This document shows, piece after piece, positions 1 through 59,375 of a stretch of DNA of 59,375 nucleotides. Numbering within the stretch: position 1 is the stretch's first letter; every line of letters starts with the position of its first letter. The notes beneath the pieces are model-generated. The model saw only the letters and a program-made list of their open reading frames with translations, had not been told where the DNA came from and searched no databases. Where the stretch lies: NCBI GenBank assembly GCA_009861545.1, contig VXME01000105.1, positions 1-59,375 on the forward strand. Direction: 5' to 3'. This DNA comes from Acidobacteriota bacterium (GTDB taxonomy: Bacteria; Acidobacteriota; Vicinamibacteria; Vicinamibacterales; UBA8438). A program made the position numbers and the translations under genes.

Positions 1-2
1 TC

Positions 3-1244
3 TTCGAGATGTCGAACGGCTGCATCTGCTGCACGGTGCGCGGAGACCTGATTCGCGTGCTCGGCAACCTCATGAAGCGCCGGGACAAGTTCGACTACGT
101 GTTGGTGGAGACCACCGGGCTCGCCGATCCCGGTCCGGTCGCTCAGACCTTCTTCATGGACGACGAGATTCGCGCGGAGTTCGCGCTGGACGGGATCGTC
201 ACGCTCGTCGACGCAGCCCACATCGAGCAGCAGCTCGGCCGCAGCGACGAGAGCACGGAACAGATCGCGTTCGCGGACGTCCTGGTTCTCAACAAGACGG
301 ACCTCGTCGACGACGACGCGCTCGACCGGCTCGAGGCCCGGCTCCGGGACATGAACCGAATGGCGCGAGTCATCCGCAGCGAGCGGGCGGACGTCTCCGT
401 CGATACGGTGCTCAATCTCGGCGCCTTCGACCTGGACCAGGTGCTCGAGCGTCGTCCCACCTTCCTCGAGCCGGAATACCCGTTCGAATGGACTGGCGTC
501 TATTCGCTCGATAACGGCCGCTACGAACTCAGTCTGGCCGACGGACCCGATCCGGCGATGTCTCTTGTCGTCGTACCCGACCAGGGCACGGATGACTCCG
601 CGCTTCGCGAGAGTGCGGAGTGGTGCGTACGCCGGTACGCCGAACCCGCGGATCTCATTCGCCCGGGGGACGAGATGCCTGTCGGAAGGCACCTGAATCT
701 CCAGCTCGACTCCCCGGGGCGCAAGTCGTTCTTCCTGGAGGTCGATACGCGGCGAAGGGTCGGCCTCTACGCCCAGCACACCGCGGAGGAGTTCGATCTG
801 CAACTGAGGAGTGCGAATGGAGCGACGGGCAGGCCGGAAGACGGTCCGCGCGCCAGGCCGGCGATCGCCGCGGGGAACGGCGCCCCGCGCGTCAACGGAG
901 CGGTTCCCGTCGAGGTCGAGCGAACCTGGGTCGCGCAGCACGAGCACGACGACGAAGTGGGCTCGATCGCCATCGAGACGGAGGGCGACGTCGACTCCGA
1001 CAGGCTCAACGCGTGGCTCAGCGAGCTGCTCCGCGAACGCGGGGTGGACATCTTCCGGATGAAGGGCTTCATCAGCCTGGCGGGTGAGTCGCGCCGCTTC
1101 GTCTTCCAGGGCGTTCACATGCTCTTCGACGGACAGCCGGATCGTCCATGGGGGGACGCGGCCCGCCGCAATCAACTCATATTCATCGGTCGCAATCTCC
1201 ACGAGCAGTCCATGCGGCGGGGATTCGAGGCATGTCTGGTTTGA
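3..1244 (+). CDS. COG0523/CobW-type GTP-binding metallochaperone (5' partial)
   Basis: G3E-family GTPase of the COG0523 group, which loads or allocates metals (Zn, Co, Fe) using GTP. The reading frame is open to the window edge, so the N-terminal Walker A is missing. Visible features are the family metal site GCICC just after the cut, a switch-like ETTGLADP segment, the G4 motif NKTD, and a C-terminal CobW_C domain reaching the stop. A short variable linker separates the two domains. The WD40 gene begins before this one stops (13-nt overlap), so the two are co-translated. A COG0523 protein is a known activator partner of some nitrile hydratases, and a Co-type nitrile hydratase lies 1.9 kb downstream on the same strand. 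Family assignment is secure; the metal is inferred. Confidence 0.9.
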   Translation, partial: FEMSNGCICCTVRGDLIRVLGNLMKRRDKFDYVLVETTGLADPGPVAQTFFMDDEIRAEFALDGIVTLVDAAHIEQQLGRSDESTEQIAFADVLVLNKTDLVDDDALDRLEARLRDMNRMARVIRSERADVSVDTVLNLGAFDLDQVLERRPTFLEPEYPFEWTGVYSLDNGRYELSLADGPDPAMSLVVVPDQGTDDSALRESAEWCVRRYAEPADLIRPGDEMPVGRHLNLQLDSPGRKSFFLEVDTRRRVGLYAQHTAEEFDLQLRSANGATGRPEDGPRARPAIAAGNGAPRVNGAVPVEVERTWVAQHEHDDEVGSIAIETEGDVDSDRLNAWLSELLRERGVDIFRMKGFISLAGESRRFVFQGVHMLFDGQPDRPWGDAARRNQLIFIGRNLHEQSMRRGFEACLV

Positions 1245-2275
1245 GTGTCGGCAGCCCGCGGGGTGTTCTTCGCCCGGGCTGGTCCGCGAGGGTCGGTGAC
1301 TACGCCATCGCCGGGGGCTGGACCCCACGCGGCGAAGTGCTCGTGGTCGGTGATTCAGCGGGTGGCGTCTACGCGTTCGACGGCAAGTCCGGCGCGACCA
1401 TCTGGGCGCAGCGCGGAGTCCATGAAGGCGGGCTGCTCGCCGTGGCGATCCACCCAAGCAGACCCGCGTTCGCTACGGCCGGCCAGGACGGCCGTGTCCT
1501 GGTCTGGAGTGCTGCCGAAGGTCGGGTCAACCTGGCCATCGACGTCGGGAGCGATTGGGTGGAGAACGTGGCGTGGTCGCCGGACGGAACGTGGCTGGCA
1601 GCCTCCTGCGCCCGGCAGGTTCACGCGTATGGTGCGGATGGAGTGAGAATCTGGCGGTCCGAGGATCATCCCAGTACCGTCAGCGCGATCGCGTGGTCCG
1701 GCACGGAAGAGTTGGCGACGGCCTGTTACGGTCGGGTGACGTTCTTCCGCGCGTCCACTGGAGCGCTTCGCCAGAAGCTGGAGTGGGCAGGTTCCCTGGT
1801 GTCGATGGTACTGAGCCCGGACGGGGATATCGTGGCCTGCGGCAGCCAGGACAACTCGGTGCATTTCTGGCGTCGCTCCACGGAGCAGGATTCGATGATG
1901 GCGGGATATCGTGCCAAGCCGTCGGCCTTGGCCTTCGATGAAACCGGCAACCTTCTGGCCACCGGCGGAGGTGAGGCGGTGACGGTCTGGAGCTTCCAGG
2001 GAAGTGGTCCCGAAGGCACACGGCCCGGCGTTCTGGAACTTCATGTTCAAACGGTTACAACGCTCGCCTTCGCTCGCCGCGGGATGCGCCTGGCCTCGGG
2101 AGCTCGGGACGGCCGCGTCGTTGTGTGGTCGCTGGGGCGCGACGGGCAAGGCGATGCCATAGGAGTTGCGCCTGTGGCGGATGTGGTCGGCGCCTTGTAC
2201 TGGCGACCGGATGGGCGCGCGCTGGCGGCGCTCGACGCTCAGGGTTGCGCGACGGTTTGGCGAGTGGGCGGCTAG
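1232..2275 (+). CDS. WD40 repeat beta-propeller protein
   Basis: About 347 residues of repeated WD40 blades; several end in W-S or W-R dipeptides (for example VLVWS, VVVWSLG, ATVWRVGG) separated by about 40 residues. No signal peptide is visible, so it is probably cytosolic. The ATG at 1232 is preferred over an upstream GTG-type start because it lies inside the end of the COG0523 gene (ATG at 1232, stop at 1242), a typical translational coupling. The following ferredoxin gene starts 16 nt after this stop. WD40 propellers are scaffolds; by context it probably binds the GTPase or its client. No catalytic motif is seen. Confidence 0.85.
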   Translation: MSGLSVGSPRGVLRPGWSARVGDYAIAGGWTPRGEVLVVGDSAGGVYAFDGKSGATIWAQRGVHEGGLLAVAIHPSRPAFATAGQDGRVLVWSAAEGRVNLAIDVGSDWVENVAWSPDGTWLAASCARQVHAYGADGVRIWRSEDHPSTVSAIAWSGTEELATACYGRVTFFRASTGALRQKLEWAGSLVSMVLSPDGDIVACGSQDNSVHFWRRSTEQDSMMAGYRAKPSALAFDETGNLLATGGGEAVTVWSFQGSGPEGTRPGVLELHVQTVTTLAFARRGMRLASGARDGRVVVWSLGRDGQGDAIGVAPVADVVGALYWRPDGRALAALDAQGCATVWRVGG

Positions 2276-2291
2276 GAGTCTGCGCAAGTCC

Positions 2292-2867
2292 ATGAATGCT
2301 CAGACTCAACGCGTCCGCGAAACGCTCGACAGACGCGAACCACTGGTGACCGCCCGGGGGCGCGTTCTCGGGCAGATCGTGTGCTGCGAGGGCTGTTGCT
2401 GCGGTCGGACGGACAAGGGGTTCGAGCCGTTCCCCCGCGACTGGATCAAGCAGCAGTGGAAACGCGAGAAGCTCAACAAGTCGGTGCAACTGACGATCTC
2501 CGGATGCGTTGGCCCGTGTGATCTTGCCAATGTCGTCTGTGTCATCTCGCCCAGGGGAATGCAGTGGTTCGGAGGTCTCCAGGAACGGTGGCAATACGAG
2601 TTGCTCCTGAATTGGGCCAATGCCTCGCGTGCCGCGGGTGTCCTGCTCGAATTGCCGGCTGAACTGAATCGCCACCGATTTGAACGGTTCGCTGCCGGGT
2701 ATGGCTCTCTTGCAAGGAGAGCCGTCTCACGCATTCACAAAGGTCTGTCGGAACGGATACTCCGTCTTCGGTGCGCTGTGAACGGGGGCAGCGTCCGGAC
2801 CGCGTTCTGGACAGCGTTCAGCCGGCCTCCCCGCCCGCGTCTCCTGGGCCGGCGGCCCGACCGGTGA
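2292..2867 (+). CDS. Thioredoxin-like (2Fe-2S) ferredoxin domain protein
   Basis: The N-terminal half carries a Cys-rich thioredoxin-like ferredoxin pattern: CCEGCCCG near residue 35, then SGCVGPCD about 45 residues later. These supply the four cysteines expected for a 2Fe-2S cluster plus extra cysteines (CC and CCC). The C-terminal 60 residues are basic and look unstructured. The ATG at 2292 (MNAQTQRV) gives a normal N-terminus; upstream in-frame sequence lies inside the WD40 gene. This is the third gene of the COG0523-WD40 run. Similar ferredoxins are found beside cobalamin or COG0523 genes, so a redox role in metal insertion is plausible but unproved. Confidence 0.75.
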   Translation: MNAQTQRVRETLDRREPLVTARGRVLGQIVCCEGCCCGRTDKGFEPFPRDWIKQQWKREKLNKSVQLTISGCVGPCDLANVVCVISPRGMQWFGGLQERWQYELLLNWANASRAAGVLLELPAELNRHRFERFAAGYGSLARRAVSRIHKGLSERILRLRCAVNGGSVRTAFWTAFSRPPRPRLLGRRPDR

Positions 2868-2985
2868 TCGGAGCGCGGGGCGTGCTGCGTTCCCCCGATG
2901 TCCCGTCAAGTTCCTTCCGAACGGCTGTTCGCGCGTAGCGGTTCCGGTTAGAGCCCGCTCGCGTTATCCGGTCCCACGCCTGCGC

Positions 2986-2991
2986 TATAGT
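2986..2991 (+). promoter_or_regulatory. Candidate -10 element upstream of nitrile hydratase
   Basis: TATAGT matches the sigma-70 -10 consensus at 5 of 6 positions and stands out in GC-rich DNA. No good -35 lies 16-18 nt upstream. A start near 2998 would leave a leader of about 160 nt before the alpha-subunit ATG. The leader contains CTCGG and CCGAG arms (about 3001-3032) that could pair. The rest of the 2868-3156 gap shows no gene. Confidence 0.35.
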
Positions 2992-3156
2992 GGCTGAAGC
3001 CTCGGGAAGCTCAGTGTCTCGCGGAACCGAGTGACTGCTGGCTGAATCCGCCCGGGCGGGTCGCTTGGGCGTTGCTGGCGCCGGCTGTTGGGCGACGGCC
3101 GTGAACGGCGAAGATTCAGCAGCTCGCGCTCCCCGAGTGGCAGGCGGGAGGAAGCG

Positions 3157-3906
3157 ATGGCGGGTTCCGAGCCCAAGGGCGTCGGCCGGAGGAAGTTCCT
3201 CAAGGAAGCCGCGGCGGGCGCGGCGGGCGCCGCCGGCATGGCGGACGGCGCCACGGCGGCCGGCGTAGCGGGCGGCGCCCCCGCGCAGCACGACCACGAT
3301 CACGACCACCAGGTGGTGCCCGACGACATCGCGTTGCGGGTGCGCGCGCTGGAGTCGATCCTCGTAGAGAAGGAGATGATCGACCCGGCCGAGCTGGACG
3401 CGGTGGTCGACGCGTACGAAAACCGCATCGGTCCGCGCAACGGGGCGCAGGTCGTGGCCCGCGCCTGGACGGATCCCGAGTACAAGGCCCGGCTGCTCGC
3501 GGACGGCACCGCGGCGATCGGAGAGTTCGGTTTCCTCGGCGCGCAGGGCGAGCACATGGTGGTCGTCGAGAATACGCCGGAGGTGCACAACCTGGTCGTA
3601 TGCACGCTCTGTTCCTGCTATCCGTGGCCGACGCTCGGCCTCCCGCCGGTCTGGTACAAGTCGGCCCCGTACCGCGCCCGTGCGGTGATCGAGCCGCGCG
3701 CGGTGCTGCGCGAGTTCGGCGTCGACCTGCCGGACGACGTCGAGGTGCGCGTCTGGGACAGCACGGCCGAGATCCGCTACCTCGTGCTGCCGGAGCGCCC
3801 GGCTGGCACGGAGGGGCTCACGGAAGAGCAGCTCGCCGAGCTGGTCTCCCGCGATTCGATGATCGGCGTCGCCCGCGTTGCGGCGCCCGAGGAGTCTGCG
3901 CCGTAG
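3157..3906 (+). CDS. nthA: Nitrile hydratase alpha subunit, cobalt type, with Tat-like leader
   Basis: Catalytic subunit converting nitriles to amides. The metal site is Cys149-Thr-Leu-Cys-Ser-Cys154; Thr at the second position is the mark of the non-corrin Co(III) enzyme (Fe enzymes have Ser). The core from about residue 55 ([12 protein letters not shown]) to the end matches the family. A His/Asp-rich HDHDHDH tract precedes it, as in many Co-type alpha subunits. Unusual is a 40-residue extension before that tract with [18 protein letters not shown], a twin-arginine-like signal. The ATG at 3157 has a good ribosome site (GGGAGGAAG), whereas the internal ATG at 3238 has none. Followed by the beta, activator and second beta genes. 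Confidence 0.95.
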
Positions 3907-3955
3907 AATGGCCCAGGTTCGCACAGGCGTCACCGGCGGTGAAGGGAGGCCGCAG

Positions 3956-4609
3956 ATGAACGGCATCCACGACATGGGCGGGATGGACGGCATGGGCCTC
4001 GTCGAGCCGGAGGAGAACGAGCCCGTCTTTCACGACACGTGGGAGGGGCGCGTCTTCGCCCTGGGACGGTCCATAGCCCGCTGGGGGCGGGGCCGCAACT
4101 GGGGCAGCTTCCGGTTCACGCTCGAAAGCCTGTCCCCGGCCGACTACCTGCGGATGTCCTACTACGAGCGCTGGTTCACCGTGCACGTCGACCGACTCCT
4201 GGGCAGCGATCTGGTCACGCAGGAGGAGCTCGACAGCGGCTACGCGGACGCGCGCCGGCCGCGGCCGGCGCTGCTGCCGCCTTCCACGACGGGCGGACTC
4301 GGTTCCGGTCTGCTGGACGTCGAGGTCGCCGCGCGCTTCGGTCCCGATGACGAGGTGCGGGCGCGAAACCTCCACCCCCGCGGACATACCCGCCTGCCGC
4401 GCTATACCCGGGGCCGCCGCGGGACGGTCATTCGCGACAACGGCGTCTATGCGCTGCAGGACACCGACGAGACCGGGCAGCGACTCGGCGACTCTCCGCA
4501 GCACGTCTACACCGTCCGCTTCGCGGCGACGGAGCTGTGGGGAGATCGGGCCTCCGTCCGTGATTCGGTCCATGTCGACCTGTGGGAGGGCTATCTTGAG
4601 CCCGCATGA
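3956..4609 (+). CDS. nthB: Nitrile hydratase beta subunit, copy 1
   Basis: About 217 residues covering the whole beta family: N-terminal MNGIHDMGGMDGMG, then EPVFHDTWEGRVFAL, the YYERWF segment, and the C-terminal SH3-like barrel with RGTVIRDNGVYALQDT and HVYTVRF. Beta subunits build half of the active-site cavity and the alpha-beta interface. It starts 49 nt after the alpha stop with a GGGAGG ribosome site, and its end overlaps the activator gene by 14 nt. No export signal is seen, although the alpha subunit appears to carry one; a partner could travel with it through Tat. Confidence 0.95.
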   Translation: MNGIHDMGGMDGMGLVEPEENEPVFHDTWEGRVFALGRSIARWGRGRNWGSFRFTLESLSPADYLRMSYYERWFTVHVDRLLGSDLVTQEELDSGYADARRPRPALLPPSTTGGLGSGLLDVEVAARFGPDDEVRARNLHPRGHTRLPRYTRGRRGTVIRDNGVYALQDTDETGQRLGDSPQHVYTVRFAATELWGDRASVRDSVHVDLWEGYLEPA

Positions 4610-4991
4610 GGACGCGCCGCCGCCAGCGAGGGTCGACGGAGATCGTCTCGCCGCGCTGCCGCCGCTGCCGCGGGACGAGGAGGGGCCGGTGTTCGAAGCG
4701 CCTTGGCAGGCGCAGGCGTTCGCCCTCGCGGTGAAGCTCTCCGAACAGGGGCACTTCACCTGGAAGGAGTGGGCGGCAGCGCTGACCGACGAGCTGCGGG
4801 CGGCCGCCGAACGGGGGGAGCCCGACGACGGGTCCCGGTACTACCATCACTGGGTGGCCGCGCTCGAAGAGTTGGTGACCGGGAAGGGCCTCACCGATTC
4901 ACCGGCGCTGGCAAATCGGAAGGAGGCGTGGGCCGACGCCTACCGGCACACGCCCCACGGCCAACCGGTCGTGCTTCACAAGTCGCAGTAG
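4596..4991 (+). CDS. Nitrile hydratase accessory/activator protein (P14K-like)
   Basis: About 131 residues, related to the N-terminal part of nitrile hydratase beta: an EEGPVFEAPWQAQAFALAVKL core, then WKEWAAAL and YYHHWVAALEELV. These are features of the small Co activators that swap alpha subunits to insert cobalt. The chosen start is TTG at 4596, 14 nt inside the beta gene, because GGGAGGG lies just upstream and no ATG or GTG fits the family N-terminus. The second beta gene begins 4 nt after the stop. The function follows from family and context. Confidence 0.85.
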   Translation: MSPHEDAPPPARVDGDRLAALPPLPRDEEGPVFEAPWQAQAFALAVKLSEQGHFTWKEWAAALTDELRAAAERGEPDDGSRYYHHWVAALEELVTGKGLTDSPALANRKEAWADAYRHTPHGQPVVLHKSQ

Positions 4992-4995
4992 TGGC

Positions 4996-5691
4996 ATGTC
5001 GAGTCGCAACGGAATGCCGGCGATGAACGACCTCCCCGACGGCATCCACGACATGGGCGGCATGGGCGGCATGGGGCCGATCGATCCCGAGCCGAACGAG
5101 CCTGTCTTCCATGCGCCGTGGGAGGCGCGCGTCTTCGCGCTGCGGCGTCTACTGGTCCCCTGGGGGCTGGGCGGCAACTGGGGCAGCTTCCGGTTCGGAC
5201 AGGAGCGTGTCCCGGCGGCGGAGTACCTGCGCTTGTCCTACTACGAGCGCTGGTTCACGGCCCTGGTCGAGCTGCTGCGCGCCAACGGCGTGGTCAGCGA
5301 GGCGGAGCTGGCGAGCGGCGCCGCCGATCCGCAGGTGCCGCGGCAGGAGCGGCGGGAGAGGCCGCCGCAGGCCCCGCTCGGGTTCGGCCTCCTCGATCTC
5401 GACGTGCCGGCGCGGTTCCGCGTGGGCGACGGGGTCCGCGCGCGCAAAGTGCATCCGGCGGGGCACACCCGCCTGCCGCGTTACGCGAGCGGAAGGCGGG
5501 GCACGGTCGTCCGCGACAACGGCGTCTATGCGCTCCAGGACACCGACGGGCGCGGCCAGCAGCTCGGGGACTCTCCACAGCACGTCTACACCGTCCGCTT
5601 CACGTCTCGGGAGCTGTGGGGCGACCGCGGAGCCGAGCGTGACGCGATCTACGTCGAACTGTGGGAGGACTATCTCGAGCCGGGGGGCTGA
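4996..5691 (+). CDS. Nitrile hydratase beta subunit, copy 2
   Basis: A second full-length beta subunit (231 residues) with the same landmarks as copy 1: GIHDMGGMGGMG, EPVFHAPWEARVFAL, GNWGSFRFG, YYERWF, RGTVVRDNGVYALQDTD and HVYTVRF. The copies are clearly homologous end to end but differ in the central linker (here PQVPRQERRERPPQAP). There is only one alpha gene, so the duplicate may form alternative complexes, or an alpha-beta-beta' arrangement as in thiocyanate hydrolase. The ATG at 4996 is used; the ATG at 5023 is an alternative. It closes the operon. Confidence 0.93.
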   Translation: MSSRNGMPAMNDLPDGIHDMGGMGGMGPIDPEPNEPVFHAPWEARVFALRRLLVPWGLGGNWGSFRFGQERVPAAEYLRLSYYERWFTALVELLRANGVVSEAELASGAADPQVPRQERRERPPQAPLGFGLLDLDVPARFRVGDGVRARKVHPAGHTRLPRYASGRRGTVVRDNGVYALQDTDGRGQQLGDSPQHVYTVRFTSRELWGDRGAERDAIYVELWEDYLEPGG

Positions 5692-5699
5692 CCGACGGT

Positions 5700-6230
5700 T
5701 CAGAATCCGAACGACAACGCGAGGCCGCGGCGGTGGCGCGACAGCAGGGGGGAGACGGCAACGCGCGCAGTGGGACGCCGTGCCGTGTAGATGACCTGCG
5801 AGCGGACGTACCCCGCATCGAGTCCGATCCCGATGCCGGCGCCGGCCGCTCCGAACAGGGACATGAAGAGCGCGTAGATACCGGGGTCTGCGCCGTCGTC
5901 CGACATCAGAACTCCGGCCACCACCGCGCCGGAAATGGCTCCCACGAGGGCGCCGTTCTTCAGCGAGTCGGGCTGTTGCCGGCGAACGACGGCGACCTCG
6001 GTTTCCTCCAGGTTGCGCAGGCCGTCGTCGGTCAGCAACGAGAGCGACGCAGGTGACAGATCGATGAGCCGTCCCTGCAACTCCCTCCCGGCACGGTCGG
6101 TCACCGTGATGTGGTCTCTCTGATTGACCAGGAGCGCGAGCCGGTCGAACGACTCGGCGGTCTGGGCTTCGGCAAGCGAGGCCGTTGTCGTCATCGTTGC
6201 CGCTACGAGCACGAGAGCGGTTCGGGTCAT
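5700..6230 (-). CDS. Secreted hypothetical protein with Gly-rich membrane segment
   Basis: About 176 residues. The start at 6230 is preferred because GGAGGG lies 8 nt upstream; ATG 6245 is also possible. The N-terminus MTRTALVLVAATMTTTASLAEAQ is a Sec signal peptide. A small domain follows that resembles the SH3-like fold of exported proteins (DHITVTDRAGRELQGRLIDL). Next come a hydrophobic Gly/Ala-rich region (GALVGAISGAVVAGVLM, GAAGAGIGIGLDAG) and a short C-terminal strand ending in F, suggestive of outer-membrane contact. I know no function. It converges on the nitrile hydratase operon, with 8 nt between the stops. Confidence 0.65.
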   Translation of the reverse strand: MTRTALVLVAATMTTTASLAEAQTAESFDRLALLVNQRDHITVTDRAGRELQGRLIDLSPASLSLLTDDGLRNLEETEVAVVRRQQPDSLKNGALVGAISGAVVAGVLMSDDGADPGIYALFMSLFGAAGAGIGIGLDAGYVRSQVIYTARRPTARVAVSPLLSRHRRGLALSFGF

Positions 6231-6443
6231 CTTCTGTCCCTCCATGCTGTGGATGCCGGGAGCGCCGGGAATCTGTTCTTCGGAGCGCGGTCATCCGCTT
6301 GTTGCCGCCGCATCTGTCCGGGAATGCGTCAGGTGGCCGCAAACCGGCTCAGTGGGCAGTGAGGCGCCGCTTGGAAGCGTTTGCCGGAAGCGTGCGGCCG
6401 GGCGAGGGACTCACGAACGGGGTTCGGCCGCACCTGCAGATTC

Positions 6444-7595
6444 ATGACATATCCTCACACCGTGGAGCCTGCCATCAGCCTGCTGCGCGATCTGGTCGCC
6501 ATCGATTCCGTCAACCCGTCCCTGGTCTCCGGCGGCGCCGGGGAGGCGGCGGTCGCCGAGCGAGTCGCGGCGGCTCTGCGGCCGGGCGGTATCGATGTCG
6601 AGGTGACCGATGTTGCTCCCGGGCGTCCGAACGTGGTGGGGGTGGTCGAAGGGAAGGCGCCCGGGCGCTCGCTGATCCTCTGTGGCCATACGGATACCGT
6701 GGGTGTGGAGGGGATGGCCGCGCCGTTCGATCCGGTCGTGCGTGACGGTCGGCTCTACGGGCGGGGCAGCCAGGACATGAAGAGTGGCGTGGCTGCAATG
6801 GTCGACGCCGCGGTTCAGGTCGCCCGGCACGGCGGGCTGTCGCGCGGCCGGCTGGTAGTGGCGGCGGTAGCCGACGAGGAGCATGCCAGCGCCGGCGCGG
6901 ACGCGCTGGTCGCGGTGCACGCCGCCGACGGGGCGGTGGTGACCGAGCCGACGGACCTGCGCGTGGCCACGGCGCACAAGGGATTCGAATGGGTGGAGGT
7001 GGAGACGCGCGGGCGCGCCGCCCACGGCAGCCGCCCGGCCGAAGGACGAGACGCCATCCTGCACATCGGCCGCGTGCTCGGCCGATTGGAAGCCGTGGAG
7101 GCGAGGCTCAAGGCAGGCCGGACCCACCCGCGGCTCGGGAGGGCGTCGCTGCACGCTTCCACGATTCACGGCGGCCAGGCCCTCAGCGTCTATCCCGACC
7201 GCTGTGTGCTCGGCGTCGAGCGCCGCACGCTGGTCGGCGAACCACCGGATGCGGGGTTGACGGAGGTCCGGGCGGCGCTGTCAGGGCTTGCTCGGGAGGA
7301 CGACGACTTCGATGCCTCCGCGCGGCAACTGTTGACGCGTGCGCCCCACGAGATTGCCGACGATCATCCGCTCTGCGGGGAGTTGCGGCGGATTCTCCGC
7401 GGTCGCGGCCTCGACGACACGCCGACCGGCATGTCCTTCTGGACGGACGCCGCGATTCTCGGCGGCGCGGGGACGCCGGCGTTGCTGTTCGGTCCGACTG
7501 GCGCCGGTCTCCATGGCCCGGACGAGTACGTCGAAACCGACTCGGTGAGCACCTGCCGCGACGCGCTGGTCGAGTTGATCCGCGCGTTCTGCTGA
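6444..7595 (+). CDS. M20 family metallopeptidase (ArgE/DapE/CPG2-like)
   Basis: Zinc-dependent amidohydrolase of the ArgE/DapE type, about 383 residues. Metal-site motifs are in order: CGHTDTV (first His and Asp), GRGSQDMKSG (bridging Asp), DEEHAS (catalytic Glu plus metal Glu), TEPTDL, and a C-terminal GLHGPDEYV segment with the last His. The dimerisation domain lies between (FEWVEVETRGRAAHGSRP). There is no signal peptide, so it is cytosolic. ATG 6444 (MTYPHTVEP) fits the family N-terminus. The substrate (N-acyl amino acid or peptide) cannot be fixed from sequence. It is divergent from the preceding secreted protein. Confidence 0.9.
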   Translation: MTYPHTVEPAISLLRDLVAIDSVNPSLVSGGAGEAAVAERVAAALRPGGIDVEVTDVAPGRPNVVGVVEGKAPGRSLILCGHTDTVGVEGMAAPFDPVVRDGRLYGRGSQDMKSGVAAMVDAAVQVARHGGLSRGRLVVAAVADEEHASAGADALVAVHAADGAVVTEPTDLRVATAHKGFEWVEVETRGRAAHGSRPAEGRDAILHIGRVLGRLEAVEARLKAGRTHPRLGRASLHASTIHGGQALSVYPDRCVLGVERRTLVGEPPDAGLTEVRAALSGLAREDDDFDASARQLLTRAPHEIADDHPLCGELRRILRGRGLDDTPTGMSFWTDAAILGGAGTPALLFGPTGAGLHGPDEYVETDSVSTCRDALVELIRAFC

Positions 7596-7716
7596 CTCGC
7601 CGAAGCCAGGCGCTGCGGCCTTCCTCCGCTACCTGCCAGCGGTCGACGTCCAGAGCGACGAAAGTCGATCGTATCGTTCAACTCGCTTGGTAACATCGAG
7701 TCGCGAGAGATCCGGT

Positions 7717-8283
7717 ATGGAAGATGCACTTCCGGCGTACGAATCGACCGGCCCCGTGACGGGCGCACAGTTGCTGCGCATGCCGTGGCTCAGTCCGTGC
7801 GAGCTCGTCGGCGGCCGTATCGTGCGCATGACGCCTACCAATCCAACCCACGGCCGGATCGAGGTGAACGTGGCCGCCGCGCTCCGAGCGTTCGTCCGTA
7901 CGCAGAATCTCGGCGTGGTGATGGCCGGCGAGGTGGGAGTCTTTACCACTCGGGACCCCGACACCGTCCGCGCGCCCGACGTCCTGTTCCTGTCGCACGA
8001 ACGCGACGCCCTCCGCACGCGCCGGGACGGATTCCTGGAGGTGGCGTCGGACCTCGTGGTCGAGATCCTGTCCCCGACGGATCGGCCGGACGCGGTGCGG
8101 CGCAAGCTCGACGAGTACTTCGCCGCCGGCGTTCGCCTGGCATGGGTCATCGACCCCGCCACCCGTACCGTCCGCGTGCACCGACCCAACGGTGGCGTTC
8201 GGTCGGTTGGCGCCGGTGAGATCATCGCGGGCGACGACGTCCTTCCGGGATTCGTGCTGCCGGTGGACGAGGTCTTCGAGTAA
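7717..8283 (+). CDS. Uma2 (DUF820) family restriction-like nuclease fold protein
   Basis: About 188 residues with the Uma2 hallmarks: an N-terminal helix (GAQLLRMP), CELVGGRIVRMTP, GRIEVNVAAAL, a PD-type core VRAPDVLFL with DLVVEILSPTD, then KLDEYFAAGVRLAWVIDP and the C-terminal strand GDDVLPGFVLPVDEVF. Asp in APDV and Glu in VEIL are the candidate metal-binding residues of the PD-(D/E)XK fold. Members are widespread in cyanobacteria and acidobacteria; their physiological role is unknown. ATG 7717 is preferred to the TTG at 7687. The next reading frame starts 4 nt after the stop. Confidence 0.85.
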   Translation: MEDALPAYESTGPVTGAQLLRMPWLSPCELVGGRIVRMTPTNPTHGRIEVNVAAALRAFVRTQNLGVVMAGEVGVFTTRDPDTVRAPDVLFLSHERDALRTRRDGFLEVASDLVVEILSPTDRPDAVRRKLDEYFAAGVRLAWVIDPATRTVRVHRPNGGVRSVGAGEIIAGDDVLPGFVLPVDEVFE

Positions 8284-8287
8284 GGGA

Positions 8288-8820
8288 ATGACGATGAGGC
8301 GAATTCGCTACTGCTGCGCCGTGAGTCTGGATGGATACATCGCCGGGCCCGGCGGCGAGTTCGACTGGATTGTCATGGACCCCGAGATGGACTTCGCCGG
8401 CCTGTCCGACCAGTTCGACACCCACCTGCTGGGGCGGAAGACGTTCGAGGCCACCGGCGGGCGCGACCAGTCTTCGCCGGGCGTGCGGGCTTTCGTGTTC
8501 TCGCGAACCCTGCGGTAGAACGACTACAAGAACGTCACGATCGTGAGCGAGAACTGGAAGGAGCTGGTGAAGTCGCTCCGCGAGGAATCCGGAAGGGACA
8601 TCTGGCTGTTCGGCGGCGGGTCGCTCTTTCGGAGTCTCGCCGAGGAAGGACTCGTGGATACCGTCGAAGTCGGGATCATTCCGACCTGCTCGGCGCAGGT
8701 GTTCCGCTCGTCGCCCAACCGGCCTCGCGAATGGGACTGACGCTGCAGGAGCACCGTGTATACGAGCAGACCGGCACGGTCGGCCTCGTCTACTCGGTCA
8801 GCCGTCCGGGTCAGGGGTAG
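8288..8820 (+). pseudogene. RibD C-terminal/dihydrofolate reductase-like protein, disrupted
   Basis: The sequence codes for a typical YyaP/RibD-like reductase: MRRIRYCCAVSLDGYIAGPGGEFDW, HLLGRKTFEATGG, then DIWLFGGGSLFRSLAEEGLVD and a C-terminal barrel strand. Two lesions break it. A TAG at 8516-8518 stands where homologues have a sense codon (RTLR-stop-NDYKNVTIV, same frame on both sides). Near 8686 one base is missing: adding one C restores IPTLLGAGVPLVAQP, and that frame then runs to the stop at 8818. Two independent lesions make a sequencing artefact or programmed recoding unlikely. The last 10 bases overlap the convergent lipoprotein gene. Confidence 0.85.
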
Positions 8821-9311
8821 CCGCCGGTCCATGATTGCACGTCGTACACGACTTTCCTGTCCGCAACCTTCCATGCAGCAACCGCACCGCCGGTGAGTCC
8901 TATTGCGGCCCACGCGGCAGCAAACAACGCGGCGCCACCCGGCGGGGCGCCGCCGGCCTCAATCAACAGGCCGGACCCGAACATCGCGCCGTACAGTGCG
9001 CCAAATCTGACGAACCGTACGTAAGGCTTGCTGGAATTCCTCGCCACTCTCATCACTGAACGACGGAGTGTTTCATCGGCCATTCCGTTCACTTCCAACG
9101 TGATCCGCGTCTCGTTGGCAGACACGAAACCGCCACGAGTACCCGGTGTCGATGGGCCAGTCATCACCTCCACACTGGTTCCGGCCGGAATGGACACGAC
9201 CCGTTCCCAACTGCACAGCCCCCTCGGAGTGTTCGAAGGAAACGCGGGTCGCTTCGTCGCACAGCCCGCGGCCAACGCGGCGGCACAAAGGAGGATTCCG
9301 ATCCTTCTCAT
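8811..9311 (-). CDS. Putative lipoprotein, unknown function
   Basis: About 166 residues. MRRIGILLCAAALAAGC is a lipoprotein signal peptide with lipobox LAAGC. The mature part has a short domain with TSVEVMTGPSTPGTRGGFVSANETRITLEV, similar in layout to the exported protein at 5700-6230, and a later hydrophobic Gly/Ala stretch (GALYGAMFGSGLLIEAGGA to GLTGGAVAAW). The start overlaps the stop of the chalcone-isomerase-like gene (ATGA). It is the last gene of the lgt run, so it would be a substrate of the Lgt encoded two genes upstream. No known function. Confidence 0.75.
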   Translation of the reverse strand: MRRIGILLCAAALAAGCATKRPAFPSNTPRGLCSWERVVSIPAGTSVEVMTGPSTPGTRGGFVSANETRITLEVNGMADETLRRSVMRVARNSSKPYVRFVRFGALYGAMFGSGLLIEAGGAPPGGAALFAAAWAAIGLTGGAVAAWKVADRKVVYDVQSWTGGYP

Positions 9312-10042
9312 GGCCGCCTGCCCTCTGCGCCATGCGCCGGCGCGAGCAGGCGGACGAGTCCGCCGATGATGTTCCGCCGCGCGTCGCGTTCGATAGGGTC
9401 CTCTCCCAGGTAGATGTCGAACAGCGCGCGGCAGAGAGCCCGCGACGCTATGGGCGGACGCTGCGCCTGTCCCACCGAGGTGGTCAGTCGTCCCGCCGGA
9501 CCGCAGGACAAGACGATTTCGGTGCCCCGTGCGACCTCGTCGATGTGGAGATGGCTCCGCAATCGCGCCAGTGCCGCCGCAGCGTCGGCGTCCCCGGATT
9601 CCTGCCTGCGTGGTGCCATCCGCGGCCGCAGCGCGTCGTCGAACGCGCCCGCCACATCGCCGCCCGCGACCGTTCGCGTCATGACGAGTCGCAGCGTCAT
9701 CCCGAAGTCGAGGGCGAGCACCCGACGGGAGAAACGCATGTCCCTCCCGAGTGCCGCGGCCGGTCTGCCCGCGAACGCCGCCAGCGCGGCTTCGGCGCCG
9801 GCCGGATCGACGTAGAGGCCGAAAGCGTAGACGTTGACGCGAAAGATGGTCCGCTGTCGGATCCCGGTACCCACCAGCCGGTGCGGCTTCGTCCCTCCGG
9901 GCGGGACGAGGACGATTGGGAACGACGTGCCGTTCTCGGGTTCCCGGACCGCGTTTGGTGGGGCCGAGCTGGCGGCCGTGGGAGCCGGCGCGGCAAGCAG
10001 GGCGAGGAGCACTATCGAACCGACGAGTCTCTCCAGGGTCAT
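9308..10042 (-). CDS. Chalcone isomerase-like exported protein
   Basis: About 244 residues with a Sec signal (LVGSIVLLALLAAPAPTAAS). A chalcone-isomerase-like domain follows, recognisable from LVGTGIRQRTIFRVNVYAFGLYVD, the FSRRVLALDFGMTLRLVM region and a C-terminal LCRALFDIYLGEDPI. Bacterial members are not known to act on flavonoids; several bind lipids, and a periplasmic lipid role is possible. It is tightly coupled: its ATG overlaps the lgt stop (ATGA), and its stop overlaps the next lipoprotein ATG. Confidence 0.8.
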   Translation of the reverse strand: MTLERLVGSIVLLALLAAPAPTAASSAPPNAVREPENGTSFPIVLVPPGGTKPHRLVGTGIRQRTIFRVNVYAFGLYVDPAGAEAALAAFAGRPAAALGRDMRFSRRVLALDFGMTLRLVMTRTVAGGDVAGAFDDALRPRMAPRRQESGDADAAAALARLRSHLHIDEVARGTEIVLSCGPAGRLTTSVGQAQRPPIASRALCRALFDIYLGEDPIERDARRNIIGGLVRLLAPAHGAEGRRP

Positions 10043-11127
10043 TTCCTGCGCTCCGCTGTCGAATGAGGCGTCGTCGTGTCGAAGGCGTGTCCTCCGCGCC
10101 CGTGTTCCGGCGCAACCGTGAGCCGGCGGGGGTGGGCCTGCGGCGGCGCGCTATCGATCTCGGGATACAGCCAGGAGTGCTCCAGGCCGGGGTGGCGCGC
10201 GCCGTAGCGGGCCGGTACGTCCTGTGTCCAGTTGCTCGGAATCGTCAGGCAGAACGCCAGCAGTCCGGCGAACGCGAGGCGTTGCGCGGCGAGCGGCGGC
10301 GCTTCCTTGAACCGCTCGGAAGAGGTTCGGCCGGCCAGCCCCCAGCCGGCAGTGCCCTGCAGACGGCCCAGCCGCCGCATCCGCGACCGGTACAGGGCCC
10401 CCGCGCCGACCGCCGCCATGACGATGTTCAGCGTCTGCCCGGTGCCGAGAGCGAGCCGGTGGGTGGGGTAGTCGCGGAACAGGTCGATGAAGAAGCGCGG
10501 GAATGCGTACCAGAACACGAAGCGCGCGGCCACCGCGCCCGGCGTTCGGCTCACCCGCCGCACGTGGAGCAAGTACGCCATCAGCAGCAGGTTCTTGGCG
10601 CCGTCGTAGAGCACGACGGGATGGCGGAATCCTTCCGCGTCGGGGAACTTCACCGCCCACCAGACGTCGGTCGCCGCGCCGACGATGTGGCCGTCGATGA
10701 AGTTGCCGATGCGTCCCATGCCCAGCAGGAACGCCGCCGGAATGACGAGGACGTCCGCGACGAGAAGGAACGGCTTTCCGGAGCGGTGCGCGAACACCGC
10801 GGCGCCGAGCCCGCCGCCGAGCAGCAGGCCGTGGGTGGCCATGCCCCCGAGCCACCACGCGGGAATCATGTGGAGGTGCTCGCGGTAGAAGGGCCATTCG
10901 TCGAAAGCGATCTCGATGGCGCGTCCGCCGACCAGCACGCCGACGGCGACGAACAGGCTCAGGCTCCATACCTCGCGCGGCGAGAGGCGAAGCTCTCCAT
11001 GACCTCGTCGCAGGAACAGATGCAACTCGAGGAAGCCGAGGGCGAAGCCCAGGCCGTACCACCAGAGATGGACGCCGCCGACGTCGAACAGGATGGGGTC
11101 GATGCGATGCGTGTACGGTCCGAGCAT
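10039..11127 (-). CDS. lgt: Prolipoprotein diacylglyceryl transferase
   Basis: Integral inner-membrane enzyme that moves diacylglycerol from phosphatidylglycerol to the lipobox Cys. About 362 residues with several hydrophobic helices. Family landmarks are HLWWYGLGFALGF near the N-terminus, GGRAIEIAFDEW, GGMATHGLLLGGG, and the signature GMGRIGNFIDGHIVG with the essential Arg and Asn. YAFPRFFIDLFRDY follows. The C-terminal 100 residues exceed the usual length, with one more hydrophobic stretch (LAFAGLLAFCLTIP) and a polar tail. The internal ATG at 11127 is chosen over 11178 because MLGPYTHRIDPILF matches the family start. Confidence 0.93.
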   Translation of the reverse strand: MLGPYTHRIDPILFDVGGVHLWWYGLGFALGFLELHLFLRRGHGELRLSPREVWSLSLFVAVGVLVGGRAIEIAFDEWPFYREHLHMIPAWWLGGMATHGLLLGGGLGAAVFAHRSGKPFLLVADVLVIPAAFLLGMGRIGNFIDGHIVGAATDVWWAVKFPDAEGFRHPVVLYDGAKNLLLMAYLLHVRRVSRTPGAVAARFVFWYAFPRFFIDLFRDYPTHRLALGTGQTLNIVMAAVGAGALYRSRMRRLGRLQGTAGWGLAGRTSSERFKEAPPLAAQRLAFAGLLAFCLTIPSNWTQDVPARYGARHPGLEHSWLYPEIDSAPPQAHPRRLTVAPEHGRGGHAFDTTTPHSTAERRK

Positions 11128-11434
11128 GTCTGTCTCCTGCCTGCCGCGCGATTGCGCGGCCGACAGATCCAGCAGCACGGCCGGTGCCAGTTCGCCGGCG
11201 ATTCACGCAATTCGTTATGGGGCAGTGAGTTGCGCGGGAAAGGAACCCTGACCGGGAGTCCGGCCAGCGGCGCAGGATTGAACACTGAATGACGGTGGGT
11301 GTGCATTCGGTGACGAGGGAGTGGGCGTATTCGACCGAGGAGCAACGCCGTCCGCGTGGTGTACCAGCGCCGCTCGAATGCGGCGGGGCTTTCGCCACGG
11401 AAGCGTGCAGGCGGAGACCCGACCGCAGGATGGC
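11128..11434. other. Gene-free gap with a palindromic repeat
   Basis: About 307 bases between lgt and the outer-membrane protein gene, both on the minus strand. I see no convincing reading frame. It holds one copy of a palindromic repeat (listed separately, 11355-11399). The lgt promoter should lie at the left end; GC content is too high to call a clear -10. Confidence 0.5.
11355..11399. repeat. Palindromic dispersed repeat, copy 1
   Basis: Outer arms CGTGG (11355-11359) and CCACG (11395-11399) enclose an inner hairpin CGCCGC-TCGAAT-GCGGCG. The core at 11367-11400 matches the reverse complement of the hairpin near 48781-48829 at 29 of 34 positions. It lies just downstream of the outer-membrane protein gene on the minus strand, so it could double as a transcription terminator, though no T-run follows. 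Confidence 0.6.
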
Positions 11435-12886
11435 TCAGAAGGCGCGCGTGAAGCCGCCGCTCGATCCCGCGAAGCGCGAGTTCACGACGTTGTTGAAGAT
11501 CGACCCGAACGAGTAGGTGAACCCGATACGGAACTGCCACTCGTAGTCGGTGGCGAGCTGCCGCTGGCGCACGAGGATTTCAGCGTCGGTGGCGTCCCGG
11601 CGGGGCAGGTAGATCTGATCGCGGATCAGCGAGCTGTCGGCGTCGATGCGAAGAAAGAACCCGCGGAACAGGCGGATGTCGATCTCGCCGTAGAGCACGA
11701 GCCGACGCTGGTCGGGCTGGTCGAGAAACTGCGAGAACTCCAGCGTGAGCTCGCTCTCGCCCCAGGGCTCGTTGGCGAGGAACGAGCTCTGCACGGCGTG
11801 GTTCGCGCGGTGTTCCTCCATGCGGTCGAATATCGTCGGCTCGATGTAGCGGAAGGCGTTGTAGCCGGCGGTGTAGGTCATCGTGAACTGCCGCCGCGTC
11901 GATTCGGAGTAGGGAAAGAAGTTGTACTCGATGGCCGGCGCGCCGCGCAGCGTCAGATCCTGGTTCCGGAAGTTGGAGCTGATCGCCGAGCCCCCGAAGC
12001 CGATGCCGACGTGCTCGCCCACGCTCTTGACGAAGCGGGCGTCGAGCGACGAGCTGCGCCGGACGTTGGAGAAGGTCGAATCGGTGAGCTCGAACGTGTC
12101 CTCGCGGAAGTTGGTGAAGAAGCCGACCCGCATCTTCCACATCTCCGTGTCGCGGTTGGCCGAGATCGATCCGCTGAGCGACTGCGTCGATTCCCGTTCC
12201 TCGGCGTCGAAGAACATGTTCAGCCGGGTGCGGAAGACCCAGAAGTTCCAGGGATCGTCCTGCGGCTGGGCGTTCGCCACGCGGCGCGCACCCAGCGCAC
12301 CACCCGTTGGGCTGGTAGAGACGCGCAACTGCTGGCCGAGCGGCGTCTGGGCCGCGTAGCGCACCAGGCCGAGGCGCAGCATCTGGGCCAGCGCCCTTCG
12401 CTCGCTGTCGTCGGTGTCATCCTGCGTGGTGTAGAAGACGAGCTGGTCGTCCATCCCCGTGAACTCGTCGATGCCGTAGAAGTCGAGCGTCCACGCGTCG
12501 CCGCCGCCGCCGGTGTTCTCGCGGGTGACCAGCACGTGGACCTGCGCGTCGCGCCGGTCGCGGACGTAATTGACGAAAGCGATCTCTCGGCGCAGGTACT
12601 CGTCGTCGCAGGGACCGCAGTCGAGGAACACGCGGAGAAGATCGGCCCCGTTCGGTTCCCGCGGCTGCTGCGCCGCGCCGGCAGTCCCCGCGCCCCACAC
12701 GATCGCGAGCACGCCGAGGAGCAAGGCCTTCAGCGGCCGGGTCCCGTCGTTCCCTCGGCGGGGGACCGACAGGCGCGTCGCCGCTTGCCCGGCCTGCGGC
12801 CGGCGCTCTGCCGGCTCGTCCAGGGAGCCGCAACCGGCCTCCGGCGAGGCGGGCTGCGCTGTTCGAGGTGCTGCGTGGGGTTCCAC
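11435..12886 (-). CDS. Putative outer-membrane beta-barrel protein
   Basis: A hydrophobic signal segment (LKALLLGVLAIVWGAGTAGAAQQ) is followed by a small domain with DCGPCDDEYLRREIAFVNYVRDR, then alternating polar and aromatic strands to the end, consistent with a DUF481-like barrel. The true start is uncertain: the listed GTG at 12886 leaves about 50 residues before the signal segment, and no ATG lies closer. Such proteins recur in Acidobacteriota, without known function. It is divergent from the thioredoxin fusion gene (76 nt apart). Confidence 0.65.
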   Translation of the reverse strand: MEPHAAPRTAQPASPEAGCGSLDEPAERRPQAGQAATRLSVPRRGNDGTRPLKALLLGVLAIVWGAGTAGAAQQPREPNGADLLRVFLDCGPCDDEYLRREIAFVNYVRDRRDAQVHVLVTRENTGGGGDAWTLDFYGIDEFTGMDDQLVFYTTQDDTDDSERRALAQMLRLGLVRYAAQTPLGQQLRVSTSPTGGALGARRVANAQPQDDPWNFWVFRTRLNMFFDAEERESTQSLSGSISANRDTEMWKMRVGFFTNFREDTFELTDSTFSNVRRSSSLDARFVKSVGEHVGIGFGGSAISSNFRNQDLTLRGAPAIEYNFFPYSESTRRQFTMTYTAGYNAFRYIEPTIFDRMEEHRANHAVQSSFLANEPWGESELTLEFSQFLDQPDQRRLVLYGEIDIRLFRGFFLRIDADSSLIRDQIYLPRRDATDAEILVRQRQLATDYEWQFRIGFTYSFGSIFNNVVNSRFAGSSGGFTRAF

Positions 12887-12946
12887 CGCGGGTCGCCAAG
12901 GGGTTCGGGCAGGCTGCGCTACCGGTGAGCCGACCAGCCTCTATCT

Positions 12947-12952
12947 TATACT
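12947..12952 (+). promoter_or_regulatory. Candidate -10 for the thioredoxin/TDGLPVVPP gene
   Basis: TATACT (5 of 6) ends 10 nt before the ATG at 12963. Transcription starting 6-7 nt downstream would leave a leader of 3-5 nt, and there is no Shine-Dalgarno sequence, so the message may be nearly leaderless. No -35 match is seen. Confidence 0.4.
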
Positions 12953-12962
12953 GGGCGGCGCC

Positions 12963-14606
12963 ATGTCCACGCTTCCTGCTCCCGGCACGAAGGCGGCCTC
13001 GTTCGCGTTGCGCGACGCCGCCGGCGACCCCTGCGCGTTCGGTCCCGACGGCCCTGCCGCGCCGGCGACGCTGCTCTTCTTCTTCAAGCACGACTGCGCG
13101 ACGTGCGACCTGACGGCGCCCCTGGTCGAACGGGTGCACCAGGCGCTGTCGGGCTCCGGCCTGCGCGTGCTGGGCGTCTCGCAGGACGACGCGGCGCTCA
13201 CCGCCGGTTTCGCCGAGCGGCACGGGCTCACGCTTCCGCGTGCTCTCGACGCCGAACTGCTCGTTTCCGAAGAGTACGGCTTCGACGCCGTCCCCGCGTT
13301 GGTGCTGGTCGACGGGGATGCCAACGTCCTGGCCAGCTTCGAGGGTTTCGGCAAGACCGACCTGCAGACGCTGGCCGACCTCGCGGCCGAGCGGTGCGGT
13401 GGCGCCGCGCCGGCGGTAGAGAGAGAGGGCGAGTCGCTACCCGACTCGCGGCCCGGGTGCGGCTCGAAGGTGCACGATCCCGACGTGGCCCGCCGGCTGG
13501 CGGCCAGACGCGATGCCTCGAGGCTGGCCGCGCGCCGGGTCCGCATGCCGGCCGACCTCGATCCGTTCGAGTTCCTCGACCAGCAGGGTCTGACCGACGG
13601 CCTGCCCGTGGTGCCGCCCACCGAGGAACGTGTGGCGCGGATGCTGGCCGGCACCTCGCGGCCGCCCGGTGACGTGGTGGCCGACGTGCCGCCCAACCTG
13701 GCTCCGGCCACGGTGGAGAAGGTCGCCATCAACGCCGTCATGGCCGGCTGCAAGCCGGTGTACCTGCCGGTGGTCATCGCCGCCGTGGAGGCCGCCTGCA
13801 CGGATGCGTTCAACCTGCACGGGGTGCTGGCGACGACCTACTTCGTCGGGCCGCTCGTCATTGTCAACGGGCCGATCCGCCACGAGATAGGGCTCAACTG
13901 CGGCAGGAACGTCTTCGGCCAGGGCACCCGCGCCAACGCCACCATCGGGCGCGCCCTGCAGCTCGTGGTTCGCAACGTGGGCGGCGGCCGTCCCGGCGAG
14001 GTGGACATGTCCACGCTCGGCCAGCCGGGCAAGTTCGGCGCCTGCATCGGCGAGCTCGAGGAGCTGAGCTGCTGGGAGCCGCTGCACGTCGAGCGCGGCT
14101 TCGACCGCGAGCAGAGCACCGTCACCGTCTTCGCGGCCGAGGCGCCGCGCGCCATTCGCGACCAGCTCTCCCGCAACTCGCGGTCGCTGGCGGCCAGCAT
14201 GGGGTTCTCGCTCGAAGCCATCGCCCACGTCAAGCTGCACGGCATGGATCAGGCGCTGCTGGTGGTCTCGCCCGAGCACGCCCGCACCTTCGAGCGCGAC
14301 GGGTACACGCGGGACGACCTCCGCGCCCGGATTCAGGAGGTGACCGCCCGGCCGCTGCGCGACGTGCTGCCGAACGACGAGTGCCAGAAGGGGACCGTGG
14401 CGCGCGCGCTGCCGAAGGACTGGCTCGGTCCCGGCGGCCGGCCGACACCCGAGGCGCTGGACCGCCCCTTCCCGAAGTTCTCGCAGGCGGACAACATCCT
14501 CATCATGGTGGCCGGCGGCACGGCGGGGAAGTTCTCGGCGGCGGTCGGCGGGTGGGCCAGCGGCGGACTGGGGTCGAAGGCGGTCACGCGGCCGATCCGG
14601 CGGTAG
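12963..14606 (+). CDS. Thioredoxin-like domain fused to TDGLPVVPP domain (UGSC-associated)
   Basis: About 547 residues. Residues 1-150 form an AhpC/TSA-thioredoxin-like domain: APGTKAASFALRDAAG, FFFKHDCATCD with a CxxC redox pair, GVSQDDAALTAGFAERHGL, VPALVLVDGDANVL. After a charged linker comes a 340-residue domain starting DPFEFLDQQGLTDGLPVVPP, with FNLHGVLATTYFVGPLVIVNGPI, GLNCGRNVFGQGTRANATIGRA and a C-terminal NILIMVAGGTAGKFSA. The same domain occurs alone at 20275-21399. It has no assigned function that I know. It lies 1.1 kb before one UGSC selenoprotein gene, and the lone copy is 100 nt before the other, so a redox partnership is inferred. No signal peptide. Confidence 0.85.
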   Translation: MSTLPAPGTKAASFALRDAAGDPCAFGPDGPAAPATLLFFFKHDCATCDLTAPLVERVHQALSGSGLRVLGVSQDDAALTAGFAERHGLTLPRALDAELLVSEEYGFDAVPALVLVDGDANVLASFEGFGKTDLQTLADLAAERCGGAAPAVEREGESLPDSRPGCGSKVHDPDVARRLAARRDASRLAARRVRMPADLDPFEFLDQQGLTDGLPVVPPTEERVARMLAGTSRPPGDVVADVPPNLAPATVEKVAINAVMAGCKPVYLPVVIAAVEAACTDAFNLHGVLATTYFVGPLVIVNGPIRHEIGLNCGRNVFGQGTRANATIGRALQLVVRNVGGGRPGEVDMSTLGQPGKFGACIGELEELSCWEPLHVERGFDREQSTVTVFAAEAPRAIRDQLSRNSRSLAASMGFSLEAIAHVKLHGMDQALLVVSPEHARTFERDGYTRDDLRARIQEVTARPLRDVLPNDECQKGTVARALPKDWLGPGGRPTPEALDRPFPKFSQADNILIMVAGGTAGKFSAAVGGWASGGLGSKAVTRPIRR

Positions 14607-14694
14607 TGACGCAGAGAGACTGGACCGTGATCGTTGTAGGCTGGTCTTGATCAGCGCTTTCAGTTCCACGCCGGAGCCGCAGGCGGAACCGGGA

Positions 14695-15573
14695 ATGCAC
14701 GGCGCCGACATGGCAAGAGATAACAGCCTCACGGACAGCGCCCGACTGTGCAAGCTGGCCGAACGGATCGGCGCGGCGATGGACGCCGGGATGGTCGTGC
14801 TGTTCGGCTCGCGCGCCACGGGAACCGCGCGCCACGACAGCGACGTGGACATCGCCATCATCGACGCGCGCAAAGCGGACAGCGAGAGCGGATGCCGGGT
14901 GCTGGCCGGCGCCGGGGCGGACGAGCCTCCGATCGACAGCGGCCATCTTGCTTCCCGGGACTTCACGGACTGCTTCGCCAGCACGCGCGGACTGCACCGC
15001 AGTGTATGGAACGACGGGTTGATCCTGTACAGCCGGGAACGCGGCATCGAGAGCCCGCCGCCGCGCCTGCGCGACAGGCTGCAGGTGAACCGATTCGACA
15101 AGACGACCGAAATGGGATGGCAGAAACTGACGGCGGCGGAAGAAGCGCGGCGCGCGATCGAAAAGGCCGACGAGCAGCGAAGCAACGCACGGGCGATGCC
15201 GGGCACGGCAAGCGAGACCGGGTACATGATGCTCATGGCCCAGTCGCTGGAACAGGCCATCAAGGCCGTTCTGCACGCCAGCGGCCAACGGGTGCGGCCC
15301 GGACACCATCTGCAGGAATACGCCGAGAGGACTGAGAGACTCGGCGAACGGATAACCGACGGGATCGATCACCGCGAGCTCAAGCTGATCTCCGAAGCGG
15401 GGAACCAGGGGCGATACGGCAACTGGGAACACGAAGGCCACGTGCCCCGCGAGCGGGCGCAGGCCATCGTCGACATCGTGTACGAGCGCTGTGCAAGTCG
15501 GATAGCGGACCTCGTGGGCGACCGAATGCAGAGATCGAGCGAAGCTCCGGGTCCTTCAGGCAGAAGAGAGTGA
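14695..15573 (+). CDS. MNT nucleotidyltransferase-HEPN domain fusion protein
   Basis: The N-terminal minimal nucleotidyltransferase carries GSRATG and the catalytic GS-x10-DxD spacing (GSRATGTARHDSDVD); FTDCFAS and HRSVW follow. The C-terminal half is a helical HEPN domain (ETGYMMLMAQSLEQAIKAVLH, HHLQEYAER) with a candidate R-x5-H site, RYGNWEH. In MNT/HEPN toxin-antitoxin pairs the MNT protein adenylylates and silences the HEPN RNase; here both parts are in one chain. The start is uncertain: ATG 14695 has AGGCGGA 8 nt upstream, ATG 14710 and TTG 14647 are alternatives. It sits between the TDGLPVVPP fusion and UGSC gene 1. Confidence 0.75.
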   Translation: MHGADMARDNSLTDSARLCKLAERIGAAMDAGMVVLFGSRATGTARHDSDVDIAIIDARKADSESGCRVLAGAGADEPPIDSGHLASRDFTDCFASTRGLHRSVWNDGLILYSRERGIESPPPRLRDRLQVNRFDKTTEMGWQKLTAAEEARRAIEKADEQRSNARAMPGTASETGYMMLMAQSLEQAIKAVLHASGQRVRPGHHLQEYAERTERLGERITDGIDHRELKLISEAGNQGRYGNWEHEGHVPRERAQAIVDIVYERCASRIADLVGDRMQRSSEAPGPSGRRE

Positions 15574-15705
15574 ATTCACCCTGCCTCTTCGCTCCGGACC
15601 TGCTCGACAACTTCATGTCGGTGGACCAACCTGCCCACAGCAAGGCGGCGCCGATCAGTGAACGCGCCGTGTGCTAGAGTGAAGCGCATCCAGCCGGGAG
15701 GCCGC

Positions 15706-16239
15706 ATGCACGACGCTTCCGTCATTCTCGATCCGACCGACGAACGCGAACCGATCGGCCGGCAGCTCGCGGCGCGCGCCGGCGGCCTGTCCGGCACTGT
15801 CGGAATCGTCGACATCTCGAAGCCGCGCGGCGACGTCTTCTGCGACGAGCTCGAGGCGTTGCTGCGGGACCGGCAACCCGGCCTCGACGTCATCCGCCTG
15901 CGGAAGCCGACCTTCACGCGGCCGGCCCCGACCGATCTGCGCGAGGAGGTGGCCGAGCGCTGCAAGGCGGTGATTCAGGCCCTCGCCGATTGAGGGTCCT
16001 GCACGTCGTGCAGTGTGCACGACCTGGTCGACTACGAGGCGCAGGGCATCCCCACGGTGATGGTGGCGTCCACCGAGTTCGTCGAGGCCGCCGAGCGGCA
16101 GTCGGTTGCGCTCGGCATGCCGGATGTGGCGGACCGTGCGGTCTATGTGCCGCATCCCATCCAGGACGCGACGGACGACGAGATGCGCGCCAAGGCGCGC
16201 GCGGCGTACGACGCCATCGTCGAGGCGATCACGCACTAA
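15706..16239 (+). CDS. UGSC family selenoprotein, copy 1 (in-frame TGA at 15991-15993 = Sec96)
   Basis: One gene of 177 residues when the TGA is read as selenocysteine. The upstream part (MHDASVILDPTDEREP to VIQALAD) and downstream part (HDLVDYEAQGIPTVMVASTEF to AIVEAITH) are in the same frame and join through Sec96-Gly-Ser-Cys99-Thr-Ser-Cys102. That is the UGSC signature of a known family annotated as (seleno)protein. Eleven bases after the TGA begins a perfect 8-bp hairpin. The start ATG has a ribosome site (GGGAGG). The fold is probably alpha/beta with the Sec/Cys pair at a strand end; the reaction is unknown. A standard caller would report two truncated proteins here. Confidence 0.9.
16005..16023 (+). 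promoter_or_regulatory. SECIS-like hairpin for UGSC copy 1
   Basis: GTCGTGCA-GTG-TGCACGAC: eight perfect base pairs with a 3-nt loop, starting exactly 11 nt after the TGA (15991-15993). In E. coli fdhF the SelB-binding upper stem also starts 11 nt after the UGA. The copy in UGSC gene 2 differs at a single base, in the loop. It lies inside the coding sequence, as bacterial SECIS elements do. Confidence 0.75.
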
Positions 16240-16383
16240 CCGACGCAGTTCCGGACCTTCGTCGCGTGGTGTCGGGCGTCCGGCCCGTGGAGCGCGCCGC
16301 GGCATCTTGGACGCGGGAGCCGGAGTTCGTGGGTGCCGTGAGCGGTCCGCCGTCCGCTTTCCGAGCCCCGACGGTCGAATTCC

Positions 16384-17943
16384 ATGGACACCGTCGCCGT
16401 CGCGGTCATCGTCCTCTACCTGATCGCCGCCACCGCCATCGGCAGCCTGATGGCGCGGCGGACCACCACGTCCACCGGCTGGGCGGTGGCCGGGGGCGGG
16501 ATGTCGACGGTGCTGGTGGCGGTGGGCATCGCCGGCACGCGCATCGGCGGCGCCGGTACCTACGGCGTGGCCGGCGACGTCATCAGCGGCGGGGTCTGGA
16601 ACTTCTGGTGGTACGGCATCAGCACGTTCCTGGCGCTGTCGCTCGTCGGCCTCTTCTTCGCCGTCTACTACCGCCGGTTGCGGTTGCAGACCGTCGGCGA
16701 GATCTTCACGCTCCGGTGGGGGAACCGGCGTTGCCAGTGGCTGACCAGCCTCTGCGTCCAGACCGAGTACGTCATCGTCAACCTGATCGAGGCCTACGTG
16801 ATCGGCGTCATCGTCAGCACCCTGACCCCGCTGTCGATGTTCTCGGGCGTCATGGTGTCGGCCGCCATCTTCGCCACCTACGTCTCGCTCGGGGGGTTGT
16901 GGGGGACGGCGATCACCAACCTGATCCATTGCGTGGTGGTGCTCGTCGGGCTGGGAGCGGTCGGTCTGCTGGGCATCGACCAGCTCGGCGGCTGGAGCGA
17001 AGTCACGGCAGCCATCGGGGGGCACCTGTCGGCGGCGTCGCGCGACACGGCGGCCTGGTGGGGATTTACGGGCGCCGGGTGGCTGCCGGTGTTCGCGATG
17101 ATCTTCTCGGCGGCGATACACACACCCGCCGCCTCGGTCTACACCAACTACGCGGCGGCGGCGCGGAACGAGCGGCACATCGCTCCGGCTTTCGTCGCGG
17201 CTGGAATCATCGCCGCGGGGATGCCGATGCTCGCCGGGCTCATCGCCATCCTCACCACGGCGCGCTACGGGATCGACACCGGGCTCTCCGGCTACCGCAA
17301 CCTGACCACGCTCGCCTCGGAGATCAGTCCGGTGGTCGGCGGCGTCGCTCTGGCCGCGGTGCTCGCCGCGGTCATCTCCTCCGGCGGTCCGATCCTGTTG
17401 TCGAGCGCCACGATGTTCGTCCGCGACTGGCTGCCGTTCACCCGCCGCTACGACTCGGCGCGCAGGCTCCGGGCCTACCAGGTGACCACTGTCGTCTACG
17501 CCATCGTCGCCGCCCTGGCCGCGTGGGTGGTGGCCACCCGGACCACCATCTCCATCCTCGATCTGCTGCTGTTCGGCTTCGCGATGGTGGTGCCGCCGGC
17601 GATTGCCGTCGGCTACGTCATCTACTGGCCGCGCACCACCGAGCGGGGCGCGTACTGGGGCATGGCGGTCGGCTACGGCGCGGGTCTGGTCTGGTTCGCG
17701 CTCATCAAGCTGGCTCTGACGGTCGGGTTCAGCGCGCCGGAGGACGCTTCGGCCCTGCACCGGCTGCTCGTCTACTGCCTCACGGTGGACGGAGAGGGAA
17801 TCGATCCGTCGTACGTCACGACCTTCGTTCCGCTGGTGGCGATACCGCTGGTCTCGCGCCTGACGATCGACACCTCGGGGGATCGCGAGAAGTTCTACGC
17901 GATGCTGGACGGCTCGCGGCCGGTCGACCGGGGAAGGGTATAG
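16384..17943 (+). CDS. Sodium:solute symporter (SSS family)
   Basis: About 519 residues of hydrophobic helices (at least 12), N-terminus MDTVAVAVIVLYLIAATAIGSLMARR. Family features are GIAGTRIGGAGTYGVAG in the second helix region, VGEIFTLRWGNRRCQWL, AAVISSGGPILLSSATMFVRD (the sodium-site helix) and a long C-terminal pair of helices. It imports a solute with Na+; the substrate cannot be told. It lies 144 nt after UGSC gene 1 on the same strand, which makes it a candidate importer of the substrate used by the neighbouring enzymes. The gap before it shows no gene. Confidence 0.88.
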   Translation: MDTVAVAVIVLYLIAATAIGSLMARRTTTSTGWAVAGGGMSTVLVAVGIAGTRIGGAGTYGVAGDVISGGVWNFWWYGISTFLALSLVGLFFAVYYRRLRLQTVGEIFTLRWGNRRCQWLTSLCVQTEYVIVNLIEAYVIGVIVSTLTPLSMFSGVMVSAAIFATYVSLGGLWGTAITNLIHCVVVLVGLGAVGLLGIDQLGGWSEVTAAIGGHLSAASRDTAAWWGFTGAGWLPVFAMIFSAAIHTPAASVYTNYAAAARNERHIAPAFVAAGIIAAGMPMLAGLIAILTTARYGIDTGLSGYRNLTTLASEISPVVGGVALAAVLAAVISSGGPILLSSATMFVRDWLPFTRRYDSARRLRAYQVTTVVYAIVAALAAWVVATRTTISILDLLLFGFAMVVPPAIAVGYVIYWPRTTERGAYWGMAVGYGAGLVWFALIKLALTVGFSAPEDASALHRLLVYCLTVDGEGIDPSYVTTFVPLVAIPLVSRLTIDTSGDREKFYAMLDGSRPVDRGRV

Positions 17944-18070
17944 ACCGCTGCCCCTGTTGGACATGCGGTAGCCGGCGTGGCGGCCTCAGTGGTTGGAGTC
18001 GATGAGGAACACTTCGCTCTCCTCTCCGCGGCCAGCCGCGTCGTCCGCAGACGCGGCATGAGCGGAGACT

Positions 18071-18076
18071 TATAAT
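18071..18076 (+). promoter_or_regulatory. -10 element of the beta-oxidation gene
   Basis: A perfect TATAAT, 41 nt before the ATG at 18118. There is no recognisable -35 at 16-18 nt. The leader carries AGGAGAG as ribosome site. It is the best -10 match in this part of the window. Confidence 0.55.
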
Positions 18077-18117
18077 CGCTCGCGTCGCACCCGGTTTCGT
18101 TCCAGGAGAGGTCACGC

Positions 18118-20226
18118 ATGCCCGGTTCGGTCACGTTCGAACGCCACGACGACGTCGCGCTGCTGCGGCTGACGAATCCCCCCGTCAACGGCCTGAGCTT
18201 CGCCATGCGCGCCGCGCTGGGTGAGCGCGTGGCCCAGGCGCTGGCCGACGAAGCCGTCAAGGCGATTGTCATCGCCGGGGCCGACCGCATGTTCTGCGGC
18301 GGGGCCGACATCCGGGAGTTCAGCGCGCCGCCGCCGCCCGGAGCGGCACACCTGCCCGCGATCCTGGACGAGATCGAGGCCTCGCCGAAACCCGTCGTCG
18401 CCGCCATCCACGGCGTGGCGGCCGGAGGCGGCATGGAGGTGGCGCTGGCGTGCCACGTGCGGCTCGCCGCGCCCGGCACGCGGCTCGGGCTTCCGGAGGT
18501 GACGCTCGGCATCCTGCCCGGCGCGGGAGGCACGCAGCGCATGCCGCGGCTCATCGGTGTGGAGAAGGCGCTGGAGGTGATCGTCGGCGGCAAGCTCCAT
18601 CCGGTGGAGAAGGCAGCGGCCCTGGGCTTCGTCGACGAGTGCGTCGAGGGCGACCTGGTGGCGACGGCGATCGCCCGGGCTCGTCAGCTCGCAGCCGACG
18701 GCACGCCGCTACGGCGGGCGTCGAAGCTCACGGAGCATCTGGAGGCGGCGCGCGGCCGCCCCGGGATCTTCGACGACTTCCGCAAGAAGATGGCGAAGCG
18801 CGCTCGCGGCTTCGACGCGCCGTACGCCTGCGTCGACTGCGTCGAGACGACGCTGACGATGCCCTACGCCGAGGCGCTGAAGAACGAGCGGGTCGTGTTC
18901 CACCGGCTACGCGAATCGGACCAGTCGGCGGCGCAGCGGCACGCCTTCTTCGCCGAGCGCGAAGTGGCCAAGATCCCGGATGTGCCGAAAGACACCCCGG
19001 CCCGGCCGATTGCGTCGGCGGGAGTCGTCGGCTGCGGCACGATGGGCGGCGGGATCGCGATGAGCATCGCCAACGCGGGCCTGCCGGTGACGGTTCTCGA
19101 ATCGTCGCCCGAGGCGCTCGACCGCGGCATGGCCATCATCCGGAAGAACTACGCGGCGACCGTTTCGAAGGGGCGGCTGTCGCAGACGCAGATGGACGCG
19201 CGGCTGGCGCGCATCACCCCGACGCTGGACGACGCCGCCCTGGGCGCCGCGGACGTCGTGATCGAGGCGGTGTTCGAGGAGCTGCCGCTGAAGAAGGAGG
19301 TCTTCGCCCGGCTCGACCGCGTGTGCAAGCCGGAGGCGATCCTGGCCACCAACACCTCGACCCTCGACGTCGACGCCATCGCCGCCGCCACGTCGCGGCC
19401 GGCGCAGGTCGTCGGCACCCACTTCTTCAGCCCGGCGAACGTCATGAAGCTGATGGAGAACGTGCGCGGCGCCCGGACGTCGCCCGAGACCATCGCCACC
19501 GTCATGAAGCTGTCGAAGAAGCTGGGCAAGGTGGGCGTGCTGGTCGGTGTCTGCGACGGCTTCGTCGGCAACCGGATGCTCTACGCCTACCGCCGGCAAG
19601 CGGACTTCCTGCTGGAGGAAGGCGCGCTGCCGGAGCAGATCGATCGGGTCATCTATGACTTCGGCCTGCCGATGGGGCCCTACCAGATGGCGGATCTCGC
19701 CGGTCTGGACGTGAGCTGGCGGGTGCGCAAGGCGCAGGCGCCGACCCGGCCGGCGCACCTGCGCTACTCGCCGATCGCCGACCGCATCTGCGAGCAGGGT
19801 CGCTACGGGCAGAAGACCGGCGCCGGCTGGTACCGGTACGAAGCGGGGAGCCGCGTCCCCATTCCCGACCCGGCCATCCACGATCTCATTGCCGGGGTGT
19901 CCGCGGAGTTCGGCATCGAGCGCCGCGCGATCGGCGACGACGAGATCGTCCCGCGGTGCCTCTATCCGCTCGTCAACGAGGGCGCGAAGATCCTGGACGA
20001 GGGACTCGCGCTGCGCGCCAGTGACATAGACATCATCTGGATGCATGGCTACGGCTTCCCGCGCTACCGCGGCGGTCCGATGTTCTGGGCCGACCTGGTG
20101 GGGCTGCGGACCGTCTACGACGCGATGAGCCGGCTCCACGACGAGCACGGCGAGTGGCTCGAGCCGGCGCCGTTGCTGAAACGCCTCGCGGAGCAGGGCA
20201 AGGGGTTCAAGGACGTCGGGAAGTGA
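18118..20226 (+). CDS. Fused enoyl-CoA hydratase/3-hydroxyacyl-CoA dehydrogenase
   Basis: Bifunctional beta-oxidation enzyme of 702 residues in the FadB/FadJ order. Residues 1-190 are the crotonase domain (NPPVNGLSFAMR, AGADRMFCGGADIREF, the oxyanion-hole IHGVAAGGGMEVAL, ILPGAGGTQRMPRL). From about 300 comes the NAD-binding dehydrogenase (VVGCGTMGGGIAMSIANAG, Rossmann GxGxxG). Then follow the C-terminal domain with HFFSPANVMKLMENV and GFVGNRMLYAY, and a second C-terminal repeat (YGFPRYRGGPMFWAD). Hydration and oxidation of acyl-CoA occur in the cytosol. Whether it serves fatty acids or a branched or aromatic acid route is not determinable. The next gene starts about 50 nt after the stop. Confidence 0.93.
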   Translation: MPGSVTFERHDDVALLRLTNPPVNGLSFAMRAALGERVAQALADEAVKAIVIAGADRMFCGGADIREFSAPPPPGAAHLPAILDEIEASPKPVVAAIHGVAAGGGMEVALACHVRLAAPGTRLGLPEVTLGILPGAGGTQRMPRLIGVEKALEVIVGGKLHPVEKAAALGFVDECVEGDLVATAIARARQLAADGTPLRRASKLTEHLEAARGRPGIFDDFRKKMAKRARGFDAPYACVDCVETTLTMPYAEALKNERVVFHRLRESDQSAAQRHAFFAEREVAKIPDVPKDTPARPIASAGVVGCGTMGGGIAMSIANAGLPVTVLESSPEALDRGMAIIRKNYAATVSKGRLSQTQMDARLARITPTLDDAALGAADVVIEAVFEELPLKKEVFARLDRVCKPEAILATNTSTLDVDAIAAATSRPAQVVGTHFFSPANVMKLMENVRGARTSPETIATVMKLSKKLGKVGVLVGVCDGFVGNRMLYAYRRQADFLLEEGALPEQIDRVIYDFGLPMGPYQMADLAGLDVSWRVRKAQAPTRPAHLRYSPIADRICEQGRYGQKTGAGWYRYEAGSRVPIPDPAIHDLIAGVSAEFGIERRAIGDDEIVPRCLYPLVNEGAKILDEGLALRASDIDIIWMHGYGFPRYRGGPMFWADLVGLRTVYDAMSRLHDEHGEWLEPAPLLKRLAEQGKGFKDVGK

Positions 20227-20274
20227 CGGCCAGGGCCGCGGGGTCCGGACGGACGGCGGCCTGCGCGCAGGGAC

Positions 20275-21399
20275 ATGGCGATGTCTGATTCCGGAACCGT
20301 TGCCGAGCGCGCGGAACGCGCCGCCGCGGCCGGCGGGATCGCGGATCTGATCGAGTACTACTTCGAGCAGGGCTGGACGGACGGCCTGCCGGTGGTGCCG
20401 CCGACGCCCGAGTCGGTGGCGGCCATGGTGGATGCCTTGGGGGGCGACGCGGCCCATCTCGAAACCCGCGTCCCGCCGCGCTGGGGCAACCTCACCCGCG
20501 AGGTGCTCGCCATCAATCTGGTGCTTGCCGGCTGCCGGCCCGACTACGCGCCGGTGGTGCGGGCCGCGCTGTTGGCACTCACGAGCAGCCCCTTCAACCT
20601 CCACGGCGTGCAGGCGACCACCCACATGGCCGCCCCGCTGGTCGTGGTGAACGGGCCGATCCGACAGGAGATCGGACTGAACGCGGGCCCCAACGTGTTC
20701 GGATCCGGCTTCCGGGCCAACGCCACCATCGGTCGCGCCATCCGTCTCGTGCTGCTCAATGTGGGCGGCGGCTGGCCGGGCGACCTCGACAAGAGCACGC
20801 TGGGACATCCCGGCAAGTACACCTTCTGCATCGCCGAGAACGAGGAGGCGAGTCCCTGGGCGCCGTACCACGTCGAGCACGGTTACCGGCCCGAGGACAG
20901 CACGGTCTTCTGCATCGCCGCCGAGGGGCCGCATAGCGTCACCAACCACGTGGCGAACGACCCGGAAGGCATCCTCGACAGCATCGCGTCGGCGATGAGC
21001 ACCATCGCCCACAACAACGCCGTCAGCAGCGGCTCGTGCGCCGTCGTCATCGGGCCGGAGCATGCCGCGACGATTGCCGCGAAGCAGTGGACGCGCCAGG
21101 ACGTGCGGCGCTACCTTTGGTCGGCGACAACCAATACGTTCGACGACATCAGCTTCGGGGGGCGCTACGGGAAGATTTACAACCGCAACCTGCCCCGCTG
21201 GTACAGGCGGGAGCCGGGGGCGCGCATTCCCATCGTGCCGTCCGCGGACGACATCCACCTGTTCGTGGCCGGCGGCGACGCCGGCCGCTTCTCGGCGTTC
21301 TTGCCGGGATGGGGGCACATGACGTCGCCCGTGCTGCGGGCGATCGACGGTCGGCCGCCGGGGACGGGGGAGTGCGTCGACGGGACGTGTGCGCTCTGA
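20275..21399 (+). CDS. Stand-alone TDGLPVVPP-domain protein (UGSC-associated)
   Basis: About 374 residues, homologous along its length to the C-terminal 340 residues of the fusion at 12963-14606: GWTDGLPVVPPTPESV, FNLHGVQATTHMAAPLVVVNGPI, GLNAGPNVFGSGFRANATIGRA, NVGGGWPGDLDKSTLG, and DIHLFVAGGDAGRFSAFLPG. It lacks the thioredoxin domain but ends in GECVDGTCAL with two cysteines. No signal peptide. ATG 20275 or 20281 could start it (AGGGA upstream). UGSC gene 2 follows 100 nt later on the same strand. No function is known to me; repeated pairing with UGSC genes suggests a shared pathway or complex. Confidence 0.8.
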   Translation: MAMSDSGTVAERAERAAAAGGIADLIEYYFEQGWTDGLPVVPPTPESVAAMVDALGGDAAHLETRVPPRWGNLTREVLAINLVLAGCRPDYAPVVRAALLALTSSPFNLHGVQATTHMAAPLVVVNGPIRQEIGLNAGPNVFGSGFRANATIGRAIRLVLLNVGGGWPGDLDKSTLGHPGKYTFCIAENEEASPWAPYHVEHGYRPEDSTVFCIAAEGPHSVTNHVANDPEGILDSIASAMSTIAHNNAVSSGSCAVVIGPEHAATIAAKQWTRQDVRRYLWSATTNTFDDISFGGRYGKIYNRNLPRWYRREPGARIPIVPSADDIHLFVAGGDAGRFSAFLPGWGHMTSPVLRAIDGRPPGTGECVDGTCAL

Positions 21400-21498
21400 G
21401 GGAGGACGTCTTGGCCGCTCACGTCATGCAGGTGAGGCAGGCAGGTGAGGAAGCGCTTCAAGACCACTGACGGCATGGATTCGACTCGGGAGTGACAG

Positions 21499-22044
21499 AT
21501 GGCTAGAGAACGCCTGCCGGACGGACGCATCGTCTACGACCCGCGCGGGACGGTGACCGCGGAGCCGCGCGAGCTGGCGGCCCGCCTGGAGATGCTCGAC
21601 GGCGTTCGGCTAGGCGTGCTGGACAACACCAAGTGGAACGCGTCGAAGCTGTTGCGCCGCGTCGTCGCCGGCCTGGAGACTGGACTGACGTTCGCTCAGG
21701 TGAACTTCTACGACAAGGAGAGCTTCTCCCGGCCGGCGCAGCCGGACCTACTCGACGTGATCGCGGCGGAGAACGATGCGGTGATCACCGCGATAGGCGA
21801 TTGAGGGTCGTGCACGTCGTGCAGTCTGCACGACGCGGTCGGCCTTGAGGAGCGGGGCGTTCCGACGGCGGTCATCGTGACCGACGCGTTCCTCCATGAA
21901 GCCGACGTGCAGCGAACGGCGCTCGGCGCGGAGCGCCTCGATCCGGTAGTCATCACCCATCCGCTCAGCACGCTGACCGACGAGGAGATCGCCGGGCGCG
22001 CCGCCGAGGCGGCGGCCGGCGTCAGGCGGACCCTCGTCGCGTGA
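21499..22044 (+). CDS. UGSC family selenoprotein, copy 2 (in-frame TGA at 21802-21804 = Sec102)
   Basis: Reading the TGA as selenocysteine gives 181 residues. The first part (MARERLPDGRIVYDPRG to DAVITAIGD) continues in frame through Sec102-Gly-Ser-Cys105-Thr-Ser-Cys108 into HDAVGLEERGVPTAVIVTDAF and ends RRTLVA before the TGA at 22042-22044. The part after the first TGA has no start codon or ribosome site of its own, yet aligns with copy 1 after the Sec. Elsewhere the paralogues are well diverged, so this is not a recent duplicate. It follows the lone TDGLPVVPP gene. Role unknown; a thiol/selenol redox centre is likely. Confidence 0.9.
21816..21834 (+). promoter_or_regulatory. SECIS-like hairpin for UGSC copy 2
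   Basis: GTCGTGCA-GTC-TGCACGAC: eight perfect pairs and a 3-nt loop, beginning 11 nt after the TGA at 21802-21804. It matches the copy 1 hairpin at 18 of 19 positions, including silent third codon positions. Confidence 0.75.
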
Positions 22045-22197
22045 GGCCGCCGGGCGATCCCCGGCGCTGGACCTGCGGCCGAATCGCGGCTGTCAAGAGA
22101 GTCCTCGCCAGCGTCCATGTGTGCCTTCGTGTCGCCGGATGCGGGCGCCGGGTGATCCGCCGCGCGTGGGGGGGCAGCGGTTTCGACGTCTTCCTCG

Positions 22198-23355
22198 TTA
22201 CGCCGACCGTGTGACGGGAGCGTGCTCCCGCACGTAGTCCATCAGGCTCGGGATTCCCGGTTCCCAGACCGGTTTCGCCTCCGGCCGCCACACGTACCCC
22301 ACGTTGCGCAACAGGTCCTTCGCCGTCGTCGAGTCGGCCTCCGGCACGGCTGCCAAGCCGCGGCGAATTGCCGTCTCGAGTTGCACGTCGTCCAGCAGAG
22401 GACGTGTGTCGAAGGCCTCCGCCACGGACCGCGCCACGGGCAGCAGGCGCAACGTCTCGAGCTCTTCGTAGCGATCGAGGTAGTAGTCGTCCTTCTCCCG
22501 GTTCACGGCGGTCTGCACGGCGGTGGCCGCCGCCAGCGTGATGCGCCTTTCTTCGGCCACGCCCGGTGGAGCGGCACGCGGTGGAGTGGCACCCGCCGCC
22601 CGGCGCCACACCGCCTGCCCCCAGAGTTGCACGAAATACGGGTAGCCGTGGCTGTCGCGGACGATGTGCGCAAGGGCGTCGTCGTCGATGTCGATGTCGT
22701 CGCTTCGCAACGGATTCCGCACCGCCGCCGCGGTCGCCGGTCCGTCCAGCCGGCCGATGGGACGCCGGTCGGCCCGGTTCCAGAACGTCGCGTCCATCGC
22801 ATTCAGGTGGGCGCGCAGGTTCGGGGTGCCGGCCAGCACGAGCAGGAACGGCAACCTTCTGCCCACCTGCTGGCCGGCATTCAGCAGCGCGCGGCCGACG
22901 GCGACGTCCAGCGTGTGCGCCTCGTCGATCAGCAGAAGCAGCGGCGCTTTCCGCACACGTGCCGCCAAGGCTTCGTCCAGCGGCGGTGGGTCGCGCCGCC
23001 CCGGCCGCCACGTGATCCCCTGCACGGACACCTGCCCCGGCGCGAAACGCCGCCACCAGGATGCGGGCAGGAGACGCTCGACGAGCTTCGTCTCGTCAGG
23101 CATGCCGGCCGGCGTGAGCGACAGAACGTCGACGCCGGCGTAGGCGGCGGCTTCCTGCTGCAGCCAGACGAGCAGGGCGGTCTTGCCGTTGCCGCGCGGT
23201 CCGTGCAGCACGAGATCGCGCGACGGAGCCAGGCCGTCGCGCAGATCGCCGAGGAGCGCCCGGCAGAGCGCCTGCACGGACGCTCGTCCTGCCAGGTACG
23301 GCGGCAGTCCACCCGCGCCCGGTCGAAACGGCCCCTGCCGGCTCCGCGTCACCAT
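22198..23355 (-). CDS. AAA+ ATPase
   Basis: P-loop ATPase of about 385 residues. Walker A is GPRGNGKT, Walker B LLLLIDEAH, sensor region LVLAGTPNLRAHL, and a helical C-terminal part that may be a winged-helix (RRGLAAVPEADSTTAKDLLRNVGYVW). The layout resembles Cdc6/Orc-like or STAND-type ATPases used in regulation. The partner is unknown. ATG 23355 (MVTRSRQG) is preferred; an upstream ATG at 23427 would overlap the start codon of the divergent larA-like gene on a shared CATG. A 150-nt gene-free gap separates it from UGSC gene 2 (convergent). Confidence 0.8.
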   Translation of the reverse strand: MVTRSRQGPFRPGAGGLPPYLAGRASVQALCRALLGDLRDGLAPSRDLVLHGPRGNGKTALLVWLQQEAAAYAGVDVLSLTPAGMPDETKLVERLLPASWWRRFAPGQVSVQGITWRPGRRDPPPLDEALAARVRKAPLLLLIDEAHTLDVAVGRALLNAGQQVGRRLPFLLVLAGTPNLRAHLNAMDATFWNRADRRPIGRLDGPATAAAVRNPLRSDDIDIDDDALAHIVRDSHGYPYFVQLWGQAVWRRAAGATPPRAAPPGVAEERRITLAAATAVQTAVNREKDDYYLDRYEELETLRLLPVARSVAEAFDTRPLLDDVQLETAIRRGLAAVPEADSTTAKDLLRNVGYVWRPEAKPVWEPGIPSLMDYVREHAPVTRSA

Positions 23356-23413
23356 CGGCGTCACGCTCCACGCACCCGTACTCGCCCCCCGCAGTGCGGC
23401 CGAGCGGGCACGA

Positions 23414-23419
23414 TATGAT
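23414..23419 (+). promoter_or_regulatory. Candidate -10 of the larA-like gene, leaderless arrangement
   Basis: TATGAT (5 of 6) ends 6 nt before the ATG at 23426, so transcription would start at or next to the start codon. No Shine-Dalgarno sequence is present. Confidence 0.4.
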
Positions 23420-23425
23420 TCTGCC

Positions 23426-24694
23426 ATGAACGTCGATCTGGCCTACGGCCGCGGCCGCCTGTCGGTCGAGTTTCCGGATGACCGCACCACGGTCCTGGAG
23501 CCGTCCTACGTCGGCGGCCTGCCGGACGAGCAGTCGGCCATTCGCCATGCCTTGCGGATGCCGCTGGGGACGCCGCCGCTCGCGTCGCTCGTGAAGGCCG
23601 AGCAGAGTGTCGCCATCTCGGTCTGCGACATCACCCGGCCGATGCCCAGCGACACGCTGCTGCCGGTGCTGCTCGACGAGCTGGCCCATGTGCCCGACGA
23701 GCGGATCGCCATCCTGATCGCCACCGGCACGCACCGGCCCAACGATCGCGGCGAGCTGATCGAGATGCTCGGGCAGCCGATCGTCGACCGCTATCCCATC
23801 GTCAACCACAGCGCGTTCGACGAGGACGGTCTGGTGCACCTGGGCGAGGTGGAGCCGCGGGTGCCGGTCTGGCTGAACCGGCACTGGGTCGAGGCCGACT
23901 TTCGCATCACGACCGGGTTCGTCGAGCCGCACTTCTTCGCCGGGTTCAGCGGCGGGCCGAAGCTGGTGGCGCCGGGGCTGGCCGGGTTCAGGACAACGAT
24001 GCGGCTGCACGACGCCGAGATGATCGGCAGCCCGAACGCGCGGTGGGGCGTCATCGAAGGGAACCCCATTCAGGAAGCCATACGCCGCATCGCCTCCCAC
24101 GTCGGCGTCCACTTCAGCGTCGACGTCGCGATCAACCGCGACCGGCGGATCACCAGCGTCGCGGCGGGGGAGATCTTCGCCGTGCACCGGACGATAGCGG
24201 CGCGCGTCAAGCAGAGCGCCATGCAGGCGTTCGACGCGCCGTTCGATGTCGTCGTCACGACCAACAGCGGCTACCCGCTCGACCAGAACCTCTACCAGAG
24301 TGTGAAAGGCATGTCGGCGGCGGCGCAGGTGGTCAGGCAGGGCGGGGCCATCGTCTGCGCCGCGGAGTGCGCCGACGGGCTGCCGTCACACGGCGAGTAC
24401 GGCGACATCTTGCGGGCCCGCGAGACGCCGGAGGCGCTGCTCGAGATGATTTGCGCGCCGGGCCACAACCGGCACGACCAGTGGGAAGTGCAGGTCCAGG
24501 CGCAGATCCAGCAGCGCGCCGAGGTGTTCCTGAAGACCGACGGCCTCGCGCACGACGAGGTCCGCGCGGCGCACCTGACGCCCATCGACGACGTCGCGGA
24601 GACGACGCGCGAGCAGCTCGACCGGGCCGGTCCGGCGGCGCGGGTCTGCGTCCTGCCCGAGGGGCCGCAGACGATTCCTTATCTGGCCGGGTGA
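23426..24694 (+). CDS. larA: Lactate racemase (LarA) family protein
   Basis: Nickel-pincer-dependent racemase/epimerase family (LarA, DUF2088), about 422 residues. Landmarks are VAISVCDITRPMP, IATGTHRPN, the signature FVEPHFFAGFSGGPKLVAPGLAG (Lys that would bind the NPN cofactor), MRLHDAEM, and DVVVTTNSGYPLDQNLYQSVKGM in the second domain. No larB, larC or larE (cofactor synthesis) is in the window. Many LarA homologues act on 2-hydroxyacids other than lactate, so the substrate is open. It is divergent from the ATPase, and the VapC gene converges at its 3' end. Confidence 0.88.
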   Translation: MNVDLAYGRGRLSVEFPDDRTTVLEPSYVGGLPDEQSAIRHALRMPLGTPPLASLVKAEQSVAISVCDITRPMPSDTLLPVLLDELAHVPDERIAILIATGTHRPNDRGELIEMLGQPIVDRYPIVNHSAFDEDGLVHLGEVEPRVPVWLNRHWVEADFRITTGFVEPHFFAGFSGGPKLVAPGLAGFRTTMRLHDAEMIGSPNARWGVIEGNPIQEAIRRIASHVGVHFSVDVAINRDRRITSVAAGEIFAVHRTIAARVKQSAMQAFDAPFDVVVTTNSGYPLDQNLYQSVKGMSAAAQVVRQGGAIVCAAECADGLPSHGEYGDILRARETPEALLEMICAPGHNRHDQWEVQVQAQIQQRAEVFLKTDGLAHDEVRAAHLTPIDDVAETTREQLDRAGPAARVCVLPEGPQTIPYLAG

Positions 24695-24708
24695 GTTCCG
24701 AGGCGCGT

Positions 24709-25104
24709 TCATTGCGGCGCCGCAACCGCGAGACCTGCCCCCGCGGCGGCGTCAAGGAGCCGCTGGTCGTAGGTGACCACGGCTTCGAGTCCCTCCAACG
24801 AGAGAGCTGTCGCGAGATGAACCGCGTCGAGGCTTCGCAGCCGTTCCGGCTGCAGGTGTGCGGCGGCACGCAGGACCGGCTCGTCGATGGCCAGCAGCGC
24901 GATGCCCTCCAGAACCTGTTCCGCCCGGTGCCACGTAGCCGGTTCCGAGGCGTGTGCCCGACGCAACGCACGGAACACTTCGACGCGAACGAGTCCGCTG
25001 GCGACGCGATCGTAGCGGACCGCCAGGTACCGCCGGAGGGCCTGCGACTCGAGCTCGGGGACGACGAGTTTGACGATAGCGCAGGAATCCAGATAGACCA
25101 CCAC
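24709..25104 (-). CDS. vapC: PIN-domain toxin, VapC type
   Basis: A 131-residue PIN-domain RNase. Acidic site residues are Asp6 in VVYLDSCAIVKL, Glu in LVRVEVFRAL, Asp in RSLDAVHLATAL and Asp in VVTYDQRLLDAA, all in the expected order. VapC toxins cut RNA (often initiator tRNA) and are neutralised by the cognate VapB. The antitoxin gene ends 4 nt upstream, so the two form one operon. Confidence 0.9.
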   Translation of the reverse strand: MVVYLDSCAIVKLVVPELESQALRRYLAVRYDRVASGLVRVEVFRALRRAHASEPATWHRAEQVLEGIALLAIDEPVLRAAAHLQPERLRSLDAVHLATALSLEGLEAVVTYDQRLLDAAAGAGLAVAAPQ

Positions 25105-25108
25105 ACGC

Positions 25109-25414
25109 TCAGATTCGGTCGTCGCGGTCGGCGATCAACGCCTCGCTCACGGCGTTCGAAGCCTTGCCCGCAGGTGGTTCCAGATCCAGCAGGTCGCCCT
25201 TCGGCGCGGTCGCTCGTCCTTGCGCGATTAGCTTTTCAAGAGGAGACTCGTTGCCTGCGAGAGGCACGAGCAGGGCAACGGGCCGGCCGCGGTCGGTGAC
25301 TTCGAACCGCTCGCCGCGGTGGATGCGTCGCAGATAGACGCTCAGGTTCTGTCGCAGTGCGCGAATGCCGACTCTGGACGTAGCCGCATTGGCTTCAGGC
25401 ACAATGAAGCACAT
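25109..25414 (-). CDS. Phd/YefM-type antitoxin (VapB partner)
   Basis: About 101 residues with the antitoxin N-terminus RVGIRALRQNLSVYLRRIHRGERFEVTDRGRPVALLVPL, a DNA-binding fold of the Phd/YefM group, and a C-terminal tail (ESPLEKLIAQGRA) that would wrap the toxin. ATG 25414 is listed, but a TACAAT -10 overlaps it, so the GTG at 25402 (MPEANAATSRVG) may be the true start. It precedes vapC by 4 nt and probably represses its own promoter with the toxin. Confidence 0.82.
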   Translation of the reverse strand: MCFIVPEANAATSRVGIRALRQNLSVYLRRIHRGERFEVTDRGRPVALLVPLAGNESPLEKLIAQGRATAPKGDLLDLEPPAGKASNAVSEALIADRDDRI

Positions 25415-25426
25415 TGTAGCACATTG
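25402..25426 (-). promoter_or_regulatory. Toxin-antitoxin promoter and operator candidate
   Basis: On the minus strand TACAAT (25418-25413) is a -10 match. On the plus strand CAATG (25402-25406) and CATTG (25412-25416) form an inverted repeat, and a second CATTG (25422-25426) lies 10 nt further, one helical turn away. Repeats over the -10 are the usual autorepression site of such pairs. Confidence 0.45.
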
Positions 25427-25537
25427 GGTGGCTGCTCGAAGGGGTCGGCGCACGGTTTTCCGGGGCGATCCTTCCGGTCACCGGCAGCCACAATCAACCC
25501 GGATCGATTCGGACATGACGCCGAACCGGGAGGTGAA

Positions 25538-26173
25538 TCAGGACGGCGGGATCAGCGCGACGATCCGCACAGGCGCGCCGGTACCGCCCGCTATCTTCAT
25601 CGGCAGCGCGGCGAGCAGGAATCCGGTTGGCGGCAAGCCGGACAGGTCTGCGACGTTCTCCAGGTTGGGCACGCCGGCCGCGGCGCCCATCTGGTGTGCA
25701 ATGAAGTCCGTCGACTGGCCGTGGTCGATGCTGGCAGTGTCGATGCCGAGCAGCCCGGCGCGGCGCTCGGCGACGAGCAGGCGAGTCGCTTCCTCGCCGA
25801 TCCCAGGGAAGTGCAGGTTATCGGTCTCGCCGGGCGTGTCGTCGCCGAGATAGGTGAGCGCGTAGAGCCGTAGTGGCGCCACGGAACGTGCGCCGCGGCC
25901 TTCCCAGTAGTCGACGGTCAGCAATCCGGGATGGAGGAACAGCGTGATGAGCGTCCGCCAGACGCGCGAGTCGAACGAGAAGAGGCCGTCGAGCGTCTCC
26001 CGGACGAACTCCGTGATGGGGGTGTGAAGGCTGCTGGCTCTCTGGCCGCATGACGGACAGGAGCTCTCGACTCCGTCGGAGCCGCAACTGGGACAAGCCA
26101 CAATCTCCGTTGGCCCGCCCTCCAATGCCGACTCGACACTACGTACGACGGCATCCTCGCCGACCGTCTTCAC
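25538..26173 (-). pseudogene. In-frame chimera: N-terminal DUF3667 + C-terminal cyclase family
   Basis: Residues 1-106 are the DUF3667 start: CPSCGSDGVESSCPSCGQRA zinc-ribbon, then VRETLDGLFSFDSRVWRTL and PLRLYAL, where the family should continue into membrane helices. From about residue 107 (TYLGDDTPGETDNLHFPGI) it is instead the C-terminal half of a cyclase/kynurenine formamidase-like protein (GIDTASIDHGQS, HQMGAAAGVPNLENVADL, ALPMKIAGGTGAPVRIVAL). The cyclase metal-binding HxGTHxD part and the DUF3667 membrane part are both absent. This looks like a deletion that joined two genes in frame near 25855. It is probably non-functional, though the frame is intact. Confidence 0.7.
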
Positions 26174-26182
26174 GGCAGGCGA

Positions 26183-26497
26183 CTATGGCATGGGAAGGGC
26201 CGCGATGCCCGCTCCGAGCGACACGACGCCGACGATCATCGCCAGCGTCATCCAGTGAGAGGCGCCCAGCCGTGCGGCGACCCAGGCGCCGACGAACGAC
26301 TGACCCAGATGGGCCGCGAACACCAGAATCCAGGCGACCCCCGGCAGGTCCTGTATCGCATCCCGCATCTGCGCCGTATCGGTGAGGTCGACGCCGTCGG
26401 GAAGAGGAAAGAGGACGGTGTTGAGCTGGACGAGCGCGAGATTGACGATCATCCCGGCGACGAGTCCCGCGATCACGGCGCCGACGTTTCGGAGCAC
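26183..26497 (-). CDS. Small integral membrane protein, unknown function
   Basis: About 104 residues starting at GTG 26497, which has an ideal ribosome site (GGGAGGT). Hydrophobic segments: NVGAVIAGLVAGMIVNLALVQ, WILVFAAHLGQSFVGAWVAA and HWMTLAMIVGVVSLGAGIAAL, with a polar loop between the first two (FPLPDGVDLTDTAQMRDAI). Three helices are likely. The longer reading frame upstream is a shadow of the PQQ gene. Function unknown. Its stop lies 9 nt before the chimera ATG. Confidence 0.7.
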   Translation of the reverse strand: MLRNVGAVIAGLVAGMIVNLALVQLNTVLFPLPDGVDLTDTAQMRDAIQDLPGVAWILVFAAHLGQSFVGAWVAARLGASHWMTLAMIVGVVSLGAGIAALPMP

Positions 26498-26556
26498 GGC
26501 GACCTCCCGGCAGTAGGGGTGAACGCGCAGGCGAGGGCAGAAGGCTATCGCCGTGA

Positions 26557-28335
26557 TCAAGGCAACGCGAAGACGAAGATGTTGTTGCCGCTGCTCGGCC
26601 GCAACTCCGGGGTCATCGCGCTCCAGCGGGAAGCGTTGCCGCCGGTGCCGGTACCGGCCACCACGTATTGCCGGCCGTCGACCGCGTAGATCACGGGGAA
26701 CCCGCTGACCGGCGAGCCGAGGTTTACCTCCCAGAGCACCTCGCCGGTCTCGTCGTCGAGGGCGCGGAAGCGGCCGTTGACATCGCCCACGAAGACGAGG
26801 CCCCCGGCCGTGGCAGCGAGCGACATCGTCGCGGCTCGCTGCTCCCAGGTCCAGGCGGTGACGCCGGTCTCGGCCGAGATGGCCCACACGGCGCCGAGCT
26901 GGTCGGTGCCGGGGGCGAGCTCGTTGCGCATGCTCAGGCTGTAGAGCGACCGGCCGCCGTCGTCGAGCGCCGCCATTCGCGCGCAGGCGTTGCGCAGCGG
27001 CATGTACATCATGTTGGTGCGCGGGCTGTAGGCCCCGGCCTCCCAATCCTTGCCGCCCATCGCGGTGGGGCAGGTGAGGACTTCCTGTCCGAAGCCGCCG
27101 AAGATGAGCTCCGGATTCTCGGAGACCGCGCCGGTCGCGCCGTCGATGCTGCTGATGACGTTCTGCGCCACGGTGGGCGTCGCCCACAGGAACTCGCCGG
27201 TGGCGCGGTCGAGGGTGTAGACCACGCCGGTCTTGCCGGGGATGCCCGTCATCACGCGGCGCTCCTCGCCCTGTTGCAGGCGAGGATTGATCCAGCTCAC
27301 CGCGGCCGGATCCGGGCGAACCACCGTGTCGACGAGCAGCCGCTCGAACGGATGGTCGAGGTCCCAGTGGTCGTTGAGGTGCTGGTAGTACCAGACAATC
27401 TCACCGGTGTCGGCGTCGAGGGCGAGTGTCGAGTTGTGGTACAGGTGCCGGTTGTCGGCGCCCCCCACCATGAACTTCGGGGCTGGCGAGGTCACCGACG
27501 TGCCGATGAAGAGGAGGTTCAGCTCCGGGTCGTAGCTCGGGGCCATCCACGTGCCGACGTGGCGCCGCTCCGCGTCGGGCAGCCCGCCCCACGTCTCGTC
27601 GCCGGGCTCGCCGGGCCGCGGGATGGTGCGCCGGCGCCACAGCTCCTCGCCGGTGTGCGGGTCGTGCGCGGTGATAACGCAGGCGTCCGGTCCGGCCGCG
27701 GGCATGCAGCTCCGCCCGGAGATGACCTTCCCGTTGGCGATGATCGGTCCGGTGCTCTGGTTCGCCGGGTGCGTCCGGTAGTCGAGGACCGGCGTCTCCC
27801 ACACGAGCTCGCCGGTCTTGGCGTCGAGGGCGAACACGAACTCGTCGACGCTGGTGTCGATGATCAGGTCGTCGTAGATGGCGAGGTTGCGGTTCGTCGT
27901 GCACACCCCGGGCATGATGCGCTCGCAGGCGTCGTCGGGCAGCGGACGCTGGTACTCCCAGATCAGATCCCCGGTCGCCGCGTCGATGGCCTGGATGACG
28001 TCGCTCGGATTCGGCATGTAGAGAATGCCGTCGTAGACCAGCGGCGTGCCCTGCTGCCGCCCGCCGGCGCGCAGGGCGCGGGACCAGACCAGGCGCAGGT
28101 CGCCGACGTTGTCCCGGTCCACCTGGTCGAGGGGGCTGTAGCCCCAGCCGTCCAGGGTGCGGCGCCACATCGGCCAGTCGCCGGGCGCCGGCGCCTGCAG
28201 CATCGCGTCGGTGACGGGGACGAACTCCGACTCGGCCGGGGACTGGGCGAGCAGTGCCGGTCGCGCAACCGCGCAGGCGGCGAGGATCATCGCCGCGGGC
28301 AGGAAGACGCGTCGTGGACGAGGCTGCGCAGGCAT
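26557..28335 (-). CDS. PQQ-dependent dehydrogenase-like beta-propeller, secreted
   Basis: About 592 residues with a signal peptide (VFLPAAMILAACAVARPALLAQ) and an eight-bladed quinoprotein propeller. Repeated blade ends include ATGDLIWEYQ, KTGELVWETP, HTGEELWRRR, DTGEIVWYYQ and ETGEVLWEVN. The catalytic-base region is HLNDHWDLDHPF: Asp325 followed by Asp327, the extra Asp that marks lanthanide-using enzymes. No CC vicinal disulfide and no c-type haem motif, so electrons would leave to a separate acceptor. Its ATG overlaps the ankyrin gene stop (TGATG). The substrate alcohol is unknown; a fully sensory or non-catalytic role cannot be excluded. Confidence 0.85.
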   Translation of the reverse strand: MPAQPRPRRVFLPAAMILAACAVARPALLAQSPAESEFVPVTDAMLQAPAPGDWPMWRRTLDGWGYSPLDQVDRDNVGDLRLVWSRALRAGGRQQGTPLVYDGILYMPNPSDVIQAIDAATGDLIWEYQRPLPDDACERIMPGVCTTNRNLAIYDDLIIDTSVDEFVFALDAKTGELVWETPVLDYRTHPANQSTGPIIANGKVISGRSCMPAAGPDACVITAHDPHTGEELWRRRTIPRPGEPGDETWGGLPDAERRHVGTWMAPSYDPELNLLFIGTSVTSPAPKFMVGGADNRHLYHNSTLALDADTGEIVWYYQHLNDHWDLDHPFERLLVDTVVRPDPAAVSWINPRLQQGEERRVMTGIPGKTGVVYTLDRATGEFLWATPTVAQNVISSIDGATGAVSENPELIFGGFGQEVLTCPTAMGGKDWEAGAYSPRTNMMYMPLRNACARMAALDDGGRSLYSLSMRNELAPGTDQLGAVWAISAETGVTAWTWEQRAATMSLAATAGGLVFVGDVNGRFRALDDETGEVLWEVNLGSPVSGFPVIYAVDGRQYVVAGTGTGGNASRWSAMTPELRPSSGNNIFVFALP

Positions 28336-29825
28336 CAACGTTTCGCCCCGTGCTCGACGAGGAAGGCGGCCACTTCGTCGAACCCGTTGACCCGGGCGGC
28401 GCTGACCGCCGTCCGCCCGCGCGCGTTCGCCGCGTCGACGTCGACGCCCAGCGCGACCGCCACCCGGACGGCTTCCAGCGCGGCCGCCTCGGCCGCGGTG
28501 CGATCCGGTCCCCCGCCGAGCTCGGTCGCCTCCCCGACTCGCGCACGGTGTTCCACGGCCCAGAGCGGGTCGCGTCCGCCGAGTCCGACCGCCGCCATCA
28601 GGGCGGTCGTCTCGCCTTCCTCGACCCACATCCGGCCGGCGGCCGTGCCCCGGTCGCGGGTCCAGTACTGCGGGTCGTGCGTGGCGTGGGGATCGGCGCC
28701 GTGGCGGGCCAGCAGGCGCATGATCCCGGCCTCCCGGTGGCGCGCCGCCAGCCAGAGCGCCGGCGCCCCGACGTACCAGGGCGGGAAGAAGAAATCCGCG
28801 CTGTCACGGGTGTAGCGCGTCGAGGCCGACACCCGGGCATTCGGGTCCGCTCCGGCCGCGAGAAGCGCCTGGGCCAGGTCCGGATCGCGCTGCAGAATCG
28901 CCGCGTGCAGCGGCGCGTAGCCGCCGCCGGCCGCATTCGGATCCGCGCCGTGTTCGAGCAGCAACGCGCCGACGGCTCCGTTGCCGCTGAGCGCGGCCAC
29001 CGCCAGGGCGCTGGCCCCGTCGGGCGTCGTCCCGTTCACGTCGGCGCCCGCCGCCGCGAGCAGCCGCGCCGAGGCGAGGTCGCCCACCCGGGCCGCGAAC
29101 AGCAGCGGGGTGAAGCCGCCGCTCTGCACCTCGGTGATGTAGCACTCGTCCCGGGGCACGCACTGGAGGCCGTAGTTCGCGTACGTCGAGACGGTCTTGA
29201 CGGTCTCGGTGAACGTGGTCGAGCGCGCGTGAACGTCGGCGCCATGGGCCAGGAGCACCTCGACGACCGCGGGATGCTTCTGCGCGACCGCCCACATCAG
29301 GGCCGTCTGCGCGCCGTACGCTCCCGGCTCGGTGGCGGCGTCGACCTCGGCGCCCGCGGCCAGCAGCCGGCCGACGACGTCCGCATTGCCCGCTCGGGCC
29401 GCCGTCATGAGCGGCGTCTCCCCGAAGGGCAGCGGCGTGTTCGGGTCGGCGCCGGCCTCGAGCAGGGCCTCGACCATGGCCGAGCTGCCGTTCTCGCAGG
29501 CGGTCCAGAGCGCCGTCACCCCGAGGTCGTTGGCGGCGTCCACATCCGCCCCCGCACGAATCAGCAGCGCCGCGATCTCCCGATTGTCCCGGTAGCTCGC
29601 CCAGTGCAGCGCGGTGGAGCCGTCGCCCTGGCGGGCGTCGACGTCGGCCCCCGCCTGAAGCAGCGTCCGGACCGCGGCCCAATCGGCGCGCTTCGCCGCG
29701 TCGGCGAGCACCGTCTCCGGCGGCGCCGCGGCCGCGACACCGACCCCGACCAGGGCCAGCAGCAACGCGGAACGACAGACGCGCGCCACAGGCCTCCTGA
29801 CGGCGCTTCTCTTCACGCCCGGCAT
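28335..29825 (-). CDS. Secreted ankyrin-repeat protein
   Basis: About 496 residues: an N-terminal signal (CRSALLLALVGVGVAAAAP) then many 33-residue ankyrin units, e.g. GDGSTALHWASYRDNREIAA, LGVTALWTACENG and FGETPLMTAARAG. Two units carry long insertions, one holding two cysteines (LQCVPRDECYITEV). ATG 29825 is chosen because AGGAGG lies 9 nt upstream; ATG 29834 is too close to it. Ankyrin arrays bind proteins. The overlap with the PQQ dehydrogenase start implies a shared complex or translation coupling in the periplasm. Confidence 0.88.
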   Translation of the reverse strand: MPGVKRSAVRRPVARVCRSALLLALVGVGVAAAAPPETVLADAAKRADWAAVRTLLQAGADVDARQGDGSTALHWASYRDNREIAALLIRAGADVDAANDLGVTALWTACENGSSAMVEALLEAGADPNTPLPFGETPLMTAARAGNADVVGRLLAAGAEVDAATEPGAYGAQTALMWAVAQKHPAVVEVLLAHGADVHARSTTFTETVKTVSTYANYGLQCVPRDECYITEVQSGGFTPLLFAARVGDLASARLLAAAGADVNGTTPDGASALAVAALSGNGAVGALLLEHGADPNAAGGGYAPLHAAILQRDPDLAQALLAAGADPNARVSASTRYTRDSADFFFPPWYVGAPALWLAARHREAGIMRLLARHGADPHATHDPQYWTRDRGTAAGRMWVEEGETTALMAAVGLGGRDPLWAVEHRARVGEATELGGGPDRTAAEAAALEAVRVAVALGVDVDAANARGRTAVSAARVNGFDEVAAFLVEHGAKR

Positions 29826-29918
29826 CTTCGGCATCCTCCTGACTTGACGTCCGGCGCGGTCTGCATCGCTTCTGCCGCGCAAGACTACCGGAACGGCGGC
29901 GTACCGCCACCCCGCCCC

Positions 29919-31277
29919 TTACAGCTCCGTCAGCGTGTCGATCCCGTCGATCGGCAAGGGCCCGGTGCTGCCGCCGACACGATCCAGGGGGACGTCGAAC
30001 TTGTCGAGCAGCGTGAGCAGGAGATTGGCGTGCGTGGTCCCCGCGCCGTACTGGAGATGCCGGCCGCCCTTCAGCCGCCCCGCACCCCCGCCGAGCACCA
30101 GGATCGGGACGTTGTTGCCCGCGTGGCGCGTGCTGTTGGACATGCACGTGCCGTACATGATCGTCATGTTGTCGAGGAGCGACCCGTCCTGGTCCGGCGT
30201 CGCTCGGAGCCGTTCCAGGTACTTCGCCGTCAGCGCCGCGTGATGCGTGTTGACCTTGGACATCTTGGCGATCTGCGCCGGGTCGTTGCCGTGGTGCGAC
30301 AGCGGATGGTGCGGTTCGTCTACGCCCACCTCGGGATAGGTCCGCGTGCTCTGCTCCCGGCCCAGCATGAACGTGGCCACGCGGGTGGTATCGCTCTGCA
30401 GCGCCAGGAACTGGAGGTCGAACATCAACTCGACGTGCTCCTCGAACGTGGAGGGCACGCCCCGCGGCTCGTCGGCGAAGACCGGATGCACGTCGCTGCG
30501 GGATTCCGCCACCTCGATCCGTCTCTCGACGTCGCGGATGGCGGCGGCGTACTCGTCGACCTTGCGTCGGTCGTCCGTCCCGACCCGCCGCTCGACGTCC
30601 GCCAGCTTGTCCATCACCGAGTCCAGGATGCTGCGCTTCTCCCGCATGCGGGCGAGCCGCACGGCGGGGTCGGTCGAGCCGCTGTCGCCGAACAGCCGTT
30701 CGAACACGGCCCGCGGGTTGTTCTCCATCGGCAGCGGCATGGTGGGCGTGCGCCACGAGATCGTCTGCGTGTACGCGCAGCTCAGGCCGGACGTGCACTG
30801 TCCCGCGTTGGCCTCCTTGTCTATGGACAGCTCGAGGGAGGCGAGCGGCGTCGACGGGCCGAACTCGCGCGCGAGAATCTGGTCGATCGACGTGTCCGCC
30901 ACCACGTCCGTTTCGGACGTCCCCCCGCGGCTCGTGCCGGTCAGGAACGAACCGGAAGCGCCGGCATGGACGTAGGTCCATGACGAGTTGAGACCCGAGA
31001 AGACGAGCATCCGGTCCCGGAACGGCGCGAAGGGCTGGAGAATCGGGGTGAGCTCGAAGCCGCTTCCCGCCGTCGCCGGCGACCAGTACTCCATGGCCAT
31101 CCCGTTCGGCACGAATATCGCCTGAAAGCGATGAATCCGCTTGGCCGCGGCACGCGTCGACGCGGACACGCCGGGCGCCATGGCATCCAGGAACGGCAAC
31201 GCCACGGTTGCGCCCACGCCGCGCAGGACCGTCCGGCGGGACAAGGGCTTCGCGGTGAAGATGTTGATGCCTCTCAT
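29919..31277 (-). CDS. DUF1552 domain protein with Tat signal
   Basis: About 452 residues. The N-terminus PLSRRTVLRGVGATVALPFLDAMAPG is a twin-arginine signal. The rest is DUF1552: FVPNGMAMEYWSP, FSGLNSSWTYVHAG, LSIDKEANAGQCTSGLSCAYT, MLGREQSTRTYPEVG, HHPLSHHGND and MYGTCMSNSTRHAGNN. These proteins are almost always paired with a DUF1592-type cytochrome-like protein, here the next gene upstream, and are common in Planctomycetes and Acidobacteria. Function unknown. ATG 31277 (MRGINIFTAKP) is preferred to the upstream start at 31310. Confidence 0.9.
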   Translation of the reverse strand: MRGINIFTAKPLSRRTVLRGVGATVALPFLDAMAPGVSASTRAAAKRIHRFQAIFVPNGMAMEYWSPATAGSGFELTPILQPFAPFRDRMLVFSGLNSSWTYVHAGASGSFLTGTSRGGTSETDVVADTSIDQILAREFGPSTPLASLELSIDKEANAGQCTSGLSCAYTQTISWRTPTMPLPMENNPRAVFERLFGDSGSTDPAVRLARMREKRSILDSVMDKLADVERRVGTDDRRKVDEYAAAIRDVERRIEVAESRSDVHPVFADEPRGVPSTFEEHVELMFDLQFLALQSDTTRVATFMLGREQSTRTYPEVGVDEPHHPLSHHGNDPAQIAKMSKVNTHHAALTAKYLERLRATPDQDGSLLDNMTIMYGTCMSNSTRHAGNNVPILVLGGGAGRLKGGRHLQYGAGTTHANLLLTLLDKFDVPLDRVGGSTGPLPIDGIDTLTEL

Positions 31278-31331
31278 GTCGGTCCTCTCGTCGGCTCGTG
31301 CTCCAATCACGCGAGGTGAATCCGTTTCCCG

Positions 31332-33851
31332 TCACTCCGCCGCCCGCCGGGTCAGGAACGCCGGGCTCTCGACGATCCCGAGAATGATGGATGACCAGCG
31401 GTGCCCGTCCGCCGCCGCGTTGCGGACGATGCGGCGTACCGTCGGCTGGTCGTAGTACTGCGGCTCGCGCCCGAGGGCGTAGGCCAGCAGCCGCCTGGTG
31501 AGCGTGCCCGCGAACTGCTCCGGCGCTTCGAGGAGCAGGGCTCGCAGTCCGGCGAGGCCCTCCGCCGTCACCCCGTTCGGCAGGGTGCCGGCGGCGTCGA
31601 CCGCGCGTCCGTCGTCGGTGACGGAGCGCCACCGCCCGATGGCGTCGTAGTGCTCGAGCATGAAGCCCGGCGGATCGATGGTCCGGTGGCAGCTCGCGCA
31701 CGCGGGATTGCGCCGATGCATCTCCAGCCGCTCGCGCATCGACGCCGGCGCGTCGTTCGCCCCCCGCTCCGGCAACGCGGGCACGTCGGGCGGAGGACCC
31801 GGCGGGGGCGTCCCGAAGATCGCTTCCAGAAGCCACCGTCCCCGCAGGACGGGCGAGGTGCGGTGCGGGTAGGAGGTCAGCGACAGCAGCGAACCGTGGC
31901 CCAGCAATCCGCCCCGCTGCTCCAAGTCCGGAAGCGTCACGCGCCGGAAGCGGCTCCCGTAGACGCCGGGGATGCCGTAGTGCCGGGCCAGCCGCTCGTT
32001 CACGTAGGTGTAGTTGGCGCCGAGCAGGTCCAGGACGCTCCGGTCTTCCTCGATGGTGCTGCCGATGAACAACGCCGTCTCCTGCCGGAACGCCTCCACC
32101 AGATCCTGGTCGAACTCGGGATAGACGGCGGGATCGGCCTTCACGTCGTCGAGGTTCCGCAGGTGCAGCCACTGCACCGCGAAGTTGCTCACCAGCGCCT
32201 CGCTGCGCGGATCGGCCAGCATGCGCCGCACCTGCCGGCGCAGCACCGCGGGATCCGTCAGCTCGCCGCGCTCGGCGACGTCGAGCAGCTCGTCGTCGGG
32301 AATGCTGCTCCACATGAAGAACGACAGGCGCGACGCGAGTTCCAGGCCGCCCAGCGGGTACGCCTGTCCCGGCGCCGCGCCCGGCGGCTCCTCGTGCACG
32401 CGCAGCAGGAAGTCGGGATCGACGAGCAGCCGTTCGAGCGCGAGCTGGATACCGCTGTCGAAGCGGCCCCCCGCTTTCGCCCGCCCGTCCCGGAAGAACT
32501 CCAGCAGCGTATCGACGTCCGGGTCCGCCGGGGGCCTGCGATAGGCGCGGCGGGCCAGCCTGGACAGGATCCGTTCGGCGCAGGCCTCCTCCTCCGTCAC
32601 GGCGGCGGGATCGCACACGAAGATTCGCCGCCGGCTCGGTGTGTCCTCGGGAACGGCGCCCTCGTAGGGGCCCTCGATGGTCAGGGCCTGGACCTCCGCG
32701 TTCCCGTGGTACTTCTCGTCGTTCGACAGGACCGCTCCCTTCATCACGGGCTGCAGCGGACCCTCGGGCTCCCAGCGGTTGCGGACGAAAGAGACCCCGA
32801 CGACGTGCGGTCCCGCATCGACCGGGGCGCGGACTTCCAGGTGGGCGGCCGACTCGCGGACGTACCGCTCCCACTCGGGGTCGCCCGCTTCGGCCGGCGA
32901 CCAGGTCGTCGGAGCCGGCGTGCCCGGCGCCTCGCCCCCCACCGTGAAGCGCCGGACGAGCCGGCCGTCGATGCGGAGGTCCAGCAGGTTCCTTCTGCCC
33001 ATGCCGCGGACGTAGTCCTGCCAGTTGGTCGTCAGCGCGATGCGGAAGATGTAGTTGCCGTCGGCCGGGAAGTGGTGCGTGGCGGAGAGGCCGCCGCGGG
33101 ATCCGAGCGGCAGATCCTCGTTCCGCCGGTCCGCCTGGGTCAGCAGCACGGAGTTCTCGAAGCGCGCGAAATCGGGCGCCGTCGTGACACCGGTGGCCAG
33201 TCGCGAGATCTTCCGTGCCGCGGAGAGATACCGCTCCAGTTGCGCGGTCGATATGGAGAGGACCTCCGCGTTGTTGTCGAACCCGGTATCCGAGGTCTCG
33301 TCGCCGGGCAGCAGCGCCGCCGCGTCGATCTCCAGGGCGAGGAGGTCGCGAATCGCGTTGCCGTACTCGGTGCGGTTCAGGCGGTGCATCGAAGCGGTCC
33401 TGCCCGGATTCGGGTTCGCCGCGGCCGCCTGGTCGATGCGCGTCACGAGCCAGCTCGCGACGGCGCGCATCTCCTCCGCGCCGGGACGCGGGCGTCCCGC
33501 CGGCGGCATCGAGCCCGCCTCGAGTCTCGCGATCACGCGCTCCCACAGCGCCGCGTCGGCGCCAGGCCGCTCCGTGTCGGCCACGTCCAGTGCGAGACCC
33601 GTTTCGCGGAGCTGCGAATCCAGCACGGACGCGACCCCGCCCGCCGCGGTGACGCGGCGCTCGTTGTGGCAGGCGACGCAGTATCGATCCAGGAGGCGGC
33701 GCACCGATTCGGCGGACGCCGGCGGAGGCTGTGCGGCCGAGGCGGCCAGAAGGCGATGCGAAGAGCCGGGGGGCCAACCGGCCGCCATGGCCGCGGCAAG
33801 CGCTGCTGCTGCGACCGCGATCGACACGGATCCGGGCCGCGGTATCTTCAT
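31332..33851 (-). CDS. DUF1592/DUF1588/DUF1587/DUF1595/DUF1585 protein with haem c site
   Basis: An 839-residue exported protein: hydrophobic signal (IAVAAAALAAAMAAGW), then a cytochrome-like segment with YCVACHNERR (CxxCH haem motif) and a candidate Met ligand in SMPPAGR. DUF1587 (MHRLNRTEYGNAIRDLL), DUF1595 (LARRAYRRP), DUF1592 (ASRLSFFMWSSIPDDELL), DUF1588 (RGGLLGHGSLLSLTSYPHRTSPVLRG) and DUF1585 (YALGREPQYYD) follow in order. This is the standard planctomycete-type set. The exact reaction is unknown; a periplasmic electron-transfer or polymer-degrading role is usually proposed. It is co-oriented with the DUF1552 gene 54 nt downstream. Confidence 0.92.
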   Translation of the reverse strand: MKIPRPGSVSIAVAAAALAAAMAAGWPPGSSHRLLAASAAQPPPASAESVRRLLDRYCVACHNERRVTAAGGVASVLDSQLRETGLALDVADTERPGADAALWERVIARLEAGSMPPAGRPRPGAEEMRAVASWLVTRIDQAAAANPNPGRTASMHRLNRTEYGNAIRDLLALEIDAAALLPGDETSDTGFDNNAEVLSISTAQLERYLSAARKISRLATGVTTAPDFARFENSVLLTQADRRNEDLPLGSRGGLSATHHFPADGNYIFRIALTTNWQDYVRGMGRRNLLDLRIDGRLVRRFTVGGEAPGTPAPTTWSPAEAGDPEWERYVRESAAHLEVRAPVDAGPHVVGVSFVRNRWEPEGPLQPVMKGAVLSNDEKYHGNAEVQALTIEGPYEGAVPEDTPSRRRIFVCDPAAVTEEEACAERILSRLARRAYRRPPADPDVDTLLEFFRDGRAKAGGRFDSGIQLALERLLVDPDFLLRVHEEPPGAAPGQAYPLGGLELASRLSFFMWSSIPDDELLDVAERGELTDPAVLRRQVRRMLADPRSEALVSNFAVQWLHLRNLDDVKADPAVYPEFDQDLVEAFRQETALFIGSTIEEDRSVLDLLGANYTYVNERLARHYGIPGVYGSRFRRVTLPDLEQRGGLLGHGSLLSLTSYPHRTSPVLRGRWLLEAIFGTPPPGPPPDVPALPERGANDAPASMRERLEMHRRNPACASCHRTIDPPGFMLEHYDAIGRWRSVTDDGRAVDAAGTLPNGVTAEGLAGLRALLLEAPEQFAGTLTRRLLAYALGREPQYYDQPTVRRIVRNAAADGHRWSSIILGIVESPAFLTRRAAE

Positions 33852-33871
33852 CGTCGCCCTCGCAGGCTTCT

Positions 33872-33877
33872 ATTCTA
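33872..33877 (-). promoter_or_regulatory. Candidate -10 for the DUF1592-DUF1552 operon
   Basis: Minus strand TAGAAT (33877-33872), 5 of 6 to consensus, 20 nt before the ATG at 33851. No -35 match. The rest of the 33852-33984 gap shows nothing else. Confidence 0.35.
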
Positions 33878-33984
33878 CTGGGACTTCCGGCCGCGTTCGG
33901 CCAGCAGGATGTTGATCCTATCGCGATTCCCGTTCTCGAAACGCCACCCGGAACGCCACACGCACGTCGCGGGCGCCGGCTGGG

Positions 33985-35199
33985 TCAGCGGCGAGGCCGC
34001 CGCTGGAGAACCCCCTCTCTGAGCAGTCGCGTCACCAGGGTCAGCTTCCCCTCGGCGTCCAGGCAGTCGGGCAGGTCCTCGACGGCGAACTCGTCGGCCG
34101 TCGTCGCGAACTGCAGCGCCGGCCACGCGCCCGCCGGAAGCCTGAGCTCGCGGCCGCAGTACCGGAGGAGGCACGTCTCCCCCTCCTGCACGGCTTCGGT
34201 CAGCAGTCCGACGCGGCGTCCCACCCGCGAGCCGGGCGCCAGCGGGTCCCCGCACAGCCGCTGGCCGAGCAGGTCGGTGAACAGCGGTACGTCGGTGGCC
34301 AGGACCTCGTCCGTGAAGCGGCGCCATACGACCTCCGGGTCGAACCGCGACTGCACGAGCGCCAGCTTCTCGCCGAACAGACGTTCCCGCTCCGCGGCGG
34401 GGAATCCCTCACGAGCGAAGTCGCGAGGGAGGTTCCGGCGCAGCGATTCCTCCCCGAGCGCCGCCGCGGTGACGCTCTCGACGAGGAACTCGGTCCATGT
34501 GAACGCGGTAAGCCCGAGCGTGACGTGGAGCGACGTCCGATCCGTCGACCGGGCCGAGTGCATCAGGCCGCGCGGCAAGTAGACGGCGCTGCCCGGGCGG
34601 AGCTCGAACTCGTCGCTGACGTCGCCGGGAGACGTGCCGGGTTCGAAGCGCTGGCCCTTGAGCGGCAAGCGTACCTTCGTGTCGTAGATCGACCAGCGCT
34701 TCGTGCCGCTGATCTGCAGTACGAAGACGTCGTGGGTGTCCCAGTGCGGAGCGAATCCCTGCGCGTCGGGCGGCGTGAGATACACGTTGGTCTGGACCCG
34801 CGACGAGAAGTGCCGCCCGAGCGCGACGCACAGCCGCGCCAGCGCCGGCACACGCGTATGGAGCTGGTTGAAGACGATGGTCGCGCCGTCGTCGAAGTGC
34901 CTCGCGACCTCCAGCGGCTGAACCCGGCCGGCGTCGTTCGCGTACTCGCGCGAAGCGACGTTGCCGTCGCCCCGGACCAGCTTGATGTCGCGGTGACCGG
35001 CGGCATGGGTGCCCAGCACGATGTCGAGGTCGGTTACCGAGAGCAGCTCGGCGTAGTACGCGGGCGCCTGACGCTGGACGTGAAGGAGCCGTTGCTCGTA
35101 GTAGTCGCGTTCGAACTCCGCGGTCGGCAGCGGATCGATGAGCCAGGCGTACCAGTCGCGGTCGACCGCCGGTCCCGGTTTGGAGTGGTCCGTCGTCAT
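33985..35199 (-). CDS. JmjC/cupin-like Fe(II)/2-oxoglutarate oxygenase (RoxA/MINA53-like)
   Basis: About 404 residues. The jelly-roll core has the metal triad pattern HxD...H: PHWDTHDVFVLQISGTKRWSIYD and later GSAVYLPRGLMHSARST, with KRW and IYD typical of ribosomal-oxygenase-like JmjC proteins. A helical dimerisation part and a winged-helix-like C-terminus follow. RoxA-type enzymes hydroxylate ribosomal protein residues; others act in natural-product tailoring. It is divergent from the small lipoprotein gene, and a Fur-like site lies in the shared 142-nt gap, in keeping with an Fe(II) enzyme. Confidence 0.82.
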   Translation of the reverse strand: MTTDHSKPGPAVDRDWYAWLIDPLPTAEFERDYYEQRLLHVQRQAPAYYAELLSVTDLDIVLGTHAAGHRDIKLVRGDGNVASREYANDAGRVQPLEVARHFDDGATIVFNQLHTRVPALARLCVALGRHFSSRVQTNVYLTPPDAQGFAPHWDTHDVFVLQISGTKRWSIYDTKVRLPLKGQRFEPGTSPGDVSDEFELRPGSAVYLPRGLMHSARSTDRTSLHVTLGLTAFTWTEFLVESVTAAALGEESLRRNLPRDFAREGFPAAERERLFGEKLALVQSRFDPEVVWRRFTDEVLATDVPLFTDLLGQRLCGDPLAPGSRVGRRVGLLTEAVQEGETCLLRYCGRELRLPAGAWPALQFATTADEFAVEDLPDCLDAEGKLTLVTRLLREGVLQRRPRR

Positions 35200-35271
35200 G
35201 TGATTGCTCCGGCGAATGCGACCGCTGGTGCTTCGCTCTCGCGCGCTGGTTCCGGGGGGTCGCGTTGCAGA

Positions 35272-35322
35272 TTGACAACCAGGGTGCGTGCCACTAGGCT
35301 ACTGAGACTCGTTATCATTATC
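35272..35322 (+). promoter_or_regulatory. Promoter with Fur-box-like operator
   Basis: TTGACA (35272-35277, perfect -35), 17-nt spacer, TAGGCT (35295-35300, weak -10). The expected start region is covered by a 19-mer at 35304-35322 matching the Fur consensus at 13 of 19 positions, with the right half ATCATTATC perfect. It is one of few AT-rich spots in the region. A strong ribosome site (AGGAGAGG) precedes the ATG at 35342. Confidence 0.6.
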
Positions 35323-35341
35323 TTAGCCTCAGGAGAGGATC

Positions 35342-35653
35342 ATGAGCAGTCTGGACAACCCGAAGCCCGCCGACAATCGCCCGGGATCCCCGACGCCGCT
35401 GACGGACGATGACATCACCACCGTCGCTGTCGATCGCCGCTCGTTCTTCTCGCGCGCGGTCGCGGCCGGCTCGATCGTGGCGGCTGCCGCGTTGAGCGCG
35501 GCCTGCCCGGGCGGAACCGACTCGGACGGGGGTGGCGACGCCGACGCGCAGGCCACCGACTCGGATCAGGCCACCGATTCGGATCAGGCCGCCGATTCCG
35601 ATCAGGCCGCCGATTCCGATCAGGCCACCGATTCCGACGGCTCGCAGCAGTAG
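35342..35653 (+). CDS. Small Asp-rich repeat lipoprotein with Tat-like signal
   Basis: 103 residues: a polar N-terminus, then DRRSFFSRAVAAGSIVAAAALSAAC, which combines a twin-arginine-like motif with a lipobox (LSAAC). The mature part is almost only Gly, Asp, Ser, Thr, Gln and Ala: a GGTDSDGGGDADA linker and five QATDSD/QAADSD repeats ending GSQQ. No fold is expected; the acidic tail could bind cations. The PepSY gene follows 48 nt later in the same orientation. The Fur-like promoter suggests iron limitation induces both. Function unknown. Confidence 0.75.
   Translation: MSSLDNPKPADNRPGSPTPLTDDDITTVAVDRRSFFSRAVAAGSIVAAAALSAACPGGTDSDGGGDADAQATDSDQATDSDQAADSDQAADSDQATDSDGSQQ
35549..35638 (+). 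repeat. 18-nt tandem repeat, five units
   Basis: Unit pattern caggccNccgaNtcNgat, repeated five times in frame inside the small lipoprotein gene, coding QATDSD or QAADSD. Some neighbouring units are identical, which points to recent slippage and possible length variation between strains. Confidence 0.8.
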
Positions 35654-35701
35654 AGAGCGCCCTCGACGCCGTACGGGGCCGCGCCCCAGGACCGGCCGGA
35701 C

Positions 35702-36850
35702 ATGTCCCTGCGCAGGGCGATATTCTGGGTGCATCTGGCGGTGGGCGTCGCCGCCTCCGTCGTGATCCTCATGCTGGCGGTGACCGGCGTGATCCTCACC
35801 TACGAGGCGCAGCTCGACCGGTGGGCGCTGCGCGGGTATCGCGCCGATCCCCCAAGTCCCGACGTCGCGCCGCTCGGGGTCGACGAGTTGATCGCGCGCG
35901 TCGTCACCCGCGAGCAGCCCGCCGGTCTCGTCGCGTCCGTGGCCCTGCAACGGGATCCCCGCGAGCCGGCGGTCGTCGAGCTCGACGACGGGACCACCTT
36001 GCATGTCGACCGCTTCGAGGGCGAGTCGCTGGGCGACGGCGACACGCGAACGCGACGCTTTCTCCGGAGCGTCCTGTACTGGCACCGGTGGTTCGCCCTG
36101 GAGGGGGAGCAGCGGATTGTCGGTCGGACCATCGTGGCGACCGTCAACGTCGGGTTCCTGTTTCTGCTCGTCAGCGGGATCTACCTCTGGTGGCCGTCGG
36201 CCGCAAGTCGGGCGGCCTGGAGGAACGCACTGTGGTTTCGCGGCGGCCTCGGCGGGCGCGCGCGCGATTTCAACTGGCACAACGTGATCGGTTTCTGGTC
36301 GGCCGTGCCGCTCGCCGTCATCGTCTTCAGCGGCGCCACGATCTCGTATCAATGGGCCGCCGACGTCGTCCACCGGCTCGCGGGCGACACGCCGCCGTTT
36401 CAGGCGTCGCCGCGACCGTGGGAGTCGGCCGCGCAGGACGACCCGCCCGTTGCTCCGGACCAGGCGCCCCCGCTGCTCGCGCTGCAGGCGCTGGCCGCGA
36501 AGGCCGGCGCCGAGACGCCCGACTGGCGAACGCTCACGATCGACCTTCCCGCCTCGGTTCACGACCCGGTCGTGGTCGCCGTCGACCGCGGGACGGGCCG
36601 CCAGCCGTCGAAGAGCGAGGACCTTCTGTTCGACCGGGCAACCGGCGAGCTGGTCGCACGGGCCGGCTATCCGACCTTCAGCCGCGGCTTCAAGATCCGC
36701 CGCTGGTTGCGGTTCGCGCACACCGGCGAGGTGTACGGCGTGATCGGGCAGTCGATCGCCGGCATCACATCCCTGGGCGTCGCCGTGATGGTATGGACCG
36801 GCCTCGCGATGAGCTGGCGCCGTTTCTTCGGCTCCCCGGGCCGGACGTAA
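35702..36850 (+). CDS. PepSY-associated membrane protein (siderophore/iron reductase-like)
   Basis: About 382 residues with four main membrane helices: FWVHLAVGVAASVVILMLAVTGV at the start, VNVGFLFLLVSGIYLWWP, VIGFWSAVPLAVIVFSGATIS and the C-terminal ITSLGVAVMVWTGLAMSW. Conserved His residues in helices and flanks (VHLAVG, LYWHRWFAL, FNWHNVIGF, RFAHTGEVYG) could bind haem. PepSY_TM proteins of this size are linked to ferri-siderophore reduction at the inner membrane. The Fur-like promoter upstream of its operon partner agrees with that role. Confidence 0.88.
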   Translation: MSLRRAIFWVHLAVGVAASVVILMLAVTGVILTYEAQLDRWALRGYRADPPSPDVAPLGVDELIARVVTREQPAGLVASVALQRDPREPAVVELDDGTTLHVDRFEGESLGDGDTRTRRFLRSVLYWHRWFALEGEQRIVGRTIVATVNVGFLFLLVSGIYLWWPSAASRAAWRNALWFRGGLGGRARDFNWHNVIGFWSAVPLAVIVFSGATISYQWAADVVHRLAGDTPPFQASPRPWESAAQDDPPVAPDQAPPLLALQALAAKAGAETPDWRTLTIDLPASVHDPVVVAVDRGTGRQPSKSEDLLFDRATGELVARAGYPTFSRGFKIRRWLRFAHTGEVYGVIGQSIAGITSLGVAVMVWTGLAMSWRRFFGSPGRT

Positions 36851-36894
36851 ACGCCGATGCGCGCGGCGCGGGCGCCCGGACGAGCCCGCGAGCC

Positions 36895-38559
36895 TCAGCG
36901 CCAGTGATTCGGAACGCCCTCGCCGTCTGTCCAGAGCATCCCTTCGGCCCGCGCCAGCAGCTCGCGCAGGCCGGTGCGGCGGAGCGCGGACACCGCGACG
37001 CCGCCGTGCCGGCGCGCCGTCGCGTCGCCCTCGCCGTCCGCCATTCTGTCGATCTGGTTGAAGACCAGGAGCTCCGGCGCCTCGATGCCGATGTCGTGCA
37101 GCACGCGTCGGACGGCCTCGATGCGGCGCTCGCAGTCGGGCGTCGCGGCGTCGACCACGTGGAGGAGCAGCGACGCGTCGGCAAGCTCCTCGAGGGTGGC
37201 GCGAAAGGCGGTGACGAGGTCCGCGGGCAGGTCGCGGATGAACCCCACGGTGTCGGTGACGATGACCTCGCGCTCGCGCGGGAACCGCAGGCGCCGCGAG
37301 GTGGGGTCGAGGGTCGCGAACATCTGGTCGGCGACGTGCACCTCGGTGCGCGTCAGCGCGCGCAGCAGCGTACTCTTGCCCGCGTTCGTATAGCCGACGA
37401 TGGACAGCACCGGCACCGCCCGGCGCCCCCGTCGCTGCCGCCGGTTCTCGCGTTGCGCGGCCAGTTTCTTCAACTCGCGTTCGAGCCGCGTGACCCGATC
37501 CCGGGTGCGCCGGCGGTCGACCTCGAGCTGCGTCTCGCCCGGTCCCCGTCCGCCGATGCCGCCGGCGAGCCGCGACAGCGAGACCTCGGCGCGCTGCGCG
37601 AGCCGCGGCAGCAGGTACTTGAGCTGCGCCAGCTCCACCTGCAGCTTGCCGTCGCGCGTGGTCGCGTGCTGCGCGAAGATGTCGAGGATGAGCTGCGTGC
37701 GGTCTATCACCCGCAGCTCCATGCGCTCGCCCAGGTTGCGCGCCTGCGTCGCCGTCAGATCCTGGTCGACGATTACCAGGTCGATGTCGTTCTGGAAGGC
37801 GCGGATGACCAGCTCCTCCAGCTTGCCGGAGCCGAGCACGGTCTTGGGGTCGACCCGGCGTCGGTTCTGCGTCACGACGTCGACGATGTCGACTCCCGCC
37901 GAGTGGGCCAGCTCGCGCAGCTCGGCGATGTGGACCTCGAGATCCCGCGCGCTGCGGCCGGCGGTCACGGAGACCAGGACCGCGTGCTCGCGGTCGCCGA
38001 TGCGCTGCGTGTCGGTGCGGCGCGCGAGCACCGCCTCGCGCTCGCGGATCCAGTCCTGAAAGTCGAAGGCGATCCGCGCCGGGGGCTGCGGGTCGAGGCA
38101 TTCGATGCCGGCGTCGCGGTCGTCGGGGGTACGGTCGCCGGCGGGCGCGAGCGCCGCGATATGGGCAAGCGCGGGCAGGCCGTCGTCGTCCATGCCCACC
38201 GTGACCATCGCGTCGAGGCGCAGCAGCAGGAGGTCCGTCCGGTCGTCGCGCGTGAGCCCCTCGTTCCCCAGATGGGTGTGGAGGCAGCGCAGGCCGCGCA
38301 GACGCCCGCGGCCGGCCCGCAGGCGGCCCCAGTCGGGCAGGGCGATCGAGTGGGCGTCGCCCACCATCACGTGCTGCACGAGCCCGCGGCGATCGAGCAG
38401 CACGCCGACCTGGCGGCGAATCTCGTGGCTGATTGCGGTCAGGTGCCGGGCGAGCTCCTGGGTTATCAGCCGATCGGACGGGACCCGGCGCCGAAAGAGG
38501 CGCTCGAGCTGGCGCGTCTGACCGGCCTTGAGGCCGTGCGTGTCACCGAAGACCTCTAT
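36895..38559 (-). CDS. hflX: Ribosome-splitting GTPase HflX
   Basis: About 554 residues. N-terminal HflX domain ([77 protein letters not shown]). The G domain has G1 [10 protein letters not shown]3 DTVGF and G4 NQID, plus a short C-terminal part. It rescues stalled 70S ribosomes by subunit splitting. The coding frame continues upstream of the first ATG/GTG-type codon (38403) with conserved family sequence. The best start is ATA at 38559: GGAGG lies 8 nt upstream and the family N-terminus falls there. CTG 38574 is the alternative. Overlaps the phaJ-like gene by 17 nt. Confidence 0.92.
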
Positions 38560-39178
38560 GGGAGCTGCCTCCAGTCGCGGGTGTCGGGCGGTCGTTCGCG
38601 CGTGTGGTTCGATCCCGGCTGGGCTCGCGGCGCCATGCCGACACCCAGGCGGCGCCCAGCCGTGCCCAGGCGCTGGTGGCCTGTGCCGCCCACAGGGTCG
38701 GCTGCAGGGCCCAGTGGACGACCTGGGCCGAGCCTGTCTCCCGCCGGTTGTACACGACCGGCTTCTTCGAGGGCGACAGTACGGTTTCGCCGATCAGGAC
38801 CTGCTGCCGATCCTGGTTGGCGCACACGGCCTTCAGCCGCACGCGGTTCCGATCCGGCAGCCGCTCGACCACCTCCACCCGCGCGGTGATGCGGTCGCCG
38901 AAGTAGACCGGCCGGGTGAATGCGATCTGCAGGCTGACGTAGACGCAGCCGGGACCCGGAAGCTGCGTGCCGAGCACGGTGGAGAGCAGGCTGGCCGTCC
39001 ACATGCCGGGTACGATGGGTTTCTCGAACCGGGTCGAAGCGGCGTAGGCGTGGTCGTGGTGGATGGGGTTGTGGTCGCCGACGGAGTCGATGAACTGGGC
39101 CACGTCCCCGGGAGTGGCGACCCGCGTCAGCTCCGCGGCATCGCCGACGGCTATTTCCTGTATCGGGCGTCCTCGCAT
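38543..39178 (-). CDS. phaJ: MaoC-type (R)-specific enoyl-CoA hydratase, PhaJ-like
   Basis: Hot-dog-fold hydratase of about 211 residues with the catalytic Asp-His motif (DSVGDHNPIHHDHAYA) and PGMWTASLLSTVLGTQLPGPG. It makes (R)-3-hydroxyacyl-CoA from beta-oxidation enoyl-CoA for PHA synthesis. The MaoC domain needs only about 135 residues; the last 70 (ALQPTLWAAQATSAWARLGAAW and a basic tail) are extra and amphipathic, as in phasin-like segments. ATG 39178 has a GGAGG site. Last PHA gene; overlaps hflX. Confidence 0.85.
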   Translation of the reverse strand: MRGRPIQEIAVGDAAELTRVATPGDVAQFIDSVGDHNPIHHDHAYAASTRFEKPIVPGMWTASLLSTVLGTQLPGPGCVYVSLQIAFTRPVYFGDRITARVEVVERLPDRNRVRLKAVCANQDRQQVLIGETVLSPSKKPVVYNRRETGSAQVVHWALQPTLWAAQATSAWARLGAAWVSAWRREPSRDRTTRANDRPTPATGGSSHRGLR

Positions 39179-39307
39179 CCGCGCCTCCGTTCGTCGCCGG
39201 CCGCCGACGCGGAGCCAGGACGCGGCGCGCATTATACATGCAGGGCGAGCGCGATCCTGCGGTCGCGTTGGCGTTCGCCGGCGCGAAGCTCCCGCGGCGG
39301 CAATTTC

Positions 39308-39910
39308 CTAGTTCGGGTCCTTCGGCGTCTTGGCGCCCGCCGCGGACTTCCGGCGGGTCTGCCGGCGTGGCCGGGGCGGCTCGGTCGCCGTCGCCGCCGC
39401 CGGGCGGGTTCCGAGGGCCTCGAGCTGGTCCGCCAGCGACTCGATGCGGTCTTCCAGATCCATCATCTGCCGCGAGAGGCCGACCACCTGCTCGCGGGTC
39501 GGTAGTCCGAGCGACTCGATCCCGGCCTTGGCGGCGTGCTCGGTCGCCTGCCGGGCCTTGGCCTGGACGCTCAGGAACTGGTCGAGGGTCTTGCCGAGGG
39601 CTTCCGCGAACGCCTCGGTGCCCATCACCTGCTCGAGGGCCCGGCTCCACGCCGCGAGCCAGTCGTCCAGGAACCGCTTCCACTGGGCGAGCACCTCGGG
39701 ATCGATCGGCCCGGTCCCGGGGAACGGGGACGCGCCCGGCGGGCCGAAGTTGGAGAACTGACGCCAGAACTGCGTCGGATCCGGCGGGTTGGGAACGTGG
39801 CCCTGGCTCGCCATCTGCTGGGCCGCCGTGATCCATGCCTCGGTGCCGGCCTCCACCTGCTTCCGCCACATCGCGAACAGATCGTCGGGCGCCGAAGTGG
39901 GGTCTGCCAT
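39308..39910 (-). CDS. phaE: Class III PHA synthase subunit PhaE
   Basis: About 200 residues, helical and short for PhaE: DLFAMWRKQVEAGTEAWITAAQQM, a Pro-rich linker, EVLAQWKRFLDDWLAAWSRALEQVMGTEAF, then a coiled coil (VVGLSRQMMDLEDRIESLADQLEAL) and a basic Ala-rich tail (RRQTRRKSAAGAKTPK). PhaE is the non-catalytic partner that activates PhaC. The phaC gene is 44 nt upstream. Only 129 nt without a gene separates it from phaJ. Confidence 0.85.
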   Translation of the reverse strand: MADPTSAPDDLFAMWRKQVEAGTEAWITAAQQMASQGHVPNPPDPTQFWRQFSNFGPPGASPFPGTGPIDPEVLAQWKRFLDDWLAAWSRALEQVMGTEAFAEALGKTLDQFLSVQAKARQATEHAAKAGIESLGLPTREQVVGLSRQMMDLEDRIESLADQLEALGTRPAAATATEPPRPRRQTRRKSAAGAKTPKDPN

Positions 39911-39954
39911 CTGTATCGATCCTCCAGGAGTCCCGCGCCTTCGTGCGACGCGGA

Positions 39955-41037
39955 CTAGTGCGATCGCGCCGCGAGCCAGCTCGCCACGTGCGGCCAGCAG
40001 TCGCGGGACGCGCTCCGCCCGGCGATGAGGGAGATGTGGCCGCCGGGAAGCTCCCTGTACTCCTTGTCCCGGCTTCCGACCAGATCGACGAGCGCCTGCA
40101 CCGCCGCCGGCGGGGCGATGTTGTCCTCGCGGGCTCCGACGACCAGCAGGGGACAGGTGATGCCGTTGAGGTCGACGGGCCGTCCGTTGAGGCGCAGCGT
40201 GCCCCGCGCCAGACGATTCTCCTGGTAGAAGTCCCTGACCCATTGGCGGAAGAACTCGCCGGGAAACGGCACGTACTCGGAGCTCCACTTCCGGAGCGCC
40301 TTGTAGCTCTCCAGATAGCGGTCGTTCCAGGCATTCCACCAGAGGTTCAGGCCGGTGCTCACGTCCATGGTGGGGCGGAGCAGCTTGAAGCCGAGCTGCA
40401 CCATCTCGGCCGGCATCTGTCCGAGGGTGTCGACCAGCTTGTCGACGTCGAAGTAGCGGGCGTCGAGCCAGCGGCCGAACAGGCCGGCGTTCGCGAAATC
40501 GATGGGGCCGGCCAGGTTGACGAGGTTTCTGACCGGGAAGTCCGGATGGGTGCCGAGAAAGCTGACCGCGAGGGGTGCGCCCATGCAATAGCCGACGACC
40601 GAGCACGAGTCGGCCTCCGCGTGGGCCAGCAGCTTCCGCCCCATGCGCGGCAGGATGCGCGTGGCGCAGTCGGCGAACGTCAGATGGTCGTCCTCGGGAC
40701 CGAAGACGCCCCAGTCGAGCAGATAGAAGGGGAACCCCTGCTCCACCATGTACTCGATGAAGCTGGCCCGGGGCAGCAGGTCGAAGACGGTGGGACGGCT
40801 GATGCCCAGATTGGGCACGAACAGAACCGGGGTGCCGTACCGGACGGGGCCGTCGTAGCGGTACAGGCGCGCCTTGTGCTTGCGGTAGACCTCCTGGCGG
40901 GGGCTCTGCGCGACGACCGGCTCGTTGGACTCGGCGACCAGCTCGCCGATGTTGCGCACGCGTCGGATGGTGCGCTCGATCTCGGTCTCCCAGCCCGACC
41001 GGGCGGTTCGGTCGCCGGGCGTGGACTGCTCCGCCAT
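39955..41037 (-). CDS. phaC: Class III polyhydroxyalkanoate synthase, PhaC
   Basis: About 360 residues, the usual class III length. It polymerises (R)-3-hydroxyacyl-CoA on the granule surface. The nucleophile is Cys151 in the lipase-like box GYCMG, the Asp sits in VVGAREDNIAPP and the His in LPGGHISLIAG. PNLGISRPTVFDLLP and FYLLDWGVFGPED are also typical. The phasin gene ends 6 nt upstream and phaE starts 44 nt downstream. Confidence 0.95.
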   Translation of the reverse strand: MAEQSTPGDRTARSGWETEIERTIRRVRNIGELVAESNEPVVAQSPRQEVYRKHKARLYRYDGPVRYGTPVLFVPNLGISRPTVFDLLPRASFIEYMVEQGFPFYLLDWGVFGPEDDHLTFADCATRILPRMGRKLLAHAEADSCSVVGYCMGAPLAVSFLGTHPDFPVRNLVNLAGPIDFANAGLFGRWLDARYFDVDKLVDTLGQMPAEMVQLGFKLLRPTMDVSTGLNLWWNAWNDRYLESYKALRKWSSEYVPFPGEFFRQWVRDFYQENRLARGTLRLNGRPVDLNGITCPLLVVGAREDNIAPPAAVQALVDLVGSRDKEYRELPGGHISLIAGRSASRDCWPHVASWLAARSH

Positions 41038-41043
41038 GACGGT

Positions 41044-41577
41044 CTAGGCGGCGGCCTTGGCGGCCGGCTTCGCCTTCGCGGTGGTTCCGGCGCCCTTCGC
41101 CGCCGCACCGGCCCGCTCGGTCCACTTTTGCGCCCACGCCAACTGGGCGGCGCCGATCTTCTCCACCGATTCCTGCCATACGGCGAACAGCTTCTGGTTC
41201 TCGTCGTCGATCGTGCCCAGCATCTTCACCGGCACCGCCTTGCGAACCATGCCGAACCAGCTTTCCCACAGCGCGCTCTGGGCCTCGGTCCAGCGGCTGC
41301 TCAGGGCCTGGGTCTGCGCGGCCCAGTCCAGCAAGTCCTGGGGCATGGCGGGGACGGCCGATGCGCTGTCGCCGACGCTTCGGGCCACCGCCTTCTGCGT
41401 CTCGAGGCTGTTGTTGACGGCGGCCTCCCAGGCGTCCACGGCCTTCCGCCAGGTTTCGGCCAACTGCGCCTGGCCCGCCTGTTGCTCCGCGGCCTCGGTC
41501 CAGATGCTCCAGAATCTCTTCTGCGTGTCCGTCAGCGCCTGCACCATGTCGTCGGTCTGCCTGGTCCAGTTGATCAT
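41044..41577 (-). CDS. Phasin-like granule-associated protein
   Basis: About 177 residues, predicted all-helical and Trp/Gln/Ala-rich (WSIWTEAAEQQAGQAQLAET, VDAWEAAVNNSLETQKAV, WTEAQSALWESWFGMV), with a C-terminal Ala/Lys tail (KGAGTTAKAKPAAKAAA). This is the general make-up of phasins that coat PHA granules. ATG 41577 has a GGAAGGAGA site; ATG 41592 is possible. It lies between a regulator gene and phaC and has its own promoter candidate. Confidence 0.8.
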   Translation of the reverse strand: MINWTRQTDDMVQALTDTQKRFWSIWTEAAEQQAGQAQLAETWRKAVDAWEAAVNNSLETQKAVARSVGDSASAVPAMPQDLLDWAAQTQALSSRWTEAQSALWESWFGMVRKAVPVKMLGTIDDENQKLFAVWQESVEKIGAAQLAWAQKWTERAGAAAKGAGTTAKAKPAAKAAA

Positions 41578-41604
41578 CGAGTCTCCTTCCATCGAACGAG
41601 ACGG

Positions 41605-41636
41605 ATGGTAACAAAGAGTGCTTACTTTTGCAAGCA
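41605..41636 (-). promoter_or_regulatory. Phasin promoter with overlapping palindromic operator
   Basis: Minus strand: TTGCAA (-35, 41633-41628), exactly 17 nt, then TACCAT (-10, 41610-41605). An imperfect palindrome TGCTTACTTTTGCAAGCA (plus strand 41619-41636) covers the -35, a good place for repressor binding by the XRE protein encoded next door. The heptamer GCAAAAG inside it recurs before phaB (42794-42788). Confidence 0.5.
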
Positions 41637-41654
41637 TCCGCGCGCGCGATGGAA

Positions 41655-42014
41655 TCAGTGGGAATCGTTCACCTTGCGGAACGACTCGTACATCTCGACG
41701 AGCATCTCGCGCTGGCGGGCCGACAGGTAGGGATCGCGGCGCACCGCCTCGACGACGTCGTTCGCCTCGCCCTGCGCCGGATCGAGGATGCCGGCCTGGG
41801 CGTACAGCGTCTCGGCGGACAGCTCGAGACCGTCGGCGAGCGCCTTGAGGACGAAGCTGCTGGGGTTCCGGAAGCCGCGCTCGATCTGGCTGAGATAGGC
41901 GTTGGAGATGCCGCATGCGTCGGCGAGCTGGCGGACCGACAGGTGTCCCAGCTCGCGCTGGCGCCGGATGAACTCCCCGAGACCGGCGTCGGGACCGGTC
42001 CGCTTGACAGCCAT
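41655..42014 (-). CDS. XRE-family regulator of the PHA cluster
   Basis: About 119 residues. Helix-turn-helix: GEFIRRQRELGHLSVRQLADACGISNAYLSQIERGFRNPSSFVLKALADGL[split: the Cro/CI helix pair lies at residues 13-62], then a C-terminal helical part (DVVEAVRRDPYLSARQREML). Small XRE proteins of this type sit beside phasin genes in actinobacteria and others. By position it should sense granule or phasin status, like PhaR or PhaQ in other phyla, though unrelated in sequence family. Gene phaB ends 14 nt upstream. Confidence 0.82.
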   Translation of the reverse strand: MAVKRTGPDAGLGEFIRRQRELGHLSVRQLADACGISNAYLSQIERGFRNPSSFVLKALADGLELSAETLYAQAGILDPAQGEANDVVEAVRRDPYLSARQREMLVEMYESFRKVNDSH

Positions 42015-42028
42015 TCCGTTCTCGCCCG

Positions 42029-42769
42029 TCACATTTCCAGGCCGCCGTTGACGGCCAGGACGGCGCCGGTGATGTACCCCGCCTCGTCTTCGAGCAGGAA
42101 CCGCACGCAGCGGGCCACCTCCGAAGCCTGTCCCAGGCGGCCCACCGGGATGCGGCCGATCACCGTCTCGAGGACCGGCTTGGGAACCGAGGCGACCATC
42201 TCGGTCTCGATGAATCCGGGGGCGACGCAGTTGACGGTGATCCCCTTGCGGGCCACCTCGAGTGCGAGGCTCTTCGTGAAGCCGAACTGACCGGACTTCG
42301 AAGCGGCGTAGTTCGCCTGTCCGATGTTGCCGCTCTGGCCGATGACCGAGCTGATGTTGACGATGCGGCCGCTCTGGCGCTCGATCATGTGGTCGAGGAC
42401 CGCCTTGATCATGTAGAACGCGCCGGAGAGGTTCACCCGGAGCACGGCGTGCCAGTCGTCGACGGACATCTTGCGCACCGTCTTGTCGACGTTGATGCCT
42501 GCGTTGTTGACCAGGAAGTCGATGCGCCCGTGGGTGTCGAGCACCTCCCGGACCACCCGCCTGCAGGCCTCGGGCTCGGCGACGTTGCCCTGGTGCAGCG
42601 AGATGGAGCGGCCCTCGGCCCGCAGGCCGGCCGCGAGCGCTTCGGCCGCCTCCGACCCCCGGTTGTAGCCGGCCGCGACGTGAGCCCCGGCCTCGGCCAG
42701 CGATTTCGTGATGGCTGCGCCGATGCCCCGGCACCCGCCGGTGACGACGGCGACCCTTCCTGTGAACAT
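42029..42769 (-). CDS. phaB: Acetoacetyl-CoA reductase/3-oxoacyl-ACP reductase, SDR family
   Basis: 246-residue short-chain dehydrogenase. NAD(P)-binding TGGCRGIG, NNAG, catalytic Ser in VNISSVIGQSG, Tyr and Lys in NYAASKSG, and PGFIETEM. The strong similarity to FabG/PhaB and its place at the head of the PHA genes make NADPH-dependent reduction of acetoacetyl-CoA the likely task. No phaA (thiolase) is present in the window. Confidence 0.92.
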   Translation of the reverse strand: MFTGRVAVVTGGCRGIGAAITKSLAEAGAHVAAGYNRGSEAAEALAAGLRAEGRSISLHQGNVAEPEACRRVVREVLDTHGRIDFLVNNAGINVDKTVRKMSVDDWHAVLRVNLSGAFYMIKAVLDHMIERQSGRIVNISSVIGQSGNIGQANYAASKSGQFGFTKSLALEVARKGITVNCVAPGFIETEMVASVPKPVLETVIGRIPVGRLGQASEVARCVRFLLEDEAGYITGAVLAVNGGLEM

Positions 42770-42928
42770 GCTGATTCCTCTACGCCGCTTTTGCTACACC
42801 CGCTGCTGTGCCACCGGTTCCCCGCGAACCGAGCAAAGCGTAACACGGTCGCCGCGGGCCTCCGGCAGCCCGCACATGGACTCCCGGGACGTCGATACGA
42901 CCGGCATGCGACGCCGGCCGGCGACCGG

Positions 42929-44884
42929 TCAGCCCGCCAGGGCCGCCTCTGCGTCGGTCGCGGCGGCCACGTGGGGAAATGCCGGCGACAGCCCGTCGTC
43001 CGTGGCGAGCGGCGTGGCCCGCTCCTGGGCGACGACCGCCGGATCGATACGCAGCACTGCATAGCCGGCGACCGCCCCGGCACCGAAACCGGGCGTGAAC
43101 ACGCGGGTCGGGGTCGAGATCACGCCGTCGCGCACGGCATCGTGGATCGCCAGCGGTATGCTCGCGGCCGACGTGTTGCCGACCCGGGCGATGTTGAAGT
43201 ACATCCGGTCGCGGCCGATGCCCGCCTGCTCGGCGAGGTCGATCACCATCCGCTTGTTCGCCTGGTGCGGGACGATCAGGTCGATGGCGTCGATGAGGGT
43301 TCCCGGGCCGCCGTCGGGATGGGGCAGGGTCTGCAGCTCTCCGATCATCTGCTCCAGGTAGCGCTTCACGAGCGCCTTGACCTCAGGGCCGTAGACGGTG
43401 ATGTCGCAGCCGAACTCCACGTTGGGCCAGATGATCGAGTTCACCTGGCTCGCGGGGCCGCTCGCGTAGGTCTGCAGCACGTCCACGTCGCCGGGCGCGC
43501 CGGCGGCGACCGGGGCGACGACCAGGGCGGCGGCGCCGTCGCCGAAGATCATGCGCGAGGTTCGCACGCTGCCCACCTTGTCGGAGAACTTCTCGGCGCA
43601 GACGAGCAGGATCGGACGCCGGACCTCCTGCAGGATGCGAACCGCGTCCGCCAGACCGTAGGGGAAGCCGGCGCAGGCCGCGACGAGGTCGACCGACGTG
43701 TGGGTCTGGAACATGCCGAGTTGTCCGGAGAGCCACGTGGCCGCCGAGGGCAGGAGCCGGCTGTTGGTGCAGGTGCAGAAGAGGACCGCCCCCATCTCCT
43801 CCGGCGTCCGTCCGGCCCGCTCCAGCGCGCTCGCCGCCGCGTCGAGGGCGAGGTTCTCGAGGCCGCCCGCGGTATAGCAGCGGCTCTCGATACCGGTCCT
43901 GGCGGCGATCTGCGCGGCGCTCATCGGCGACCAACTGGAGGCCGAGTTGCGGATGATGTCGTCGTTCGTGCACGGAATCTCGCCGCGGCGCACCGCGAGG
44001 GCCTCGATGTGCGGCTGCACGCGGAACTGGGACCGTACCCGTACCGGCGCCAACGGTGCGGTCGGCTGCCGCGGCGGCCGGGCCGGGGGGATGCAGGGAC
44101 GGCGCGGCGCGCCGTTCTTCACGCGTCGGATGAAGTCCATCACGTCCGGGGTGCGGGGGTGGTAGACGACCACGACGTCATCGTCCTGCAGGGCGCCGAT
44201 CGGGACCAGTCCGGTGTCCGAGCGGTCCCACGGATACTGGTTGTGCAGCGTCATCGCCCAGCGGCGGAGGGCCTCGAGCTCGGGCACGCTCTCGTGGCAG
44301 TCGAGGATGTCCTCCAGGCTGAAGCGGGGATGGTCCGGCTCGTACGATCCGACACGGTACACGAGCTGCGAGCCGGTGGCGCCCGCCTCGGCGACCGTCG
44401 GCTTGATCGCCGGCAGATCGGTCGCATGGTGCCGCTTGTGGCGAAAGACGTCGAAGAGCATGCGGTACAGGTCGTCCTCGACCTCGGCCGACCACGCCGC
44501 GGGAAGTTGCCGGTAGCACGACTCGACGGCCGCCACCTTGCGTTCGCCGTCCTCCCACGGGGTCAGCGCCGGAATGAAGATGTCGTCGCGCCGCCGGGGC
44601 ACGTCCCGCCAGCGGGTCGGCCGCTTCTCGTACATCGTGATCACGTACCGGTTCATCCAGAACAGATGCAGTCCCAGGTCGCGCAGCAGCTCGTAGCGAT
44701 TGGCGTAGCCGCCCGATTCCGCCCGCGCGGCGATCTCCGAACCGGTCGGCGCCTTGGCCTCGAAGTCGCGCCGCACGATGGCGGCGAGGTCATCGACGGT
44801 GTCGATGGACGAGAAGTCCGGCTCGGGAAAGAAGTTGGATGGGAAGACGAGGCGGTGGTGCGAGTTCACGACGAATGGCTTCAT
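42929..44884 (-). CDS. Ketoacyl synthase III-like enzyme with a long N-terminal domain
   Basis: About 651 residues. The C-terminal half (from about 300) is a KAS III fold with the FabH triad Cys404 (LVAACAGFPYG), His540 (IVPHQANKRM) and Asn570 (ARVGNTSAASIP), and a GFGAGAVAGYAVL end. Residues 1-260 form a separate domain of unknown family: VVNSHHRLVFPSNFFPEPDF, LGLHLFWMNRYVITMYEKRPTRW, and FRHKRHHATDLP with several His. A Pro-rich linker joins the two. Typical FabH has about 330 residues. ATG 44884 is preferred. It may condense acyl thioesters for a specialised lipid. It is co-oriented with the PHA genes, with 159 nt between them. Confidence 0.83.
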   Translation of the reverse strand: MKPFVVNSHHRLVFPSNFFPEPDFSSIDTVDDLAAIVRRDFEAKAPTGSEIAARAESGGYANRYELLRDLGLHLFWMNRYVITMYEKRPTRWRDVPRRRDDIFIPALTPWEDGERKVAAVESCYRQLPAAWSAEVEDDLYRMLFDVFRHKRHHATDLPAIKPTVAEAGATGSQLVYRVGSYEPDHPRFSLEDILDCHESVPELEALRRWAMTLHNQYPWDRSDTGLVPIGALQDDDVVVVYHPRTPDVMDFIRRVKNGAPRRPCIPPARPPRQPTAPLAPVRVRSQFRVQPHIEALAVRRGEIPCTNDDIIRNSASSWSPMSAAQIAARTGIESRCYTAGGLENLALDAAASALERAGRTPEEMGAVLFCTCTNSRLLPSAATWLSGQLGMFQTHTSVDLVAACAGFPYGLADAVRILQEVRRPILLVCAEKFSDKVGSVRTSRMIFGDGAAALVVAPVAAGAPGDVDVLQTYASGPASQVNSIIWPNVEFGCDITVYGPEVKALVKRYLEQMIGELQTLPHPDGGPGTLIDAIDLIVPHQANKRMVIDLAEQAGIGRDRMYFNIARVGNTSAASIPLAIHDAVRDGVISTPTRVFTPGFGAGAVAGYAVLRIDPAVVAQERATPLATDDGLSPAFPHVAAATDAEAALAG

Positions 44885-45042
44885 CTGGTTCCATCTCCGG
44901 CCCCCGCGCCCGGTTTCCGCAGCGACGCCGCGGCTCCACGGGGCGGGTTCAGGCAGGCCCGACGCCAGCGTCGTCGGGCGGGTGATAGCGAGCCGCCAGG
45001 GTGGCGGCTGCCGGCATGGGAGCCGGCATTCCTGTCGCATCA

Positions 45043-45048
45043 AATATA
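45043..45048 (-). promoter_or_regulatory. Candidate -10 for the ketoacyl synthase gene
   Basis: TATATT on the minus strand (45048-45043), in the 298-nt divergent gap 44885-45182. It would give a leader of about 150 nt to ATG 44884. No -35 match; the remainder of the gap shows no gene. Confidence 0.3.
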
Positions 45049-45170
45049 GGCTCGCTTCGGTTTCGCTGGTGTACGGGCGGCGTTAAATCTCCGTAACACG
45101 GCGAAGGGGGCGGCGTCTCGGCGCGCTTCGCTCCGCGGGTCGGCTCGTCCCGTCCGGCGGATACCCCTAC

Positions 45171-45176
45171 TACAAT
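45171..45176 (+). promoter_or_regulatory. -10 of the DUF5916 gene, leaderless arrangement
   Basis: TACAAT (5 of 6) ends 6 nt before the ATG at 45183, so transcription should begin at the start codon. No Shine-Dalgarno sequence is present. Confidence 0.45.
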
Positions 45177-45182
45177 GCGCCG

Positions 45183-47444
45183 ATGCCCGAGATGCCCCGT
45201 TTGCCCGTGCTCCGGCTCGGTTCCCTGGCGTTGATCTGCGCCTGGCATTGCGTCGTCGAGCCGGCTCCGGGCCTCGCCGCTTCCCGACAGGCAGGCTTGA
45301 CGAACGCGGTCAGATCGGCCGTCGTGACGCGCGTCACCTCGGAGATCGTCATCGACGGGTCGCTCGACGAGGCGCCGTGGCGGCAGGCGCCGAAGATCGG
45401 CGATCTGGTCCAGAGAATCCCGGTGGCGGGCGCGGCGCCCACGGAGCGGACCGAGGTCACGCTGCTCTACGACGAGGACAACCTCTACATCGGCGTCATG
45501 TGCCACGACTCGGAGCCCGGCCAGGTGCTCGCGTCGCAGATGGCGCGGGACGCGCGCCTGAATGCCGACGACCGGCTGGGCATCGTCCTCGACACGTTCC
45601 GCGATCAGAGCAACGCCTTCCACTTCGAGACCAATCCGGCCGGCGCCATGGTCGACGGCCTGGTGTTTGCGAACGGTGAGACCAACAACGACTGGAACGG
45701 CATCTGGATCGTCCGCACCGCGCGCACGGACGCAGGGTGGAGCGCGGAATTCGCCATCCCGTTCAAGACGCTGAGCTTCCCGTCGGGCGAGACGGTCTGG
45801 GGCTTCAACATCAGCCGCACCATTCAACGCAAGCTCGAGGAAAACCGCTGGACGGGGGCGCGCTTTCAGACGGAGTTCTTCCAGATCTCCGAAGCGGGCG
45901 AGATCACGAATCTCGAAGGCCTGGCCCAGGGTGTCGGCCTCGACGTCCGTCCCTTCATCGCGCGGCTCTGGCCGCGTCCGGGCACCGGCGGCGACACGGT
46001 CGCCGGCAAGCCGGGGCTGGACGTTTTCTACAACATCACGCCGAGTCTCAAGCTGTCCGTCACCGCGAACACCGACTTCGGTGAGACGGAAGTGGATGCG
46101 CGGCAGATCAATCTCACGCGTTTCTCCATCTTTTTTCCCGAGAAACGGACGTTCTTCCTCCAGGACGCCGGCGTCTTCAACTTCGCCACGACCGGCATCG
46201 ATCCGCCGGGCGGCATTCCCGGCACCGGGGCCGAGGTGTTCCCGTTCTTCAGCCGCAAGATCGGCCTGCTCGGCGGCCGGGAGGTGCCGATCGACTACGG
46301 CGCCAAGTTGACCGGCAGAGTCGGCCGCACCGAGATCGGCATGCTCGACGTGCGCACCCGCGGCGTGCCAAACGTGAACGCCAACAACTTGTCGGTCGGG
46401 CGCGTCAAGCAGAACTTCTTGGAGCAGTCGTACGTGGGCGCCATTCTCACGAGCGGCAATCCCGCCTCCGCGCTCTCGAGCAGCACCGTGGGAGTGGACA
46501 TGCGCCTGGCCACTTCCGATTTCCTGGGCAGAAGCCAGAACATGCTGTTCAACGCCTACGGCCTCGCGAGCAACAACGAGGGCGTCACCGACGACAACGC
46601 GTCCTACGGCTTCGGGGCGCACTATCCCAACGACCGATTCGAGGCCCAGATTCTCTGGCGGGAGATCCAGGAGAACTTCGATCCGGCGATCGGCTTCGTG
46701 CAGCGCAGCAACGTGCGGATGCTGCGGGCCGCCGGCAGCTTCAACCCGCGCCCGAGCCCGGCGACCGGCATCCAGCAGATGTTCCACGACGTCTTCTACA
46801 CGCGCTTCACCCGGCTCGACACCGGACTGGTCGAGAGCTGGGACATCTACGCCACCCTGGTCGACTGGCATTTCAACTCGGGCGACTCCCTGCACAGCCT
46901 GTTCGACCTGAATCCGACCTACGAGCGCCTGTTCGAGCCGTTCGAGATTTCCCCGGGCGTCGTGCTTCCGGTGGGCGAGTACCGCTTCATGCCCATGCGG
47001 ATCTTCTTCACCTCGGCGCAGAAGCGGCGGGTGCAGGGCAGCATCGGCCTGCGGTTCGGCAGCTACTGGTCGGGTAGCGCGCAGGAGGTTCAGACGGGCC
47101 TCAGCTACAAGCTTCCTCCCAACTTCCTGATCAGCTTCAATACCAACCAGACGTTCGCCAGCCTGCCGGAAGGCGACTTCGTCGCCCGCATCTACAGCTC
47201 GCAGGTGAACTACGCGGTCTCGCCCTTTCTCTCGTTCTCCAACCTGATCCAGTTCGACAACCGATCCGGGAATCTCGGCCTTCAGAGCCGCGTGCACTGG
47301 ACCATAGAGCCGGGCAACGAAGTCTTCTTCGTATTCGGTCAGGGCTGGGTGCAGGACCTCGAGCGAGGCTACGACTTCAGGAGACGGTTCAGGAGACAGG
47401 ACTCGCGGCTGGCCACGAAGCTCCAGTACACGTTCCGCTTCTGA
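45183..47444 (+). CDS. Outer-membrane DUF5916/CBM9-like protein
   Basis: 753 residues. Signal peptide at the start, then a family 9-like carbohydrate-binding domain (IVIDGSLDEAPWRQAPKIGDL, TLLYDEDNLYIGVMCHDSEP, FHFETNPAGAMVDGL, WSAEFAIPFKTLSFP). The rest is a beta-barrel region of DUF5916 (FFPEKRTFFLQDAGVFNF, amphipathic strands, ending LQYTFRF with the terminal Phe of outer-membrane proteins). Such proteins are frequent in Bacteroidetes and Acidobacteria and are thought to bind or pass sugars or peptides; no direct function is established. Convergent with the lactonase gene (2 nt between stops). Confidence 0.88.
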   Translation: MPEMPRLPVLRLGSLALICAWHCVVEPAPGLAASRQAGLTNAVRSAVVTRVTSEIVIDGSLDEAPWRQAPKIGDLVQRIPVAGAAPTERTEVTLLYDEDNLYIGVMCHDSEPGQVLASQMARDARLNADDRLGIVLDTFRDQSNAFHFETNPAGAMVDGLVFANGETNNDWNGIWIVRTARTDAGWSAEFAIPFKTLSFPSGETVWGFNISRTIQRKLEENRWTGARFQTEFFQISEAGEITNLEGLAQGVGLDVRPFIARLWPRPGTGGDTVAGKPGLDVFYNITPSLKLSVTANTDFGETEVDARQINLTRFSIFFPEKRTFFLQDAGVFNFATTGIDPPGGIPGTGAEVFPFFSRKIGLLGGREVPIDYGAKLTGRVGRTEIGMLDVRTRGVPNVNANNLSVGRVKQNFLEQSYVGAILTSGNPASALSSSTVGVDMRLATSDFLGRSQNMLFNAYGLASNNEGVTDDNASYGFGAHYPNDRFEAQILWREIQENFDPAIGFVQRSNVRMLRAAGSFNPRPSPATGIQQMFHDVFYTRFTRLDTGLVESWDIYATLVDWHFNSGDSLHSLFDLNPTYERLFEPFEISPGVVLPVGEYRFMPMRIFFTSAQKRRVQGSIGLRFGSYWSGSAQEVQTGLSYKLPPNFLISFNTNQTFASLPEGDFVARIYSSQVNYAVSPFLSFSNLIQFDNRSGNLGLQSRVHWTIEPGNEVFFVFGQGWVQDLERGYDFRRRFRRQDSRLATKLQYTFRF

Positions 47445-47446
47445 GC

Positions 47447-48703
47447 TCAATAGCGGACGATTCCGGACCAGAACATCGACTCGCCCCGCGTGTCGACCGG
47501 CAGGATGGACCGGAACGCCAGCCGGCCGTCGGCGTCGATGTCGTACAGCGTCAGCATGGCCGGCACGGTCTCCAGGCGTCCCTCGGCGCGGACCTGTCCC
47601 GGCTCCGGGCTCGCGGCGACCATCGACCGGCCGTCCGGCTGAAACGCCATCGTCCTGACGGCGATGCTGTGCGTGTCGATGGTCTGCACCAGGGCGGGCT
47701 CGCCGGTATCGGCATCGACATCGAACACCGAAATCGTGTTCTCCGTGCCGTTCGCCACCACCTCGCCCCGGAAGGTCTCCGTTCCGCGGCCCCGGTTCGC
47801 CACGTACAGCGTGCGGCCGTTGGTCGGATGCATGCGGATGGACGACGTGGTCTGCCCGCCGCGGTACGCCTCCGGCGCGGCCAGCGTCGTGCTGACGAAC
47901 AGGGGCTCGTCCGACAGCGTGTCGTCCGCGCGGATGGCGTAGGTGTGCAGCAGGTTCTGGGTCTCCAGATCGACGTATACCCAGCGGCCCGACGGATGGA
48001 AGTCGGCGTGCCGCGCGCGGTACGCCAGTCCGCCGTTGGGCGCCACCGTCTGCTTGTTCGTCAACTGGCCCTTGTCGAAGCCGTACAGGAAGAGGCCGCC
48101 CGGATCCTCGGTGTGGATGCCGGGCTCTGGTTCGTTGCCGCGCACCGGCAGCAGGACCGCGCGGTTCGAGGGCATGACGTACACGGCGTGCGCGTAGAAG
48201 CCCGCGTCCAGGCTCGCCTGCTGCTCGACCATGTCGCCGATCGACCCGTCGGCGTTCAGCCGGTGCACCGAAAGGGAGCTCGGGAAGCTGTATGCCGACA
48301 GCACGTACTCGCCGCGCTGGTCGACGGTGATGAAGATGGGCCGGTGCGGCAGTTCCACGGACCCGCCGAACGGTTGGAGATCGCCCGACGAATCCACCCG
48401 GAAGGCATTCAGGTAGTGATGCCGCACCCGGGCGGTCGACGTGCGCTGGTCGCTGCTGGCGATGTAGAAATATCGGCCCGACGGATGCTGCCACCCCTCC
48501 TGCACCTGCGCGGGAAGGACCAGCGGGCGCGGATCCCGGACCAGGGAATCGCCGTCGCGGCGAATCCGGTAGAGCCGGGCGCCCAGGCTGGCGTAGACGG
48601 CCCCGCGCGGTTGCGACTGCGCGGCGGCCGTGCCGAGCGGGCCCGCGACGACCCACCCGGCCGTCCCCGCCAGCAGCGTGTTGAATCGACGGCGACCTAG
48701 CAT
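47447..48703 (-). CDS. Secreted lactonase-type seven-bladed beta-propeller (Pgl-like)
   Basis: About 418 residues. MLGRRRFNTLLAGTAGWVVAGPLGTAAA is a Tat-like signal. The propeller matches the YbhE/6-phosphogluconolactonase lactonase family: HPSGRYFYIASS, HRPIFITVDQRGEYVLSAYS, HAVYVMPSNRAVLLPV, ADFHPSGRWVYVDLE, MHPTNGRTLYVANRG and MAFQPDGRSMVAASPE. Export argues against the pentose-phosphate reaction; hydrolysis of sugar lactones made by periplasmic quinoproteins is plausible since a PQQ enzyme lies next to it. The substrate is unknown. Confidence 0.85.
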   Translation of the reverse strand: MLGRRRFNTLLAGTAGWVVAGPLGTAAAQSQPRGAVYASLGARLYRIRRDGDSLVRDPRPLVLPAQVQEGWQHPSGRYFYIASSDQRTSTARVRHHYLNAFRVDSSGDLQPFGGSVELPHRPIFITVDQRGEYVLSAYSFPSSLSVHRLNADGSIGDMVEQQASLDAGFYAHAVYVMPSNRAVLLPVRGNEPEPGIHTEDPGGLFLYGFDKGQLTNKQTVAPNGGLAYRARHADFHPSGRWVYVDLETQNLLHTYAIRADDTLSDEPLFVSTTLAAPEAYRGGQTTSSIRMHPTNGRTLYVANRGRGTETFRGEVVANGTENTISVFDVDADTGEPALVQTIDTHSIAVRTMAFQPDGRSMVAASPEPGQVRAEGRLETVPAMLTLYDIDADGRLAFRSILPVDTRGESMFWSGIVRY

Positions 48704-48780
48704 GTGGGCATCTCCCGCGCCTCCCCGGGAGGTGCCCTCCCCGCGAGGCGCCTCCCGTGAGGATACGCCAGTGAAATGGA

Positions 48781-48829
48781 AGCCCGTGGCAAGAACCCCG
48801 CTGCATTCGAGCGGCGTTCGCCACGGGCT
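48781..48829 (-). terminator. Palindromic repeat copy 2; likely terminator of the soxC-cyt c-PQQ operon
   Basis: AGCCCGTGGC (48781-48790) pairs perfectly with GCCACGGGCT (48820-48829), ten base pairs, and an inner hairpin CCGCT...AGCGG sits inside. It lies 7 nt beyond the PQQ dehydrogenase stop (minus strand), where a terminator is expected, though only a few Ts follow. The core matches the repeat at 11367-11400 (29 of 34). Confidence 0.6.
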
Positions 48830-48836
48830 CCTGGCC

Positions 48837-50699
48837 TCAGTCGCGCGCCGGCGGGAGCGCGAACACGTAGAGCGCGCTGCCGGCCCGCCGGAAGCGGTCG
48901 GGCGCATCCGGCTCCGTATCGCCGGTGACCTGCACGCTCCCCGCGCGCTGGCTGCCGATGATGGCGACGTACTGCCGGCCGTCCGGCCCGAGGTAGGTGA
49001 TCGGCGAGTTCCGGAAGCCGGTGCCGGTCTGGAACGACCAGACGATGTCGCCGGACCGGGCATCGATCGCGCGCACCACGCCTTCGTTCGGGCCGCCCTG
49101 GAAGAGCAGGTCCCCGCCGGTGGCCATGACCGGCGCGTTGTTGGCGGTCGTGAACTGGATCCGCCAGACGGTTTCGCCCGCCACCGGATCGTTGGCCTGC
49201 AGCTCGTTGACGACCTCCGCATTGGGCGGGTCCGGGGCGCGGCCGCCGCGTTCACGGAGCGTGTAGTCGTTCCCGGGCACGTACTCGCCTTCGACCATCC
49301 TCAGTTGATCGCAGGAGTTCGAGGTCGGGGTGTACACGAGTCCGGTGCGCGGGGAGTACGCGTCGTTCTGCCAGTTCCGGGCGGCGATGCCGGGACACCA
49401 GCCGATGGCGACGTTCTCGGCGTCCGGCACGTACCGCTGTCGATCATCGAGGTCGGTGAACATCATCTTCGTCATGTCGTAGCGCGGGCGGCCGGTCTCC
49501 ATGTTGATGCCGTCGAAGATGTCGTTGTAGACGAACATCCAGGGCTCGAGCAGCATCTGTCCCGTCGCGCGATCGAACACGTAGAAGTAGCCGTTGCGCG
49601 CCGGGCGGACCAGCGCCTTGCGCGTCTCGCCGTTGATCTCGAGGTCGATGAGCAGGTTCACGTTGGGCTCGTCCAGGTCCCACTGATCCTGCGGGGTCAT
49701 GTTGTAGGCCCAGACGAGCTCTCCGCTGTCGACGTCGCGGGCCAGGATCGACGCGCAGTAGTTGTTCCGGTAGCCGGTCAGGCCCCCGTCCTCGTCCAGC
49801 TCGACCACGCCCCACTCCCGGCGGTAGTCCGGATTCCACGGGCCGCAGTTGCTCGTGCCGTAGTAGAAGAGATTCAACTCCGCGTCGTACGTGAACCAGC
49901 CCCAGACGGCGCCGCCGCCGCGCCGCCACGAGTCGCCGGACCAGGTGTCGAGCGCCGGGTTGGGGACCCGGTCGTCCGGATAGAAGGGGGCGAAGCGCGA
50001 CCCGATGCCCACTTCGTTGTTCGGACCCATGCTGTAGTACCGCCACCGGAACCGGCCGTCGTCGACGTTGTAGGCGGTGACGTGGCCGCGGACGCCGCGC
50101 TCGCCGCCGGCCACGCCGACGATGACCTTGTCGCCGACCACCAGCGGCATGCCGGGGACCGTTTCCCCGATCCCGATGTTCGCGTTCTCGGCCTGCCAGA
50201 TCTGCTCTCCGGTCTCCGCGTCGAGCGCGTGCACCTGTCCGTCGAGGGTGACGAAGTAGATCCGGCCGTCGGCATAGCCCAGGCCGCGGGTCTGCGCGCC
50301 GCAGCAGGCGCTTCTCCGTGTCAGCTCCGGATCGTCGATCTCGGGCCGGAACTCCCACTTGATGAAGCCGTCCCGGGCGAGGTCGAGCGCGTAGACGTAG
50401 TTCGGCTCCGGCGTGACGATGTACATCGTGTCGCCGATGACGAGCGGCGAGGCTTCGTACGAATCATGGACGCCGAGCTGCATCGTCCACGCCATGGTGA
50501 GCTGCTCGACGTTGTCGACGTTGATCTGATCCAGCGGGCTGTAGTTCCAGCCCGCGTAGTTGGCGTTCGGCATGACCCATTGCGACCCGTCGCCCGCCGA
50601 GCCGTCCTGGGCCACCGCAGCCGCGGGTACGGCGAGAACGCACAGCAGCGACAGGAACCGAATGGGCATCCGGCCGCGCCGGTTGGTAGACAGACTCAT
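48837..50699 (-). CDS. PQQ-dependent alcohol dehydrogenase, predicted lanthanide type
   Basis: 620 residues: signal peptide (FLSLLCVLAVPAAAVAQ), then the methanol/ethanol dehydrogenase propeller. Vicinal cysteines Cys132-Cys133 (SACCGAQTRG) form the family disulfide over PQQ. Catalytic Asp341 in QDQWDLDEPN is followed by Asp343, the residue that coordinates lanthanide in XoxF-type enzymes (Ala in the calcium MxaF). Propeller strands such as DVDSGELVWAYN and ARSGDIVWSFQT recur. There is no fused cytochrome; the cytochrome gene 34 nt upstream would be the electron acceptor. Periplasmic oxidation of alcohols is likely. Confidence 0.9.
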   Translation of the reverse strand: MSLSTNRRGRMPIRFLSLLCVLAVPAAAVAQDGSAGDGSQWVMPNANYAGWNYSPLDQINVDNVEQLTMAWTMQLGVHDSYEASPLVIGDTMYIVTPEPNYVYALDLARDGFIKWEFRPEIDDPELTRRSACCGAQTRGLGYADGRIYFVTLDGQVHALDAETGEQIWQAENANIGIGETVPGMPLVVGDKVIVGVAGGERGVRGHVTAYNVDDGRFRWRYYSMGPNNEVGIGSRFAPFYPDDRVPNPALDTWSGDSWRRGGGAVWGWFTYDAELNLFYYGTSNCGPWNPDYRREWGVVELDEDGGLTGYRNNYCASILARDVDSGELVWAYNMTPQDQWDLDEPNVNLLIDLEINGETRKALVRPARNGYFYVFDRATGQMLLEPWMFVYNDIFDGINMETGRPRYDMTKMMFTDLDDRQRYVPDAENVAIGWCPGIAARNWQNDAYSPRTGLVYTPTSNSCDQLRMVEGEYVPGNDYTLRERGGRAPDPPNAEVVNELQANDPVAGETVWRIQFTTANNAPVMATGGDLLFQGGPNEGVVRAIDARSGDIVWSFQTGTGFRNSPITYLGPDGRQYVAIIGSQRAGSVQVTGDTEPDAPDRFRRAGSALYVFALPPARD

Positions 50700-50733
50700 C
50701 GTGCACTCCTTGGCTGGCAGTCCATGCCGCCGG

Positions 50734-51315
50734 CTAAAACGGGTAACCCGGCAGCCTCGGCGACAGGGGCTTCCACTCCGGCAGCGGCGCCCATCCGTCG
50801 CGATTCGGCATCTCGACCTGCGGCAGACTCTCGGCGTCGATGACCAGGTCCTCCTCGATGACGTCGTTCCGGTACAGCAGGAACGCCGTCAGCGCGTAGA
50901 CCTGGTCGGCGGTCAGCGACCCCTCCTGGTAGAGCGGCATGCCGCGATTGATGTAGTCCCATACCGTCGTCGCGTACGGCGAGCGGTAGGGCAGTATGCG
51001 CCCCGCGTCCCAGGGGTCGACGTCCCGACCCGGCTCGGTCTTCACCAGCCGGGGAGCGCGCCGGGGCTCCCGGCCGCCTTCCAGATTCCTGCCGTGGCAT
51101 CCCGCGCACCGGATCCGATAGATGCGGGCCCCTTCCGCGGCGGTGCCGCTGCCCGGCGGGAGCTCATCCCCCGTGGGGCCGACGGAGATGTCCCAGGCAC
51201 GGAGCTCTTCCGGGGCGGGGGTCCGTCCCAGGCCGTAGGTGGGTCCCTGCGCCAGCGCGGAGCCGCCCAGGAGCATCACCATCGCCAATGGCAGGAGCCG
51301 GCTAAGCGCGCCCAT
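50734..51315 (-). CDS. Periplasmic cytochrome c (SoxD/XoxG-like)
   Basis: About 193 residues: signal (LLPLAMVMLLGGSALAQ), one haem site IRCAGCHGRNLEGG, and a likely Met ligand in INRGMPLYQEGSLTADQVYALTAFLL. Its start overlaps the soxC stop by 14 nt. The arrangement as SoxC partner recalls SoxD, while the following PQQ enzyme recalls the XoxFG pair. It may serve both enzymes as electron carrier. Confidence 0.88.
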   Translation of the reverse strand: MGALSRLLPLAMVMLLGGSALAQGPTYGLGRTPAPEELRAWDISVGPTGDELPPGSGTAAEGARIYRIRCAGCHGRNLEGGREPRRAPRLVKTEPGRDVDPWDAGRILPYRSPYATTVWDYINRGMPLYQEGSLTADQVYALTAFLLYRNDVIEEDLVIDAESLPQVEMPNRDGWAPLPEWKPLSPRLPGYPF

Positions 51316-52558
51316 TGTGCACGCTCCCGTCGGCGGCGACCCGCCACGGCTGGATCGTGTTGTCGAGGCCCGGCACGCTGTAGGTCGGGTCCGGGGCCCC
51401 TTCGAAGTGCTCGGCGACCTGGGACGGCGACGGCTGCATCTGGCCCACCTCGTCCGTGCAGCGCGACATGATCGCGGTCTCCTGTCCGTCCCAGTTCCAG
51501 TTGAGGCGGAACCGGGTGTGGGCCATGCGGTGCGCCGTTCCCTGAATCTCGGCCTCGTTCCAGCTCCGGCCGGCGTCGGTGGACACCTCAACGCGGCTGA
51601 TGGCGCCCCCGCCGGACCAGGCCAGGCCGGAGACTTCGTAGAATCCGGGGCCGGCGAGCTGCTGTCCCCCGGAAGGACGCGTGATGACCGACTTGGGTCC
51701 GATCTGGTAGCCCAGCGCCGCCCGCACGGAATCGCGGCGCAGGTGCCCGTAATCGTTGTAGTTCATGTAGTAGCGGTCGACCACCTTGATGCGCCGGAGG
51801 TACTTCGTGTTGAAGATGCCCTCGAAGCCGGGGATCAGCAGACGCAACGGGTATCCGTTCTGCGGACGCACCGCCTCGCCGTTCATGCCGTAGGCGACGA
51901 TGCAGTCGTCCATGGCCTTGGCCAGCGGGAAGCTCGACGCGCCCTTCACGTTCTCCGTTCCTTCCGCGACGACCCAGGAGGCCCCGTCCTTCACGCCGGC
52001 TTCCTTGAGCAGCGTGGACAGGAGCACGCCGGTCCACTCGGCGCAACTGGTCATCCCGTGCGATTCCTGCACGGTCTTGTGCGTGTTTCTCGCCCGGTTC
52101 CCGGCGCACTCGACGAAGTGCAGGCGGGTCACCGACGGGAGGCGCCTCAGGTCGTCCATGGTGAAGATCAGCGGACGCTCCACCATGCCGTGGATCATCA
52201 GGCGATGCTCTTTGGGATCGATCTCGGGCATGAGGGAGCCGCGGGTGGTCCCCACGAAGTGGAGCGAGGACGGCGTGATCACGCCCACCGAATCCTGGAG
52301 CGGTGCCGCCACGTGGAACACGAGCCCGAACGCATCGGGCGAGTGCCTGCCGCCCGGCGGGTGCGGTATGCGAACCGAGGTCTCGAAGCGGGAGCGCTCG
52401 CCATAGGCGACCATGTTCATGTCCGCGTCGCCCCGGATGTACCTTTCCGGCTCCGGCGCCTGGCCAAAGGCCGGCTTCACCGCGCCCACGGTCAGGCCAC
52501 CCGCCAACGCGGCGCCGCCTCGCAGGAATTCCCGTCGATCAGGTCGTTTCGCAGCCAT
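51302..52558 (-). CDS. soxC: Sulfite dehydrogenase-type molybdoenzyme SoxC
   Basis: About 418 residues. Tat signal PDRREFLRGGAALAGGLTVG. The Mo-cofactor domain has the Mo-ligand Cys151 in LHFVECAGN, preceded by IHGMVERPLIFTMDDLRRLP, with TSCAEWTGVLLSTLL, PQNGYPLRLLIPGFEG and KYLRRIKVVD. The C-terminal Ig-like domain has VEVSTDAGRSWNEAEI. SoxC works with a cytochrome in sulfur oxidation; no soxXYZAB is seen here, so sulfite or another oxyanion or sulfoxide could be the substrate. ATG 52558 has a GGAGA site. Confidence 0.9.
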   Translation of the reverse strand: MAAKRPDRREFLRGGAALAGGLTVGAVKPAFGQAPEPERYIRGDADMNMVAYGERSRFETSVRIPHPPGGRHSPDAFGLVFHVAAPLQDSVGVITPSSLHFVGTTRGSLMPEIDPKEHRLMIHGMVERPLIFTMDDLRRLPSVTRLHFVECAGNRARNTHKTVQESHGMTSCAEWTGVLLSTLLKEAGVKDGASWVVAEGTENVKGASSFPLAKAMDDCIVAYGMNGEAVRPQNGYPLRLLIPGFEGIFNTKYLRRIKVVDRYYMNYNDYGHLRRDSVRAALGYQIGPKSVITRPSGGQQLAGPGFYEVSGLAWSGGGAISRVEVSTDAGRSWNEAEIQGTAHRMAHTRFRLNWNWDGQETAIMSRCTDEVGQMQPSPSQVAEHFEGAPDPTYSVPGLDNTIQPWRVAADGSVHNGRA

Positions 52559-52611
52559 GGGTCTCTCCTTCGCAGCCTGAGGTTCTCCGTGCATCGGGTG
52601 CCGCAGCCGGC

Positions 52612-52617
52612 AGTATA
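52612..52617 (-). promoter_or_regulatory. Candidate -10 for the soxC operon
   Basis: TATACT on the minus strand (52617-52612), giving a leader of about 45 nt to ATG 52558. No -35 match. Confidence 0.35.
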
Positions 52618-52815
52618 CGCCAATGCCGGCTGCTTCTCGCCGAAGACGGGCCGGCTGTCGCCGATCCAGGCCTGCCGGATCGCTGCATGAAACAAGACCC
52701 GGAGCCGGGCGATGGTGCCATGCCCCGTGCGGTGATAGGCTTGGGTCGCTGCAGGGCCGACGAGGCGGCCCGCCGCATCGTGAACGAGGGAGGGATGGCT
52801 GCGAGGGGGACACCA

Positions 52816-53673
52816 ATGGTGGATTCGACCAGACGCACGATACTCAAGACGGGCGCGGCGGCGACGGTCCTGGCCGCCACGCGGGCGTTCGCCGGGCAGA
52901 GCGCCCAGGACGGAGCGGCCATGTCGTTCTACGAGAACGGTCCCGTGCGCATTCGTTACGAGGAGGCCGGCTCCGGCTTCCCGCTGCTGGTCATCGCCGG
53001 CGGGGGACTCAACTCGTCGATTGCCGGTCTGGCCACGCATCCCTTCAACCCGCTGGAGGAGTTCGGGGCCGAGAACCGCGTCATCGCGGCGGACCTGCGC
53101 AACAGCAATCGCGGCCGGTCTTCCGGTCCGCTGGAGATCGACAGGCCCTGGGATTCGCATACCGACGACCACCTCGGCGTGATGGATCACCTGGGCATCG
53201 ACAAGTTCATGGTGCTCGGCTTCTGCATCGGCGGCCCCTTCATCTGGAACCTGCTGCGGCGGGCTCCGGATCGCGTCGTCGCCGCCGTGCTGACGCAGCC
53301 GAGCGCGTGGAGCGCGGAGCACCCCACGCTGTTCTACGACAACAACATGGGGAGTTGGGGCCCGGATCTGGTCGAGCGCCGGCCCGAGATCACGATGGAC
53401 ATGGTCGACCGGTTCCTGACCACGATGTACCTCGACAATGCGGACTTCGTCTTCACCGTGACGCGAGACTTCGTGCGCGAGCTGCAGACGCCGATTCTGA
53501 TCCTGCCGGACGACATCCCGGCGCATCCGTACGATGTCGCCATCGAGGCCGCGATGCTCGCGCCGCAGTCCGAGGTGAGCATGTTCCCGTGGAAACAGCC
53601 CGTGGAACGGATTCCGCTGGCGGTGCGCCAGATACGGTCCTTCCTCCGGGCGCATCGACCGGATGTTCGATGA
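52816..53673 (+). CDS. Tat-exported alpha/beta hydrolase with Cys nucleophile
   Basis: About 285 residues. Signal STRRTILKTGAAATVLAATRAFAG is twin-arginine. The alpha/beta hydrolase core has VIAGGGLNSSIAGLATHPF (oxyanion region), LGFCIGGPFIW as nucleophile elbow (Gly-x-Cys-x-Gly instead of Ser), and an Asp in ILILPDDIPAHPYD. The final catalytic His is not obvious. Cys nucleophiles occur in dienelactone hydrolases, so a lactone or ester substrate is possible. ATG 52816 with GAGGGGGA upstream. The next hydrolase gene starts 38 nt later. Confidence 0.82.
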   Translation: MVDSTRRTILKTGAAATVLAATRAFAGQSAQDGAAMSFYENGPVRIRYEEAGSGFPLLVIAGGGLNSSIAGLATHPFNPLEEFGAENRVIAADLRNSNRGRSSGPLEIDRPWDSHTDDHLGVMDHLGIDKFMVLGFCIGGPFIWNLLRRAPDRVVAAVLTQPSAWSAEHPTLFYDNNMGSWGPDLVERRPEITMDMVDRFLTTMYLDNADFVFTVTRDFVRELQTPILILPDDIPAHPYDVAIEAAMLAPQSEVSMFPWKQPVERIPLAVRQIRSFLRAHRPDVR

Positions 53674-53711
53674 ACGCAGGGCACGAACGGCATTGCGGCT
53701 GGAGGTGAACG

Positions 53712-55715
53712 ATGCGGTTCCCACACCATTTGTTGACGGTCGTACTCGGGATCGGGCTGAGCGGGTTTCAGGGCGTCGGCGAGGCGCAGGAATCCGCGTC
53801 GCCCCAGTTCGCGCATTCGCGCGTCACCCGGCTCGACATCACGAGCCGCGAGCCGGCCTTCGGCGGCCGGTCGTTCGGCGCCGTCGGCCAGTACGAGATT
53901 CTGCTCGGCACGGCCACCGCCGTCGCCAACCCGGGCGCCCCCGGCGAGCCCGGGATCGTGGATCTCGAGAACGCCCCGCGCAACGCGGAGGGGCTGGTCG
54001 AGTACACCTTCGAGGTCGACATCCTCAAGCCGGTCGACATCACCCGGGGCAACGGCGTCCTCGTGTACGAGGTGAACAACCGCGGCCGCAACATCGTCTT
54101 CGGCTACTTCCACGAGGCGGGGCGGGGCTACGCGGCCGGGAACGCCGGCAGCGCGTTCCTCATGAACCAGGGCTACACGTACGTCTCGAGCGGCTGGCTG
54201 CACGGCGCGCCCGGCGGCGGCGACCCGCGTCCGGTGCTGGCGACCTTCCCGCTCGCCACCGACGACGGCCGGACGATTACCGGTGTCTCGATGGAAGAGT
54301 GGCAGGACCCGGACAGCGCCGCGTTCGGGCGGCTGACCTACCCAGCGGCGACGCTCGACGAGAGCGCCGCGACCCTCACGCACCGCCAGCTCCAGGACGA
54401 TCCGCGCCAGTCGGTTCCCGCCGACGCGTGGCGCTACGTCGACGACACGACGGTCGCGGTCACGCCGCCCGCGGGCACCGACGCGGGAACCATCTACGAG
54501 TTCGTGTACGAGGCCCGGGATCCGATCGTCCACGGCCTGGGCTTCAGCGCCATGCGCGATCTCGTGTCGTTCGCGCGCCACCGTCCCGCCGACGATCGGG
54601 GCACGCCCAACCCGCTCTTCGTGGACGGCATGCCGGTGCTCGACCACGCGGTGGCCGTCGGCTCCTCGCAGAGCGGCCGGATGATCAGGGACTTCCTCTA
54701 CCAGGGCTTCAACGAGGACCCGGCGGGGCGGCGTGTCTTCGACGGCATGACGCCGTACGTGGCGGGCGCCCGCCTCACGTGGGTCAACGCCCGTTTCGCG
54801 CAGACGGGCCGCTACACGCGCCAGCACGAAGACCACAACTACCCGATGGACGAGTTCCCGTTCACCTTCGCGACGACGACCGATCCGCTGACGGGCCGGA
54901 CCGACGGGCTGCTGGCCGCCTGCACCGCCTCGGGCACCTGCCCCCGCATCATCCAGGTGGACGCCGACTCCGAGTACTACGGCGCCCATGCCTCGCTCAT
55001 CGTCACCGACACGAGAGGCCGAGCACTGGAGCTGCCGCCGAACGTGCGCTACTGGATGCTCGGGACCGCGCACCTGCAGGGCGACGCCGGGTGCCGCGAC
55101 CCCGCCAACCCGGTGCTGCCGTGGCCGTACTACCGGGCCGCGTTCGACGCGACGGTGCGGTGGGTGCGGGACGGCGTCGAGCCGCCGGCGACGCGCGCGC
55201 CCTCGGTGGCCGACGGCACCGCGGTGACGGTCGAACGGCAGGGCGGGCAGTATCCGACCATCCCGGACCGTCCCTACAACGACGCGATCAGCACGCTCGG
55301 CGTGCGCGACTTCTCGGTCTGGCCGCCGAAGGAGAGCGTCGAGCGGTACCCGCTGTTCGTGCCGAGCCTCGACGCCGACGGTAACGTCGTGGCGGGGGTC
55401 ATCGTGCCGGAGGTCGCGGCCCCGCTCTCCACGATGGGCAAGGCGGTTCGCGCCGCGGGCTTCGCCGAGGGCGACCTGTGCGGCGTGAACGGCTCCACGA
55501 TTCCATTCCCCCGGACGCGGGATGAGCGAACGCGGTCGGTCGATTCGCGCCTCTCCCTGGAGGAGCGCTATCCCGGCGGCGAGGCGGAGTACGTGAAGCG
55601 CTACGGCGAGGCGGCCGACGCGCTGGTCGCCGAGGGGTACCTGCTGGCCGCCGACGCCGAGACGCTCAAGGCGTCTGCCGCCGCGGCGTGGAGGGCGGCC
55701 GTCGCTGCACCGTGA
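53712..55715 (+). CDS. Secreted alpha/beta-hydrolase domain protein (large, DUF-type)
   Basis: 667 residues with a Sec signal (LLTVVLGIGLSGFQGVGEAQ). It belongs to a family of large exported alpha/beta hydrolase-like proteins: RLDITSREPAFGGRSFGAVGQYEIL, VYEVNNRGRN, GYTYVSSGWLHGAPG, LGFSAMRDLVSFARH, the nucleophile elbow VGSSQSGRMIRDFLYQGFNED, and TAHLQGDAGC with a catalytic-His candidate. Substrate unknown; similar proteins often sit near quinoproteins. The next gene follows 82 nt later. Confidence 0.85.
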   Translation: MRFPHHLLTVVLGIGLSGFQGVGEAQESASPQFAHSRVTRLDITSREPAFGGRSFGAVGQYEILLGTATAVANPGAPGEPGIVDLENAPRNAEGLVEYTFEVDILKPVDITRGNGVLVYEVNNRGRNIVFGYFHEAGRGYAAGNAGSAFLMNQGYTYVSSGWLHGAPGGGDPRPVLATFPLATDDGRTITGVSMEEWQDPDSAAFGRLTYPAATLDESAATLTHRQLQDDPRQSVPADAWRYVDDTTVAVTPPAGTDAGTIYEFVYEARDPIVHGLGFSAMRDLVSFARHRPADDRGTPNPLFVDGMPVLDHAVAVGSSQSGRMIRDFLYQGFNEDPAGRRVFDGMTPYVAGARLTWVNARFAQTGRYTRQHEDHNYPMDEFPFTFATTTDPLTGRTDGLLAACTASGTCPRIIQVDADSEYYGAHASLIVTDTRGRALELPPNVRYWMLGTAHLQGDAGCRDPANPVLPWPYYRAAFDATVRWVRDGVEPPATRAPSVADGTAVTVERQGGQYPTIPDRPYNDAISTLGVRDFSVWPPKESVERYPLFVPSLDADGNVVAGVIVPEVAAPLSTMGKAVRAAGFAEGDLCGVNGSTIPFPRTRDERTRSVDSRLSLEERYPGGEAEYVKRYGEAADALVAEGYLLAADAETLKASAAAAWRAAVAAP

Positions 55716-55797
55716 AGAGGACGCAGTACGCACAGTTCACCGGCCGTGCCCGGGACTGGGCAACAACCGGCATGATGCGCTGAAAGGAGACCACGGC

Positions 55798-56955
55798 ATG
55801 TCTGCATTCCGTTACGGCCTGCTGCTCGTCGTCGGCTTGAGTCTGGCGGCCGCCGGCGTTCGGTCGGCGGCCAACTCCGAGGCAACGACCGGCGTCACGC
55901 CCGAGTTCCGGCACATCAACAAGCTGGCGTTCGGGCCCGAGGGCGTGATCTTCGCGGCCGACGCCCAGGAGGTGTCCATCACGGCCCTGCAGCTTGGCGA
56001 GCAGATGGCCGGCGGGGCGCCCGGGACGCAGGACGTGCCCGCGATCGATCGCAAGGTCGCCGGGCTGCTCGGCATTGACGCCGGCAACCTGCTGATCACC
56101 GACATGGTGGTCGATCCGCGGACGCGCAATACCTGGCTCTCGGTGATGCGCGGGCTCGGCGCCGACGCCGTGCCGGTTCTCCTGCGCGTGGATGGCGCGG
56201 GCGAGATCGAGGTCATTTCGTTCGACGAGGTGGGCTACACGCGGATCGGGGTGCCCAATCCGCCGCCGGCCGAGACGCCGCTGGTGCTCGTGGACGGGCG
56301 GTCGATCCCGATCGCGAACTACCCGGACCAGGTCGATCCCGCCGGGCTGATCGGCGTGCAGACCATCACCCACATGGCCTACATCGACGGCAACCTGTTC
56401 GTCTCGGGCCTGTCGAACGAGGAGTTCGCGTCCAAGATGCGCGTCATCCCGTACCCGTTCCGGGTGGCGGACGCGGGGACGAGCGTGGAGGTCTACCACG
56501 GGTCCCACGGGCAGCTCGAGACGTTCTCGCCCGTGTTCACGTTCGTCCCGTACGAGATCGACGGCGAGCCGTCGATCGTCGCCAGCTACCTGTGCACGCC
56601 CCTCGTCAAGTTCCCGATCGCGGCGCTCGAGCCGGGCAGCAAGATCCAGGGGACGACGATCGCCGAGTTCGGGAACCGCAACCGGCCGATCGACATGATC
56701 GTCTACGAGAAGGACGGGCAGGACTACATCCTGCTGTCGAACAACCAGCGCGGCGTGATGAAGGTGCCGACGGCGCCGTTCGGCGCCGCGGACGCCATCA
56801 CGGAGCTGATTCCGGATACGGCCGGCGTGCCGTTCGAGACCATCGCGTCGCTGCAGGGCGTGCAGCAGCTCGATCGGCTGGACGCCTCGCGGGCGATGCT
56901 GCTCGTCGACGCCGCGGGAGGCGGTCTGAACCTCGAAGCGGCCGCGCTGCCGTAG
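55798..56955 (+). CDS. Secreted beta-propeller-like protein, unknown function
   Basis: About 385 residues with a signal peptide (YGLLLVVGLSLAAAGVRSAA). Blade-like strands include INKLAFGPEGVIFAADAQ, NLLITDMVVDPRTRNTWLSVMRG and YILLSNNQRGVMKV. No catalytic motif is obvious. The AGGAGA ribosome site is good. The lipoprotein gene follows 14 nt later, so the two are probably one unit on the cell surface or in the periplasm. I know no function. Confidence 0.7.
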   Translation: MSAFRYGLLLVVGLSLAAAGVRSAANSEATTGVTPEFRHINKLAFGPEGVIFAADAQEVSITALQLGEQMAGGAPGTQDVPAIDRKVAGLLGIDAGNLLITDMVVDPRTRNTWLSVMRGLGADAVPVLLRVDGAGEIEVISFDEVGYTRIGVPNPPPAETPLVLVDGRSIPIANYPDQVDPAGLIGVQTITHMAYIDGNLFVSGLSNEEFASKMRVIPYPFRVADAGTSVEVYHGSHGQLETFSPVFTFVPYEIDGEPSIVASYLCTPLVKFPIAALEPGSKIQGTTIAEFGNRNRPIDMIVYEKDGQDYILLSNNQRGVMKVPTAPFGAADAITELIPDTAGVPFETIASLQGVQQLDRLDASRAMLLVDAAGGGLNLEAAALP

Positions 56956-56969
56956 GGCGCCTGCATCCG

Positions 56970-58190
56970 ATGAGACATGCGGCGAGGGCCGCCGCCCTGG
57001 TGGCGGGGGCCCTCGCGCTCGCGCCGGGGTGCCTGCAAACGGGCGGCCCGGCGCCGGAATCCGTTCCGGGCGGGCCGCGCATCCGATTGGCCACCTCGCC
57101 CTCCGGCCAGCGGGCCGTCGACGTTGCTGGGCTGCCGGCCGCGGACCTGGAGCAATTGGAACGCGCGGCGCCGTCGCGTGACGCGTGGCAGGCGATCCTG
57201 CGCGTCCACGTCGCGCAGGCGGATCCGGGCGCCGCGGCGTTGCCGCCGGTGCTGGGGGACTACGCCGTGCACGACGGCGCGTTGCGCTTCACCCCGCGGT
57301 TTCCGTTCGATGCGGGTCAGCGCTACGAGGTGGTGTTCGATCCGTCGTCCCTGCCGTCCGCACGCGGCCCTTCCGCGCCCATCCCCCCGCCTCCCGTCCG
57401 CGCGATGGTCGAGGTGCCGGCTCTCGACCGCGAGCCGTCGACGCGCGTGGCGGCCGTCTATCCGACGGGCCCCGAGGTGCCGGAGAACCACCTCCGGCTG
57501 TACATCGTCTTCTCCGCCCCGATGGGGCTCGGAAGCGGCAACCCGCACGTCCGGCTGCTCGACGAGCGCGGCGAGCCGGTTGCCGACGCATTTCTGCCGC
57601 TGGACGTCGACCTGTGGAACGCGGATCGCACGCGCTACACGATTTTCTACGACCCGGGGCGGGTCAAGCGCGGCATCCGTCCGAACGCCGAGCTGGGCCG
57701 CCCGCTGTCGGCGGACCGCAGGTACACGCTGGCGATAGATGCGGCCTGGCGCGACGCCGCCGGGCAACCGCTCGTCGCGCCGTTCCGCCGGGAGTTCCGG
57801 GTGGGTCCACCCCGGGAGCGCGCCCTCGATCCCGCCGCCTGGCGGCTCGATCTCCCGGCCGGCGGCACGCGGGATTCGCTTGCGGTGCGCTTTCCGGTGC
57901 CGCTCGACTACGGCCTGCTGCAGAGCGCACTCCGGGTGAGGACCGGCGAGGGCCGACCCCTGGCCGGGGAGATCCGGGTGGACCAGGGCGAGACGCGCTG
58001 GGCCTTCGCGCCGCACGCGCCGTGGCGGCCGGGCGCGTACGAACTCGTCGCGGCGGCAACCCTCGAGGATGTCGCCGGCAACCGCATCGGGCGGCCGTTC
58101 GAGGTCGACGCGGCCGGGGCGCGAGGCCCCGAGCGCGCCCGCGGCGCCGTGGTGCCGTTCCGGATCGGCCGTGCGAACGGCGCGCGATAG
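56970..58190 (+). CDS. Lipoprotein with Ig-like domains, unknown function
   Basis: About 406 residues. MRHAARAAALVAGALALAPGC is a lipoprotein signal (LAPGC). The mature part shows repeated beta-sandwich-like segments: ILRVHVAQADPGAAALPPVLGDY, RYEVVFDPSSLP, LRLYIVFSAPMGLGSGNPHVRL (an Ig-like 'SAPM' pattern), TLAIDAAWRDAAGQ, LAVRFPVPLDYGLLQSALRV and YELVAAATLEDVAGNRIG. Resembles bacterial SbsA-type Ig-like domains. Starts 14 nt after the propeller gene. Function unknown. Confidence 0.7.
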   Translation: MRHAARAAALVAGALALAPGCLQTGGPAPESVPGGPRIRLATSPSGQRAVDVAGLPAADLEQLERAAPSRDAWQAILRVHVAQADPGAAALPPVLGDYAVHDGALRFTPRFPFDAGQRYEVVFDPSSLPSARGPSAPIPPPPVRAMVEVPALDREPSTRVAAVYPTGPEVPENHLRLYIVFSAPMGLGSGNPHVRLLDERGEPVADAFLPLDVDLWNADRTRYTIFYDPGRVKRGIRPNAELGRPLSADRRYTLAIDAAWRDAAGQPLVAPFRREFRVGPPRERALDPAAWRLDLPAGGTRDSLAVRFPVPLDYGLLQSALRVRTGEGRPLAGEIRVDQGETRWAFAPHAPWRPGAYELVAAATLEDVAGNRIGRPFEVDAAGARGPERARGAVVPFRIGRANGAR

Positions 58191-58252
58191 CCGGTGCTCC
58201 GCCAGCTTCGGGGCCGGGTGGACACGGTTCTCTCGGTTTCGGTTCTCGTTGT

Positions 58253-58480
58253 TCACGAGTTTGCGGAATGGTCCGAGTCGCCCTTGAGGCCCTTCGCTAC
58301 AAGCTCTTGAACCTTATCTGTCTGTCTCCGGATCCGAGTATTGAGCTGGTCCACTTCCTCTGGCTGCACGCGTCCGTCCATTGCCAGTTGCGTCACAAAT
58401 TCTCTGTACGGGTCTACGTACAACCTTGCAACGGCCGCCATGGTGTTTACGAGGGCATCCTGTTCGACCGCGATCTTCAT
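58253..58480 (-). CDS. Small hypothetical protein
   Basis: 75 residues, acidic and helical (NTMAAVARLYVDPYREFVTQLAMDG, EEVDQLNTRIRRQTDKVQELV). No signal or membrane segment. Its ATG shares a base with the stop of the gene upstream (TGATG), so the two are translated together. No function recognised. Confidence 0.55.
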   Translation of the reverse strand: MKIAVEQDALVNTMAAVARLYVDPYREFVTQLAMDGRVQPEEVDQLNTRIRRQTDKVQELVAKGLKGDSDHSANS

Positions 58481-58812
58481 CAGCTACCCTCGCCTGTTGG
58501 GCGGAACAGTCTGGCAGTGAATTGCTCCGGGTCGATTGCGAGCGGCTGTGGGATCTGTGTCGGCTGGGTGGTGCGTTCTTCCAGCTTGGTGCTCAGGACA
58601 GCAACTTCAACCTTCAGCTTTTCGATCTTGTCGCCGAGTTGCCTATTCTCGTTGCGGAGCCGTTCCTCGGAATCGGTGATCGCTTTCGTGATCGTCTGGA
58701 CAAGCGCCGCGCCGCGCCAGAAGGACACCAGCATGAAGCCTGCGATCCCGACCAGGCCGCCTGCGATCCCGACGACGATGCTGACGTTCTGCACCGACTG
58801 CGCAGTGTCCAT
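58480..58812 (-). CDS. Small membrane protein with coiled coil
   Basis: 110 residues: one N-terminal membrane helix (VSIVVGIAGGLVGIAGFMLVSFW), then a coiled coil (ITDSEERLRNENRQLGDKIEKLKVEVAVLSTKLEE) and a polar tail. The layout resembles small phage or mobile-element membrane proteins, but nothing else mobile is nearby. Codon use seems less GC-rich than the neighbours, which hints at transfer. Unknown function. Confidence 0.55.
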   Translation of the reverse strand: MDTAQSVQNVSIVVGIAGGLVGIAGFMLVSFWRGAALVQTITKAITDSEERLRNENRQLGDKIEKLKVEVAVLSTKLEERTTQPTQIPQPLAIDPEQFTARLFRPTGEGS

Positions 58813-58993
58813 ATCGGATCAATGATAGCCGGTTTGCGCGCCCGGGCCGCCCTTCGGGGGCCGTGAACGCGACCGGGATCGTGAGCGACCAGAGGTGATC
58901 CGCGTTCCTCTCCCAGGGACCCGCTCCGGCGTGCGGGTAGGAATTCGGTCGGGTGGCCGAGCGCGTTCGGCCGCTCGTGCTCTGCCGGCCTCG
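58813..58993. other. Gap without a recognisable gene
   Basis: I see no convincing coding frame in this stretch; it lies between the small membrane protein gene and decayed fragments. Confidence 0.4.
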
Positions 58994-59140
58994 GCGGTGA
59001 GCAGCGCGGATCACATCTTCGGGTTGCTGACGCACCCGATCGTGCCGCCGCTGGTCGCGGCCCTGGCCATCGGCGAACGGCAGCATGCGTCCGGGACGGC
59101 GTTTCTCAAGGCGTTTGTCGCGGCTGGCCGGCATTCCTAC
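58994..59140 (+). pseudogene. Fragment resembling MmgE/PrpD
   Basis: About 49 codons open in one frame: SSADHIFGLLTHPIVPPLVAAL and ERQHASGTAFLKAFVAAG recall the HP...PAALA-AE-GASG-FL-A pattern of MmgE/PrpD dehydratases. There is no start and no continuation on either side. Confidence 0.4.
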
Positions 59141-59144
59141 CTCG

Positions 59145-59375
59145 GAGACGATCCTACCGATGATGGCGTTCGGGACGGGCCTGGTATCGGTCTACAGCAG
59201 CACGTCCGGCACGGTGATGCCGGTATTCCTGCCCATGGTGCCGGACCTCGCGCAGCAGATTGGCGCCGTCGAAACGTCCACCTGGCGGGTCGATCACCGT
59301 GGGCGGCGGGCTCGTCGTTTTCTCGGCGCTCTCCACCGTGGGCGCCCTGTATCTGGCCGCGGCGCCGCCCGGCAC
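59145..59375 (+). pseudogene. Fragment of a permease, frameshifted, cut by window end
   Basis: ETILPMMAFGTGLVSVYSST and GTVMPVFLPMVPDLAQQIGA look like a membrane segment of an SLC13/C4-dicarboxylate-type permease. After about 59285 the family-like ITVGGGLVVFSALSTVGALY continues in a different frame, so at least one frameshift is present. The window ends inside it. Confidence 0.4.

Follow-up and report, generated by a model that had tools for sequence, protein, structure and literature searches.

UGSC was already a named selenoprotein family by 2008 at the latest, when it was counted among the commonest aquatic selenoproteins, its fusion to a domain termed 'Unknown_1', which may or may not be TDGL, was reported and a thioredoxin-like fold was suggested for it (PMC2398784). 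The passages of that report that deal with the family assign it neither a function nor a partner, and mention neither an electron donor nor a kinship. The closest described systems are selenoprotein B of glycine/sarcosine/betaine reductase (GrdB) and its D-proline reductase counterpart (PrdB); thioredoxin genes, trxA and trxB, occur in a grd operon too (PMC10059138). The UGSC family itself is therefore not new; what is new here is an obligate partner for it, the route by which electrons may reach it, and its kinship with GrdB.

The window analysed, a stretch of 59,375 nucleotides from an Acidobacteriota genome, holds within 9 kb two copies of a ∼340-residue domain (TDGL) and two UGSC genes, all on the forward strand. 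A whole-genome search (6.35 Mb, 99% complete) returned exactly these two TDGL and two UGSC copies and no further ones. The TDGL copies share 46% identity across 334 residues (E = 4e-91), confirming a repeat noticed in an earlier sequence-only reading. In pair 1, a 547-residue ORF (12963..14606) carries the domain (13551-14558) at its C-terminal end, behind a thioredoxin/TlpA-like N-terminus, and the UGSC gene (15706..16239, 177 residues with Sec) lies downstream. In pair 2, a stand-alone TDGL protein of 374 residues (20275..21399) is followed by a UGSC protein of 181 residues with Sec (21499..22044). That reading had each domain copy followed by a UGSC gene on the same strand, which holds for both pairs with the qualification that an MNT-HEPN ORF is interposed in pair 1 (14647..15573, forward strand; nucleotidyltransferase plus HEPN, TA-like; PF18765 2.2e-8, PF05168 1.8e-5). 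We place this ORF outside the TDGL-UGSC system; in the relative L065 the TDGL and UGSC genes of pair 1 are 0.2 kb apart with no such ORF between them. Between the two pairs lie, as had been read from the sequence, a sodium:solute symporter (SSF; 16384..17943; PF00474, 5.8e-25) and a FadJ-like fusion matching enoyl-CoA hydratase and 3-hydroxyacyl-CoA dehydrogenase profiles (18118..20226; PF02737 3.9e-61, PF00378 6.1e-36). A LarA-type nickel-dependent 2-hydroxyacid racemase (23426..24694; NF033504 511 bits, PF09861) lies beyond pair 2; all three genes are on the forward strand.

Each UGSC gene contains a single in-frame TGA (15991..15993 and 21802..21804, forward strand) within the motif D-U-G-S-C-T-S-C. 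After read-through, both products match PF24696 (E = 4.2e-44 and 6.2e-56; 151 and 190 bits against a cut-off of 25) and NF041046 (157 bits for UGSC-1 and 149 bits for UGSC-2, cut-off 125), and by these profile matches both are clear members of the family. Each Sec codon is followed on the same strand by a SECIS hairpin (CGUGC AGUGU GCACG at 16007..16021 and CGUGC AGUCU GCACG at 21818..21832). An Rfam scan of the window gave no SECIS family match, and the hairpin was established by covariation instead: family-wide, 98.6% of cells are paired, a value matched by none of 500 shuffles, and one pair shows a compensatory C-G to G-C change in 15 of 44 sequences. The genes selA, selB and tRNA-Sec are present in the genome. 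Sec is replaced by Cys (CGSC versions) in haloarchaea, Roseicella and Sphingomonas, so selenium is not obligatory for UGSC. Sec or Cys is conserved in nearly all UGSC partners of TDGL; the motif is lost in some fused paralogues of genus g57, and thus not every member can work by the mechanism proposed below.

TDGL is an obligate partner of UGSC. Rarity of the two families within 10 kb of each other had been named as the observation that would speak against their association; UGSC was found beside TDGL in 71 of 80 TDGL loci, across many phyla and haloarchaea and always on the same strand (87/87), and the nine TDGL genomes with no UGSC in the locus all encode it elsewhere. Among 297 genomes of the phylum, TDGL occurs in 32, UGSC in 33 and both in 31 (P = 1.5e-38), and the trees of the two partners agree (r = 0.74; 0 of 1000 permutations). 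UGSC-TDGL fusions are common in several phyla; an AlphaFold model of one of them, for which the alignment comprised fusions and TDGL rows only, has a pLDDT of 91.5 and a pTM of 0.92. Distribution of the pair is patchy, with some copies on plasmids, and genomes of genus g57 each carry many diverged paralogues. The two pairs in the window had been taken for a co-duplication. Their identities (46% for TDGL, 36% for UGSC), together with the finding that each pair has its own orthologues elsewhere with matching partner trees, show that they are not a local duplication but two old, separately evolving subfamilies.

Searching solved structures by sequence returned no relative of UGSC or TDGL. The predicted structure of UGSC has five alternating strands and helices; Rossmann-like domains, PurE and LarB among them, are the best solved matches listed (Z 10-11). 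Thioredoxin is not among the matches listed, and UGSC is read here as a probable flavodoxin-like alpha/beta domain, where the passages of PMC2398784 on the family suggested a thioredoxin-like fold. None of GrdB, PrdB or GrdE is among the Foldseek and VIA matches listed, an absence that carries no weight against a kinship. The Sec region of UGSC aligned with GrdB by hhalign at a probability of 86% (E = 4.7e-6), with Sec on Sec and over a span of only about 60 residues; 26 shuffled or reversed decoys reached at most 1.4%. Neither window UGSC protein matches PF07355, and the NCBIfam GrdB/GrdF models give sub-threshold matches of 16-17 bits. The UxxC motif reads UGSCTSC in both window copies and UATCSRC in GrdB L170. 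By the Sec-region alignment, the active-site half of UGSC is remotely homologous to GrdB/PrdB. For the ∼340-residue TDGL domain, no Pfam or NCBIfam model was matched, and 79 aligned sequences contain no known cofactor motif and no invariant cysteine (Cys87 is kept in at least 90%). Residues of TDGL that are invariant include D36, N81, R154 and E188.

Several features link the pair to thioredoxin. The N-terminus of the pair 1 TDGL protein matches PF08534 (E = 2.8e-10; 40.6 bits against 26.6) and is a domain of the redoxin/TlpA-like thioredoxin fold, with Cys45-Ala-Thr-Cys48 (CATC) as its CxxC; this Trx-TDGL fusion recurs in relatives. The pair 2 protein (AlphaFold pLDDT 92) ends in a flexible tail (pLDDT below 50) bearing Cys367-x4-Cys372, and a CxxxxC tail is found in 11 other members of its subfamily. 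The dithiol tail and the thioredoxin domain are mutually exclusive, occurring together in 0 of 136 TDGL proteins. Elsewhere, a TrxR-like gene stands directly before UGSC-TDGL-TDGL2, a TrxR-like protein is fused to UGSC in Blastococcus, Arthrobacter has a trxB-trxA-TDGL-UGSC operon, and trxB follows TDGL-UGSC in Roseovarius and lies close to it in Variovorax. The locus contains no recognised Trx or TrxR in 68 of 80 cases.

Genes around the pair vary widely (CoA-transferases, lyases, TRAP, TctC and MFS transporters, LysR and IclR regulators) and point to no single substrate. The symporter may be a route of substrate uptake, and a gene resembling it adjoins the pair in L065. The FadJ-like gene is kept as a neighbour in L065 and L067; the symporter and the beta-oxidation fusion are seen beside the pair only in the closest relatives. 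The LarA-type racemase also adjoins pair 2 in the Acidobacteriota relatives L064, L066 and L085, and may be linked to the system. Phosphosulfolactate synthase-like genes near two loci were considered as a clue to sulfonates, and set aside because two cases are too few.

The explanation that we favour, at about even odds, is a thioredoxin-driven Sec/Cys reductase acting on small organic acids, of which UGSC and TDGL each form an obligate half; catalysis, its reductive direction, the class of substrate and the role of TDGL are what we infer. UGSC would be the small catalytic half, its flavodoxin-like domain presenting the UxxC(xxC) motif, with Sec (or Cys) and the Cys that resolves it, at the junction of a strand and a helix, as in the active-site domain of GrdB/PrdB; TDGL would be the larger, substrate-binding partner. 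The selenolate may attack a small organic acid imported by the neighbouring transporters; the outcome would be either reductive cleavage of a C-X bond or reduction of an oxidised group, with Sec left joined to the UxxC cysteine in a selenenylsulfide. A dithiol would then reset Sec, drawn from one of several interchangeable sources: the thioredoxin domain fused to TDGL in pair 1, the flexible CxxxxC tail in pair 2, and a separate or fused thioredoxin-reductase-like protein elsewhere. Of the undescribed selenium-dependent catabolic or redox system envisaged from the sequence, an undescribed two-protein, selenium-using redox system stands; the dependence on selenium does not, and a catabolic role is plausible from the neighbouring genes only.

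The thioredoxin linkage and the UxxC motif would also suit an antioxidant system, with UGSC as a thioredoxin-fed, Sec-dependent disulfide or peroxide reductase and TDGL as a regulatory or scaffolding partner. Blastococcus, Roseicella and haloarchaea are aerobic, and their presence among the hosts fits this explanation, which we nevertheless consider unlikely: dedicated transporters, CoA-transferases, lyases and LysR/IclR regulators, and not stress genes, dominate the neighbourhood, the many diverged paralogues per g57 genome suggest many substrates, and the homology of UGSC is to GrdB/PrdB and not to peroxiredoxins. Less probable still is that TDGL is itself the enzyme, a fumarase-like hydro-lyase or a relative of cyclic amide hydrolases, with UGSC confined to redox protection or regulation. 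Foldseek matched TDGL at full length, weakly in overall topology, to class-I fumarate hydratases (E = 1.6e-4, TM at most 0.33) and Toblerone-fold cyclic amide hydrolases, but VIA-align gave only about Z 5 to fumarases (its best match, Z 6.0, was chorismate mutase over 85 residues), and the three invariant cysteines that bind the 4Fe-4S cluster of class-I fumarate hydratase are absent from the 79 TDGL sequences. Such low TM and Z values give no basis for membership, and no fold was assigned; retention of Sec/Cys in nearly all UGSC partners also speaks against this explanation. A role of the pair in handling selenium or a metal(loid) as such, for example in delivery, storage or detoxification, would fit locus L087 of an Alphaproteobacterium, where it lies among selA, selB, an Ndh-selD fusion and a PrdB-like selenoprotein, but seems improbable given that Cys-only haloarchaeal versions sit among carbon-metabolism genes and that selA and selB are distant from the pairs in the window's genome. 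Shared transfer history with no joint action, which patchy distribution and plasmid location would fit, is very hard to reconcile with repeated fusion across phyla, a confidently predicted single folding unit, agreeing partner trees and co-occurrence even when unlinked.

Returning to the two-part reductase, we tentatively entertain a broader reading, which we judge somewhat doubtful: that it represents a new, aerobic class of thioredoxin-driven selenocysteine reductases cleaving C-X bonds of small organic acids, a counterpart of glycine and proline reductases outside anaerobes whose substrate-binding fold is new. On this reading, transfer would have carried the class through Acidobacteriota, Proteobacteria, Chloroflexota, Rokubacteria, Actinobacteria and haloarchaea, and in some lineages its many paralogues would be specialised by substrate. 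If C-X bonds are indeed cleaved, aerobic carbon cycling would make use of reductive selenium chemistry, which until now has been known from anaerobic metabolism. The orphan UGSC family becomes assayable through its obligate partner, its likely source of electrons, its kinship to GrdB/PrdB and the existence of cultured hosts (Arthrobacter, Roseovarius, Variovorax, Blastococcus and haloarchaea).

In GrdB and PrdB (PF07355/TIGR01917/TIGR04483), as in UGSC, the UxxC(xxC) motif follows a strand and is itself followed by E..GIP and (V/I)PHP; a two-component architecture, trxA/trxB in the operon and the replaceability of Sec by Cys are likewise common to both systems. UGSC differs in its N-terminal half and in its partner, which is TDGL and not the pyruvoyl-bearing GrdE/PrdA; TDGL matches no model of such a partner in NCBIfam or Pfam and lacks an invariant cysteine, and self-cleavage would be invisible in sequence. 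Unlike GrdB/PrdB, UGSC also occurs in aerobic genera and haloarchaea. The TrxR-like proteins encoded before UGSC in alphaproteobacterial and actinobacterial loci differ from thioredoxin reductase in lacking its usual NADPH-site motif (GGGDSA-like). The thioredoxin reductase and thioredoxin modules (TIGR01292, PF08534) fused to or beside the pair here are the same electron-supply modules that serve glycine reductase clusters.

The TDGL domain, about 340 residues long and named from its motif TDGLPVVPPT, occurs twice in the window with a UGSC gene beside each copy, as the sequence-only reading had claimed. TDGL-1 (13551–14558) forms the C-terminal part of a 547-residue protein, the N-terminal domain of which is redoxin/TlpA-like with a CATC motif, and is paired with UGSC-1 (15706–16239); TDGL-2 (20275–21399), 46% identical to TDGL-1, is paired with UGSC-2 (21499–22044). 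The order proposed in that reading, TDGL then UGSC, holds for both pairs, and direct succession fails for pair 1, which is interrupted by a fused nucleotidyltransferase–HEPN ORF (MNT-HEPN, toxin-antitoxin-like; 14647–15573). In one relative (L067) TDGL-1 and UGSC are likewise separated by additional sequence, and in another (L065) none is present. A sodium:solute symporter and a FadJ-like fusion were found between the pairs, in agreement with the symporter and beta-oxidation fusion placed there earlier. The whole genome (6.35 Mb, 99% complete, the window being one contig) contains no further TDGL or UGSC copies; its nearest named relatives place it in Acidobacteriota.

The two families form an obligate pair. 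Among 297 genomes of the phylum, TDGL was present in 32, UGSC in 33 and both in 31 (P 1.5e-38). A scan of genome contigs yielded 80 TDGL loci, with 96 TDGL copies, spanning Acidobacteriota, Alpha-, Beta- and Gammaproteobacteria, Chloroflexota (including SAR202), Rokubacteria, Poribacteria, Actinobacteria, haloarchaea and others. A UGSC gene lay in 71 of these loci, and the genomes of all nine remaining loci carry UGSC at another site. This goes against the outcome named earlier as refuting the proposed system, the two families rarely lying within 10 kb of each other in other genomes. For the 87 of 96 copies with UGSC in the locus, the strand was identical every time and the spacing mostly ≤250 bases. 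Two layouts were observed: TDGL then UGSC, with the motif UGSC-x-x-C, and UGSC then TDGL, with UGSC-x-x-W. The latter is often a single UGSC–TDGL gene that contains the TGA, which is the case for most copies of genus g57 and for several from other phyla, and an AlphaFold2 model of one such fusion (pLDDT 91.5, pTM 0.92) indicates a fixed predicted arrangement of the two domains.

In most genomes of genus g84 (L081, L082), one additional TDGL and one additional UGSC each stand alone at a distant site, so that the 2:2 count is preserved. A second, diverged TDGL follows the first (UGSC-TDGL-TDGL2) in L132, L133, L147, L150, L158, L159 and L163, with three TDGL in L159, which suggests a heteromeric partner. 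Genomes of g57 (L080, L076, L077) each encode at least 6–11 fusion paralogues, some of which have lost the Sec/Cys entirely (MSGGSTT, KTSGSDS) and some with a twin-arginine-like signal (RRSFLKG); judged by these motifs, they may be exported non-redox relatives.

The partner trees of TDGL and UGSC are concordant (r 0.74, 0 of 1000 permutations). Five loci (L154, L067, L065, L153, L129) hold the nearest relatives of TDGL-1 and, in identical order, of UGSC-1; the nearest relatives of TDGL-2 and UGSC-2 come from a different set, which includes Alphaproteobacteria. The earlier proposal of co-duplication is not borne out by these separate sets of nearest relatives; pairs 1 and 2 are old subfamilies evolving apart, side by side in this lineage.

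Each UGSC gene of the window contains one in-frame TGA, in D-U-G-S-C-T-S-C, and both read-through products score above the PF24696 and NF041046 cut-offs. These codons encode selenocysteine. A hairpin just 3′ of the Sec codon is kept family-wide (98.6% of cells paired across 44 distinct sequences), at a level reached by 0 of 500 shuffles, with every slid version far lower; most loops read AGU-N-U. One pair changes from C-G to G-C in 15 of the 44 sequences, in step with Cys to Trp in the protein. The window's genome encodes selA (531 bits), selB (274 bits, partial, close to a contig end) and tRNA-Sec (59.6 bits). Blastococcus L161 has TAG at the Sec position, and UAG-coded Sec has been described for UGSC proteins of Geodermatophilaceae (PMC5330540); in Natrialba, Roseicella and Sphingomonas the residue is Cys (CGSC). 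A Minwuiaceae genome (L087, 2067–12680) carries selA, selB, TDGL, UGSC, an Ndh-selD fusion and a PrdB-like selenoprotein within ~11 kb.

UGSC aligned with profiles of the GRDB family (PF07355), which contains the selenoproteins GrdB and PrdB of glycine and D-proline reductase, at 86% probability (E 4.7e-6), Sec on Sec. UGSCTSC lies on UATCSRC, followed by E..GIP and (I/V)PHP, and 26 decoys reached at most 1.4%. UGSC is a relative rather than a member of this family because it did not reach a PF07355 match. Acidobacteriota commonly encode small PrdB-like members of the family that contain Sec, often as UPxC (L171–L189). The UGSC domain is modelled as an alpha/beta fold resembling flavodoxin, PurE and LarB, not obviously the thioredoxin fold proposed in 2008 (PMC2398784). 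The 2008 work also describes fusion of UGSC, a known family, to a domain "Unknown_1", which may be TDGL; the excerpts available of the literature naming UGSC give it no function. TDGL is without sequence relatives in Pfam, NCBIfam or PDB, and its fold matches are all weak. What appears to be new is UGSC's obligate partnership, its linkage to thioredoxin, the set of alternative dithiol relays and its kinship to GrdB.

Thioredoxin-type modules, the putative electron supply, turn up repeatedly with the pair. In pair 1, and in many relatives from Acidobacteriota, TDGL carries a fused thioredoxin-like domain. In Alphaproteobacteria a thioredoxin reductase-like gene with CAxC lies immediately upstream of UGSC-TDGL-TDGL2, and in Blastococcus (L161, 6481–7908) such a protein is fused to UGSC. 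Annotated plasmid loci read trxB-trxA-TDGL-UGSC (Arthrobacter sp. ERGS1:01) and TDGL-UGSC-trxB (Roseovarius sp. THAF8), with trxB near TDGL/UGSC in Variovorax sp. SRS16. At the thresholds used, a thioredoxin-type gene or domain was present in 12 of the 80 chromosomal loci and 5 of the 13 plasmid loci. The TDGL subfamily of pair 2 lacks the thioredoxin domain; its observed members carry a terminal C-x4-C tail, which is disordered in the predicted model. No combination of domain and tail was seen among 136. We infer that the two are interchangeable dithiol relays.

Elsewhere the pair is flanked by LysR/IclR regulators, TRAP, TctC, MFS or ABC transporters, CoA-transferases, acyl-CoA dehydrogenases, lyases and hydrolases, a set resembling, by analogy, clusters for uptake and breakdown of small carboxylic acids. 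A LarA-type nickel-dependent 2-hydroxyacid racemase downstream of pair 2 (23426–24694) may hint at a 2-hydroxyacid substrate; it recurs beside pair 2 in Acidobacteriota relatives (L064, 9314–10618; L066, 4312–5616; L085, 10113–11384). Annotated phosphosulfolactate synthase genes near the pair (Arthrobacter L195, 5683–6471; Natrinema zhouii L200, 3850–4317) are a possible hint at sulfonates. DUF6282 follows UGSC-TDGL on haloarchaeal plasmids of two Natrinema species (L191, L200); 2 of 127 operon neighbours also matched it, and in Haladaptatus (L201) it is found close to TDGL.

We give an even chance to UGSC/TDGL being a thioredoxin-driven reductase, in which UGSC would be the half performing catalysis and TDGL the half holding the substrate. 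This reading draws on the catabolic neighbours and on known selenoenzymes: glycine and proline reductases are thought to cleave a C-N bond via a selenium-carbon intermediate (PMC10298544), and in glycine reductase clusters, too, trxA and trxB accompany a Sec protein and its partner (PMC10059138).

Follow-up and report, generated by a model that had tools for sequence, protein, structure and literature searches.

A UGSC-family selenoprotein gene and its probable partner subunit in an acidobacterial genome

Two UGSC genes and their neighbors

The window analyzed here is the whole 59,375-nucleotide stretch of an Acidobacteriota genome, and both UGSC genes with their TGA codons, hairpins and partner genes, as well as the symporter and hydratase/dehydrogenase genes near them, lie on its forward strand. 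UGSC gene 1 (15706–16239) encodes 177 residues with selenocysteine (Sec) at residue 96, an assignment based on the sequence, matches to the family models PF24696 and NF041046, and an AF2 model. It runs from ATG 15706 to TAA (16237–16239) with a single in-frame TGA between them (15991–15993), which sequence and homologue comparison mark as read as Sec. A Shine-Dalgarno-like GGGAGG (15696–15701) stands 4 nt 5′ of the ATG, which makes 15706 a better start than GTG 15658. An earlier note on this DNA had taken two apparent short frames for one gene. The ORF at 15658–15993 and the stretch to the TAA ending at 16239 indeed share a frame and join at TGA GGG TCC TGC. Started at ATG 15706, the joined protein has the predicted 177 residues with Sec as residue 96. 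The frame from 16015 opens with an in-frame GTG inside the hairpin described below. No Shine-Dalgarno-like sequence is seen 5′ of this GTG, in line with the earlier view that the second half has no ribosome site of its own.

The joined translation matches the UGSC family above both curated cut-offs, as the assignment of the gene to this family predicted. Against PF24696 it scores 150.7 bits (cut-off 25; E 5.7e-44; profile positions 2–171 of 172), and against NF041046, ‘UGSC family (seleno)protein’, 156.8 bits (cut-off 125). Each half alone matches its own part of PF24696, the first at 2–92 (E 3.2e-13) and the second at 94–171 (E 5e-22), and the joined frame is therefore not due to chance. The family motif U-G-S-C, with Sec or Cys first, appears in gene 1 as DUGSCT with Sec from TGA, and gene 1 differs from the family in nothing of kind. 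UGSC proteins have appeared in the literature since 2008 or earlier, and both NCBIfam and Pfam model the family, so gene 1 joins an already known family. The expectation that standard annotation would lose the gene does not fully hold, as NCBIfam already has a model under the UGSC name. In aquatic metagenomes UGSC ranks with the most frequent selenoprotein families, with 255 sequences (PMC2398784). A 2026 review places it among selenoproteins with largely uncharacterised functions (PMC13188914), and we found no function for it in the literature on UGSC selenoproteins.

The host genome holds two UGSC paralogues, 5.8 kb apart and 33% identical. UGSC gene 2 (21499–22044, 181 residues) was recognized by its family match, TGA and hairpin, and its in-frame TGA (21802–21804) is at the same place as in gene 1. 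It directly follows the gene for partner 2 (20275–21399, 374 residues), with 99 nt from the partner stop to ATG 21499. Partner 2 consists of a single domain, here called the DGLPVVPPT domain, which it shares with the C-terminal part of partner 1 (12963–14606; start codon inferred, ORF from 12570). In partner 1 the domain is fused to a thioredoxin/ResA-like domain. Partner 1 and UGSC gene 1 are about 1.1 kb apart, with a nucleotidyltransferase frame in between.

The nucleotidyltransferase (14647–15573) carries a HEPN domain, and tblastn gave no match to it in 80 related loci (the best 80 of 591). Profile matches identify a sodium:solute symporter (PF00474; 16384–17943) after UGSC gene 1 and an enoyl-CoA hydratase/3-hydroxyacyl-CoA dehydrogenase at 18118–20226. 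A homologue of the lactate racemase LarA (PF09861, PF21113) lies near UGSC gene 2, at 23183–24694; LarA homologues are also found near UGSC in loci L055, L057, L071 and L073. A pathway built from non-partner neighbors (alpha/beta hydrolase, TauD, flavin reductase, RraA-like) was considered and dropped, each being present in a minority of loci only.

Reading of the in-frame TGA

Homologues were sought in named genomes with a pattern that starts after the Sec position, and thus the TGA was not part of the query. The search gave 591 confirmed loci, and the best 80 are the nearest relatives of gene 1; counts over them ignore relatedness. Their record titles place them in Acidobacteria, Actinomycetota, Chloroflexi, and Alpha-, Gamma- and Deltaproteobacteria, among others. 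The earlier note had named homologues with halves that are never joined and without Cys at this position as a finding that would speak against it. In all 80 of these best 80 loci the two halves join in one frame that is open apart from a TGA at the Sec position, and the protein sequence is conserved 3′ of the TGA. No Cys form at this position occurs among them; such forms may exist in more distant relatives, and PMC2398784 counts 21 Cys forms of UGSC. Across 297 genomes of the phylum, one TGA is present in every UGSC match that scores 113 bits or more (36/36).

The genome that holds the window (6.35 Mb, 99.3% complete) also has the Sec machinery whose presence the earlier note made a test of its claim. 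A tRNA-Sec scores above the Rfam cut-off and is called by ARAGORN too (tRNA-SeC, anticodon TCA). The selA gene (531 bits) and selD are present, and so is selB, in a frame that runs off the contig end. The selD match lies within an 827-codon open frame (L166 2577–5057, contig 27 of the host genome). The N-terminal part of this frame resembles NADH dehydrogenase by eye, comparable to the Ndh-SelD fusions of PMC2398784.

A SECIS-like hairpin is predicted by folding and conservation downstream of each TGA. That of gene 1 (16005–16023) has an 8-bp stem and a GTG loop at 16013–16015, and that of gene 2 lies at 21816–21834. Counting the U of UGA as nt 1, the hairpin occupies nt 15–33. It was aligned over 92 distinct sequences out of 110, which are related, so the counts are not independent. 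The six inner pairs (17–31 to 22–26) hold in 91 or 92 of the 92; the two outer stem pairs are weaker and hold in 74/92 and 55/92. Codon +7 is Ser in 90 sequences and is AGT in every one (90/90); outside this site, the 80 genes use AGT for 23 of their 543 Ser codons. Pairing between the third positions of codons +5 and +9 is kept in 92/92 (G-C 75, G-T 13 and, in place of the usual G-C, A-T 4). Folding energy lies below that of synonymous-codon controls (mean z −1.25, n = 92; window genes −1.86 and −3.56). Against dinucleotide shuffles, the two window hairpins are of modest stability (60-nt z −1.46 and −1.55).

The hairpin can be set beside known bacterial elements. An Rfam scan of the window gave 0 matches at gathering scores. 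The loop carries G23 in 91/92 and U24 in 92/92 sequences, and these two nucleotides are reported to be required in E. coli (PMC8659212). In bacterial Sec hairpins the apical loop lies 16–37 nt after the UGA (PMC10778597), and the spacing here, 19 nt with the loop starting at nt 23, falls inside that range. A check against the E. coli fdhF stretch puts the UGSC hairpin in the same place as the fdhF SECIS, with loop G23-U24 in register, but the UGSC hairpin has a three-base loop and lacks the bulged U17 of E. coli, as nt 17 is C in 92/92. Some known selenoprotein genes do not fit the consensus hairpin model (PMC9312934).

The TGA could instead be a true stop, either in a pseudogene or at the end of a truncated protein of 95 residues, or an artefact of assembly, as the standard code closes the frame here; however, the same TGA in two copies within one genome and in every near homologue, the conserved protein and hairpin 3′ of it, and the Sec machinery make this highly improbable. 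Equally slight is the chance that UGA is reassigned, or decoded by a near-cognate tRNA (Trp), without Sec. No evidence for this was found, and against it stand tRNA-Sec, selA and selD in the genome, a hairpin that appears to be under selection, and the UxxCxxC context of the UGA. Comparative evidence thus establishes 15706–16239 as an intact UGSC-family selenoprotein gene, with the UGA predicted to be decoded as Sec, helped by the hairpin directly downstream.

The DGLPVVPPT partner domain

The DGLPVVPPT domain finds no noteworthy match in Pfam or NCBIfam. The host genome contains exactly two UGSC genes and two partners. With at most 7 candidates scored per genome across the 297 genomes of the phylum, a partner was found in 31/31 genomes with UGSC vs 1/266 others (Fisher p 3e-41, not corrected for relatedness). 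That one match without UGSC is a 41-residue fragment at a contig end.

The association is also positional. Among the best 80 of 591 loci, the partner is in the flank of 70 and directly upstream in 64, its stop 270–476 nt before the Sec codon. Among the 71 of these loci whose upstream flank reaches 1500 nt or more, the partner is present in 66 and adjacent upstream in 60. The other 5 of the 71 have no partner nearby, from which absence from those genomes does not follow.

Fusion of UGSC and partner is seen in one lineage, genus g57 of family f35. All 11 of the long TGA-containing frames picked there by motif and length carry both, two of these frames (L044, L068) overlapping the same gene. The 2008 GOS survey reported UGSC joined to an unnamed domain, as a UGSC/Unknown_1 fusion (PMC2398784), to which the present fusion is likened by the fact of fusion alone. 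Genomes of genus g57 (L044–L050, L062, L068, L070) have 9–12 listed UGSC matches each. Most of these matches are in long TGA-containing open frames, which are UGSC-partner fusions where inspected, and some are without TGA.

Because the partner nearly always stands alongside UGSC, adjacent or fused, one shared enzyme is suggested. The genomic association strongly indicates an enzyme made of two parts, with UGSC as one half and the DGLPVVPPT domain as the other. As far as the literature on UGSC selenoproteins shows, the constancy of this partner has not been described. We put the probability of the joint reading, that UGSC gene 1 encodes a selenoprotein and also one half of such an enzyme, at roughly 0.87. 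With a partner this constant, next to it and in some cases fused to it, UGSC offers a concrete pair for co-expression and assay.

Fold, likeness to GrdB and possible chemistry

The AF2 model of the UGSC gene 1 protein, built with Sec as Cys (pLDDT 92.4), is an alternating alpha/beta domain with five strands. Residue 96 sits between strand 88–94 and helix 97–112. Strands of one sheet lie on either side of Sec, in line with the earlier note's view that both halves are needed for the fold. Structure searches rank flavodoxin-, lumazine-synthase- and receiver-like proteins highest, and the thioredoxin fold is not among the matches listed. A sequence search of solved structures gave no match to the UGSC protein at E up to 1, nor to the isolated partner domain with the limit set at E 10. 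When the partner was searched together with its N-terminal domain, only thioredoxin-like chains were found among the best 60 of 103 matches, and many partners carry such an N-terminal ResA/thioredoxin-like domain.

For the partner model (pLDDT 85.7), the best Foldseek matches are class I fumarases, with E 8.9e-5 but a TM of 0.25, and VIA-align gives a Z of at most 7.6 over 93 residues. These matches are unconvincing, and we therefore claim no fold for the partner. A fumarase-like iron-sulphur site in the partner was considered and dropped, C87 alone being invariant among its conserved Cys columns.

In the UGSC alignment, from which locus L073, with an N-terminus out of register, was left out, C99 and C102 are invariant in 34 aligned rows, which extends the motif to UxxCxxC. 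With Sec, UxxCxxC is the GrdB motif (PMC13188914), and UGSC shares it with GrdB/GrdF (PF07355) and PrdB. In GrdB locus L151, an E..GIP stretch comes after the Sec motif, spaced as in UGSC. Profile similarity to GrdB/GrdF is weak and covers the Sec half. UGSC gene 1 scores 16.8 and 15.3 bits against the NCBIfam GrdB and GrdF models, far below their cut-offs of 800 and 602.2. In one pair, hhalign aligns UGSC with GrdB at a probability of 53% and E 1.4e-4, and a gap in this alignment shifts Sec out of register. UGSC differs from GrdB in being a small single domain, and the GrdB profile does not match the UGSC partner domain.

By analogy, the selenolate of UxxCxxC, at a helix N-terminus, might attack a small organic substrate held together with the partner. 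Cys residues close to Sec, together with the thioredoxin-like CxxC domain that many partners carry, could then restore its reduced state. The chemistry would be like that of the GrdB arm of glycine reductase, a reductive C–N cleavage, and, with a symporter beside UGSC gene 1, the substrate may be an imported solute. GrdB-like chemistry for UGSC and its partner is, even taken alone, a tentative suggestion that we consider doubtful. The same caution applies to the fuller proposal, in which the pair would be a self-contained glycine-reductase-B-type selenoenzyme for the reductive cleavage of a solute. Its Sec subunit, substrate subunit and integral thioredoxin domain would be encoded together, in a single operon or as a single chain; it would occur in several bacterial phyla and have multiplied in one lineage of this phylum.

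UGSC might instead be a general thiol-disulfide oxidoreductase of thioredoxin-like fold rather than a GrdB-like enzyme, with the partner merely its reductant or client. PMC2398784 calls the UGSC fold likely thioredoxin-like, and both the UxxC motif and the thioredoxin-like domain fused to many partners would suit such a role. The AF2 model argues otherwise, as its five strands alternate with helices and its matches are flavodoxin-, lumazine-synthase- and receiver-like. In addition, partner 2 has no thioredoxin domain, and the partner is too constant to be a client. We regard this role as unlikely and continue to favor the two-part enzyme of UGSC and DGLPVVPPT domain.

The GrdB comparison yielded one further observation, on the Pfam model itself. 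The GRDB model (PF07355) ends at Sec, and in 12/12 loci (L151–L162) the first stop codon reached is a TGA with xxC or xxxC after it. These short GRDB frames look like cut selenoproteins.
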